A DNA stretch of 38,046 nucleotides, taken from Planctomycetota bacterium. Lineage in GTDB: Bacteria; Planctomycetota; Planctomycetia; Pirellulales; UBA1268. The notes beneath the pieces were generated by a model. The model was given only the letters and a program-made list of their open reading frames with translations, did no database searches and was not told the DNA's origin. Of the stretch, positions 1 to 38,046 are shown in pieces (position 1 is the stretch's first letter; every line of letters begins with the position of its first letter). The translations under genes were made by a program, and so were the position numbers. The stretch is taken from assembly GCA_016872925.1 (NCBI GenBank), contig VGYR01000004.1, positions 1-38,046 of the forward strand, read 5' to 3'.

Positions 1-2
1 CG

Positions 3-191
3 CCGGTGACCGATCCACTGCTCAGGCGACGGCAATCCCATGCCGTGGGCCGGCTCCTGAAGCGGCTCCATGTCCGCGGCCTGATCGCGAAGATCCCCCG
101 CACGCAACGCTGGCGGATCACCGACCGGGGCCAGAGCGTCCTCGGCACGTGTGTCAGGCTGCATTACCACGGACTGGCGACGGCAGCGTAA
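3..191 (+). CDS. 3' end of a winged-helix-like protein (partial)
   Basis: The frame is open from the window edge to a TAA at 189-191, so this is the last 62 codons of a longer gene; an internal GTG at position 6 is probably not the start. The residues RLLKRLHVRGLIAKIP followed by RWRITDRG have the spacing of a winged helix: a recognition-helix-like stretch with basic residues, then a beta wing. Tails like this close several families of replication- or transposition-associated proteins, but the family cannot be fixed from this fragment. Role in DNA binding is inference only. The downstream 280 bp is intergenic and less GC-rich between about 200 and 300. Confidence 0.4.
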   Translation, partial: PVTDPLLRRRQSHAVGRLLKRLHVRGLIAKIPRTQRWRITDRGQSVLGTCVRLHYHGLATAA

Positions 192-386
192 ACATGCGCG
201 CAAACGACGTGTGTGTCACGAATAAAGACTCCATACGCGGATCCGATTTGTCAACAATTCCTGGGTGTTATGCGGTGTTTGCGCCCACTACGGAACAAGA
301 TGCGCGCACGGCGCGTGTATGTCACCGAGTAAGAATCTGACGCCCTGAGTCGCGCCCGGCAAGGAAAATGACCGGCCCTGCAGCTG

Positions 387-466
387 CCGTGCCGAAAACA
401 GGATTCGCAGGATGCCCGCAGCGAACGTCCGGCGACGGTGCTGAAGCGACACGCGAGGATCGCGTG
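387..466 (-). repeat. Dispersed intergenic repeat, copy 1
   Basis: Read on the minus strand, this segment matches the plus strand at 13754-13900 in two blocks. Block 1 (431-466 here, 13754-13789 there) is identical at 32 of 36 positions; block 2 (387-430 here, 13859-13900 there) is identical at roughly 36 of 42 aligned positions. The other copy carries 69 extra bases between the blocks. Copy 1 lies just downstream of the alkaline phosphatase stop codon. Otherwise I see no gene in 192-475. Function is unknown; it may be a decayed mobile element or a REP-like family. Confidence 0.6.
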
Positions 467-475
467 TGACCCGTA

Positions 476-2182
476 TCAGGGGCCGCCGGAGAGGGCGTCG
501 GGCTCCGTGAGCACGAACGCGTGGCCGTGGTCGCTGGTCACGATCACGACCGACTCCGCCCACGCGTCGTGACGCTCGATCCACTCGAACACCGCCCGCA
601 CGGCGGCGTCGCCGCTCCGCACCGCGCCGATGCAGTTGTCGATGTTGTTGGCATGCGATGCCCAGTCGACCTCACCGGCCTCCACCATCAGCCAGAACTT
701 CCCACGGGAGGCGAGCACGTCCATCGCGGCCGTGGCCATCTCGGCGAGCGACGGGTTCTCGGCGATGTCGGCCTCGCTGTAGCGGATGGCGGAGCCATAT
801 TTCCGGCGGAGCGCGTCGACGCTCTCGTCGTCGGTCGGCAGGTTCCCCGCCGCCGGGTCGTAGTCGCCGTTTGCGGTCTGGAACGGCAGATGCCCCTCGC
901 CGGCACCGACGAAGCCGAACAGCCGCTGCTGCCGGGCGATGGCGTCGGCGGCGGCTTCGGCCAGCACCTCGGAGCCTGCGCGGCCGGCGGTCCGCATCGC
1001 CAGCCGGTAGCGGCCTCCTCGCGCGGCGTCGATCGCCGCCAGCGTCGAGTCGGCCACGTACTTCAGTCCCGGTTCCAGGTTCGCTCCCTGATCCTTGTCC
1101 TTCTCCGGATCCGCGGCCACGCCGAAGCCGCCCCCGATCACCACGTCGAGCCCGGAAAGCGGCTCATCCCGATGGGCGATCGACGGCAAGCCCACGAGGT
1201 CCCGGGCGATGTCCTGGTAGTCGTCGCGGCTGACGTTGTTGGCATACGAGCAGGCGGGCGTGGCATGCGACGCGGGCACGCTCGAGACGGCCCCGACCGC
1301 GAAGCCGCGGGCCTGGAGCGTGCGGGCGATCGGCTCCAGTTGGCGGCCGTCGACGGCGACGTTGATCGAGTCGTTGTACGTCTTGCAGCCGGTGCACAGC
1401 GACGCCGCCGACGCGGCCGAGTCCGTGTAGGCATGGGGAACGTCGCGGTCCTTGCCGATCAGGTAGGTCACGCTGGCCCGCCGGTCCCAGGGCGTCTGGC
1501 CCCCGAGGCTCGGGTCGTAACCTCCTGCGACCTCGCCCCCGGGGTTCCTCACCGCCTGGGCGTCGACGTCGACCTGCGTCTTGGCGTTGGCCGGGCTCGT
1601 GACGCAGAACCCGAAGTCGGTCGGCGCCCCGCGATAATCCTGAAACGCGAAGCCGGTCCCCCGGCCTTCGGCATAGTCGACTCGCCCGCGGGACGCGATC
1701 GCCGCCAAGCGCGTCGTGTGCCAGTCCATGCCGTCGAATACCACGAGCACGATGCGGGTCTTGCCCGCGTCGGCGGCGGCCATCTGCAGCCGGTAGATGT
1801 CGGTCTGGTCGAAGTACTCGGCCGCTGGGTTCAGCGTGCGGTCGGGCATCCGGCCATACAGCGCCGTCAGCCGTCCGGGGTCGCGGTACACGCTGTTGGA
1901 GCCGCTCACGGCGGCCAGCGAGGTCCCGAAGGCGTAGACCGGGATCAGCCGGTTGGAATGGCTCGAGTGCGAGACGTATTTCTGGGGCTGATCGCCCCAG
2001 TAGCCCCACCAGGCGCGGCCCGCGGCCTCAGCGTCGGACTGCAGGCGCCGGATCCGGTCCGGCGCCGCGACGTGGACGTCCTGCGGAGCGGCGGCCGCGC
2101 CGCCGGCGTATCCCACGAGCGACACGAGCGACACGAGCGACACGGCGGCACGGACGCGGCGGCGGGGCCTGGGCGACGACAT
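476..2182 (-). CDS. Alkaline phosphatase family protein, exported
   Basis: A 568-residue member of the alkaline phosphatase superfamily (PhoA-type fold), which hydrolyses phosphate monoesters outside the cytoplasm using metal ions and a phosphoserine intermediate. Residues 1-32 form a signal peptide: twin arginines, a hydrophobic stretch built on a VSL repeat, and an AAAA cleavage region. The first metal-binding aspartate is in VLVVFDGMDW (about 145-154). The nucleophile is Ser255 in TDSAASA, followed by the family hallmark CTGCKTYN. Later metal ligands are in EAGEVDWASHANN and, near the C-terminus, SDHGH. The ATG at 2182 was preferred over an upstream start at 2257 because it begins the signal peptide. 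It is divergent from the PEP carboxylase gene. Induction by phosphate starvation is plausible, but I see no clear Pho box. Confidence 0.9.
   Translation of the reverse strand: MSSPRPRRRVRAAVSLVSLVSLVGYAGGAAAAPQDVHVAAPDRIRRLQSDAEAAGRAWWGYWGDQPQKYVSHSSHSNRLIPVYAFGTSLAAVSGSNSVYRDPGRLTALYGRMPDRTLNPAAEYFDQTDIYRLQMAAADAGKTRIVLVVFDGMDWHTTRLAAIASRGRVDYAEGRGTGFAFQDYRGAPTDFGFCVTSPANAKTQVDVDAQAVRNPGGEVAGGYDPSLGGQTPWDRRASVTYLIGKDRDVPHAYTDSAASAASLCTGCKTYNDSINVAVDGRQLEPIARTLQARGFAVGAVSSVPASHATPACSYANNVSRDDYQDIARDLVGLPSIAHRDEPLSGLDVVIGGGFGVAADPEKDKDQGANLEPGLKYVADSTLAAIDAARGGRYRLAMRTAGRAGSEVLAEAAADAIARQQRLFGFVGAGEGHLPFQTANGDYDPAAGNLPTDDESVDALRRKYGSAIRYSEADIAENPSLAEMATAAMDVLASRGKFWLMVEAGEVDWASHANNIDNCIGAVRSGDAAVRAVFEWIERHDAWAESVVIVTSDHGHAFVLTEPDALSGGP
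2114..2140. repeat. Three 9-bp tandem units inside the signal peptide
   Basis: The unit cacgagcga occurs three times in perfect tandem. On the minus strand it encodes VSLVSLVSL, the hydrophobic core of the alkaline phosphatase signal peptide. Length changes by replication slippage would stay in frame and only lengthen or shorten the core. Confidence 0.85.
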
Positions 2183-2346
2183 CCTTCGAGCATAGCGGCT
2201 GGTGCCGCCGCCCCGCTGCCTCGGGACTGGGCAGCACCGCCCGGTTCGCGGGATCACCGCGGCGCCCCGCCGCCGCCCGTGGCGCTTGGGAACTCGGGAA
2301 ACCGGCTCGAAAACCCGATCCCGTCACCCACGCGGGGAGGGTTCGC

Positions 2347-2374
2347 TTTGCGGCGCGGGCTTTGCAAGTACAAC
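2347..2374 (+). promoter_or_regulatory. Possible promoter of PEP carboxylase
   Basis: TTTGCG (2347-2352) and TACAAC (2369-2374) are separated by 16 bp in the 237-bp divergent region between alkaline phosphatase and PEP carboxylase. The -10 is fair and the -35 weak. It would place transcription start about 35-40 bases before the chosen GTG start. Confidence 0.3.
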
Positions 2375-2419
2375 CGTCACGTCGCCCGGCCCGAACCCGC
2401 CTCCCCGCCTGCCCGTCGC

Positions 2420-5203
2420 GTGTCTCCCGCACCCGCTGCCACCGCCGCCCACGACGAACTGCTCCGCCGAGACGTCCGCTTCCTGGGTGACATGCTCGGC
2501 AGCGTGATTCGCGACCTCGCCGGCGACGACGCCCGCGCCCTCGTCGACGACGTCCGCCAGCTGGCCCGGGAGCGGCGGCAGGGGCGGCATGAAGCCGAGG
2601 CGACGCTCGCGGCGCGCATCGAGTCGCTCGACGAGGGGCAGGCCACGATCGTGGCCCGGGCCCTGAGCATCTTCTTCGACCTCGCCAACATCGCCGAAGA
2701 CCGGCAGCGGATCCGTGTGCTCCGCGACCGGGAGCGGATGCTCCACCCGGAACCGCTCGGGGAGTCGCTGGCCGCCGCGATCAGGGAACTGAAGGACCTC
2801 GGAGCGCCGGCCGACGACGTCCAGCGGGTGCTCGACCGGCTGGCCGTGGAACTCGTCTTCACCGCGCATCCGAGCGAGGCCAAGCGGCGCTCGATCCGGG
2901 CCAAGCTCCGCCGCATGCGCCGCAGCCTGGAGATGTTCGACACGCCCGACCTCCTGCCCCGCGAGCGGTCCCGCCACGAGGCCGACATGCGGAGCGAGCT
3001 CACGCTCCTCTGGCTCACGGAGTTCCTCCGGTCCACGCGGCCCACCGTGCTCGACGAGGTCGATCGTGGGCTGTCGATCATGCCGCGGCTCTGGGAGGCC
3101 GTGCCGCAGGTGCATGCAGCCCTCCGCCGGGCGTTGGCAGACCACTATGCAGGCCACGCGTTTCGCGTTCCGGCCTTTCTCTCCTTCGGGTCGTGGATGG
3201 GCGGCGACCGCGACGGCAATCCCTTCGTGACGGCCGACGTGACGGAGCAGACGCTCGTCCGGCTCCGGCAGGCCGCCATCGACGCCCACCTCGCCTGGTG
3301 CGATCGGCTGCACGACCTGCTGACCGTGTCGTCGCTCGCCGCCGATGGAGGCCGGGCCCTCGCGCGGCGGCTCGCCGAGGTCGGCCGCCGCTGGCCCGAT
3401 GTCGCGGCGGCAGTCGAGCCGATCGCCGAGCACGAGACCTACCGCCGCTGGATCCGGATGATCCGCCTCCGGCTGGCGGCGTCGCGGCTGGAGTCGCCGA
3501 CGGTTGCCCCCGCGGCCTGGGCCTACCGTGACGGCGCCGACCTCGAAGCCGACCTGGAGCCGCTGCTCGACTCCCTGCGCTGCGACCACTGCCTCGCCGA
3601 AGACTCGCCAGCCCGGGCCTGGCACGACCTCGTGCGGACGTTCGGCCTGCACATGACGCGGCTGGACGTCCGCCAGGACTCCCGGGCCTATCGCGAGATC
3701 ATGGGGGACATCCTCGCCGCCGCGGGCGTGGTGGCCGATGCCGCGTCGTACGACGGGCTCGACGACGCCGGCCGCGCCCGGCTGCTCGTCGAATCGCTCG
3801 GTCGCGTCCACGCGCTCCCGGAGGAGAAGCTCGGCGGCCTGGCCATCGACTCGCTGCGGCTGTTCCGCGTGCTCCACGCCGCGAGCGTGCGGTTCGGCTC
3901 ACGGTCGCTTGGCGGCGCGGTCGTGAGCCTGACCCGCTGTCCGGCCGACGTGCTGGCCGTGCTCTGGCTGTGGCGGTGGGCGCAGGGCCGGGCCGCAGCC
4001 GCCGGCGAGCCGGTCTCCGAGGGCGACATCGCCATCGTGCCGCTGTTCGAGAAGATCCACGACCTGGCCCATGCCCACGAGACGCTCGCCGCGATCCTCG
4101 ACGTGCCGGCCTACCGCGACCACCTCCGCGGCCGGGGCGACCGCCAGGTCGTGATGGTGGGCTATTCCGACAGCACGAAGGACGGCGGCTACTTCTCGGC
4201 CTGCTGCGGCCTGCAGAACGCCCAGAGCCGGCTGCACGCGGCGGCGGAGGCCCGCGGGGTGGCCCTGACCTTCTTTCACGGCCGCGGCGGGTCGCTCGGC
4301 CGCGGCGGCGGGCCGGCCGCCCGGGGCATCCTCTCCCTCCCCTCCGAAACGCTCGACGGCTCGCTGCGGCTGACCGAGCAGGGGGAAGTGCTGGCGGAGC
4401 GGTACGACGACCCGGAGATCGCGCGGCGGCATCTCGAGCAGGTCACCTGGGCGACGCTCGTGGCGTCGAGCGTGCGCCGCAGCGAGCCGAAGCCGGAGTG
4501 GATCGGGATCGCGGAGCGGATGGCCGAGGGCTCGTTCGCAGCCTACCGCGAGCTCGTCGACCAGCCCGGCTTCATCGGCTACTTCTCCCAGACCACTCCC
4601 ATCGACGAGATCGAGACGCTGCCGATCGCGTCGCGTCCCTCCCGGCGCCGCGGGGAGCGGACGCTCGACGACCTGCGGGCGATCCCCTGGGTGTTCGCCT
4701 GGACCCAGAGCCGCTGCATGATCCCGGCGTGGTACGGTCTGGGCACCGCGCTGACCGACGTGAAATACGCAGACCGGCGGGCCTGGCAGGCGATCTGCGA
4801 CATGTACCGGCAGTGGCCGTTCTTCCAGGCCACGATCGACAACGCCACGCTGGCCCTCGCCAAGGCCGACATGGTGATCGCCCAGCGCTACTCGGAACTG
4901 GCCACCGACGACGACTCCCGGCGACGGATCTGGCAGCGGATCGCCGCCGAGCGCGACCGCACCCGCCAGGCGATCCTCGACATCGTCGGCGGCGGCGAAC
5001 TGCTGGCCACCACGCCCTGGTTCCAGCGGTCGATCGAGGCCCGCAACCCGTCGATCGATCCCCTGAACCTGATCCAGATCGAGTTCCTCAGGCGCCGGCG
5101 GGCCGAACTCGAGGCCGATCCGGCGTCTTCGGGCGACCATCACCGCGGAATTCTCCGGCTCTGCGTGCAGGGAATCGCCGCGGGCATGCGGACGACCGGC
5201 TAG
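2420..5203 (+). CDS. ppc: Phosphoenolpyruvate carboxylase
   Basis: A full-length (about 927 aa) PEP carboxylase, the anaplerotic enzyme that joins PEP and bicarbonate to give oxaloacetate in the cytoplasm. Catalytic motifs in order: TAHPSE with the essential His at about 150 (the usual motif is TAHPTE), GGDRDGNP at 261-268, LDVRQDS, VGYSDSTKDGG, the glycine-rich loop FHGRGGSLGRGG with His620 and Arg622, TEQGE, SRPSRR, and the typical C-terminal GMRTTG (usually GMRNTG). The frame is open far upstream to 521, but that part is antisense to alkaline phosphatase. The GTG at 2420 lies shortly before the first family-like residues and there is no ATG in between; this start is uncertain by some 20 codons. 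It is followed after 27 bp by phosphofructokinase, so the two probably share an mRNA controlling PEP use and supply. Confidence 0.95.
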   Translation: MSPAPAATAAHDELLRRDVRFLGDMLGSVIRDLAGDDARALVDDVRQLARERRQGRHEAEATLAARIESLDEGQATIVARALSIFFDLANIAEDRQRIRVLRDRERMLHPEPLGESLAAAIRELKDLGAPADDVQRVLDRLAVELVFTAHPSEAKRRSIRAKLRRMRRSLEMFDTPDLLPRERSRHEADMRSELTLLWLTEFLRSTRPTVLDEVDRGLSIMPRLWEAVPQVHAALRRALADHYAGHAFRVPAFLSFGSWMGGDRDGNPFVTADVTEQTLVRLRQAAIDAHLAWCDRLHDLLTVSSLAADGGRALARRLAEVGRRWPDVAAAVEPIAEHETYRRWIRMIRLRLAASRLESPTVAPAAWAYRDGADLEADLEPLLDSLRCDHCLAEDSPARAWHDLVRTFGLHMTRLDVRQDSRAYREIMGDILAAAGVVADAASYDGLDDAGRARLLVESLGRVHALPEEKLGGLAIDSLRLFRVLHAASVRFGSRSLGGAVVSLTRCPADVLAVLWLWRWAQGRAAAAGEPVSEGDIAIVPLFEKIHDLAHAHETLAAILDVPAYRDHLRGRGDRQVVMVGYSDSTKDGGYFSACCGLQNAQSRLHAAAEARGVALTFFHGRGGSLGRGGGPAARGILSLPSETLDGSLRLTEQGEVLAERYDDPEIARRHLEQVTWATLVASSVRRSEPKPEWIGIAERMAEGSFAAYRELVDQPGFIGYFSQTTPIDEIETLPIASRPSRRRGERTLDDLRAIPWVFAWTQSRCMIPAWYGLGTALTDVKYADRRAWQAICDMYRQWPFFQATIDNATLALAKADMVIAQRYSELATDDDSRRRIWQRIAAERDRTRQAILDIVGGGELLATTPWFQRSIEARNPSIDPLNLIQIEFLRRRRAELEADPASSGDHHRGILRLCVQGIAAGMRTTG

Positions 5204-5230
5204 CACCCTCCCCGTTCCAGGAGCGACACG

Positions 5231-6583
5231 ATGACCGCGAGGATCACCATGAGCGACCTGGCGGTGACGACGCTGGGCCCCTGTCGGATCGACTCGCCCC
5301 TGCGGCCGCTGATCGAGTCCCGCAAGACCAACGTGCACTACGTCGAAGAAGACGACCGGGTGCTGTTCGCCGATACCGCGAGCCTCGTGGCCGCGGCGGG
5401 CGTGCGGGCCGAGGCGCTGCCCGGCTTCGAGCCGGCCGGCCCGCGGAAGGCGATCTTCTTCGATCCGCCGAAGATGCGGGTGGGAATCGTCACCTGCGGC
5501 GGCCTCTGCCCCGGCATCAACGACGTGATTCGCGGCCTGGTGATGGAGCTCTCCTTCCACTACGGCGTGCAGCGGATCCACGGCTTCAAGAACGGCTATC
5601 AGGGGTTCATTTCGCGATACGGCCACGACGTGATCGACCTCACCCCGGAGCTGGTCAGCGGCATCGACGAGGACGGAGGCACGATCCTCGGCACCTCGCG
5701 TGGCGGCCAGGATGCCGGCGCGATCGTCGACTGCCTGGAGCGGATGAACATCTCCGCCCTGTTCGTGATCGGCGGCGACGGCACGCTCCGTGGGGCCATG
5801 CAGATCGCCGCCGCAGCGGCCGTGCGGAGCGTGCGGATCGCCGTGGTGGGGATCCCCAAGACGATCGACAACGACATTCCCTACATCGACCAGAGCTTCG
5901 GCTTTCAGACGGCCTTCAGCGAGGCCACGAAGTCGATCCGCTCGGCCCACGTCGAGGCCAAGGCCTCGCCCAACGGCGTCGGTCTCGTGAAGCTGATGGG
6001 CCGCCACTCGGGCTTCATCGCCTGCTACGCGTCGCTCGCCGAGCCCGATGCCAACTACGTGCTGATCCCCGAGGTGCCGTTCGCGCTCGACGGGCCGGGG
6101 GGCTTGCTCGACCATCTCCTGCAGCGGGTCCGCGGCCGGGGCCATGCCGTGATCGTGGTGGCCGAGGGGGCCGGCCAGGACCTCGTCCGCGACGCGGCCG
6201 CGGGGGTCGACGCCTCGGGCAACAAGAAGCTCGCGGACATCGGCACGTATCTGCGAGGCCGGATCACCGATCACTTTGCGGCCAGCGGTGACGACCTGAA
6301 CCTCAAGTACATCGATCCCAGTTACGCGATCCGCAGCGTGGAGGCCAACCCCTACGACAGCGTCTACTGCCTCCGCCTCGCGCAGAACGCCGTGCACGCG
6401 GCGCTGGCCGGCAGGACGGGCATCGTGATCGGCCGCTGGCGTGGACGATTCGTGCACATTCCGATGGCCCTGGCGGTCAGCCACCGCAACCAAGTGGAGC
6501 CGAGCGGTGACCTCTGGCTCTCGGTGCTCGAGGCGACCGGCCAGCCGCGGTCGTTCGGCCCACCGGCGGTGGGCGGGCGGTGA
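5231..6583 (+). CDS. 6-phosphofructokinase, group III type, probably ATP-dependent
   Basis: A 450-residue phosphofructokinase that phosphorylates fructose 6-phosphate in glycolysis. It has an N-terminal extension of about 80 residues before the core begins at VGIVTCGGLCPGIND, as in plant and trypanosome-type (group III) enzymes. GGDGT is at 181-185 and PKTIDND at 209-215, with MGRHSGF further on. The glycine in GGDGT together with lysine in PKTIDND is the combination of the plant and trypanosome ATP-using enzymes; pyrophosphate users normally have GGDD with the lysine. Phosphodonor therefore is inferred as ATP, not proven. A good ribosome site, AGGAG at 5219-5223, sits 7 bases before the ATG. 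It is 27 bp downstream of ppc in the same direction. Confidence 0.92.
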   Translation: MTARITMSDLAVTTLGPCRIDSPLRPLIESRKTNVHYVEEDDRVLFADTASLVAAAGVRAEALPGFEPAGPRKAIFFDPPKMRVGIVTCGGLCPGINDVIRGLVMELSFHYGVQRIHGFKNGYQGFISRYGHDVIDLTPELVSGIDEDGGTILGTSRGGQDAGAIVDCLERMNISALFVIGGDGTLRGAMQIAAAAAVRSVRIAVVGIPKTIDNDIPYIDQSFGFQTAFSEATKSIRSAHVEAKASPNGVGLVKLMGRHSGFIACYASLAEPDANYVLIPEVPFALDGPGGLLDHLLQRVRGRGHAVIVVAEGAGQDLVRDAAAGVDASGNKKLADIGTYLRGRITDHFAASGDDLNLKYIDPSYAIRSVEANPYDSVYCLRLAQNAVHAALAGRTGIVIGRWRGRFVHIPMALAVSHRNQVEPSGDLWLSVLEATGQPRSFGPPAVGGR

Positions 6584-6625
6584 GCCGGCGGCTAGGGAAC
6601 CCGCGCTCCTCCGGGAAAGCCGGCG
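6583..6625. repeat. Short repeat element between convergent genes
   Basis: The whole gap between the convergent phosphofructokinase and prenyltransferase-like genes is one element: the octamer AGCCGGCG occurs at 6583-6590 and again at 6618-6625, with CCCGCGCTCCTC (6600-6611) in between. That 12-base core recurs exactly at 35110-35121 and with one change at 14183-14194, also at gene ends. It is probably a REP-like element; a terminator role is possible, but there is no T tract. Confidence 0.5.
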
Positions 6626-7822
6626 CTACTTTTTGGGCATTCGGCAGCGGTGCAGCGTCATCAGCGCGTAGCCCGTGCCGTAGGGCTGATGGTAGTCGTA
6701 GAGCGGAAAGTCCCACCACGAGCCGTCCGCGTCTTGTGCGTCGAGCATGATCCTCGCGAGGTTTCCGCGGTAGCCGTCGGCGATCTCGTCGGGGAGCGCA
6801 TCGAGTACCCGCGCGGCGTAGTAGTGCCCGTAGAAGAAGAAGTAGCCCGCCACGCTGAAGAACGATTCGTGGGGAATCGGCCGCTTTCTGCCGAGTTCGA
6901 GCCAGCCGTTGCGGACCACGAGCCGATCGAGCCACTCCTCCAGGACCCGGTCGCTGATGCGGTCGTTGCCCCAGAGCCGCAGGGCGAGGTTGCAGGCCTG
7001 GCTGCGGCCCAGGCTGCCCGCGGGCCGGTTGATGCCCATTCGCGGCGCCGTCCGCAGGTAGGTTCCGTAGAGGTAGCTGAAGTCGGGAAGCATCTGCTCC
7101 TCCGTCATCTCCACCGCTCGGTGCACGAGTTTCTCCGGCGGCTCGATTCCGACTCCTCGGGCGTCGTGGAGGGCGATCAGGACCGTGGCGTTCACGAAGC
7201 TCTGCGACGACGAGGCCGGCCGCTGCGTGCCGGCTGTGAAGTCGTAGTAACCCCAGCCCCCTTGGGCCGATTCGTAGCGGGCCAGCTTGTCGTACTGCCC
7301 GCGGATCCGCTCCTCGATCGTCGCCCGCCGGGTCGCGTCGTCGGGCACGCGCCGATGCATCGCCACCAGCGCCTGGATGCCGTAGGCGTGCGCCCAGACG
7401 TTGTAGATCAGCGTCGGGTCGTCGCGGCGGACGTCGGGGAGGTGCTCGAGCAGCCACCGTTCGCCCCGGTCGATCGCCGCGGCGACGGCCGGCGAGCCGT
7501 CCCCCTCCTCGATCAGGCCCTGCACCGCCAAGGCGGTCGTCGCGGCCCGGAAGCCGAGGTGGGAGCCCACGCCGGCCATGATGTTGAGGTCCTTCGTCCG
7601 GCCCGCGGACCCGAAGGAGCCGTCGGCATTCTGCGCGGCGAGCAGAAACGCCCTGCCCCGCGCGATCGCCGCGTCGATGTCGTCCGCCGACACCTCCACG
7701 GGCGACGACTTCCGTTGAAATCGTCCTCGCTCGGCGGTCGCGGCGGGCATCACCGCGTCACCATGGGCCGGCGACCAGAATCCGCAGGCCGCGACCAGCA
7801 CCAGCCAATGACCGCGGCTCAC
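6626..7822 (-). CDS. Secreted prenyltransferase/squalene-cyclase repeat protein
   Basis: A 398-residue protein with an N-terminal hydrophobic signal (WLVLVAACGFWSPAHG) and repeats of the terpenoid-cyclase alpha/alpha toroid fold: LLAAQNADGSFG near residue 60, ESAQGGWGYYDF in the middle and AQDADGSWWDFPLYDYHQPYGTGYALMTL at the end, interrupted by helices. Such repeats occur in squalene cyclases, prenyltransferases and many planctomycete secreted proteins of unknown role. The acidic DXDD cyclase motif was not seen, so enzymatic cyclisation is not claimed. It starts with GTG at 7822, which overlaps the TGA of the upstream adaptor gene by 4 bp (GTGA), implying translational coupling and a shared envelope role. 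Confidence 0.8.
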   Translation of the reverse strand: MSRGHWLVLVAACGFWSPAHGDAVMPAATAERGRFQRKSSPVEVSADDIDAAIARGRAFLLAAQNADGSFGSAGRTKDLNIMAGVGSHLGFRAATTALAVQGLIEEGDGSPAVAAAIDRGERWLLEHLPDVRRDDPTLIYNVWAHAYGIQALVAMHRRVPDDATRRATIEERIRGQYDKLARYESAQGGWGYYDFTAGTQRPASSSQSFVNATVLIALHDARGVGIEPPEKLVHRAVEMTEEQMLPDFSYLYGTYLRTAPRMGINRPAGSLGRSQACNLALRLWGNDRISDRVLEEWLDRLVVRNGWLELGRKRPIPHESFFSVAGYFFFYGHYYAARVLDALPDEIADGYRGNLARIMLDAQDADGSWWDFPLYDYHQPYGTGYALMTLHRCRMPKK

Positions 7823-9339
7823 GGCTTCGTCGTCCGCACGCGGTCGCCGGCCGCCAGGCCTTCCACGATCTCGATCCGGCCACCGGAGGACAGGCCGGTC
7901 TTCACCGGCCTCTTGACCGGCTTGCCGTCCTCGCCGATCACGAACACGTGCCGGCCGCCGTCATCGTCGCGGAACACGACGCCGCCCGGCACCGTGAGGG
8001 CCTCGGCCCGCTTGGCCACCGTGCACCGCGCGATTCCCGTCATGCCCGGGAGCAGCTTGGGGCCGCCCTCCTTGGCCGCCACCGCGAACACGGCCTCGAA
8101 CGTGCCGTCGCGTGGCACCGGCACGAACGGACCGAGCGTCACCGCCACGTCGGCCTCCGGGTAGCCGGTCGGCTCGACCCGGCCCGCCAGCCCGGTCGTG
8201 AGCAGGTTCAGGTCCTTCTCCTCGATCTTGGCCCGGAACTGCACGCGGTCGGGGTCGAGGATCGTGAAGTCGAGTTCGGTCGGCTGCACGGGCTGCCCGA
8301 CGACGGCCTTGGCCGCCACCGCCGCGGTGTTCCAGACGCCGTCGCGAAACCGGCCGTGATAGACCATGCCCGCCCGCGGGGCCCGGAGCGTGGCGGCCGC
8401 CCGGTCCGCCTCCAGTTCGGCCAGCCGCCGCAGCGCCTCGGCCCGATCGTGCTCCTGCTTGGCCAGCGCCAGCTTCTTCTGGGCGAGCTGCAGCGGCAGC
8501 GTGGCCCGGGCCTTGTCCAGCGCGATGGCCGCCTTGTCGGCCGCCTTGCGGATCTCCGTCTCGCGCCGCGGAATGCCCAGCGTGATCGCCTCCTCCGAGT
8601 TCTCCTTCGCCCGCTTGAGCGCCAACTCCGACTGCTCGACGTCGAACCGGGTCCGCTGGAGGATCATCTCCTCGGTCTCCTCGGTGAGATCCTTGTCCTT
8701 GTACATCCGTTCGAGCTGTTCGAGCTCCTCGCGGGCATACTTGAGCCGCTCCTCCGCCGCCCGCACCACGAACCGGGCCTGCTCCTCCGCAGCGGCCTTC
8801 TCGATCCCCAGGAACCTGGCGAGGTCCTCGGCAGCGACCTTCGCCTGCCGCTCGGCCTCCGCCATCTCGATCGGGTGCATGGCTTCGGCCGCGGGCACGT
8901 CCCGGCGGGCGACCTCCAGCGCCTTCTCTCCGAGCTCCAGTTCCACCTTCTCGTCGGCGATCGCCCGATCGAGCTTCGCGGTGTCGAACTCCACGAGCAG
9001 ATCGCCGACGCCGATGCGGGCGCCATGCGGCACGACCCGGACGACATCGAGAGGCTGCCCCCAGGACTGCGGCCGAAACTCCACGGCGACCCACTCCACG
9101 GGCTCGAAGGCCCCCTTGGCGACGATCGCGGACTCGAACGGTCCGCGCTCCACCGCGACGGTGTCGGCGGCCTTTTCGACGGGCTTGTCCCCAGTCTTGT
9201 CCCCGGGCTTGTCCGTCACTTTCTCCGCCGGCTTGTCCGGGGCCGGCTTCACGGCGGATTCCTGGGCGCCCGCGGCCGCCATCACCAGCAGACCCCCCGC
9301 TGCGACCGCCATGCCGTGCATCCGCTCGAATCGTCGCAT
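7819..9339 (-). CDS. HlyD/RND-type periplasmic adaptor subunit
   Basis: A 506-residue membrane-fusion (adaptor) protein. It has a signal sequence (MAVAAGGLLVMAAAGAQ), a low-complexity linker of PDKPAEK/GDKTGDKP type at about 31-58, a lipoyl-like half (VVPHGARIGVGDLLVEFD), a long charged coiled-coil hairpin of roughly 200 residues, the second lipoyl half (TLRAPRAGMVYHG), then beta-barrel and membrane-proximal parts ending in IEIVEGLAAGDRVRTTKP. These proteins bridge an inner-membrane pump to the outer envelope; no pump or TolC-like gene is adjacent, so the substrate is unknown. A strong ribosome site, GGGAGG at 9345-9350, lies 5 bases before the ATG. It heads a two-gene operon with the overlapping cyclase-fold gene and is divergent from DAHP synthase by 117 bp. 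Confidence 0.85.
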   Translation of the reverse strand: MRRFERMHGMAVAAGGLLVMAAAGAQESAVKPAPDKPAEKVTDKPGDKTGDKPVEKAADTVAVERGPFESAIVAKGAFEPVEWVAVEFRPQSWGQPLDVVRVVPHGARIGVGDLLVEFDTAKLDRAIADEKVELELGEKALEVARRDVPAAEAMHPIEMAEAERQAKVAAEDLARFLGIEKAAAEEQARFVVRAAEERLKYAREELEQLERMYKDKDLTEETEEMILQRTRFDVEQSELALKRAKENSEEAITLGIPRRETEIRKAADKAAIALDKARATLPLQLAQKKLALAKQEHDRAEALRRLAELEADRAAATLRAPRAGMVYHGRFRDGVWNTAAVAAKAVVGQPVQPTELDFTILDPDRVQFRAKIEEKDLNLLTTGLAGRVEPTGYPEADVAVTLGPFVPVPRDGTFEAVFAVAAKEGGPKLLPGMTGIARCTVAKRAEALTVPGGVVFRDDDGGRHVFVIGEDGKPVKRPVKTGLSSGGRIEIVEGLAAGDRVRTTKP

Positions 9340-9456
9340 CACTTCCTCCCGAAACGCGGGCGTTCGGCCCGCTGCCGCGATCTGAGTGATCGGCCTGCGA
9401 ACGCCACCACTGGACTGTACCATACGGTCGAACCGCGGCTGGTGCCGCTCCTCTCC

Positions 9457-10581
9457 ATGCCGACGATGCCCGCCCACCGCGTCCTCACCGACGATCTTCG
9501 CATCGCGGAGATCAAGGAACTCTCGCCGCCGGCCCACGTGCTGCGGGAGTTTCCCTGCACCGACGCCGTCGGGGCCGTCGTGTCGGCCGCCCGCGCGGCG
9601 ATCCACGGGATCCTTCGGGGCGAGGACGATCGCCTGGTGGTCGTGATCGGCCCCTGCTCGATTCACGACCCCGACGCCGCCGTGGACTACGCACGGCGGT
9701 TGGCCGCCGAGCGGGCACGCCTGGCCGACGACCTCGAGATCGTGATGCGGGTGTATTTCGAGAAGCCGCGGACCACGGTCGGGTGGAAGGGCCTGATCAA
9801 CGATCCCGATCTCGACAACACGTTCCAGCTCAACAAGGGGCTGCGGGTCGCCCGCGAGCTGCTCGCGGAGATCAACGAACTGGGGCTGCCGGCGGGCTGC
9901 GAGTTTCTCGACATGATCACGCCGCAATACATCGCCGACCTGGTGGCCTGGGGCGCGATCGGGGCCCGCACCACCGAGAGTCAGGTCCATCGCGAACTCG
10001 CCTCCGGCCTTTCCTGCCCCGTCGGCTTCAAGAACGGCACCGACGGCAACGTGCGGATCGCGGCCGAAGCCCTCCTGGCTGCCCGTCGGCCGCATCACTT
10101 TCTCTCCGTGACCAAGGGGGGCCACACGGCGATCGTGGCCACCCGCGGCAACGACGACTGCCACATCATCCTCCGCGGCGGCTCGGCCCCGAACTACGAC
10201 AGCCAGAGCGTGACGGCGGCCGGCGACGTGCTCGCCCGCCACGGCCTCGACCCCCGGCTGATGGTCGATGCCTCGCACGGCAACTCCTCGAAACAGCACG
10301 AGCGGCAGCTGGCCGTGGCCGACGCCATCGCGACCCAACTCGAGGCGGGCGAGACCAAGATCGTGGGGGTGATGGTCGAGAGCAACCTGATCGCAGGCCG
10401 GCAGGACCTCGTGCCCGGCAAGACCCTCACCCGCGGTCAGTCGATCACCGACGCCTGTCTCGGCTGGGAGGAGAGCGTCTCCCTGCTCGACCGTCTTGCC
10501 GCCGGGGTCCGCGGTCGACGGCAGCGCCGGCAGCCCGTCCGTGAAGCCGCCGACGCCACGTCCCGCGGGCCGACCGGGTGA
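9457..10581 (+). CDS. 3-deoxy-7-phosphoheptulonate synthase (DAHP synthase, class I)
   Basis: A 374-residue class I (AroF/G/H-type) DAHP synthase, which condenses PEP and erythrose 4-phosphate in the first step of aromatic amino acid synthesis. Family blocks are intact: VIGPCSIHDP with the metal-binding Cys at 67, YFEKPRTTVGWKGLINDP, LDMITPQYIADLVAWGAIGARTTESQ, GFKNGTDGN, VTKGGHTAIV, ILRGG, VDASHGNSSKQ and GQSITDACLGW. A basic tail of about 25 residues follows the normal end of the enzyme and looks disordered. The ATG at 9457 gives the usual length; the frame remains open upstream only because it is antisense to the adaptor gene. The stop overlaps a possible GTG start of the rhodanese gene. 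Confidence 0.95.
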   Translation: MPTMPAHRVLTDDLRIAEIKELSPPAHVLREFPCTDAVGAVVSAARAAIHGILRGEDDRLVVVIGPCSIHDPDAAVDYARRLAAERARLADDLEIVMRVYFEKPRTTVGWKGLINDPDLDNTFQLNKGLRVARELLAEINELGLPAGCEFLDMITPQYIADLVAWGAIGARTTESQVHRELASGLSCPVGFKNGTDGNVRIAAEALLAARRPHHFLSVTKGGHTAIVATRGNDDCHIILRGGSAPNYDSQSVTAAGDVLARHGLDPRLMVDASHGNSSKQHERQLAVADAIATQLEAGETKIVGVMVESNLIAGRQDLVPGKTLTRGQSITDACLGWEESVSLLDRLAAGVRGRRQRRQPVREAADATSRGPTG

Positions 10582-10619
10582 GCGATGGTTTCGTGACCAG
10601 ATCCCGACGAGGTGCACCG

Positions 10620-10955
10620 ATGGCCGATCTGCCGCTGGAAATCTCCGTCACCGACGCCGCGCGGGCGATGAGCGCCGAGGACGCTCCGCTGCTGCTCGAC
10701 TGCCGCGCACCCGACGAGCACGCCACCTCGCGGATCGCCGGTGCGATCCTGATCCCGATGCAGGACCTCCCGGCCCGGATCGGTGAGCTCGCCGGGCACG
10801 AGCCTCGGCGAATCATCGTTCACTGCCACCATGGCATGCGAAGCCTGCGCGTGGCGACGTGGCTGCGCGAGCGCGGCTTCGGCTCCGCCCAGAGCATGGC
10901 GGGCGGCATCGACGCCTGGAGCGACGGGGTCGATCCCTCCGTGCCCAGGTACTGA
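10620..10955 (+). CDS. Rhodanese-like domain protein
   Basis: A single rhodanese domain of 111 residues. The active-site loop is HCHHGMRS with the persulfide Cys at 69, and the domain also has LLDCRAPDEHATSRIAGA and the C-terminal MAGGIDAW typical of the family. It may carry sulfur or act in thiol redox; the substrate is not known. The ATG at 10620 has GAGG 7 bases upstream and gives a complete domain. A GTG at 10578 would add 14 residues and overlap the DAHP synthase stop by 4 bp, so coupling to aroG is also possible. It is convergent with the subtilase gene, only 20 bp away. Confidence 0.85.
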   Translation: MADLPLEISVTDAARAMSAEDAPLLLDCRAPDEHATSRIAGAILIPMQDLPARIGELAGHEPRRIIVHCHHGMRSLRVATWLRERGFGSAQSMAGGIDAWSDGVDPSVPRY

Positions 10956-10975
10956 CGGCACGGCGGGGGCATCCG

Positions 10976-13639
10976 TCAGCCGCGGCGCGTGCGGCCATTC
11001 TGCCGCGTCGCCACCGGCAGGGCTGCCATCCAGTTCGCCCCATACGCGGCGAACGCGGCGTCCGCCGACACCGGCCGCCACCCGTCGCGGAAGCCGGCTA
11101 CCCGGGCGGTCGCCCGGCTTGCCGCCGACGCGGTCAGAGAAAAGGCCACCTGGTAGACGCCCGTCGAGCCGCTCCGGCCCGAACCGGCACGCGTCGGGCT
11201 GTAGACCGTGTTGCCGTACCCGGAAACGCCCACGAAGTACGTGCCGCCGACACCAGCCTGATAGACCAGTCGGCTGTCATACGTCGCCCCGTCGTCGTCG
11301 TTCGCTGCGAGCTGCCGGCCGGACGCATCGAACACGCGGAGATAGCTGTCGAGCGTCGAACCCCCGGACAGGGTCTTCGCGTCGATGTCGGCCGTCAGCG
11401 ACTGCCCGGCCGCAAGCGTGATCCGGTAGATGTCGACGTCCCTCGACCCCGAAGAGCCGTCACCGATGCGGCCGGAGAGCCGCACGTCGCCCGACGTGAT
11501 CCCCAGATTCGCCGCCGCCGCGAGCGTGTCGCCGGCGTCCACGAGGGCTGCCGCCTGCGTCGTCCAGGAGTCGGACGCCGCAGCGATCAGGGCGGTGCCG
11601 TCGGCAACCGCCACGATGCCACGTCCTGCCGCGTTCAGCGTCAGCACGTAGGTCCCGGCCGACGCCGTGGCCGCGTCGAGGCCGGCGAGCGTCCAGCGGA
11701 CGTTGTCGGTGGTGGTGACCGTGGCTCGCGCCAGCGATGCCGTCGCGCCGCTACGGGTCAGGCTGAAGTCCGCGACGTCCACCCCGCTGACGGCACGGCT
11801 GAACTGCACCACGATCGCCGACACGGCGGTCGTCCGCGGGTCGGGTGAAACGTCGACCACGTCGGCCGTGGGTGCCGGCACGGCTACCTTGAACTTGGCG
11901 GTGTAGTTGCCCGTCGTCGACCCGGCCTTCCCGGTGCCGGCCATCACCGCCGTGTACGAGGTGTTGCCGTAGGACGAAATGCCGACGTAGTACGTGCCCG
12001 CTGCCGTCGCCGTGTAGGACACGAGGCTGTCACGCCCACCCGAATCATCGTTGAACGCCAGTTGGGAGCCGGAGGCGTTGAATACCCGGACGAAGGAATC
12101 GAGCGACGAGGAGATCGCCAACGAGGCGGCGTCGATGTCGACGGTCAGCACGGACCCGACCCCCACGGTCACCGAATAGATGTCGACGTCGGCCGACCCG
12201 TACGCCCCGTCGCCGATCGTGCCCGACAGCGTGGCCGACCCCGATACCAGCGGCGCGGCAGTGGCGGTGGCGACCGAGTCGTTCGGCTCGCCGGCACCGG
12301 ACGGCGGGGGCGGTGGTTGCGAGCCGCTGATGGCGGAGACTGCGGCCGCCGCATTGACGACACCCCCGGTGGCCACCTTTCCGGCGAGGCCCGAGACCGG
12401 AGTCGTGGTCGAGAGAATCGCCGCGCGGATCTGCTGCGCGGTGGCCTGCGGTTTCGCCGCCGCGAGCAGGGCCGCCAGGCCGGCCACATGCGGCGCGGCC
12501 ATCGAGGTGCCACTGAAGCTCGAATAGGTGTTGTTCGGCGTCGTCGAGTAGATCGACGAGCCGGGAGCCGCCACGTCGACCGTGGTAGCGCCATAGTTGG
12601 AGTAGACCGCCAGCAGATTGTAGGAATCGATGGCCGCCACCGAGATCACGGCATCGGAGTTCACGTTGGCCGGATACGAGGGCGTCGCGTCGTTGTTGGT
12701 CGACTCGTTGCCCGCCGCGGCGATGCAGAGGATCCCCGCACTGCCCCCCGACACGATCGCATTGGTCAATGCCGTCGACGCCCCGCCGCCTCCCCAGCTG
12801 TTGTTGGTCGCCACCACGTTCACGCCGTAGCTGCGCCGCATCAGGGTCGCGTAGTTGAGGGCCGCGATCGCCGCGCTCGTGGTTCCGCTGCCGTCGGCTC
12901 CGAGAAACTTCAGGGCCATCAGCGAGACCTGCCAGTTCACGCCGGCCACACCGACGCCGTTGTTGCCGACCGCCCCGATCGTCCCGGCCACGTGGGTGCC
13001 GTGCCCCTCGTCGTCGAAGGGATCGGCGTCGTTGTTGGCGAAGTCCCAGCCATAGACGTCGTCGACGAAGCCGTTGCCGTCGTTGTCGAGGCGATCGCCG
13101 GCCACCTCGCGGGGATTTCGCCACATGTTGGCGGCCAGGTCGGGGTGGTTGTAGTCGATGCCGGTGTCGATGACGCCGACCACCACCGACCGCGAGCCGG
13201 TGTTCGTGTCCCAGGCCTCGGGGGCGTCGATGTCGGCATCGGTCACGCCCCGGACCTGCCCGGTGTTGTGCAGACCCCAGAGGCGGGAGAACGACGGATC
13301 GTTCGGCAGTGCGGCCCGGGTGATGATCCGGTCCGGCTCGACCGACACCGCGTTCGCGGCCGCCCACGACACGACGTCCGCCGTCGACACGCCCGGCGCG
13401 GTGACGGCGAACATGCCCTCGCCGAGCGGCCGCGACGACCAACCGGGGTTCACCCGGGGCGTCGCGGCGGGGCGTGCCGTCACGATCCAGGCATCGGCAC
13501 GGGCGGCCACCGACTCGCCGAGCCAGGTGATCTGGCGGGTGCCGAACGAGAGATCGGCCGCGAGCAGTCGCCGCGGCTCGAGCACCTCGGCCCGGAGCCG
13601 GGAACGACGCCGGCAGATCGCAGGGCGAGACCAACGCAT
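10976..13639 (-). CDS. LEPR-x-LL subtilisin-like serine protease with PPC domains
   Basis: An 887-residue secreted S8 peptidase. Residues 20-26 are LEPRRLL after a highly basic N-terminus, the planctomycete LEPR-x-LL signature near the signal region, followed by AAD. A propeptide-like part reaches to about residue 110. The catalytic triad is Asp158 (VIDTGID), His213 (GHGTHVAG) and Ser379 (SGTSMAAPHVAG), with the oxyanion Asn311 (AAAGNES). After a PPPPP linker comes a bacterial pre-peptidase C-terminal (PPC) domain (about 451-586), a Big-like domain (about 591-696, SPDPRTTAVSAIVVQFSRAV) and a second PPC domain (about 701-836), ending in a basic tail. The ATG at 13639 was chosen because GGAGG lies 6 bases before it; the frame extends to 13696. 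Acts outside the cell, substrate unknown. It is convergent with the rhodanese gene. Confidence 0.93.
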   Translation of the reverse strand: MRWSRPAICRRRSRLRAEVLEPRRLLAADLSFGTRQITWLGESVAARADAWIVTARPAATPRVNPGWSSRPLGEGMFAVTAPGVSTADVVSWAAANAVSVEPDRIITRAALPNDPSFSRLWGLHNTGQVRGVTDADIDAPEAWDTNTGSRSVVVGVIDTGIDYNHPDLAANMWRNPREVAGDRLDNDGNGFVDDVYGWDFANNDADPFDDEGHGTHVAGTIGAVGNNGVGVAGVNWQVSLMALKFLGADGSGTTSAAIAALNYATLMRRSYGVNVVATNNSWGGGGASTALTNAIVSGGSAGILCIAAAGNESTNNDATPSYPANVNSDAVISVAAIDSYNLLAVYSNYGATTVDVAAPGSSIYSTTPNNTYSSFSGTSMAAPHVAGLAALLAAAKPQATAQQIRAAILSTTTPVSGLAGKVATGGVVNAAAAVSAISGSQPPPPPSGAGEPNDSVATATAAPLVSGSATLSGTIGDGAYGSADVDIYSVTVGVGSVLTVDIDAASLAISSSLDSFVRVFNASGSQLAFNDDSGGRDSLVSYTATAAGTYYVGISSYGNTSYTAVMAGTGKAGSTTGNYTAKFKVAVPAPTADVVDVSPDPRTTAVSAIVVQFSRAVSGVDVADFSLTRSGATASLARATVTTTDNVRWTLAGLDAATASAGTYVLTLNAAGRGIVAVADGTALIAAASDSWTTQAAALVDAGDTLAAAANLGITSGDVRLSGRIGDGSSGSRDVDIYRITLAAGQSLTADIDAKTLSGGSTLDSYLRVFDASGRQLAANDDDGATYDSRLVYQAGVGGTYFVGVSGYGNTVYSPTRAGSGRSGSTGVYQVAFSLTASAASRATARVAGFRDGWRPVSADAAFAAYGANWMAALPVATRQNGRTRRG

Positions 13640-13753
13640 GCGGGACCTCCGAGAAGATCTGTTTTCGTCCGCCTCACCCCTTCGTATTGTCGCCAAGGAC
13701 TTCGGCCTATCCAGCCTGAATATTCGGCAGGTCCCGTCCGCTCATCCAGACTC

Positions 13754-13900
13754 CACGTGATCCTGGCGCGTCGCTTCAGCACCGCCGCCTGCCGGAGGCT
13801 CCCGGGTTCCATGATCCGCAGGACCGGCTGCATCGAGGGGCTGCGCGTGCCCGTCACCGGACGCTCGTTCCCGGCATCCTGCCAATCCTGTTCGGCGCGG
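13754..13900 (+). repeat. Dispersed intergenic repeat, copy 2 (with 69-bp extra segment)
   Basis: Blocks 13754-13789 and 13859-13900 match the reverse strand of 387-466 (32/36 and about 36/42 identities). The 69 bases at 13790-13858 are absent from copy 1. Both copies have similar sequence at the junction (CCGCCGCC and CCGTCACC), as expected for deletion between short repeats. Copy 2 sits in the 610-bp region between the subtilase start and the GH78 stop. I found no convincing gene in 13640-14248. Confidence 0.6.
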
Positions 13901-14058
13901 GAGTTGCGCCCTGATGACCCGGCAGCCGCAGCAGTCTGGGCAGAGCTGCGCGCCGATGGGTACGGCGTTTTCAAGGCTGCCCGGATCGACGCCACGTCGG
14001 CGAGTCCCCAGGGCGATGCTGACGAGCGGGCCGTCCTGCAGCGGACAATCGAGGCCGA

Positions 14059-14235
14059 CCCCGAGCCCGCGCCACGCGAGGCTCAGTCCCCATCGCTTAC
14101 GCGATTGGGGCTTCCGGCGCGGGGTCTGCGGGGGTGCGCCGCGGGTTGAAAACCCGCACTACTCTCAGCCGCGGGTTGAAGACCCGCGCTGCTCTCAGGC
14201 ACGGGCGGCCCCGAGCCCGCGCCCCGCGAGGCTCA
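14059..14235. repeat. Cluster of direct repeats and hairpins downstream of GH78
   Basis: A 27-bp sequence at 14059-14085 recurs at 14209-14235 with one mismatch. Between them lie three palindromes: 14088-14110 (CCCC-ATCGC, loop TTAC, GCGAT-T-GGGG), and a tandem pair with 30-bp period, GCGGGTT-GAA-AACCCGC at 14141-14157 and its near copy at 14171-14187, each followed by a similar 10-base tail ending ctctca. This is the build of a REP/BIME-like cluster. It follows the GH78 stop codon and could end or stabilise that long mRNA. Confidence 0.7.
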
Positions 14236-14248
14236 CGGCTGCCCCGAA

Positions 14249-17200
14249 TTACTCCCGGCCCACGATCCGGTAACTGCCCGAGCCCAGCTCGAGCACCACC
14301 TCTCCAGTTCGCTGCTCGAGCACCCGTACGCCGTCGGCCTCGCCTGCCGCCACTCCCCGAGGGCCGGGTTCATCGGCCACCGGCAGCCCCGCGACCGTCA
14401 CGCCAGCGGCGTCGCAGGCCGGCACGTGCACGACGGCGGTGGTGTTCGCCGGCACACGAACCTGCAGTTCCGTGCCGCCAGCGACCCGCCGCCAGTGGCT
14501 CTGGATCGGCCCGCGCGGGCTGTCGTAGTCGGCCTTCACCCAGTCGATCACGGCCCGGTCGGGATTGCTGCCGGGCGTCGGCGGCCGAGGCCGGATTCGG
14601 AACCGGGCGTAGGCCGGGTCGATCACGTCGATTCCGGCGAGCGTCTTGAAACCCCACTCCATGACGGCGCCGAAGGCGTAGTGACTGAAGCTGTTCATGG
14701 CGGCATTGTTGTTCCCGCTCAGGCCCTCGAAGCCGCGCTCCCGAGTGAAGCTGTCCCACCGCTCCCAGACCGTGTTGGCCCCCTGCTCCACCTCGTAGCC
14801 CCAACTCGGAAAAGCCCTGCTCTGGAAGAGGCGGCAGGCGAGGTCGTGATGGCCGTGGTTGGACAGTGCCGGCAGGATCGACTTCGTGCCCAGAAAGCCC
14901 GTCGCCATCCGGAAGCCGTTCCGCTCGATCCGCTCCGCCAGTTGCTTCGCCACGGCCGGAGCCTGGTCACCTGCCACCAGACCGCACTCCAGCGCGAGCA
15001 CGCAGGCCGTCTGCGTGTCGACGTTCACGGTGCCGTCCGCGCGGAGGTACATCCGCCGGAACGACTCCGCGAGTGCCTCGAACCGCCGGCGATACGCCGC
15101 CGCGTCGTCCCCCTTGCCGAGCATCACGGCCAGCTGCGTCATCATCCGCGCCGACTGCGCGTGGTAGCAGAGGTCCACGTAACTCGTCGGCGTGGCCTCG
15201 CGCACGTTCAGCCAGTCGCCCCACTCGTTGCCGGCGGCCACCCCCTCGAACGCCGGATCGAGCCGCGCCCGCCACTCCATGAAGGCCTGCATGGAATCCC
15301 AATGCTCCGCGACCATCCGCCGGTCGCCATACACCAGCGCCATCGTCCAGGGACAGATCACGCCGCCGTCGGTCCAGGCCGTGCCGCAGGTCGCGCCAGG
15401 CTTGCCGTGGGCGAACGGATACGGGCAGTAGTCGGGATAGGCCCCGGCGTCGCGGCCGTCTCGCCGCTGGGCCTCGCGCACGTCGGCCATCCACTTCGTG
15501 AAGAAGGCGGCGACGTCGGCGTTGAACGTGGCGGTTCGGGCGTAGATCTGGGCGTCGCCCATCCAGCCGAGCCGCTCGTCGCGCTGCGGGCAGTCGGTCG
15601 GCACCTCGACGAAGTTGGCCCGCTGCGTCCACGTGGTGTTCCGCCAGAACCGGGTGAGCAGGTCGTCGCTGCAGGCAAACCGCCCCACCATCGGCGTGTC
15701 GTTGTGGACCGCGAGCCCCGTCACGGTGTCCAGCGGCGGAAGCGTCCCGGCAGGGAGCCCGGTCAGCTCCACGAACTGGAAGCCATGGTAGGTGAAGCGT
15801 GGCGACCAGACCTCCACACCGCCCCCCTTGCAGGTGTACGTGTCGATGGCCCGAGCCCTGCGCAGGTTCTCGGTCATCAGCCGGCCGTCGGGGTGAAGCA
15901 TCTCGCCATGACGGAGCGTGATCACGGTGCCCGAGGGGGCGGCCACCTTCAACTGCACGACGCCGGCGAAGTTCTGCCCCAGGTCGAAGATGAACACGCC
16001 CGGCGCGTGCTCCCTCACGCTCTTCGCCGGCAGGTCTTCCGTGACACGAATCGGATGCGCGGCGTAGGCCACGATCTCGGCCGGCTTTACGAAGCCCACG
16101 GTCGCCTCGCGGCTCAGGCCGGGCTCGGAGAAGGCCGCCTTCTCGGCGGGGTTGGACTCGGCGGGCACGACCGGCTGCCACGCGGCTTCGTCGGGGGCGA
16201 AGGAGGCGGTGTCCCAGCCGGGAATCTCCCGGCGGGCGTCGTAGGTCTCGCCCATCAGCAAGTCGGCCTCGCGAATCGGTCCCGCGTCGGCCACGCGCCA
16301 CGACGCGTCGCTGACGATCGTTTCCCGCGTGCCGTCGGCATAGTCGATCTCGAGCTGGCAGAGAAGGGCCGGCGTCTTTCCGTAGATGTGCCGGCCGGTC
16401 TTGTGGGGGCCGTATCCCATGAGCAGCCCGTAGCCCACGTAGCCCGCATACCAGCCGTCGGCGAGGACGGCACCCAGGCAGTGCGGCCCCGGCGCTGCAA
16501 GCAGGCCCGTGACGTCATGCGCACGCGCATGCACACGCCGGTGGTAGTCGGCCCAGCCTGGCTGGAAGAGGTCGTCGCTCACGCGGCGGCCGTCGATCGA
16601 CCAGTCGACGAGCCCCAACGCCGTGCCATGCAGCACCCCCCTCTTCACGGGCTTCGCCGTCACGAAGGGCTTGCGATAGTGGCGGGCCGGGGGGAGGTGG
16701 AGCTGCACCGGATCGGCGTGCAGCGGCGATTCGTCACGCACCGAAATCCATCGGCCCTTCCACTCCGACGAGTCGAGCAGCCCCAACGCAAAGGTCGCCG
16801 GCTCGCTCCACGGGGACTCGCGTCCGTCGCGGTCCCACGCCATCACCTTCCAGCACACCCGGCCACCGCTTTCCAGTGGCTTGCCGGCATAGGCGATCCC
16901 CAACGTCTCACCGGAGTCGACCTTTCCGGAATCCCAGAGATCGGCACGGCCGGGCTCCAGCAGACCGGGTTCGCTGGCCGCCAGGATCCGATGGGCCGTC
17001 TGCCGCTGACCGCGATCGGCGTCGGGGGCGGTCACGATCCAAGAGAGCCGCGGCTCCCTGGTGCCGATCCCCTGCGGCTCCTCGAGCCACTCGCACCGCA
17101 GGGCCACCGGGGCGAGCCCCCTCCCCTCGCCCGCTCCCGCGGGCGGCATGAGCGTCGTGCCCACCGCCTCGATGGCCACGCCCTCAGGCGCCGTCACCCA

Positions 17201-18898
17201 CGACCGCAGCGTGCCGTCGGGCCGCTTCTCGTGCCGCACGCGGATCGGCCCCCGCGGCGTCGGATACGTGCCCTCGGCCCAGTCGAGGTCGCCGAGCACC
17301 GGTGCGATCCGGGCCTTCGCAAACCCCGGGGCGGCGGGGGACACCCCGAGCACGTGCCGCGAGAGCCAGGCGGTCGGGCCGCTGGCCCAGCCGTGGCAGA
17401 GGCTGTGGCGAAATCCCTCGTAGCAGTAGGCCCCGCAGTCGCCGTGGATGTCCTTCCGGCCCTCGGGCACGAGCTCGTCGATCCGCGTGGCGTCCCTCGT
17501 CCAGGCGAGGTCGAAATCCTCCCAGAACGTGGTCGCCCCGAGGTCGAGCATCCCGCCCCAGTAGGTGCGGATCAGGTCGAGCGCGGCCGTCTCGTGGCCC
17601 CCCGTGGCCAGCGCGTGCAGCACGTAGAACCCGTAGAACGTCGACACGCCGGCGGGGCCGCCGGGGAGCAGCACGGCCTCGGCCGTCTCCCGGGCGTCGC
17701 GCATGCCCGCCAGGGCCAGCAGCGCCGCGCCGCTCTTCGAGCCGTTGGCATCGGGCACGACCTTCCGCGCCCGGTCGGCGGCGGTCGTGCAGAGGCCGGC
17801 CACGCGGTCGTCGCCGAGTTCCGTCATCAGGCGGGCGCCGGCGTCGAGCGTCATCACCAGCAGCGCCTGCAGGCCGGCCGTCACCCCCTGCTTGTTCGGG
17901 GAACTCGGCCAGTCGAGGAACCGCATCCCGTCGATCGTCTCGCGGCCGTCGGGCCCCACGAGCCTCACCAGCCGCTCGAGCAGGGCCGTGAGGGCGGGCT
18001 TCTGGGCCTCCAGGTATCGCCGATCCGCGTGATGCCGCCACATCTCCTCGTGGATCAGCACCCACCACATCGAGTAGCTGGAGATGCCGTTCATCCAGTT
18101 CGTCGCGGGCGTGACGTCACGGGTGAGGTCGAGCGAGGCCGGCACCACGTCGTTGAACCCGAATACGGCGTTGATGGTGCTCACCTCCGGATGCATGTCG
18201 CCGATCCACACCAGCCGGTCGCGCTTGATGCCGTCCCAGAGGTAGTCCTGCATGCAGAGGTGGACCGTGTCGGCACCCACCTCCCAGATCCGGCTGAGAC
18301 GCTCGTCGGAGCAGCGAAAGGAGCCGATCCGGGGCACGTCACGGACGCCGAGCACGGCCCGCACCTGCGTGAGCCGGATCGGCCGGTTTGGATCGACGGC
18401 GTCGATCCGCACGAACCGGAAGCCGCTCGGCCCGATCGTCTGCGTGCCCAGCCAGGGCAGCGTGACGATCTGGTCGCGGACGGCGTGGTCGTTGCCCGCG
18501 TTCCGCTTGCCGCCGAGTTCGGCCATCGCCTCGCTCGCCGACTCGCCGAGCCTGATCCGCGCCCGCACCGGCTCCTTGCCGGGCGTCATCGGCGTGAACA
18601 GCTGCACGTGCCCCTGGATCTCGCGGCCGAAGTCGAGCAGCACGCCGCCGGTCGTGCCGGGCGCGGTCTCGATCAGGCACGGGGGCGCCGGCGCCTCGAG
18701 CACGGGCTGGCCGGCGTGCGGGGCGAGCAGCGCGGCGGTGTCGCTCACGCCCCGCTCGCTCTGCCACACGACGCGGACGGGAGCGACGTAGAAATCCGCG
18801 ATCGGCGACCGCCTCGCCACCCCGGGCTGCTCGGCCATGGCTGCGAAAGCCAGCAGCAGCCAGAGCCCGCCCGTCCCACATGCCCGAAAACGGTTCAT
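14249..18898 (-). CDS. Double-module GH78 alpha-L-rhamnosidase, secreted
   Basis: A 1549-residue protein, nearly twice the usual GH78 length, with a signal peptide (GLWLLLAFAAMAEQ). Module 1 (about 25-590) resembles a rhamnosidase catalytic part: a jelly-roll segment (LLDFGREIQGHVQLF), then CSDERLSRIWEVGADT and DGIKRDRLVWIGDMHPE (from residue 222), and ends with a GH78-type C-terminal beta domain (TPRGPIRVRHEKRPDG). Module 2 (about 597-1549) is a complete GH78 enzyme: N-terminal Ig-like domain (LRCEWLEEPQGIGTREPRLSW), substrate-binding domains, CSDDLLTRFWRNTTWTQRANF, the catalytic acidic motif DCPQRDERLGWMGD from residue 1102, NEWGDW, and a C-terminal domain (DSPRGPIQSHWRR). It would release L-rhamnose from polysaccharides or glycosides. 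The ATG at 18898 begins the signal peptide. It lies in the rhamnose block, 28 bp after the ATPase gene. Confidence 0.9.
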   Translation of the reverse strand: MNRFRACGTGGLWLLLAFAAMAEQPGVARRSPIADFYVAPVRVVWQSERGVSDTAALLAPHAGQPVLEAPAPPCLIETAPGTTGGVLLDFGREIQGHVQLFTPMTPGKEPVRARIRLGESASEAMAELGGKRNAGNDHAVRDQIVTLPWLGTQTIGPSGFRFVRIDAVDPNRPIRLTQVRAVLGVRDVPRIGSFRCSDERLSRIWEVGADTVHLCMQDYLWDGIKRDRLVWIGDMHPEVSTINAVFGFNDVVPASLDLTRDVTPATNWMNGISSYSMWWVLIHEEMWRHHADRRYLEAQKPALTALLERLVRLVGPDGRETIDGMRFLDWPSSPNKQGVTAGLQALLVMTLDAGARLMTELGDDRVAGLCTTAADRARKVVPDANGSKSGAALLALAGMRDARETAEAVLLPGGPAGVSTFYGFYVLHALATGGHETAALDLIRTYWGGMLDLGATTFWEDFDLAWTRDATRIDELVPEGRKDIHGDCGAYCYEGFRHSLCHGWASGPTAWLSRHVLGVSPAAPGFAKARIAPVLGDLDWAEGTYPTPRGPIRVRHEKRPDGTLRSWVTAPEGVAIEAVGTTLMPPAGAGEGRGLAPVALRCEWLEEPQGIGTREPRLSWIVTAPDADRGQRQTAHRILAASEPGLLEPGRADLWDSGKVDSGETLGIAYAGKPLESGGRVCWKVMAWDRDGRESPWSEPATFALGLLDSSEWKGRWISVRDESPLHADPVQLHLPPARHYRKPFVTAKPVKRGVLHGTALGLVDWSIDGRRVSDDLFQPGWADYHRRVHARAHDVTGLLAAPGPHCLGAVLADGWYAGYVGYGLLMGYGPHKTGRHIYGKTPALLCQLEIDYADGTRETIVSDASWRVADAGPIREADLLMGETYDARREIPGWDTASFAPDEAAWQPVVPAESNPAEKAAFSEPGLSREATVGFVKPAEIVAYAAHPIRVTEDLPAKSVREHAPGVFIFDLGQNFAGVVQLKVAAPSGTVITLRHGEMLHPDGRLMTENLRRARAIDTYTCKGGGVEVWSPRFTYHGFQFVELTGLPAGTLPPLDTVTGLAVHNDTPMVGRFACSDDLLTRFWRNTTWTQRANFVEVPTDCPQRDERLGWMGDAQIYARTATFNADVAAFFTKWMADVREAQRRDGRDAGAYPDYCPYPFAHGKPGATCGTAWTDGGVICPWTMALVYGDRRMVAEHWDSMQAFMEWRARLDPAFEGVAAGNEWGDWLNVREATPTSYVDLCYHAQSARMMTQLAVMLGKGDDAAAYRRRFEALAESFRRMYLRADGTVNVDTQTACVLALECGLVAGDQAPAVAKQLAERIERNGFRMATGFLGTKSILPALSNHGHHDLACRLFQSRAFPSWGYEVEQGANTVWERWDSFTRERGFEGLSGNNNAAMNSFSHYAFGAVMEWGFKTLAGIDVIDPAYARFRIRPRPPTPGSNPDRAVIDWVKADYDSPRGPIQSHWRRVAGGTELQVRVPANTTAVVHVPACDAAGVTVAGLPVADEPGPRGVAAGEADGVRVLEQRTGEVVLELGSGSYRIVGRE

Positions 18899-18926
18899 CC
18901 CCGGTCTCCCAGTCGACACATGCCCC

Positions 18927-20114
18927 TCACAGCGTAGCGAACCCGGCGGCCGCGTCAGGTCCGATGGCCTCGACAGGCGGACTCCCCCCGGCGACGATGG
19001 GATGCCGATGCGGCGCACGGCAGAGGATCGCCATCCGACGCACGCGGCCCGGCGGCAGTTCGTCGCGAATGCGTGACAGCCGCGCCGCGTCGCTCGCGGT
19101 GGGTTCCTCCGTCCACTTGGCATCCCCAAGTGAAAACATGCCGCCGGCATGGATCAGGAAGTCGGCCTCCTTGGTGCGATCCCGCCAGAAATGCAGGTGT
19201 CGTGCGGGCGACTCCAACGCCAACGCCCGGCGGAGTTCACCGCATACGAACGTCTCCCAGATCGCCCCGACGAGCGGCGAGGCGACGAGCTCATCCGCCG
19301 AGCGGATCCCCATCAGGAACGCTGCCAGCCCCGTGTCGCGCATGTAGACCTTGGGCGTCTTGACGAGCGACTTGCCGCGATTCGAGAACCACGGCTCGAG
19401 CAGCGACACGATCCCTCCCCGTTCCAGCAGGGCCAGCCACTCCCCCGACGTGGAGCCGCTGATCGACACATCGCGGGCGAGTTCCGCCTTGTTCAGCAAC
19501 TCTGAGGATCGCAGCGCGACGGAGCGGATGTAGCGCTCGAAATCGCGCAGGCTGCCCACGCGAAGCTGGCTGCGGAGATCTCGCTCGAGGTAGGTGGCGA
19601 CGTACGACTGCATGAACTCGCCCACGTCGATGGATGGATCCGCATGCAACTCCGGAAATCCGCCACGCAGGAGCAGGTCCGGGATCGCGAGCCCCGGACG
19701 GGCCGCCCGGATCTCGGTGATCGAAAGTCCCTCAACGTCGACGATGGCGGCGCGACCTGCCAGCGATTCAGACACACCCTGCATCAGGGTGAACGGCTCA
19801 GAGCCCGTCAGGATGAAGCGACCCGGCTCCCCGCGACGCTCATCGACGGCCCGCTTCATGTGCCGCAGCAGACCGGGGGCGTACTGCACCTCGTCGATCA
19901 CCACGGGGGCCGCGTGGGTGGACAGAAACGTCGACGGATCGTGCTCCGCCTGCGCCGCCGCGGAGGGGAGATCGAGCGACACGTACGCATGGCCGGGGAA
20001 GAGCCGCCGCGCGAGCGCCGTCTTGCCCGTTTGCCTCGCCCCGGTGATGACGACGACCGGCCGAGTCGCCGCCAACGAGGCGATTCGCCGCTCAATGGCC
20101 CGCCGAATCCACAT
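18927..20114 (-). CDS. AAA ATPase with DUF4143 domain
   Basis: A 395-residue ATPase of the widespread AAA_14/DUF4143 type. Walker A is GARQTGKT at 25-32; Walker B is PVVIDEVQYAP near 70-80; a sensor-like ILTGSEPF follows. The C-terminal half has the DUF4143 features: FMQSYVATYLERDLR, a winged-helix stretch, PKVYMRDTGLAAFLMGI, and a nuclease-like WRDRTKEADFLI...GDAKW. The cellular role of this family is not established. The last ~60 residues are diverged from the family. It sits between the transporter genes and GH78 on the same strand, but has its own promoter (next entry), so it may be an inserted accessory gene rather than part of rhamnose use. Confidence 0.88.
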   Translation of the reverse strand: MWIRRAIERRIASLAATRPVVVITGARQTGKTALARRLFPGHAYVSLDLPSAAAQAEHDPSTFLSTHAAPVVIDEVQYAPGLLRHMKRAVDERRGEPGRFILTGSEPFTLMQGVSESLAGRAAIVDVEGLSITEIRAARPGLAIPDLLLRGGFPELHADPSIDVGEFMQSYVATYLERDLRSQLRVGSLRDFERYIRSVALRSSELLNKAELARDVSISGSTSGEWLALLERGGIVSLLEPWFSNRGKSLVKTPKVYMRDTGLAAFLMGIRSADELVASPLVGAIWETFVCGELRRALALESPARHLHFWRDRTKEADFLIHAGGMFSLGDAKWTEEPTASDAARLSRIRDELPPGRVRRMAILCRAPHRHPIVAGGSPPVEAIGPDAAAGFATL

Positions 20115-20121
20115 CCTGCAA

Positions 20122-20150
20122 ATCGTACGCTGCTACCGTAGGATTTGCAA
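20122..20150 (-). promoter_or_regulatory. Promoter of the DUF4143 ATPase with overlapping inverted repeat
   Basis: On the minus strand TTGCAA (20145-20150) and TACGAT (20122-20127) are 17 bp apart, a good sigma70-like promoter. The -10 ends only 7 bases before the ATG (20112-20114), so the transcript should be leaderless or nearly so. An inverted repeat overlaps both boxes: TGCAAATC at 20117-20124 and GATTTGCA at 20142-20149, perfect 8-bp arms, which looks like an operator. Confidence 0.65.
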
Positions 20151-20176
20151 TACGCTGGATCCCGCTTGATGCTGGG

Positions 20177-20374
20177 TCACTCCACTTTCATCCAGAACGG
20201 GGCGGCTGCGAACCAGGCGATGGTCGAGGCGAGCATGATCCACTTCACCGTGTCGAGTGACAGGCTGGAAGTGCCGCCCTCGCCCGCCCCGATCGAGTGC
20301 AGCATGAACACCGCAGGAGGCACGATCGTGCCGGCCAGCGCGAGAATCCCCACGGACGTGGCTGCCATCTTCAT
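20177..20374 (-). CDS. Small membrane protein of the rhamnose block
   Basis: A 65-residue protein with two predicted membrane segments: about 5-27 (SVGILALAGTIVPPAVFMLHSIG) and about 43-61 (VKWIMLASTIAWFAAAPFWM), with a short loop between. It begins 28 bp after the permease stop codon and is probably co-transcribed with it. No family is recognised. It could be an accessory subunit of the permease, but that is inference from position and topology. Confidence 0.65.
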   Translation of the reverse strand: MKMAATSVGILALAGTIVPPAVFMLHSIGAGEGGTSSLSLDTVKWIMLASTIAWFAAAPFWMKVE

Positions 20375-20402
20375 GACGTGATGTCTCCGGGGTTCGGGGT
20401 CT

Positions 20403-21803
20403 TCAGGCCCGCACGGGAATGGCGTCGCGGGCGGTGATCTTCGAGAGCACGACGTAGAGCAGTCCGCAGGCGATCGCGCAGGGCAGCGGCAGGTACGACG
20501 CGAACACTCCCTGTGTCTTGTAGAGCCACATCGCCACCCCCACCGGCACCAGCCACGCGATCAGCACGCTCCAGTTGAAGGCCGATCCGCTCCGCTCCGC
20601 CGGATCCCGCGGGATGCCCAGGCGATCGGCCAGGAAGTGGTCCACCACGATGATCCCGCCGATCGGGGCGAGGATCGTGCCGTAGATGCCCACGAAGTCG
20701 AGCAGGTTCATCGCAAACGCCGGAAAGATGCCGGCCGCGATGCACAGGCCGCCGGCGAGCATCGTGGCCGCCGCCCGGCTCAGGCCCGGGATCATCGCCT
20801 GGAAGGCGAGGCCGGCCCGATAGATCGTCGGATTCGCGGTTGTCCAGCCGGCGATGATCACGCAGATCAGCCCGGCCCAGCCGACGGCGTCGCTCACCAT
20901 CGTGCCCGGGTCCTTGCCGACCTGCGGATCCACGCCGTGCTGCCGCACCCAGTAGATCAGCAGCAGCGCCGCGCAGATCCAGGCCACGTAGTGCCCCAGG
21001 AACATGCCTGACGCGCTCGCCCAGCCGGCGCTCGGTTTCCGGGCGAATCGGAGCACGGAGAGGTCGGCCATCCCGATGTGCATGGCGGCGTTGCAGAACC
21101 AGGCGAAGAACACGATCCCGAGGAACGAGATCGTCCGGGGCGTGTCTGCCGCCGGCGTGAGCAGGGCCCAGAGGTCGGTCGTGCCCAGCCGGCCGAGCGT
21201 CACCAGGGCGCAGGCCACGAACACGAGAAACATCCAGGGGGCCGCATAGTGCCCCACCTGGGCGACCACACCGTAGCCCTTGAGGGCCACGAGCGTCATC
21301 GCCGCACCGATCGCGATGCAGGAGATCACCCAGGCCGGCCCCGTCGGCATGGTCGACTGGAACGTCGGCATCTCGATCGTGCCCGGCGGAAAGAACGGCC
21401 CCACGGCCGTGGCCGAGACGGTGATCATCGAGCCGGCGAGGAAGCAGAACAGCAGCCCGTTGGCCAGGTTGTAGAGCTTCACGAGCAGGCCGCCGGCGAT
21501 CTTCTCGAGCTTGTAGTAGAGCGTGAGCCGCTGCTCGCAGGCGATCGCGGCCGTGAGATACCGCCAGGTGAGCACGGCGAGCAGGTTGCCCAGCAACAAC
21601 CCCACGATCAGCCCGAACGCGTCGGCGCCCCACTTCACGAACAGGGGCCCGATCATGAACTCGGTGCCCGCGGTGTGCTCGCCGGCGTACATGCCCCAGA
21701 AGGCGCTGGGACCCCTGAGCGCCTTCTCCGGCACCCGCCGCCGTTCGTACTCGGAGCTCGCGTCATGCTCCAGTTCCTCGACGTCGTGCAGCAGGTCGCT
21801 CAT
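20403..21803 (-). CDS. NCS1-type permease (purine/cytosine permease superfamily)
   Basis: A 466-residue integral membrane transporter with about 12 hydrophobic segments. The N-terminal cytoplasmic part is acidic; the core starts with [29 protein letters not shown] and includes [20 protein letters not shown] and [18 protein letters not shown], features of the cytosine/purine/thiamine NCS1 family, which uses cation symport. Its ATG (21801-21803) overlaps the rhamnose isomerase TGA by 4 bp. That coupling suggests the substrate is L-rhamnose or a rhamnose derivative rather than a nucleobase; this is an inference. An upstream in-frame start at 21854 is less likely because it would lie inside the isomerase gene. 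Confidence 0.85.
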
Positions 21804-23065
21804 GTCCGCTTCCCCGTGACGGCCTTCTCGTACGTCCGCACGTCGTCGAGCCACGCTTCGCCGACGGGCACGTCCTTCGTGTGGCAGTAGTGATCCCAGA
21901 CGGCGCCGAAGGGAAGGCTCTTCGCCTCTTCCTGGAGCGCCAGCCGGGCGGTGAGGTCGCCCTCCTTCTCGGCCCGGCGGATGGCCGGCGGCTCGAGCAG
22001 GGCGACGAGCAGCGCCCGCAGCATGTTTCGCGTGCCGATCGCCCAGGCGGCGATGCGGTTGATGCTGGCGTCGAAGTAGTCGAGGCCGACGTGCACCCGC
22101 GCCGGGTCGCCGCAGGCCACGATCTCACGGGCGATCGCCAGCAGGTCGTCGGTCAGCGTGACCACGTGGTCGGAATCCCAGCGGACGCCGCGGCTCACGT
22201 GGAGGAGGATCTCGGGCAGATACACGAGCACGCTCGAGATCTTGTCGGCGATGCTCTCCGTCGGGTGGTAGTGGCCGGCGTCGAGGCAGAGCAGCTTCTT
22301 CCGCGTGATGCAGTAGCCGAGGTAGAACTCGCTCGACCCCACCGTGCAGCTCTCGCTGCCGATGCCGAAGAGCTTGGGCTCGACGGCGTCGAGGTTGTGC
22401 CTGGGCGAGAGCGGCTTCTCAAACACGGCGTCGAGCGACTCGGCGAGCCGCTGCCGCGGCCCGAACCGGTCGGCCGGCGTGTCCTTGAAGCCGTCGGGCA
22501 CCCAGACGTTGGTCACGCAGGGCGTGCCCAGGGCCTTGCCCATCGCCGCGCCGATCTCCCGCGACCGGCGGCAGTGCTCGATCCAGAACTTGCGGATCCC
22601 GCGATCGGCGTGCGAGAGCGTGAAGCCGTCGGCGGCCTTGGGGTGCGAGAAGCAGGTGGGATTGAAGTCGAGGCCCACGCCGCGGCCCTTCGCCCAGGCG
22701 ATCCAGGAGGCGAAGTGCGAGGCGTCGATCTGGTCGCGGTCGACCTTCTTGCCCCCGAACTCGCCGTAGAAGGCGTGGAGGTTGAGCCGGTGCGTGCCCG
22801 GGATGACGGCCAGCGCGGCGTCGAGGTCGCTGCGGAGTTCATCCGGAGTCCGGGCCCGGCCCGGGTAGTTGCCGGTCACGGCCAGGCCGCCGCCCACCGC
22901 GCTCCCCTGGTTCTCGAACCCGCCCACGTCGTCGCCCTGCCAGCAGTGGAGCGAGACGGGAATCTTCGCGAGGGCCGCGCACGCCTTCTCGGCGTTCACG
23001 CCGACCGCCTCGTAGCGTTCGCGGGCGAGCTTGTAGGCGGCTTCGATCTGCTTGGTGGTGGGCAT
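21800..23065 (-). CDS. L-rhamnose isomerase (RhaI type)
   Basis: A 421-residue cytoplasmic isomerase that turns L-rhamnose into L-rhamnulose, the first step of rhamnose breakdown. Recognised by [18 protein letters not shown] at about 47-63, [25 protein letters not shown], and [16 protein letters not shown] with the metal-binding Asp and His, then [10 protein letters not shown]. The ATG at 23065 gives the normal N-terminus; the frame continues to 23095. It is the first gene of the minus-strand block isomerase, permease, small membrane protein. The kinase and aldolase needed for later steps are not in the window. Confidence 0.92.
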
Positions 23066-23158
23066 GGAGAGTCGCGACGGAGGGCTCGGTGGCATTTCGG
23101 ATCCGGGGACCGAACCGCCGCAGCCGTCCGTCTCACCCGCCCCGTGAACGTGGGCACG

Positions 23159-23187
23159 ATTCTGCCCTGCGTGGGGAAAAAAACCAA
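23159..23187 (-). promoter_or_regulatory. Possible promoter of the rhamnose operon
   Basis: On the minus strand TTGGTT (23182-23187) and CAGAAT (23159-23164) are 17 bp apart, about 85 bases before the isomerase start. Both boxes are imperfect. It is the best match I find between 23066 and 23323, which otherwise holds nothing recognisable. Confidence 0.3.
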
Positions 23188-23323
23188 CCGCGAAGACCTC
23201 CGCCCCTTGGCCTCACCGCAGCCTGTCGGGCGGGTGACGGAAATCGTCCAGATCGCCAGTCGTCGCGCCGGCGGTGCACAGGCCGGAGGAAGCGGCCACC
23301 CATGGCCGGCTCCGCAGCCTTCC

Positions 23324-24139
23324 CTACGCCGCAGCCTCGACCATGCTGCCGTTGCACCACACCCGCACGCCCGTCATTCGCGCGAAAGTCAGCGATTCCG
23401 GCGAGATCGCGTCACAGGCCAGGAGCGGAATCGAAGCGAGCCCGGCTTTGCGAAGCGTCTTCGCCCGCCGTTCAGCCCGCACGATGTCTTCCACGTCCCC
23501 GGTGCACGACACCTCGACGACCACATACGTTGGAACTTCGTCCACCATGCCCTTCACGACCGCGTCGGCCCGCAGGAAATCGTCCGCCTCACGGGCATCC
23601 ACGTGCGGCTCGATCAACTCCAGCAGTTCGTCGTTGCCGACCAGCCGGCCGCGGCGGAGAAAGCAGCCAAGGTACGACGTGATGCGGTCCCGGAACTGCA
23701 GTTCGAAGGTGCGGCCGACGACGGTATCGGTGCGAATCGTCAGCCGCTGGATCACCAGCGACATCTCCTGCTGCGCCACGGCAAGGTCTGCCACCCGCGC
23801 CTCGGTCCGACCCTGCGCTTCGGCGAGCTCCGACACCCGCGCCTCCGTCCGGCCCTGCGCTTCGGCGAGCTCCGACACCCGCGCCTCGGTCCGACCCTGC
23901 GCCTCGGCGAGTTCGGAAACCCGTTCCTCGGTCCTGGCCTGAGCGTCTGCGAGCCTGGTGATCGCGGCATCGAGTCGCGACACGTCTCCGTCGATCGATT
24001 CCCGGAGGACGTGCAGGTCGTCCTTCGTGACGGTGTTTCGCAACTCGTCGAACATGCCGCCGAGGGTCTGCGCGAGCGCCCTCGCCGCCTCGTCACCGAG
24101 CGACACCCTGAGATCCTCGTAGATCCGGAAGGTGTTCAT
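23324..24139 (-). CDS. Coiled-coil protein with PD-(D/E)XK-like C-terminus
   Basis: A 271-residue protein. After about 50 residues comes a long coiled coil containing a 14-residue repeat, [14 protein letters not shown], in three good copies plus diverged edges. The C-terminal ~120 residues have the order seen in restriction-endonuclease-like folds: [42 protein letters not shown], i.e. an Asp, then Glu-x-Ser in place of the usual Glu-x-Lys. Related coiled-coil/nuclease-like proteins are common in planctomycetes and cyanobacteria, with no known role. Loss of the lysine makes catalysis doubtful. The ATG at 24139 is about 57 bases after the predicted transcription start. Confidence 0.75.
23797..23964. 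repeat. 42-bp in-frame tandem repeat (about four units)
   Basis: Units start at 23797, 23839, 23881 and 23923. The first three are near-identical and the fourth has diverged. The unit encodes two heptads of coiled coil, so unit gain or loss lengthens or shortens the rod without breaking phase. Confidence 0.85.
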
Positions 24140-24202
24140 GATCTCGCCCTCGAAGAACCACGTCGCGGAGCCGTTTTCGGCCTTCCGCCGCAGCCGGCGG
24201 CA

Positions 24203-24231
24203 AGTGTACGGGCGTTTATGCGTGCTGTCAA
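24203..24231 (-). promoter_or_regulatory. Consensus sigma70-type promoter of the coiled-coil gene
   Basis: On the minus strand TTGACA (24226-24231, a perfect -35) and TACACT (24203-24208) are separated by exactly 17 bp. Transcription would start near 24196, giving a leader of about 57 bases with a GC-rich hairpin (gccgccggc...gcggcgg). Confidence 0.75.
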
Positions 24232-24376
24232 TCCGTTGTGGCGGCGGGCCCGAAACCGAGCGGCCCGGGCAGGCCAGCGCTGACGCGATTCGGCCTCCTG
24301 CTCCAGAAAGCGGAACCGCGTGAGCGGTACGACGGCATCCGGTTGGGCCCGCGAGCATCACCGCGGCCTCGAGCGC

Positions 24377-24595
24377 TCATGTGCCGGGGCCGGGGAGATG
24401 CCAGTCGAGACGCCGGCTCGAGTCGATCGTGGCCGTGAGCTCGGTCTCGTCGTTGAATCGCGCCGGAACGTACTGCGCGATGCGCGGGTTTCCGGCTTCA
24501 TTCTTCCGACCCTCTACCAGCCTGTCGGCCGTGATCCGCACACGGGCGGAGCCCCGGGAAACCTTGGCCGAGGAGCCACCTCCGTGACGGTTCCA
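24377..24595 (-). pseudogene. Probable remnant of a gene (67 codons plus stop)
   Basis: On the minus strand a frame runs from just after a TAG (24596-24598) to a TGA at 24377-24379, encoding a peptide that includes ARVRITADRLVEGRKNEAG and ends in LDWHLPGPGT. Third codon positions are strongly GC, as in real genes here, and the composition looks like protein. No ATG is found near its start; an internal GTG could begin a 53-residue version. It may be the 3' end of a lost gene. No family recognised. It occupies most of the gap between the cyclase gene and the coiled-coil gene. Confidence 0.35.
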
Positions 24596-24634
24596 CTATG
24601 GTTTCATCACGGTTCCCTGCCAATCCAACCGCAC

Positions 24635-25450
24635 TCACTCCTCCGGCAGCCGCGCCAGCACCCGCAGCGGGCCGCCGCTGCCGCCGGCGATCTTCATGGG
24701 CAGCGCCACCACGAAGGCTCCTTCCTCCGGCAGCCGCTCCAGGCCGGCGAGATTCTCGAAGATGGGGACATTGGCCCTGCAGAGCCTGACGTGCGAACCG
24801 AAGAGCGACGAGGGACCGTGATCGATGCTCGCCGTGTCGACGCCCACCGCCTTCACCCGGCGATGCTCCACCAGCCACTTCGCCGCCTCCGGCGCGAGCC
24901 CGGGAAACCGCAGCAGCGGCACCGCCTCCGGCCCCTTCGCGTCGGTGCCGAGGTAGGCGGACCGATCGCCCCAGCGGCTCGACCAGCCAGTTCGCACGAG
25001 CACGATCACGTCCACGAGCTGCCGGCCCTGCGCCGCCTCCCAGGCCACGAGGTCGTCCGCCGTCGCCTCGTAGACGGGGTCGGCGACACACTTCGCCCGC
25101 ACGTCGATCACGGCCGCCTCGCCCACCAGCCGATCGACTTCGATCTCGTCGACCGTGTGCATCCCCTCGGCAAAGTGCCGCGGCGCGTCGAGATGGGTGC
25201 CGCCGTGCTCGGCGGTCGCGAAGCGGTTGGCCGCGTAGTAGTAGCCCTTGGCGGTCGGGCCGTTGGCACCCGGCTCGAACTGAAAGCCCTGCTCCGTCGG
25301 CCAGTAGATCGTGGCCGCGTCGAAGGCGTGCGTGAGGTCGATCCACGTGCCGGCTGCGAACCGCGCGGCAGAGGATTCGGCCGCCCGCCCGGCCCCGGAG
25401 AGGCCCAGGCACAGGGCAGCCGCCAAGGCCCACCGGATCATCGGGATCAT
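24635..25450 (-). CDS. Cyclase-family metal hydrolase (kynurenine formamidase-like), exported
   Basis: A 271-residue member of the cyclase/bacterial kynurenine formamidase family (PF04199). The first ~24 residues are a signal peptide (WALAAALCLGLSGAGRAA). The metal-binding motif HGGTHLDAPRHF is at 82-93 with His82, His86, Asp88 and His92, and WIDLTHAFDAATIYWPTE matches the family start. Family members hydrolyse formamides or cyclic esters; the substrate here is unknown and its likely periplasmic site argues against a role in tryptophan breakdown. The ATG overlaps the TGA of the glycine-rich gene by 4 bp (ATGA), so it is the third gene of that operon. Confidence 0.88.
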   Translation of the reverse strand: MIPMIRWALAAALCLGLSGAGRAAESSAARFAAGTWIDLTHAFDAATIYWPTEQGFQFEPGANGPTAKGYYYAANRFATAEHGGTHLDAPRHFAEGMHTVDEIEVDRLVGEAAVIDVRAKCVADPVYEATADDLVAWEAAQGRQLVDVIVLVRTGWSSRWGDRSAYLGTDAKGPEAVPLLRFPGLAPEAAKWLVEHRRVKAVGVDTASIDHGPSSLFGSHVRLCRANVPIFENLAGLERLPEEGAFVVALPMKIAGGSGGPLRVLARLPEE

Positions 25451-26778
25451 CCCGGATCGGTGTCCGAATCACCGTCGTCGCCGGGCGCCGAACCCACCGG
25501 CACAGCCGGCTGAGGCCCGCCGCCGGCCTTCGGGCCGTCGCTGCTCCCTTTGTCCTTGTCGGCCCCCGCCTTGTCGTCGACCCGCACGAGCAGCATCTGC
25601 TCGACCTTGCCGCCGTCGCGGTGCACGAGGATCGTCGTCTGCTGCTGCGTGAGGTTCGAAAGCCCGGCCTCGTAGACCGGCGTCTTCTTGTCGCCGATCG
25701 TCCAGGCCGCCCGCTGCGACTTCTTGTCGACCTTGCCGGTGACGTTCATCGTCGAGTCGCTGACGGCGTCGTAGTAGGTGCCGCGCAGCAGGCCCGTCTT
25801 GTCGATCGCCAGGCTCAAAAACGTGCTCGGGTTCGTCTCCTCCGAGCGGGCCAGCGCGAACACGCCGAGCGGCCGCCACTGGTCGTCCGGGGCGATCTTC
25901 ACGTCGGCTCCGCCCTGGGATGCGATCGTTGCCGCCTGCTGGGCATACTCCTCGGCGGTGCCGACCCGTTCCCCTTGCACATAGACGCCGTCGTCCTGGT
26001 AGCAGACGTTCGTGCCGTAGTTGTAGGCCACGGGCGCCGCGCCGTATCCGCCCCAGCCGGCGAGTTCGCCCCAGGCGAGGCCCATCATCAGGCCGGCGCC
26101 CATGCCCCAGCCCCAGCCGCCCCACCAGCCGCCCGGCCACCAGGCATTGAAGTGGTTGCCGTACCAGCCTCGGCCGCCGTACCAGCCGCCGCGATAGAAG
26201 TTGTTGCGGATCGAGCCAGCCCGCTCGGAGAGCGCACCGGACGAAAACGCCCGCACGCCGCCGCCGCCGAGCACATCGCGACCCACGCCCTGGCCGGCGA
26301 TCCGCTGAAAGTCGGCCTTCGACAGCTGGCCGGCACCACCGGCGAACCGGCCGGTGCCGAGATCGCGGCCCGCGCCGCCGTCCAGCCGCCCCCCGCCGTC
26401 GAGCGGTCGTCCGCCGTCCAGGCGTCCCCCGTCGATCCGGCCGCCGTCATCGATGCGGCCGCCCTCGATTCTGCCGCCGTCGATCCGTCCCGCGTCGATC
26501 CGTCCCCCGCCGAAATCGTCGCCTCGGAAGCCGCCCCCGAAGTCGCGGGCACCACCGCCGAAGTCGCGACCGCCGCCACCGAAATCCCGTCCGCCCCCTC
26601 CGAAGTCGCGACCACCGCCCCCGAAGCCGCCTCCACCACCTCCATGAAAGCCGCCGCCACCATGCCCGCCGCCGCCGCCATGGGCCCACGCCACCGTGGG
26701 TGCCGCCAGTTGGCAGACGAGGGCTGCGGCCGTGAGCATCACGCCGAGGCGACCACCGGCACGCGTCGAGAACTGCAT
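25447..26778 (-). CDS. Secreted glycine-rich protein
   Basis: A 443-residue protein with a signal peptide ending in PTVAWA. Residues about 34-150 are low-complexity: poly-Gly with His, a GGGGRDF series, then RIDGGRIEGG-type repeats alternating Arg, Ile/Leu, Asp and Gly. A Trp/Gly-rich stretch (FNAWWPGGWWGGWGWGMGAGLMMGLAWGELAGWGGYG) follows. The C-terminal ~200 residues are ordinary sequence (DDGVYVQGERVGTAEEYAQQA onward) and form a probable beta-rich domain, ending in an acidic tail. Such proteins are frequent in planctomycetes; function unknown, possibly envelope-associated. GGAG lies 8 bases before the ATG at 26778. It is second in an operon after the DUF4440 gene. Confidence 0.8.
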   Translation of the reverse strand: MQFSTRAGGRLGVMLTAAALVCQLAAPTVAWAHGGGGGHGGGGFHGGGGGGFGGGGRDFGGGGRDFGGGGRDFGGGARDFGGGFRGDDFGGGRIDAGRIDGGRIEGGRIDDGGRIDGGRLDGGRPLDGGGRLDGGAGRDLGTGRFAGGAGQLSKADFQRIAGQGVGRDVLGGGGVRAFSSGALSERAGSIRNNFYRGGWYGGRGWYGNHFNAWWPGGWWGGWGWGMGAGLMMGLAWGELAGWGGYGAAPVAYNYGTNVCYQDDGVYVQGERVGTAEEYAQQAATIASQGGADVKIAPDDQWRPLGVFALARSEETNPSTFLSLAIDKTGLLRGTYYDAVSDSTMNVTGKVDKKSQRAAWTIGDKKTPVYEAGLSNLTQQQTTILVHRDGGKVEQMLLVRVDDKAGADKDKGSSDGPKAGGGPQPAVPVGSAPGDDGDSDTDPG

Positions 26779-26837
26779 GGAAGACTCTCCAGGAAGGGAG
26801 CGCAAGGGATCGGAAGGCAGCGACGATCCGCCGTCGC

Positions 26838-27755
26838 TCACCGGACTTTCTTGAACGTCAGCGGCTCGGCATCTGGAAGTCCCACGCCGTCGATCGTCCG
26901 CTCGATCATGTGGGTCGTCACCTTGCCATCGCCGGCAGGTGAAATCACCTGCACCCACGAGGCGTCGCGCCCCCGCACGGCATCGGACGGCGTGCCCGAC
27001 ATGACCTTCTCGAACGACGTGCCGTCGAACTCGAAGTAGCCATCGGCCCGGGCTCCCGTCGAGTCGAACACCCAGGCCCGGATCAGCCCGGCGTCGCGGT
27101 CGGCGTGGATCACTTCGAGGGCCTCGATGCCGTCGGGAAGCAGCGGGGCCTTGCCGGGCTTCGGCGTGATCTTCGTGCGACCCACGATCGCGTAGCCACC
27201 GAGAGACTTTTCGTACGTGATCTGGATCGTCGCCCGATCGGCAACCTCCGCCTGCCAGGTTCCAATGATCCATTCGAGATCGTCGAGCGCCGCCAGGTGG
27301 GCCGGCGTGACCCGCGACTCGGCCAGCCGCCACGTCGAACCCTCCTTGACCCGCAGGGCCGTGAACGTCGACTCCGTCGGCTTCACGCCGGGCTTCTTCG
27401 TAAATCGCATCACGCCCGCCACACGGGCGATCGGTTCGGCGACCAGGTCGACCTCCCTGAGCTCGATGGCGAGCGTCGCCTCGGGGCACCGCTCCCGCCA
27501 CAGCTTGAGGGAATCGACGATCGTCGCCCGCCCTGCCAGTCGCGTGCCCCCCTCGACCAGCTCCGCGTTCGCGGTCCACTGGTCCGCAAGCGCGGCGTAG
27601 TCGCGCTTGTTGAAGGCCTCGGCGTACGCGGCCGACGCCTTCTTCAGTTCGTCGACCGTCGCGTTGGCGACCGTGTCACCGCGGCCGGAGGCCGCAGCCA
27701 GCACGACCACGAGCCCGACAGCCATCGAACACCAGTACGACCTCACGCTGACCAT
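26838..27755 (-). CDS. Secreted SnoaL/DUF4440-like protein
   Basis: A 305-residue exported protein with signal peptide (SMAVGLVVVLAAASGRG). Residues about 30-155 form a SnoaL-like/DUF4440 (NTF2-fold) domain of the SgcJ/EcaC type: LKKASAAYAEAFNKRDYAALADQWTANAELVEGG and later WRLAESRV. The second half (about 160-305, LEWIIGTWQAEVADRATIQITYEKSLGGYAIVGR) resembles lipocalin-like DUF1579-type domains that bind small molecules. Whether it binds or converts a ligand is unknown. The ATG at 27755 follows GAGGAGGA at optimal distance, which settles the start. It leads the three-gene operon with the glycine-rich and cyclase genes (59-bp gap). Confidence 0.82.
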   Translation of the reverse strand: MVSVRSYWCSMAVGLVVVLAAASGRGDTVANATVDELKKASAAYAEAFNKRDYAALADQWTANAELVEGGTRLAGRATIVDSLKLWRERCPEATLAIELREVDLVAEPIARVAGVMRFTKKPGVKPTESTFTALRVKEGSTWRLAESRVTPAHLAALDDLEWIIGTWQAEVADRATIQITYEKSLGGYAIVGRTKITPKPGKAPLLPDGIEALEVIHADRDAGLIRAWVFDSTGARADGYFEFDGTSFEKVMSGTPSDAVRGRDASWVQVISPAGDGKVTTHMIERTIDGVGLPDAEPLTFKKVR

Positions 27756-28176
27756 CGCGTCCTCCTCGCACGGGACTGCCCGACCACGCCTAAGCGGCCG
27801 ATTTCCAACCGAGTGTAGCGAAGCGCTGCCGAGGCTGCATCCATCGGGCGCGCCGTCGAAGCCCGACGTCCGTCGAGCCGCCGGGTGCATCCGAGACCGG
27901 TGTCTGCTCACAAGGACACGTCCATCCGAGGCGACGCCGCCTTGATGGTGCCGCGCAGCCAGATCCCGGCCGAGCCGACCCGCCGGCCGCGGAGTGTATC
28001 CCGCACTGCGACGCGCGGCTGGGTCGGCCAGCGTGGCCGACGGGCCCGTTGGCGAACGAAAAGTTCTGTCGTGCCGGTCGCGCCGCCCGCAGCGACCGCG
28101 CTCCCCGCCCTGAAGGCCACGACGGCCGCCTGCCGATTCTCGTGCGGGCCGGTTCCTCACGTTTCCACCACCACCC
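27756..28176. other. Intergenic region between divergent genes
   Basis: I find no gene in these 421 bases. A minus-strand TACACT at 27812-27817 could be a -10 box for the DUF4440 operon, but its -35 partner is poor. The rest is GC-rich with no strong repeat or hairpin. Confidence 0.4.
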
Positions 28177-28401
28177 ATGCGCACCCTCGTGATCTCGGCC
28201 GTCGCCGCGGCCGCGCTCGTGCCCGTTTCCCCGGTCGACGCCGCCGGCACCGGCTTCGACCCCCGGATCATCACGTTCGGCGAAACCCGGCAGCAGATCC
28301 AGAGCACCCCGATGCTGGAGAGGCCCTACCGGCCGCTCCACGTGTACGGCAACACGGCCCGCCGCCGCCACAGCCGCGGAGCCGTCAAGGCGGCGAAATG
28401 A
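28177..28401 (+). CDS. Small secreted protein of unknown function
   Basis: A 74-residue protein with a signal peptide (VISAVAAAALVPVSPVDAAG) and a mature part of about 50 residues, including PRIITFGETRQQIQSTPMLE and RPYRPLHVYGNTARRRH, then a basic tail. Small secreted proteins of this build (Arg/Tyr-rich, YGNT-RRRH near the end) recur in planctomycetes as far as I recall, without known function. Start ATG at 28177; no clear ribosome site. It is convergent with the SprT-like gene. Confidence 0.65.
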   Translation: MRTLVISAVAAAALVPVSPVDAAGTGFDPRIITFGETRQQIQSTPMLERPYRPLHVYGNTARRRHSRGAVKAAK

Positions 28402-28428
28402 GCGGCTGATTCCGCGGGATTCGTCCGG

Positions 28429-29076
28429 TCAGGGCGGGGCCGCAAGCGGCTCGACGAGCAGCAGCCCGTGGACGCGATATTCCCGGCCGGTGCCCGCCTC
28501 GAAGCACCGCCGCCTCGTCCGCACCGGGCGACCGGCGCGAAATGCGTGACCGCCGTCGATCCGAAACCAGGCCCCATCCGCGAGATCCTCCACCCGCACG
28601 CGGTCGTCACGGCGTTGGTCATACCGCGCGAGGGCCAGGAGCAGCCCGCGGTCGCTGCACGTGGCGGCCGCGGGGCGCGCCAGGGAGCGGAGCACCGCCA
28701 CCGCCAGGCCCTCCGGAAACACCCTTGCGTCGACGAGCGGGGCCAGCAGCGCTGAGAACTCCGTCCGCCATTCGGGACCGTGCGGCCGCAGCCGCCGCCG
28801 CCGTCCCGCATGCCGCTCCCACGTCGTGGCATGCGCCACCTCGTGCAGCAGCGTGGTGAGGAAGGCCCAGGGATTCAGATCGGCGTTGATCGTGACCCGG
28901 TGGGCCCGCGCCGGCGGCCGCGGGGGACGATGGTCGCCGAGCTTCGTGCGCCGCGGCCGCACGACCACGACGTCGAGCTGCAGCCGGCTCACGGCCCGGG
29001 CCACATGGTCGACGGCCGCCACCGGCAGGTGCGGCCGCACGATCTCCAGCACCGCTCCGGGCATGGCCGCCGTCAT
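28429..29076 (-). CDS. SprT-like zinc metalloprotease-fold protein
   Basis: A 215-residue protein with HEVAH at 78-82 in the context INADLNPWAFLTTLLHEVAHATTWE and a further His in RPHGPEWRTEF (about 99-105), the arrangement of SprT-like proteins (HEXXH plus a later ligand). The first 60 residues contain an amphipathic segment and VVVVRPRRTKLGDHR. The C-terminal ~70 residues (RVEDLADGAWFRI...EYRVHGLLLVEPLAAPP) form a small beta-domain rather than the usual zinc ribbon. No signal peptide, so probably cytoplasmic. Its ATG overlaps the TGA of the emfourin-like/DUF1353 gene by 4 bp (ATGA), so the two are translated together. Confidence 0.8.
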   Translation of the reverse strand: MTAAMPGAVLEIVRPHLPVAAVDHVARAVSRLQLDVVVVRPRRTKLGDHRPPRPPARAHRVTINADLNPWAFLTTLLHEVAHATTWERHAGRRRRLRPHGPEWRTEFSALLAPLVDARVFPEGLAVAVLRSLARPAAATCSDRGLLLALARYDQRRDDRVRVEDLADGAWFRIDGGHAFRAGRPVRTRRRCFEAGTGREYRVHGLLLVEPLAAPP

Positions 29077-29948
29077 CGGCCGACCCCCGGGATCACGAGC
29101 GTGGGCACGGCGGCCGCGGACACCGCATGCTCCGTGAAATACGCCTCCACCGCCCGCACGTCGGCCGGCGACGGCGGAGCAGGCGTCTCGTCGCGCACCA
29201 CCCGCTCCACCTGCGGCTGCCCGCCCACGACCGTCCGCCGCTCCTCCACCCGCCAGCGGGGCCCGAAGTGGTACACGGCGTAGTACATCGTGGTGGCCTG
29301 CACCGCCCCGACGCCGCCGCACCGACAGGCGTCGTGAAACATCCGGTGGACGTCCGGCCACGGCCGGTCGCGGTCGACGCAGGCCACGTCGTGCACCACC
29401 GACGCGTTGCGGAACCTCCCCTCGAAGGGTCCGCCGATCAGCGACCAGAACGCCCTCGGGATGCTCGCGCCGTTGACGACCGACGCCGCCGGGGCATCCC
29501 AGCGGACGCCCCGCGGATCGACGTAGGCAAAGGGGTCCACGAGCGTCATGTCGCGGCCGTTGGCATCCCACTTCGCGACCACGTCGCCGACGAACCGTCC
29601 CCAGCCGGCGGCCTCGCCGCCGTGCTCGGCGGCATCGGGCACGACGAACGTGAGCGGCTGGGGGGTGGATCGCTTCACCAACTCCGCCACGAGCGGCCGG
29701 GCAGGATCCGGAAGCGACGCGTCGTCGCACGACACGCGAACGAACGCCTCGGCCCGCTCGATCGCCAGGTCGTACTGCCGCCGGTCGCGGCCGGCGGCCG
29801 CGAACCGCTCGAACGACGCCACCAGGCCGCTGGCCAGCACGAGTGCCTCGAGCGCCGCCCGCTCGGCAGCCGCGACCGCGAGCGTGTCGATGCGGCAGCC
29901 GCGGACCTGGCCCGCGAAGCCGCCGGAGAGCATGAAGGTGATCCACAT
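29073..29948 (-). CDS. Emfourin-like protease-inhibitor domain fused to DUF1353
   Basis: A 291-residue protein of two parts. Residues 1-95 resemble emfourin, the protealysin (M4 protease) inhibitor family: ITFMLSGGFAG, then IDTLAV, AALEALVLASGLVASFE, DRRQYDLAIERAE and a final SLPDPARPLVAELVKRS, the same order as in emfourins. Residues about 128-230 are DUF1353: VDPRGVRWDAPAASVVNGASIPRAFW, IGGPFEGRFRNASVVHDVAC and WPDVHRMFHDACRCGGV. DUF1353 has no known activity; its conserved Asp/His residues suggest a hydrolase or metal site. No signal peptide. The start (ATG 29948) begins the emfourin-like domain exactly. It overlaps and precedes the SprT-like gene, suggesting the inhibitor part regulates that or another metalloprotease. 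Family assignment is from memory of the patterns. Confidence 0.7.
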   Translation of the reverse strand: MWITFMLSGGFAGQVRGCRIDTLAVAAAERAALEALVLASGLVASFERFAAAGRDRRQYDLAIERAEAFVRVSCDDASLPDPARPLVAELVKRSTPQPLTFVVPDAAEHGGEAAGWGRFVGDVVAKWDANGRDMTLVDPFAYVDPRGVRWDAPAASVVNGASIPRAFWSLIGGPFEGRFRNASVVHDVACVDRDRPWPDVHRMFHDACRCGGVGAVQATTMYYAVYHFGPRWRVEERRTVVGGQPQVERVVRDETPAPPSPADVRAVEAYFTEHAVSAAAVPTLVIPGVGR

Positions 29949-29972
29949 GACTGCCTCGGACGCGTGCCCGGC

Positions 29973-29980
29973 ATTATGAT
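29973..29980. promoter_or_regulatory. Overlapping divergent -10 boxes
   Basis: In the 69-bp gap between the emfourin-like gene and the sulfatase, attatgat contains TATGAT for the plus strand (29975-29980) and, read on the other strand, CATAAT (29973-29978). Both fit a -10 box, so the two genes may share one bidirectional promoter. The -35 boxes are weak. Confidence 0.35.
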
Positions 29981-30017
29981 GCGGCCGAGCGAAATCGACA
30001 CGCGGGAGGGAATTCGG

Positions 30018-31631
30018 ATGCTGCATCGCTCGCTGCCGGCCGTGTTGCCCGTGTTGCTGTGGATGACGGCGTCCGCGTGCGCCGCCACCGACGCCCCGCG
30101 GTGGAACGTTCTCCTGCTGTTCGCCGACGATTGGGGGCGCTACGCGTCGTGCTACCGCGGCATCGACGGCCGCCCCGGTCTCAACGACGTCGTCTCCACG
30201 CCGGCGCTCGACCGACTGGCCCGGGAGGGGGTGCTGTTCCGGAACGCCTTCGTGAGCGCCCCGTCGTGCACGCCGTGCCGCTCGGCACTGCTCTCGGGAA
30301 GGCACTTCTTTCAGTGCGGCCGCGGAGCGATTCTCCGCAACGCGGTCTGGGACGCCGGCATTCCCTCGTTTCCGCTGCTGCTCGAGCAGGCGGGCTACCG
30401 GATCGGCAAGTCGTACAAGGTCTGGGGTCCCGGCACGCCCCCCGACGCCCCGATCGGGGGCCAGCGGCGGGCCTTCGAGCAGGCGGGGCGGCTGCCGAAC
30501 GACTTTTCGGAACATGCGACCCGGATGCTCGCCGAGGGGCACGACATCGCCGCCGCCCGCGCCGCCGTCGTGGCGCAGATCCGCGACAACTTCCGCGCCT
30601 TCCTCGACTCCGCCGGCGGCGGGCCCTGGCTGTTCGTCTGCGGTCCCACCACCACCCATCGCGGCTGGGTCAAGGGTTCCGGCCAAACTCTCTGGGGGAT
30701 CGATCCGGCCACGCTTCGTGGGCGGATGCCGGCATTCCTCCCCGACGTGCCCGAGGTCCGCGAGGACGTGGCCGACTATCTCGGCGAGGTGCAGGCGGTC
30801 GACGCCTACATGGCCGCGCTTCTCGCCGAACTGGAGGCGCGGGTCCTCCTCGACCGCACGCTCGTCGTGGCCAGCGGCGATCATGGCATGCCGGGGGTGC
30901 CGGCCGGCAAGTGCGAACTTCACGACCACGGCGTTGCGGTCGCCCTCCTGGCCCGGGTGCCCGGCGGCACGGCAGGCCGGATCGTCGACGACTTCGTGTC
31001 GCTGCCCGACCTGGCGCCCACGTGCCTCGAGATCGCCGGCGTGCCGCGACCAGCGGGCATGACGGCCCGAAGCCTACTGCCGCAGCTTGCGGCGGCCGGA
31101 AGCGGGCAGATCGATCCCGCGAGGACGTTCGTGATCACGGGGCGCGAGCGGCACGTCGACGTGGCCCGCGACAACAATCTCCCCTACCCGATGCGGGCGA
31201 TTCGCACCGCGACTCACCTCTACATCCGCAACCTGGCGCCCGACCGCCTGCCGCTGGGCAGGCCTGGCAGCGCCGCGGCCGGGGCCGCGGCCGACGCCCA
31301 GGTGCTCGAGCGCGATACCTTCGCCGCCTACCCGGACATGGACGCCGGGCCCACCAAGGCATGGCTGATCCGCCATCGCGACGAGCCCGAGTGGCGCTGG
31401 CTCTTCGACTACGCATTTGCCCCGCGGCCCGCCGAGGAACTCTACGACCTGCGGTCCGACCCCGACCAGGTGCGGAACGTCGCCGAGTCCCCTGAGCATG
31501 CGGTCATCCGCCGCGATCTCGCGGCCCGCCTCGACCGCGAGCTGCAGGAGGCAGGCGATCCACGGCTCACGGCCGAACCGGAGTTCGAGCGGCCGCCATT
31601 CACCGACGTCGAGGAGCGGAAGCGGCCCTGA
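30018..31631 (+). CDS. Sulfatase, type I (formylglycine-dependent), exported
   Basis: A 537-residue S1-family sulfatase that hydrolyses sulfate esters. The signal peptide ends near SACAATDA. The metal site begins with FADDWG (36-41). The activation motif is CTPCR at 84-88 (C-x-P-x-R); Cys84 must be oxidised to formylglycine by a separate enzyme not seen here. PTTTHRGW, ASGDHGMPG and KCELHDHG supply further metal and sulfate-binding residues, and EELYDLRSDPDQVRNVA is the common C-terminal motif. The ATG at 30018 has GGAGG 8 bases upstream. Likely acts on sulfated polysaccharides in the periplasm, in line with the glycosidases here; the substrate is not predictable. Confidence 0.93.
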   Translation: MLHRSLPAVLPVLLWMTASACAATDAPRWNVLLLFADDWGRYASCYRGIDGRPGLNDVVSTPALDRLAREGVLFRNAFVSAPSCTPCRSALLSGRHFFQCGRGAILRNAVWDAGIPSFPLLLEQAGYRIGKSYKVWGPGTPPDAPIGGQRRAFEQAGRLPNDFSEHATRMLAEGHDIAAARAAVVAQIRDNFRAFLDSAGGGPWLFVCGPTTTHRGWVKGSGQTLWGIDPATLRGRMPAFLPDVPEVREDVADYLGEVQAVDAYMAALLAELEARVLLDRTLVVASGDHGMPGVPAGKCELHDHGVAVALLARVPGGTAGRIVDDFVSLPDLAPTCLEIAGVPRPAGMTARSLLPQLAAAGSGQIDPARTFVITGRERHVDVARDNNLPYPMRAIRTATHLYIRNLAPDRLPLGRPGSAAAGAAADAQVLERDTFAAYPDMDAGPTKAWLIRHRDEPEWRWLFDYAFAPRPAEELYDLRSDPDQVRNVAESPEHAVIRRDLAARLDRELQEAGDPRLTAEPEFERPPFTDVEERKRP

Positions 31632-31738
31632 CGGTCGCGCCGTCCGTGAGGCGCAGGGTGGATTTGCGTCGCCCTGGCGGCCGATCATGCTGGGTCGGCC
31701 TGAACGCCCAGCGTTCACGGCCGGCTCGGGGCAGTGTG

Positions 31739-32758
31739 ATGCGAACCGCATTCGTCACCGGTGGCACCGGATTCATCGGCCGGCACCTGGTCGCCGCGCT
31801 CGTCGACCGCGGCGTCGAGGTCCGTTGTCTCGTCCGCTCGCCGGACCGCGCCGGCCACCTCCGCCGAGCCGGCATCCGCCTCGTGCCGGGATCGCTGGCC
31901 GACGTGCCCACCTGGGCCGATCACCTCGCCGGCTGCGACGCGGTGTTCAACGTCGGGGGCCTGGTGGCGGCCTGCCGGCGGGACGATCTCTTCGCCACCA
32001 ACGGCCGCGCGGTGGGGCAGCTCGCCGACGCCTGTGCGGCCGGCGACTCGCCCCCGACGCTGGTGCATCTGTCGTCGCTGGCGGCAGCCGGCCCGCCCCC
32101 CCCGGGCAAGGCCGTGCGCGACGAGGCAGACCCCTTCGTGCCGGTCTCCGACTACGGCGCCAGCAAGCGGCTCGGCGACGGCGAACTCCGCCGCCGCGCC
32201 GACCGGCTGGCGATCACGAGCATCCAGCCGGGCATCGTGTTCGGGCCGCACGACACCAACGTGCTCACGCTCTACAAGATGATCCACCGGCTGCGGCTGC
32301 ATCTGCCGATGGGCTTTCGCCCGGTGCCCGTGTCGCTGATCCACGTCGCCGACCTGGTGCCGCTGGTGCTGGCGGCGGCCGACCGGGGCGAGCGGATGAC
32401 GCCCTCCGCCGGAGACGAGCACCCGTCGAGCGGCGTCTATCACGCCTGCGACGATCGCGAGCACCCGAGCTACGGGGAGTTTGGCCGGCGGATCGGCCGC
32501 GCGCTGGACAGGAGCGTGGTGGTGCTCCCGGTGGCCACTCCCGTGGCCTGGCCGATCGTCGCGATCTCGTCGGCCTGCGCGAACCTCCTCGGCCGGCCGA
32601 GCATGGTCTCCCCCGACAAGCTCCGCGAGGCCACCGCCACCACCTGGGCCGCTTCGGCCGCCAAGGCCCGGCGGCAGCTCGCCTTCGCGCCGGCCGGGAG
32701 CATCGACCAGCGCCTCCGCGAGACGGGCGACTGGTTCCAGGCCGCGGGACGGCTGTAG
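31739..32758 (+). CDS. NAD-dependent epimerase/dehydratase family protein
   Basis: A 339-residue extended short-chain dehydrogenase. The Rossmann motif TGGTGFIGRHL is at the N-terminus, followed by the acidic/basic cofactor end (VRCLVRSPDR), NVGGLVAACRRDDLF, the catalytic Ser region (LVHLSSLAA) and YGASK with the Tyr/Lys pair, then IQPGIVFGPHD. It resembles dihydroflavonol-reductase-like or sterol-dehydrogenase-like members; the substrate is unknown. The ATG at 31739 directly begins the Rossmann strand; the frame continues to 31646. It is 107 bp after the sulfatase gene and 41 bp before the next gene, so it may share their mRNA. Confidence 0.88.
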   Translation: MRTAFVTGGTGFIGRHLVAALVDRGVEVRCLVRSPDRAGHLRRAGIRLVPGSLADVPTWADHLAGCDAVFNVGGLVAACRRDDLFATNGRAVGQLADACAAGDSPPTLVHLSSLAAAGPPPPGKAVRDEADPFVPVSDYGASKRLGDGELRRRADRLAITSIQPGIVFGPHDTNVLTLYKMIHRLRLHLPMGFRPVPVSLIHVADLVPLVLAAADRGERMTPSAGDEHPSSGVYHACDDREHPSYGEFGRRIGRALDRSVVVLPVATPVAWPIVAISSACANLLGRPSMVSPDKLREATATTWAASAAKARRQLAFAPAGSIDQRLRETGDWFQAAGRL

Positions 32759-32799
32759 TCTTTTGCGACCAGCCTGCCTCCGCCGGGAAAGGATCCGCC

Positions 32800-33912
32800 A
32801 TGCCCGACTCCGCCCCACGTCCTCAGGCGCTGTCCCGCCGTCGCTTTGCGGCGGGGATCGCCTCGGTGGCCGCAGCCGCTGCGGCCTCTCCCGTCGGCGC
32901 CCGCGTTCGTCGGCTCGATGCCCATGAAACGATCATCGGCACGGGTGATCATCGCTACCGCACGATCCACAATTTCCCGCAGCTGCCCGACCGCTTCACC
33001 TGGCAGACCACCCACGGCGTGGCGCTCGACGAGGCGGGCAACCTGTACGTGATCCACGAAGGCAAGGCCGACCAGAAGGATCACCCGGCGATCTTCGTGT
33101 TCGATCCCGAGGGGCGGTTTCTCCGCGCCTTCGGCAGCGAGTTCCAGGGGGGCGGCCACGGCATCGAGGTCCGCACGGAGGGAAGCGAGGAGTTCCTCTA
33201 CGTCTGCGGCTACCAGGGGGTGAAGTGCCTCGCGAAGCTCACGCCGACCGGAGAGGTGGTCTGGTACCGCAAGGCGCCGATGGAGGCGGGCTGCTACGCC
33301 GCCGGGGAAGACGTCTCCACGAAGCCGACGTGGACCCGCCAGGGCTTCCTGCCGACCAACTTCGCCTTCCTCGACGACGGCGGCTTCCTGCTCGCCGACG
33401 GCTACGGCACGTTCCGCATCCACCGCTACGACAAGGACGCGAAGTGGCTCTCCTCGTTCGGCGGCCCCGGCGCGGGTGACGGCACCTTCGACACGCCCCA
33501 CGGCATCTGGATCGACCGGCGGCCTGCGGCCGACGGCAGCCCCCGCGAGCCGACGGTGATGATCTGTGATCGGGCCCACGACACGCTGCAGCGGCTGGGC
33601 CTCGACGGCACCCACCGGGAGACACTCACCGGCTTCGGCCTGCCAGCCAACCTCGACACGCTCGGCGGCCTGATGCTGGTGCCCGAACTCAAGGCCTGCG
33701 TCACGCTCCTCGGCCCGGACGACAAGCCGGTCGTGCAGTTGGGGCGGGCCGTCGAGCGGCTCAACGAGATCAAGAACCTGCGGACTCAGCCCGACCAGTG
33801 GCTCGACGGCCAGTTCGTCCATCCGCACGACGCCTGCTTCGCCCCCAACGGCGACATCTTCGTGGCCGAGTGGGTGGCCACGGGCCGAATCACCAAGCTC
33901 GTCCGCGTCTGA
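32800..33912 (+). CDS. Tat-exported NHL/six-bladed beta-propeller protein
   Basis: A 370-residue protein with a twin-arginine signal (SRRRFAAGIASVAAAAAA) and then NHL-type beta-propeller repeats: HGVALDEAGNLYVIHEG, AIFVFDPEGRFLRAFGSEFQGGGHGIEV, ECLAKLTPTGEVVW-like, FDTPHGIWIDRR and VHPHDACFAPNGDIFVAEW. The His residues at blade edges recall peptidyl-alpha-hydroxyglycine lyase-like propellers, though the activity is not established. The Tat signal implies export of a folded, perhaps metal-containing protein. AAGGA lies 8 bases upstream of the ATG. It is 27 bp before the oxidase gene. Confidence 0.85.
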   Translation: MPDSAPRPQALSRRRFAAGIASVAAAAAASPVGARVRRLDAHETIIGTGDHRYRTIHNFPQLPDRFTWQTTHGVALDEAGNLYVIHEGKADQKDHPAIFVFDPEGRFLRAFGSEFQGGGHGIEVRTEGSEEFLYVCGYQGVKCLAKLTPTGEVVWYRKAPMEAGCYAAGEDVSTKPTWTRQGFLPTNFAFLDDGGFLLADGYGTFRIHRYDKDAKWLSSFGGPGAGDGTFDTPHGIWIDRRPAADGSPREPTVMICDRAHDTLQRLGLDGTHRETLTGFGLPANLDTLGGLMLVPELKACVTLLGPDDKPVVQLGRAVERLNEIKNLRTQPDQWLDGQFVHPHDACFAPNGDIFVAEWVATGRITKLVRV

Positions 33913-33939
33913 CGCCAGTGCGAAGCCCGGAGTCCGGCG

Positions 33940-35106
33940 GTGACGAGACGCTTCGACGTGATCGTGGCGGGCGCCGGGGGCATGGGCACCGCCGCCGCCG
34001 CCCATCTGGCCCGACGAGGCGCGAGCGTGCTGGCGCTCGACCGCTTCCCACCGGGCCATGCCCGGGGCAGCTCGCACGGCCAGACGCGGCTCATCCGCCT
34101 GGCCTACTTCGAACATCCCGACTACGTGCCGCTCCTGCTGCGGGCCCGCGCGTCGTGGCGCGACCTCGAGCGCGAGACGGCCGCGACGCTGCTCACCGAG
34201 TGCGGCCTGCTCTCCGCGGGCCCGGCCGCCGGGCCGCTGCTCGCCGGCACGCTGCGGTCGGCCCGCGACCATGGCCTCGAGGTCGAGCGGCTGTCCGGTG
34301 GTGAGGCGACGGACCGCTGGCCGGCATTCCGGATTCCCGACCCATGGGACGCCGTGTTCGAGCCGGCGGCCGGCCACCTCGCCGTCGAGGCCTGCGTGCG
34401 GGCCCATGCCGAGGTCGCCGTCCGGCACGGGGGCGTGATCGAGCCCGAGCACGACGTCCGGGGCTGGCGGGTCGAGGGAGACGCGGTGCTCGTGGAGACC
34501 TCGCGCGAGACGGTGGCGGGCAGCCGCCTGGTGCTCTGCCCCGGGCCCTGGGCCGCCGGCCTGCTGCGGCTGCCGGCGATCCGGTTCACCGTGCTGCGGA
34601 AGTCGCTGTACTGGTACGCGCCCGCCGATTCCCTGACCGCTGCCGACGCCACCGCCCTGCCGACGTATGCCTTCGACACCCCGCGCGGCTTCTTCTACGG
34701 CTTTCCGCTGCTCGACGGCCGGGGCCTCAAGCTGGCCGAGCACACCGGAGGGAGGGAGGTCGCCGATCCATTCGCGGTCGACCGCGCCATCGATCCGGAG
34801 GAGCAGGCTGCGATCGAGGGCTGGTCCGCCGAGCACCTGCCCGGCGTGAGCCTCACCCGCACCGCCCATGAGGTCTGCCTCTACACGATGTCGCCCGACC
34901 ACCACTTCGTGGTCGGCCTGCATCCCGAGCATCCGCAGGTCGCGCTCGCCGCCGGCTTCTCGGGCCACGGCTTCAAGTTCGCCAGCGCGATCGGTGAGGT
35001 GCTCGCCGACCTCGCGCTCACGGGCACGACGCCGCTGCCCGTGGGGTTCCTCGCCCCCACGCGTCCGGCGCTCCAGCGCGGGACTGCAATCGAGCACGCG
35101 GGGTGA
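33940..35106 (+). CDS. FAD-dependent oxidase, SoxA/SolA type (N-methyl amino acid oxidase)
   Basis: A 388-residue flavoprotein like monomeric sarcosine oxidase or N-methyltryptophan oxidase. It has the FAD-binding VIVAGAGGMGTAAAAHLARRG, then PPGHARGSSHGQTRLIRLAY (the family's HGxTR-R motif), CPGPWAAGLL, and Cys313 in CLYTMSPDHHFVVG, at the place of the covalent-flavin cysteine (Cys315 in sarcosine oxidase). GFSGHGFKFA closes the active site. It would oxidatively demethylate an N-methyl amino acid, releasing formaldehyde and hydrogen peroxide; the substrate is unresolved. The start is GTG at 33940 with GGAG 7 bases upstream. Its stop codon lies inside a dispersed repeat. Confidence 0.9.
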   Translation: MTRRFDVIVAGAGGMGTAAAAHLARRGASVLALDRFPPGHARGSSHGQTRLIRLAYFEHPDYVPLLLRARASWRDLERETAATLLTECGLLSAGPAAGPLLAGTLRSARDHGLEVERLSGGEATDRWPAFRIPDPWDAVFEPAAGHLAVEACVRAHAEVAVRHGGVIEPEHDVRGWRVEGDAVLVETSRETVAGSRLVLCPGPWAAGLLRLPAIRFTVLRKSLYWYAPADSLTAADATALPTYAFDTPRGFFYGFPLLDGRGLKLAEHTGGREVADPFAVDRAIDPEEQAAIEGWSAEHLPGVSLTRTAHEVCLYTMSPDHHFVVGLHPEHPQVALAAGFSGHGFKFASAIGEVLADLALTGTTPLPVGFLAPTRPALQRGTAIEHAG

Positions 35107-35121
35107 ACACCCGCGCTCCTC
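35098..35121. repeat. REP-like palindrome at the end of the oxidase gene
   Basis: GCGGGGTGAACACCCGC (35098-35114) is an imperfect palindrome that contains the TGA stop (35104-35106) of the oxidase gene. It is followed by GCTCCTC, as in the element at 6600-6611, and resembles the palindromes at 14141 and 14171. It lies between convergent genes. Confidence 0.6.
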
Positions 35122-35129
35122 GCAGGCGG

Positions 35130-35990
35130 TCACGACCGCTGCCGCCACGCTTCGGCGAGCGCCACGCCGCAGGCGACACCCACGTTGAGGCTTTCGACCG
35201 CACCCGTCCCGGGGATCTGCCCGCACTCGTGGGCCAGCACCTCGATCGGCCGCGTCACCCCCTCCCCCTCGCTGCCGAGCACGATCACCGTCTTGCCGCC
35301 GAGTCTCGTGTCGGCGAGCGGCCTGCCGCGATGGCTCGACGTGGCCACGATCCGGAACCCGGCCTTCGCCAGCCGCTTGAGGTCGCCGACAGGGTCGCCC
35401 AGGTCGCAGACCGCCACGAACTCCGCGGCACCCTCGGCCACGCGGACCGCGGCCGGCGAGAGCGGCGGCAGTTCCCCCTGCGCTCCCAGGATCGCCGTCG
35501 CCCCGAAGTGGGCGGCCGTGCGCAGGATCGAGCCGAGGTTGTGCGGATTCTGCACGCCGTCGAGGTAGACCAGCGGACCCGGCCGCGTGGCCGCCGCGAC
35601 GTGCGCGAGCAGGTCGTCGAGCGTCCAGCGGGGCACCGCCGTCGCCAGGATCGCCACCCCCTCGTGATGGATCGACTTGGTGAGCCGTTCCAGGCTCTCA
35701 CCCCCGACGATCTGAAAGCCCTTCCGCTCGGCGACGCACCACTCGATGAGCTTGGCGAACTGCCGCCGCCGCGGCTCGGTGAGATACGCCCGCACGATCG
35801 CCGCCGGCCGCCTGGCGAGGATGGCCTCGCAGGCCCGCAGCCCGTGAAACATCTCCTCGTCGCGGCCGCGATGCCGCTTGCCGGCGACGGGGCCGCGGGG
35901 CTTCCCCGCGCGGCCCGCCGGCTGCGGCGGGCGACCGGCACGGGGCGGATGGGGAGCCGGGCCGGGCCGGCGCGGGCGGGGCTTCTTCAT
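35130..35990 (-). CDS. TrmH/RlmB-type SPOUT RNA 2'-O-methyltransferase
   Basis: A 286-residue SpoU-family rRNA/tRNA 2'-O-ribose methyltransferase. The first ~45 residues are basic and Pro/Arg-rich, probably disordered and RNA-binding. A substrate-binding domain follows (FHGLRACEAILARRPAAI, HHEGVAI). The SPOUT catalytic part has NPHNLGSILRTAAHFGA (motif 1), VIVLGSEGEGV (motif 2) and IPGTGAVESLNVGVACGVAL (motif 3, the knot; the usual Ser after NV is Gly here). The target base cannot be told from sequence. ATG at 35990; divergent from the GH5-like gene with 67 bp between. Confidence 0.92.
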   Translation of the reverse strand: MKKPRPRRPGPAPHPPRAGRPPQPAGRAGKPRGPVAGKRHRGRDEEMFHGLRACEAILARRPAAIVRAYLTEPRRRQFAKLIEWCVAERKGFQIVGGESLERLTKSIHHEGVAILATAVPRWTLDDLLAHVAAATRPGPLVYLDGVQNPHNLGSILRTAAHFGATAILGAQGELPPLSPAAVRVAEGAAEFVAVCDLGDPVGDLKRLAKAGFRIVATSSHRGRPLADTRLGGKTVIVLGSEGEGVTRPIEVLAHECGQIPGTGAVESLNVGVACGVALAEAWRQRS

Positions 35991-36057
35991 GGTGCGACGA
36001 GTCTACCGTCGCGGTCTGGTACAGTGCCGTCGATCCAACCCGGGAGCGCGCACGACG

Positions 36058-37218
36058 ATGACGACCACGAGTGCTCGCAGGCTGCATGCGGTGGTGGCGG
36101 CGGCCCTCCTCGCGACCGCCATCGACGCGCCGACGCGGGCCGCCGAAGCCGAGCGGGTGCCCGACGCGCCAGGCCGCTGGACGACCGAGCAGGCCCGGGA
36201 ATGGCAGGCGAAGCAGCCGTGGCTCGTCGGCTGCAACTACATCGCGAGCACGGCGATCAACCAGCTCGAGATGTTCCAGCCCGAGACCTTCGACCCCGCC
36301 ACGATCGACCGCGAACTGGGCTGGGCTGAGGGGCTCGGATTCACCTCCGTGCGGGTGTTTCTCCACGATCTTCTCTGGGCGCAGGATCGCGAGGGATTTC
36401 TCGGACGCTGCGACGAGTTCCTAACGATCGCCGACCGCCACGGCATGCGCGTGATGTTCGTGCTCTTCGACAGCTGCTGGCATCCCAAGCCCGCGCCGGG
36501 CGCCCAGCCCGCTCCCCTGCCCTTCACGCACAACTCCGGCTGGGTGCAGTCCCCCGGGGCCGACGCGCTCGTCGACCCGGCCGCCCGAGCCCGGCTCCGC
36601 GGCTATGTCGAGGGCGTCGTCGGCCGGTTCGCCGCCGATCCGCGGGTGGTCGTGTGGGACATCTGGAACGAGCCCGACAATCTCGACGGCGGCGCCGCGA
36701 AGCGGCCCGGCCTCGACCCGAGGAACAAGCTCGCGCTCGTCAAGGCCCTCCTGCCCGACGCGTTCGCCTGGGCCCGCGAGGCGCGGCCGGCTCAGCCGCT
36801 CACCTCGGGGGTGTGGCGCGACTCGGAGCGGGTCGAGCAACTCGACGACTGCAAGCGGATCCAACTCGCCCACAGCGACGTGGTCAGTTTCCACACCTAC
36901 GCCGATGCGGGATCGCTCGGGCGGTGCATCGACAACCTGGCCGCCTACGGCCGCCCCCTGCTCTGCACGGAGTTCATGGCCCGCCCCAACGGCAGCACGT
37001 TCGACCCCCACCTCGCGGTCATGAAGCAGCGCCGCGTGGCCGCCTACTGCTGGGGGTTCGTGGACGGCAAGTCGCAGACGATCTATCCGTGGGACTCCTG
37101 GCAGAAGGCCTACGACGGCCCGCCACCGGTCTGGTTCCACGACATCTTCCACGGCGACGGCACCCCCTTCTCCGCCGCCGAGGTGGCCTTCATCCGGAAG
37201 ACGACCGGCGTGGAGTGA
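36058..37218 (+). CDS. Secreted GH5-like glycoside hydrolase
   Basis: A 386-residue (beta/alpha)8 glycosidase of clan GH-A. Signal peptide at 1-29 ([21 protein letters not shown]). The acid/base Glu205 is in WDIWNEPDN and the nucleophile Glu304 in [10 protein letters not shown], about 100 residues apart as in GH5-type enzymes; SFHTYADA lies between and [10 protein letters not shown] after. Such sequences are annotated variously as cellulase, mannanase or xylanase, so the sugar specificity is open. The ATG at 36058 was chosen as the start of the signal peptide; a TACAGT at 36020-36025 could be its -10 box. Confidence 0.87.
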
Positions 37219-37354
37219 CGCCCGCCGGGCCGGCACCCTCAGCCGCACGGATCCTCGCCGGCCGCGCTTGACCGGCCGCGTAGGATTCCCCACCGACGAC
37301 GGGTCGCCCGTCGCTCGCCCAGCCCGGCATGGCCGCCGCCCGCGGAGCCGTGCC

Positions 37355-37710
37355 ATGCCCCACAAGCGCATCCTGTTCCGCTCCGCGGCCCGCGAGCGGA
37401 TCCTCCGCGGCGCCGCCACGCTCGCCGACGCGGTCCGGGTCACGCTCGGGCCGCGCAGCAAGTGCGTGCTGATCGGCAGGCCCTGGGGCGCGCCTCTGGT
37501 GTGCAACGACGGGGTCACGATCGTCAAGGAGATCGAGCTCGAAGACCCCGAGGAGAACCTCGGCGCGCGGATGCTCCGCGAGGCCGCCGAGCGGACCGGC
37601 GACGTGGTCGGCGACGGCACCACCACCGCCACGCTGCTCGCCCATGCGATCTTCGCGGAGGGGCTGCGCAACCTGGCCGCAGGGGCCAGCGGCGTGGACC
37701 TGAAGCGCGG
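37355..37710 (+). pseudogene. groEL: GroEL/Cpn60 chaperonin, 5' part, interrupted
   Basis: The first 118 complete codons and two further bases of a GroEL gene (normal length about 545 residues). Conserved parts are present: [50 protein letters not shown] and [15 protein letters not shown] with the ATP-hydrolysing Asp at 87. The expected continuation after LKRG (IDKA) is replaced by the end of a group II intron on the opposite strand, so the intron cannot be spliced out of the groEL mRNA. The product would be a short, inactive equatorial fragment with a 100-residue foreign tail (to 37924). Planctomycetes often have several groEL copies, so loss of one could be tolerated. No CIRCE operator was seen upstream. 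Confidence 0.85.
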
Positions 37711-37920
37711 GTCGGGTAGGCCCGGGGGCTTTCGCCCCCGGGCCTCTCTCAGAACCGGACTTGTGGGTCACACATCCGGCTCTTTGGGTTCCGGTCTCAG
37801 CGGACGGACAATGCTGTCCGGCCAGAGGCCGGTGCAACCGACTTGTGTCGGCTTCACTGGCGCCGAGATCGCTCGCTGTTTTGCTGTTCGCTATGTGCAG
37901 CAGGGAGTCTCTGCCGCCGG
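37711..37920 (-). mobile_element. Group II intron, 3' end with domains V and VI
   Basis: On the minus strand, positions 37782 to 37751 form a 32-nt hairpin with the catalytic domain V pattern: GAGCCGGA paired with UCCGGUUCU, AGC triad, upper stem UGUG/CACA. Directly after comes domain VI, a GC-rich stem (37719-37743) and the end CCUACCCGAC (37720-37711), with a candidate branch-point A 7 bases from the 3' end and the rule-conforming terminal AC. Bases 37783-37920 contain further small stems, as in domain IV. The reverse transcriptase is not seen; it would lie beyond the IS66-type element. The intron is antisense to groEL. Confidence 0.8.
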
Positions 37921-38046
37921 GTAACCGTTCACGGGGCGGGGAGCAGTGACGGCGACTTTCGGCCGGCCATCTGGGCCTCGACGGCCTCGGTGACGTAGGC
38001 GAACACGCTGCGCTTCTGCATCCGACAGGTTTCGATCACGGTCAGG
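37921..38046 (-). mobile_element. End of an IS66-type insertion sequence
   Basis: The sequence begins GTAACCGTTCACGGGG at 37921, consistent with IS66-family inverted repeats that start GTAA; the transposase tail follows and continues past the window. IS66 elements make 8-bp target duplications, so the bases just before it (gccgccgg, 37913-37920) should recur at the far end, outside the window. It is inserted in the group II intron. Confidence 0.6.
37929..38045 (-). CDS. IS66-like transposase, C-terminal end (partial)
   Basis: Only the last 38 residues are in the window, open to the right edge on the minus strand and ending TGA at 37929-37931. The peptide runs VIETCRMQKRSVFAYVTEA and then AGRKSPSLLPAP. 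Cys-Arg-x-Gln followed by a helix and a GR-x-x-PSLLP end is the C-terminal pattern of IS66 transposases (TnpC). The stop is 8 bases from the presumed end of the element, a typical arrangement. The catalytic part is outside the window. Confidence 0.65.
   Translation of the reverse strand: MTVIETCRMQKRSVFAYVTEAVEAQMAGRKSPSLLPAP

Follow-up and report, generated by a model that had tools for sequence, protein, structure and literature searches.

The stretch of DNA that was analysed (the window, 38,046 nucleotides) covers positions 1 to 38,046 of contig VGYR01000004.1 of the planctomycete assembly GCA_016872925.1. It encodes a protein in which a protease inhibitor domain of the emfourin family is joined to a DUF1353 domain, and the following features were assigned in and beside this gene.

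28177 to 28401, plus strand: small putative secreted peptide with the motif RPYRPLHVYGN, convergent to the SprT-like gene
28429 to 29076, minus strand: SprT-like, zinc-protease-like gene, 215 aa, with an ATGA overlap with the fusion gene at 29073-29076
29073 to 29948, minus strand: emfourin-DUF1353 fusion gene, 291 aa, both domains by Pfam
29274 to 29549, minus strand: DUF1353 domain, PLA2-like, residues 134-225, by Pfam (PF07087) and hhalign
29346 to 29348, minus strand: His201, in the position of the PLA2 dyad Asp (D85 in TtaP), 15 residues after His186
29388 to 29393, minus strand: His186-Asp187, aligned to the PLA2 H-D as counterparts of the catalytic His and the adjacent Asp
29679 to 29927, minus strand: emfourin (M4 metalloprotease inhibitor) domain, residues 8-90, by Pfam (PF20242)

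The open reading frame of the fusion gene starts with ATG, and no signal peptide was seen in the 291-residue protein. The preliminary description of this DNA had placed an emfourin and a DUF1353 domain in one protein, and this was borne out by Pfam matches that were far above chance for both. PF20242 matched residues 8-90 with an E value of 2.4e-12 and 47.5 bits (cut-off 27; 50.1 bits in the genome search), and PF07087 matched residues 134-225 with an E value of 2.1e-18 and 66.2 bits (cut-off 22.5). The AlphaFold models were confident, with pLDDT values of 93.5 and 95.5. The fusion gene recurs within the window's genus, where it was found in 16 genomes and the relatives first aligned had 61-74% identity to the window protein. 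In six comparisons the dN/dS was 0.11-0.37 for the emfourin domain and 0.13-0.28 for the DUF1353 domain. The recurrence of the gene and the purifying selection on both domains show that the fusion frame is real. Searches for relatives of the fusion among viral contigs found none, and no significant sequence relative of the protein was found in the PDB.

Among the tblastn-confirmed loci of GTDB genomes, which were collected with two DUF1353 peptide patterns only, the fusion was confined to the clade of the window (L143-L156). Judged from these sequences, it belongs to one genus-level planctomycete clade. G217 (L158, G217:C144) falls within the fused clade but has emfourin and DUF1353 as two reading frames with a GTGA overlap; this is either one split of the fusion or an assembly indel. 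G216 carries a fusion gene scattered over several reading frames and an M4 gene with internal stops, which may reflect joint decay or a poor assembly.

The known targets of emfourins are proteases of the thermolysin family. In Serratia, emfourin occupies the active site of protealysin in a 1:1 complex and both genes lie in one operon; protealysin is able to cleave FtsZ and RecA (PMC9505478). In the planctomycete proteins the residues S8, G9, G10, G13, D55, D75 and P80 are invariant and common to the fused and the M4-adjacent emfourins. The model of the emfourin domain (window positions 29658-29948) matched the emfourin NMR structure 6zyg weakly, with a Z score of 4.7 and an rmsd of 5.1 over 82 aligned residues, and a profile of the planctomycete emfourins had no significant sequence relative in the PDB. 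For the same model Mago nashi scored higher (Z 7.2) than 6zyg, and the protease inhibitor sermetstatin came next with a Z score of 4.0.

The occurrence of the genes was surveyed in 72 genomes of the family, where emfourin was found in 35, M4 in 34, DUF1353 in 25 and the SprT-like gene in 60. Emfourin and M4 were both present in 30 genomes and both absent from 33, with emfourin only in 5 and M4 only in 4 (Fisher 9e-11). When the labels were shuffled within the genera, a mean of 23.2 genomes contained both, and none of 20,000 shuffles reached 30. Inside the window's genus alone the association is no more than suggestive (Fisher 0.055). M4 was not detected in G101 and G184, two emfourin-bearing genomes that are more than 90% complete. 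Emfourin was also present in 23 of the 25 family genomes with DUF1353.

The gene order in the relatives gave a corresponding picture. M4 is located directly before emfourin in G051, G129, G148, G152, G144 and others, the order M4-emfourin-DUF1353 was found in L160-L163 and L167, and G097 has the run M4-emfourin-DUF1353-SprT. Within the window's genus the M4 gene lies apart, at a distance of 5 kb in G213 and of 18 kb in G217, and on a separate contig in the genome of the window. This own M4 (G000:C158) is intact, contains a HELTH motif and scored over the cut-off with both PF02868 (163.8 bits) and PF01447 (95.9 bits). It has no evident signal peptide. The protealysin propeptide PF16485 did not match it, and in the relative L163 reached 17.6 bits against a cut-off of 28.1. 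The own M4 is apparently protealysin-like. The preliminary description had taken the protease to be SprT-like rather than M4, and the intact M4 in the same genome together with the M4 genes adjoining emfourin in the relatives speaks against this. As in the emfourin (M4in)/protealysin operon of Serratia proteamaculans (PF20242, PDB 6zyg), the emfourin scores over the Pfam cut-off and the relatives encode it directly after a signal-less M4; unlike there, DUF1353 is joined to the inhibitor of the window, and the M4 gene of this genome is not linked to it. Divergent to the M4 gene, contig C158 encodes a protein of some 1,100 aa that has no Pfam match (L221, 1786-5238), and such a protein was found divergent to M4 in nearly every M4-bearing family genome that was read.

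The second domain had been called uncharacterised, which no longer applies to the family. Its member TtaP is a demonstrated phospholipase A2 with the catalytic residues His70, Asp71 and Asp85, and the D85A mutant is inactive (PMC11525133). A profile built from 62 DUF1353 domains, almost all of them taken from the search for related loci, was compared by hhalign with planctomycete phospholipases of PF09056 and aligned over the HD...F...Y..AV..FG core with a probability of 92.4; the Asp-type DUF1353 set gave 94.1, and the control profiles of emfourin and SprT gave 0.1 and 0.2, respectively. The domain of the window is, by homology, PLA2-like. A direct match of the fusion protein to PF09056 was not found by hmmscan. 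Foldseek with the DUF1353 model gave no significant PDB match, with no PLA2 among the Foldseek/VIA matches, and the DUF1353 profile had no significant sequence relative in the PDB. Since the profile-profile comparison had found PLA2, the Foldseek result was not read as a lack of homology; it agrees with the statement of the TtaP authors that only the core three-helix bundle is alike between TtaP and the solved PLA2s (PMC11525133). Compared with group XIV PLA2 (PF09056), the domain of the window is thus alike in the core, but it has no hmmscan match, lacks the dyad Asp and yielded no PDB fold match.

In 76 related rows the position of His186 was always His and that of Asp187 was Asp in 73. Cys190 was also invariant. 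The dyad position was His in 66 rows and Asp in 10, counts that come from a search pattern favouring His, and the phage DUF1353 copies that were read have Asp at the position matching His201. The fusion shares with TtaP the PF07087 match and the catalytic His with its neighbouring Asp, and is without a signal peptide (PMC11525133). It differs from TtaP in having His201 for the dyad Asp, in being joined to a protease inhibitor and in its genetic setting. Because the dyad Asp is replaced by His201, PLA2 activity is uncertain and we label the domain PLA2-like rather than PLA2. By analogy with the D85A mutant of TtaP, it may have no activity or a different one. Outside the window's family many His-type DUF1353 proteins start, as judged by eye, with an apparent signal or lipoprotein sequence, and the DUF1353 domain of the fusion looks cytosolic. 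A second DUF1353 gene was seen at L061 (G188:C307), with an N-terminal membrane or signal segment and Asn at the dyad position.

We propose, with a probability of about 0.6, that the fusion is an M4 inhibitor with a PLA2-like, probably membrane-acting domain and that the M4 encoded elsewhere in the genome is its most likely target. The product would be cytosolic and consist of two domains. The emfourin domain at the N-terminus would inhibit the cell's own signal-less M4, encoded on another contig, presumably by blocking its active site in the way known for Serratia protealysin. The C-terminal PLA2-like domain would most likely act on, or dock to, membrane phospholipid. In this way the inhibitor, together with whatever protease it has bound, would be anchored to the membrane or linked to an activity that cuts lipids. 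M4-emfourin would be the ancestral arrangement, to which DUF1353 was probably added as the next gene before the set came beside SprT; in the last step emfourin and DUF1353 would have fused and M4 would have been separated from them. Behind the proposal stand the Pfam matches, the co-occurrence with M4, the gene order, the empty site beside SprT, the purifying selection and the PLA2 homology, and from these the order of events, the inhibition of M4, the action on membranes and the coupling of the two are inferred. Against it stand the M4 gene that is not adjacent in the own genome, the two emfourin-bearing genomes in which M4 was not detected, the merely suggestive association within the window's genus, His201 at the dyad position, the negative Foldseek search and the weak match to 6zyg.

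Emfourin and DUF1353 are already known, each with a separate role. A description of the fusion, of the M4-emfourin-DUF1353 ancestry or of the His-type dyad was not found in the open-access literature, and subscription journals may differ in this respect. The description of the emfourins as an inhibitor family is recent, and so is the assignment of an activity to DUF1353. The M4-emfourin-DUF1353 set in its fused form is a testable lead on the cytosolic role of PLA2-like DUF1353 proteins and on the control of signal-less M4 proteases, and it bears on whether proteolysis and the attack on membrane lipids are coupled. The widespread change from Asp to His in the dyad poses a clean question of enzymology.

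The DUF1353 domain could instead be a catalytically dead PLA2-like fold that only binds lipid or membrane, in which case the fusion would be a membrane-tethered M4 inhibitor. This is conceivable, if doubtful. His201 replaces the dyad Asp in every aligned emfourin-linked copy, and this Asp is essential in TtaP (PMC11525133). The invariance of His186 and Cys190 and the strong retention of Asp187 and His201 over many phyla suggest a working site rather than decay, an argument that is weak because the search pattern favours these residues.

It was also considered that M4 and the PLA2-like domain act jointly on membranes or on rival cells as an effector/immunity or release module, where emfourin would silence the protease until its release and the fusion would couple immunity to membrane permeabilisation. 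We regard this as unlikely. Effector and immunity roles have been suggested for protealysin and emfourin (PMC9505478), the TtaP authors favour a function in toxin release (PMC11525133) and no signal peptide is evident in the M4. On alphaproteobacterial plasmids DUF1353 also occurs joined to an astacin and next to S8 peptidases, which makes the link between DUF1353 and proteases a recurrent one. However, a secretion gene or delivery domain was not seen in the module, and both domains of the fusion look cytosolic. The astacin (M12A) metallopeptidase fused to DUF1353 was observed beside an S8 peptidase on a Sinorhizobium meliloti plasmid (L255, 1574-3139) and also in L257 and L258; in Sphingopyxis and Rhizobium, DUF1353 genes are followed by S8 peptidases. 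Elsewhere, 116 neighbours of DUF1353 genes were assigned to 134 Pfam families, none of which was dominant, and the S8 peptidase occurred twice. A switch, in which M4 is silenced by an inhibitor with its own phospholipase using a His-His variant of the dyad, so that freeing one activity would free or localise the other, seems quite improbable to us.

The gene overlapping the fusion was called SprT-like by its motif and a near-threshold score only, with 25.1 bits for PF10263 just below the cut-off of 25.6. As in the SprT-like family it has HExxH...HGxxW, which was invariant in 13 sequences (H78, E79, H82 and H99), and the site HExxH...H is intact. The ATGA at 29073-29076 is common to both reading frames, so that the overlap with the HEXXH gene had been read correctly. 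The pairing of the two genes held in part of the related loci: an ATGA or GTGA overlap with SprT was found in about nine of them and suggests translational coupling. In the other loci the distance to SprT ranges from tens of bases to 2 kb, or SprT is missing from the vicinity. The order DUF1353-SprT is retained in most of genus g1 and part of g2.

Unlike M4, the SprT-like gene is distributed independently of emfourin. It is near-universal and single-copy, and 28 of the 60 family genomes that have it are without emfourin. Both genes occurred together in 32 genomes, where 31.4 were expected, and 9,145 of 20,000 within-genus shuffles reached this number (Fisher 0.11). In G025 and G083 the fusion gene is sited away from SprT, and in the sister genome G025 (L243) an interval of 199 bp with nothing in it separates SprT from the epimerase gene, which is the empty site. 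In genomes without emfourin nearby, SprT retains its own neighbours, the small convergent secreted peptide and a putative DUF4440-like gene. These neighbours, the empty site and the lack of co-occurrence indicate that the overlap is a local arrangement and not a functional pair, and the SprT-like gene was judged a neighbour of the fusion and not its partner. The protease/inhibitor module of SprT and emfourin that had been suggested earlier is not upheld by these data. SprT as the emfourin target was rejected on the basis of its distribution and the empty site, and with M4 present and the known targets in the thermolysin family a new protease/inhibitor pair of this kind is very improbable. In the window a sulfatase gene (30018-31631, plus strand) separates the fusion gene from the epimerase; at this place it is missing in L032, L033 and L222. 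The peptide with the motif RPYRPLHVYGN is conserved next to SprT in different genera, whether or not emfourin is present.
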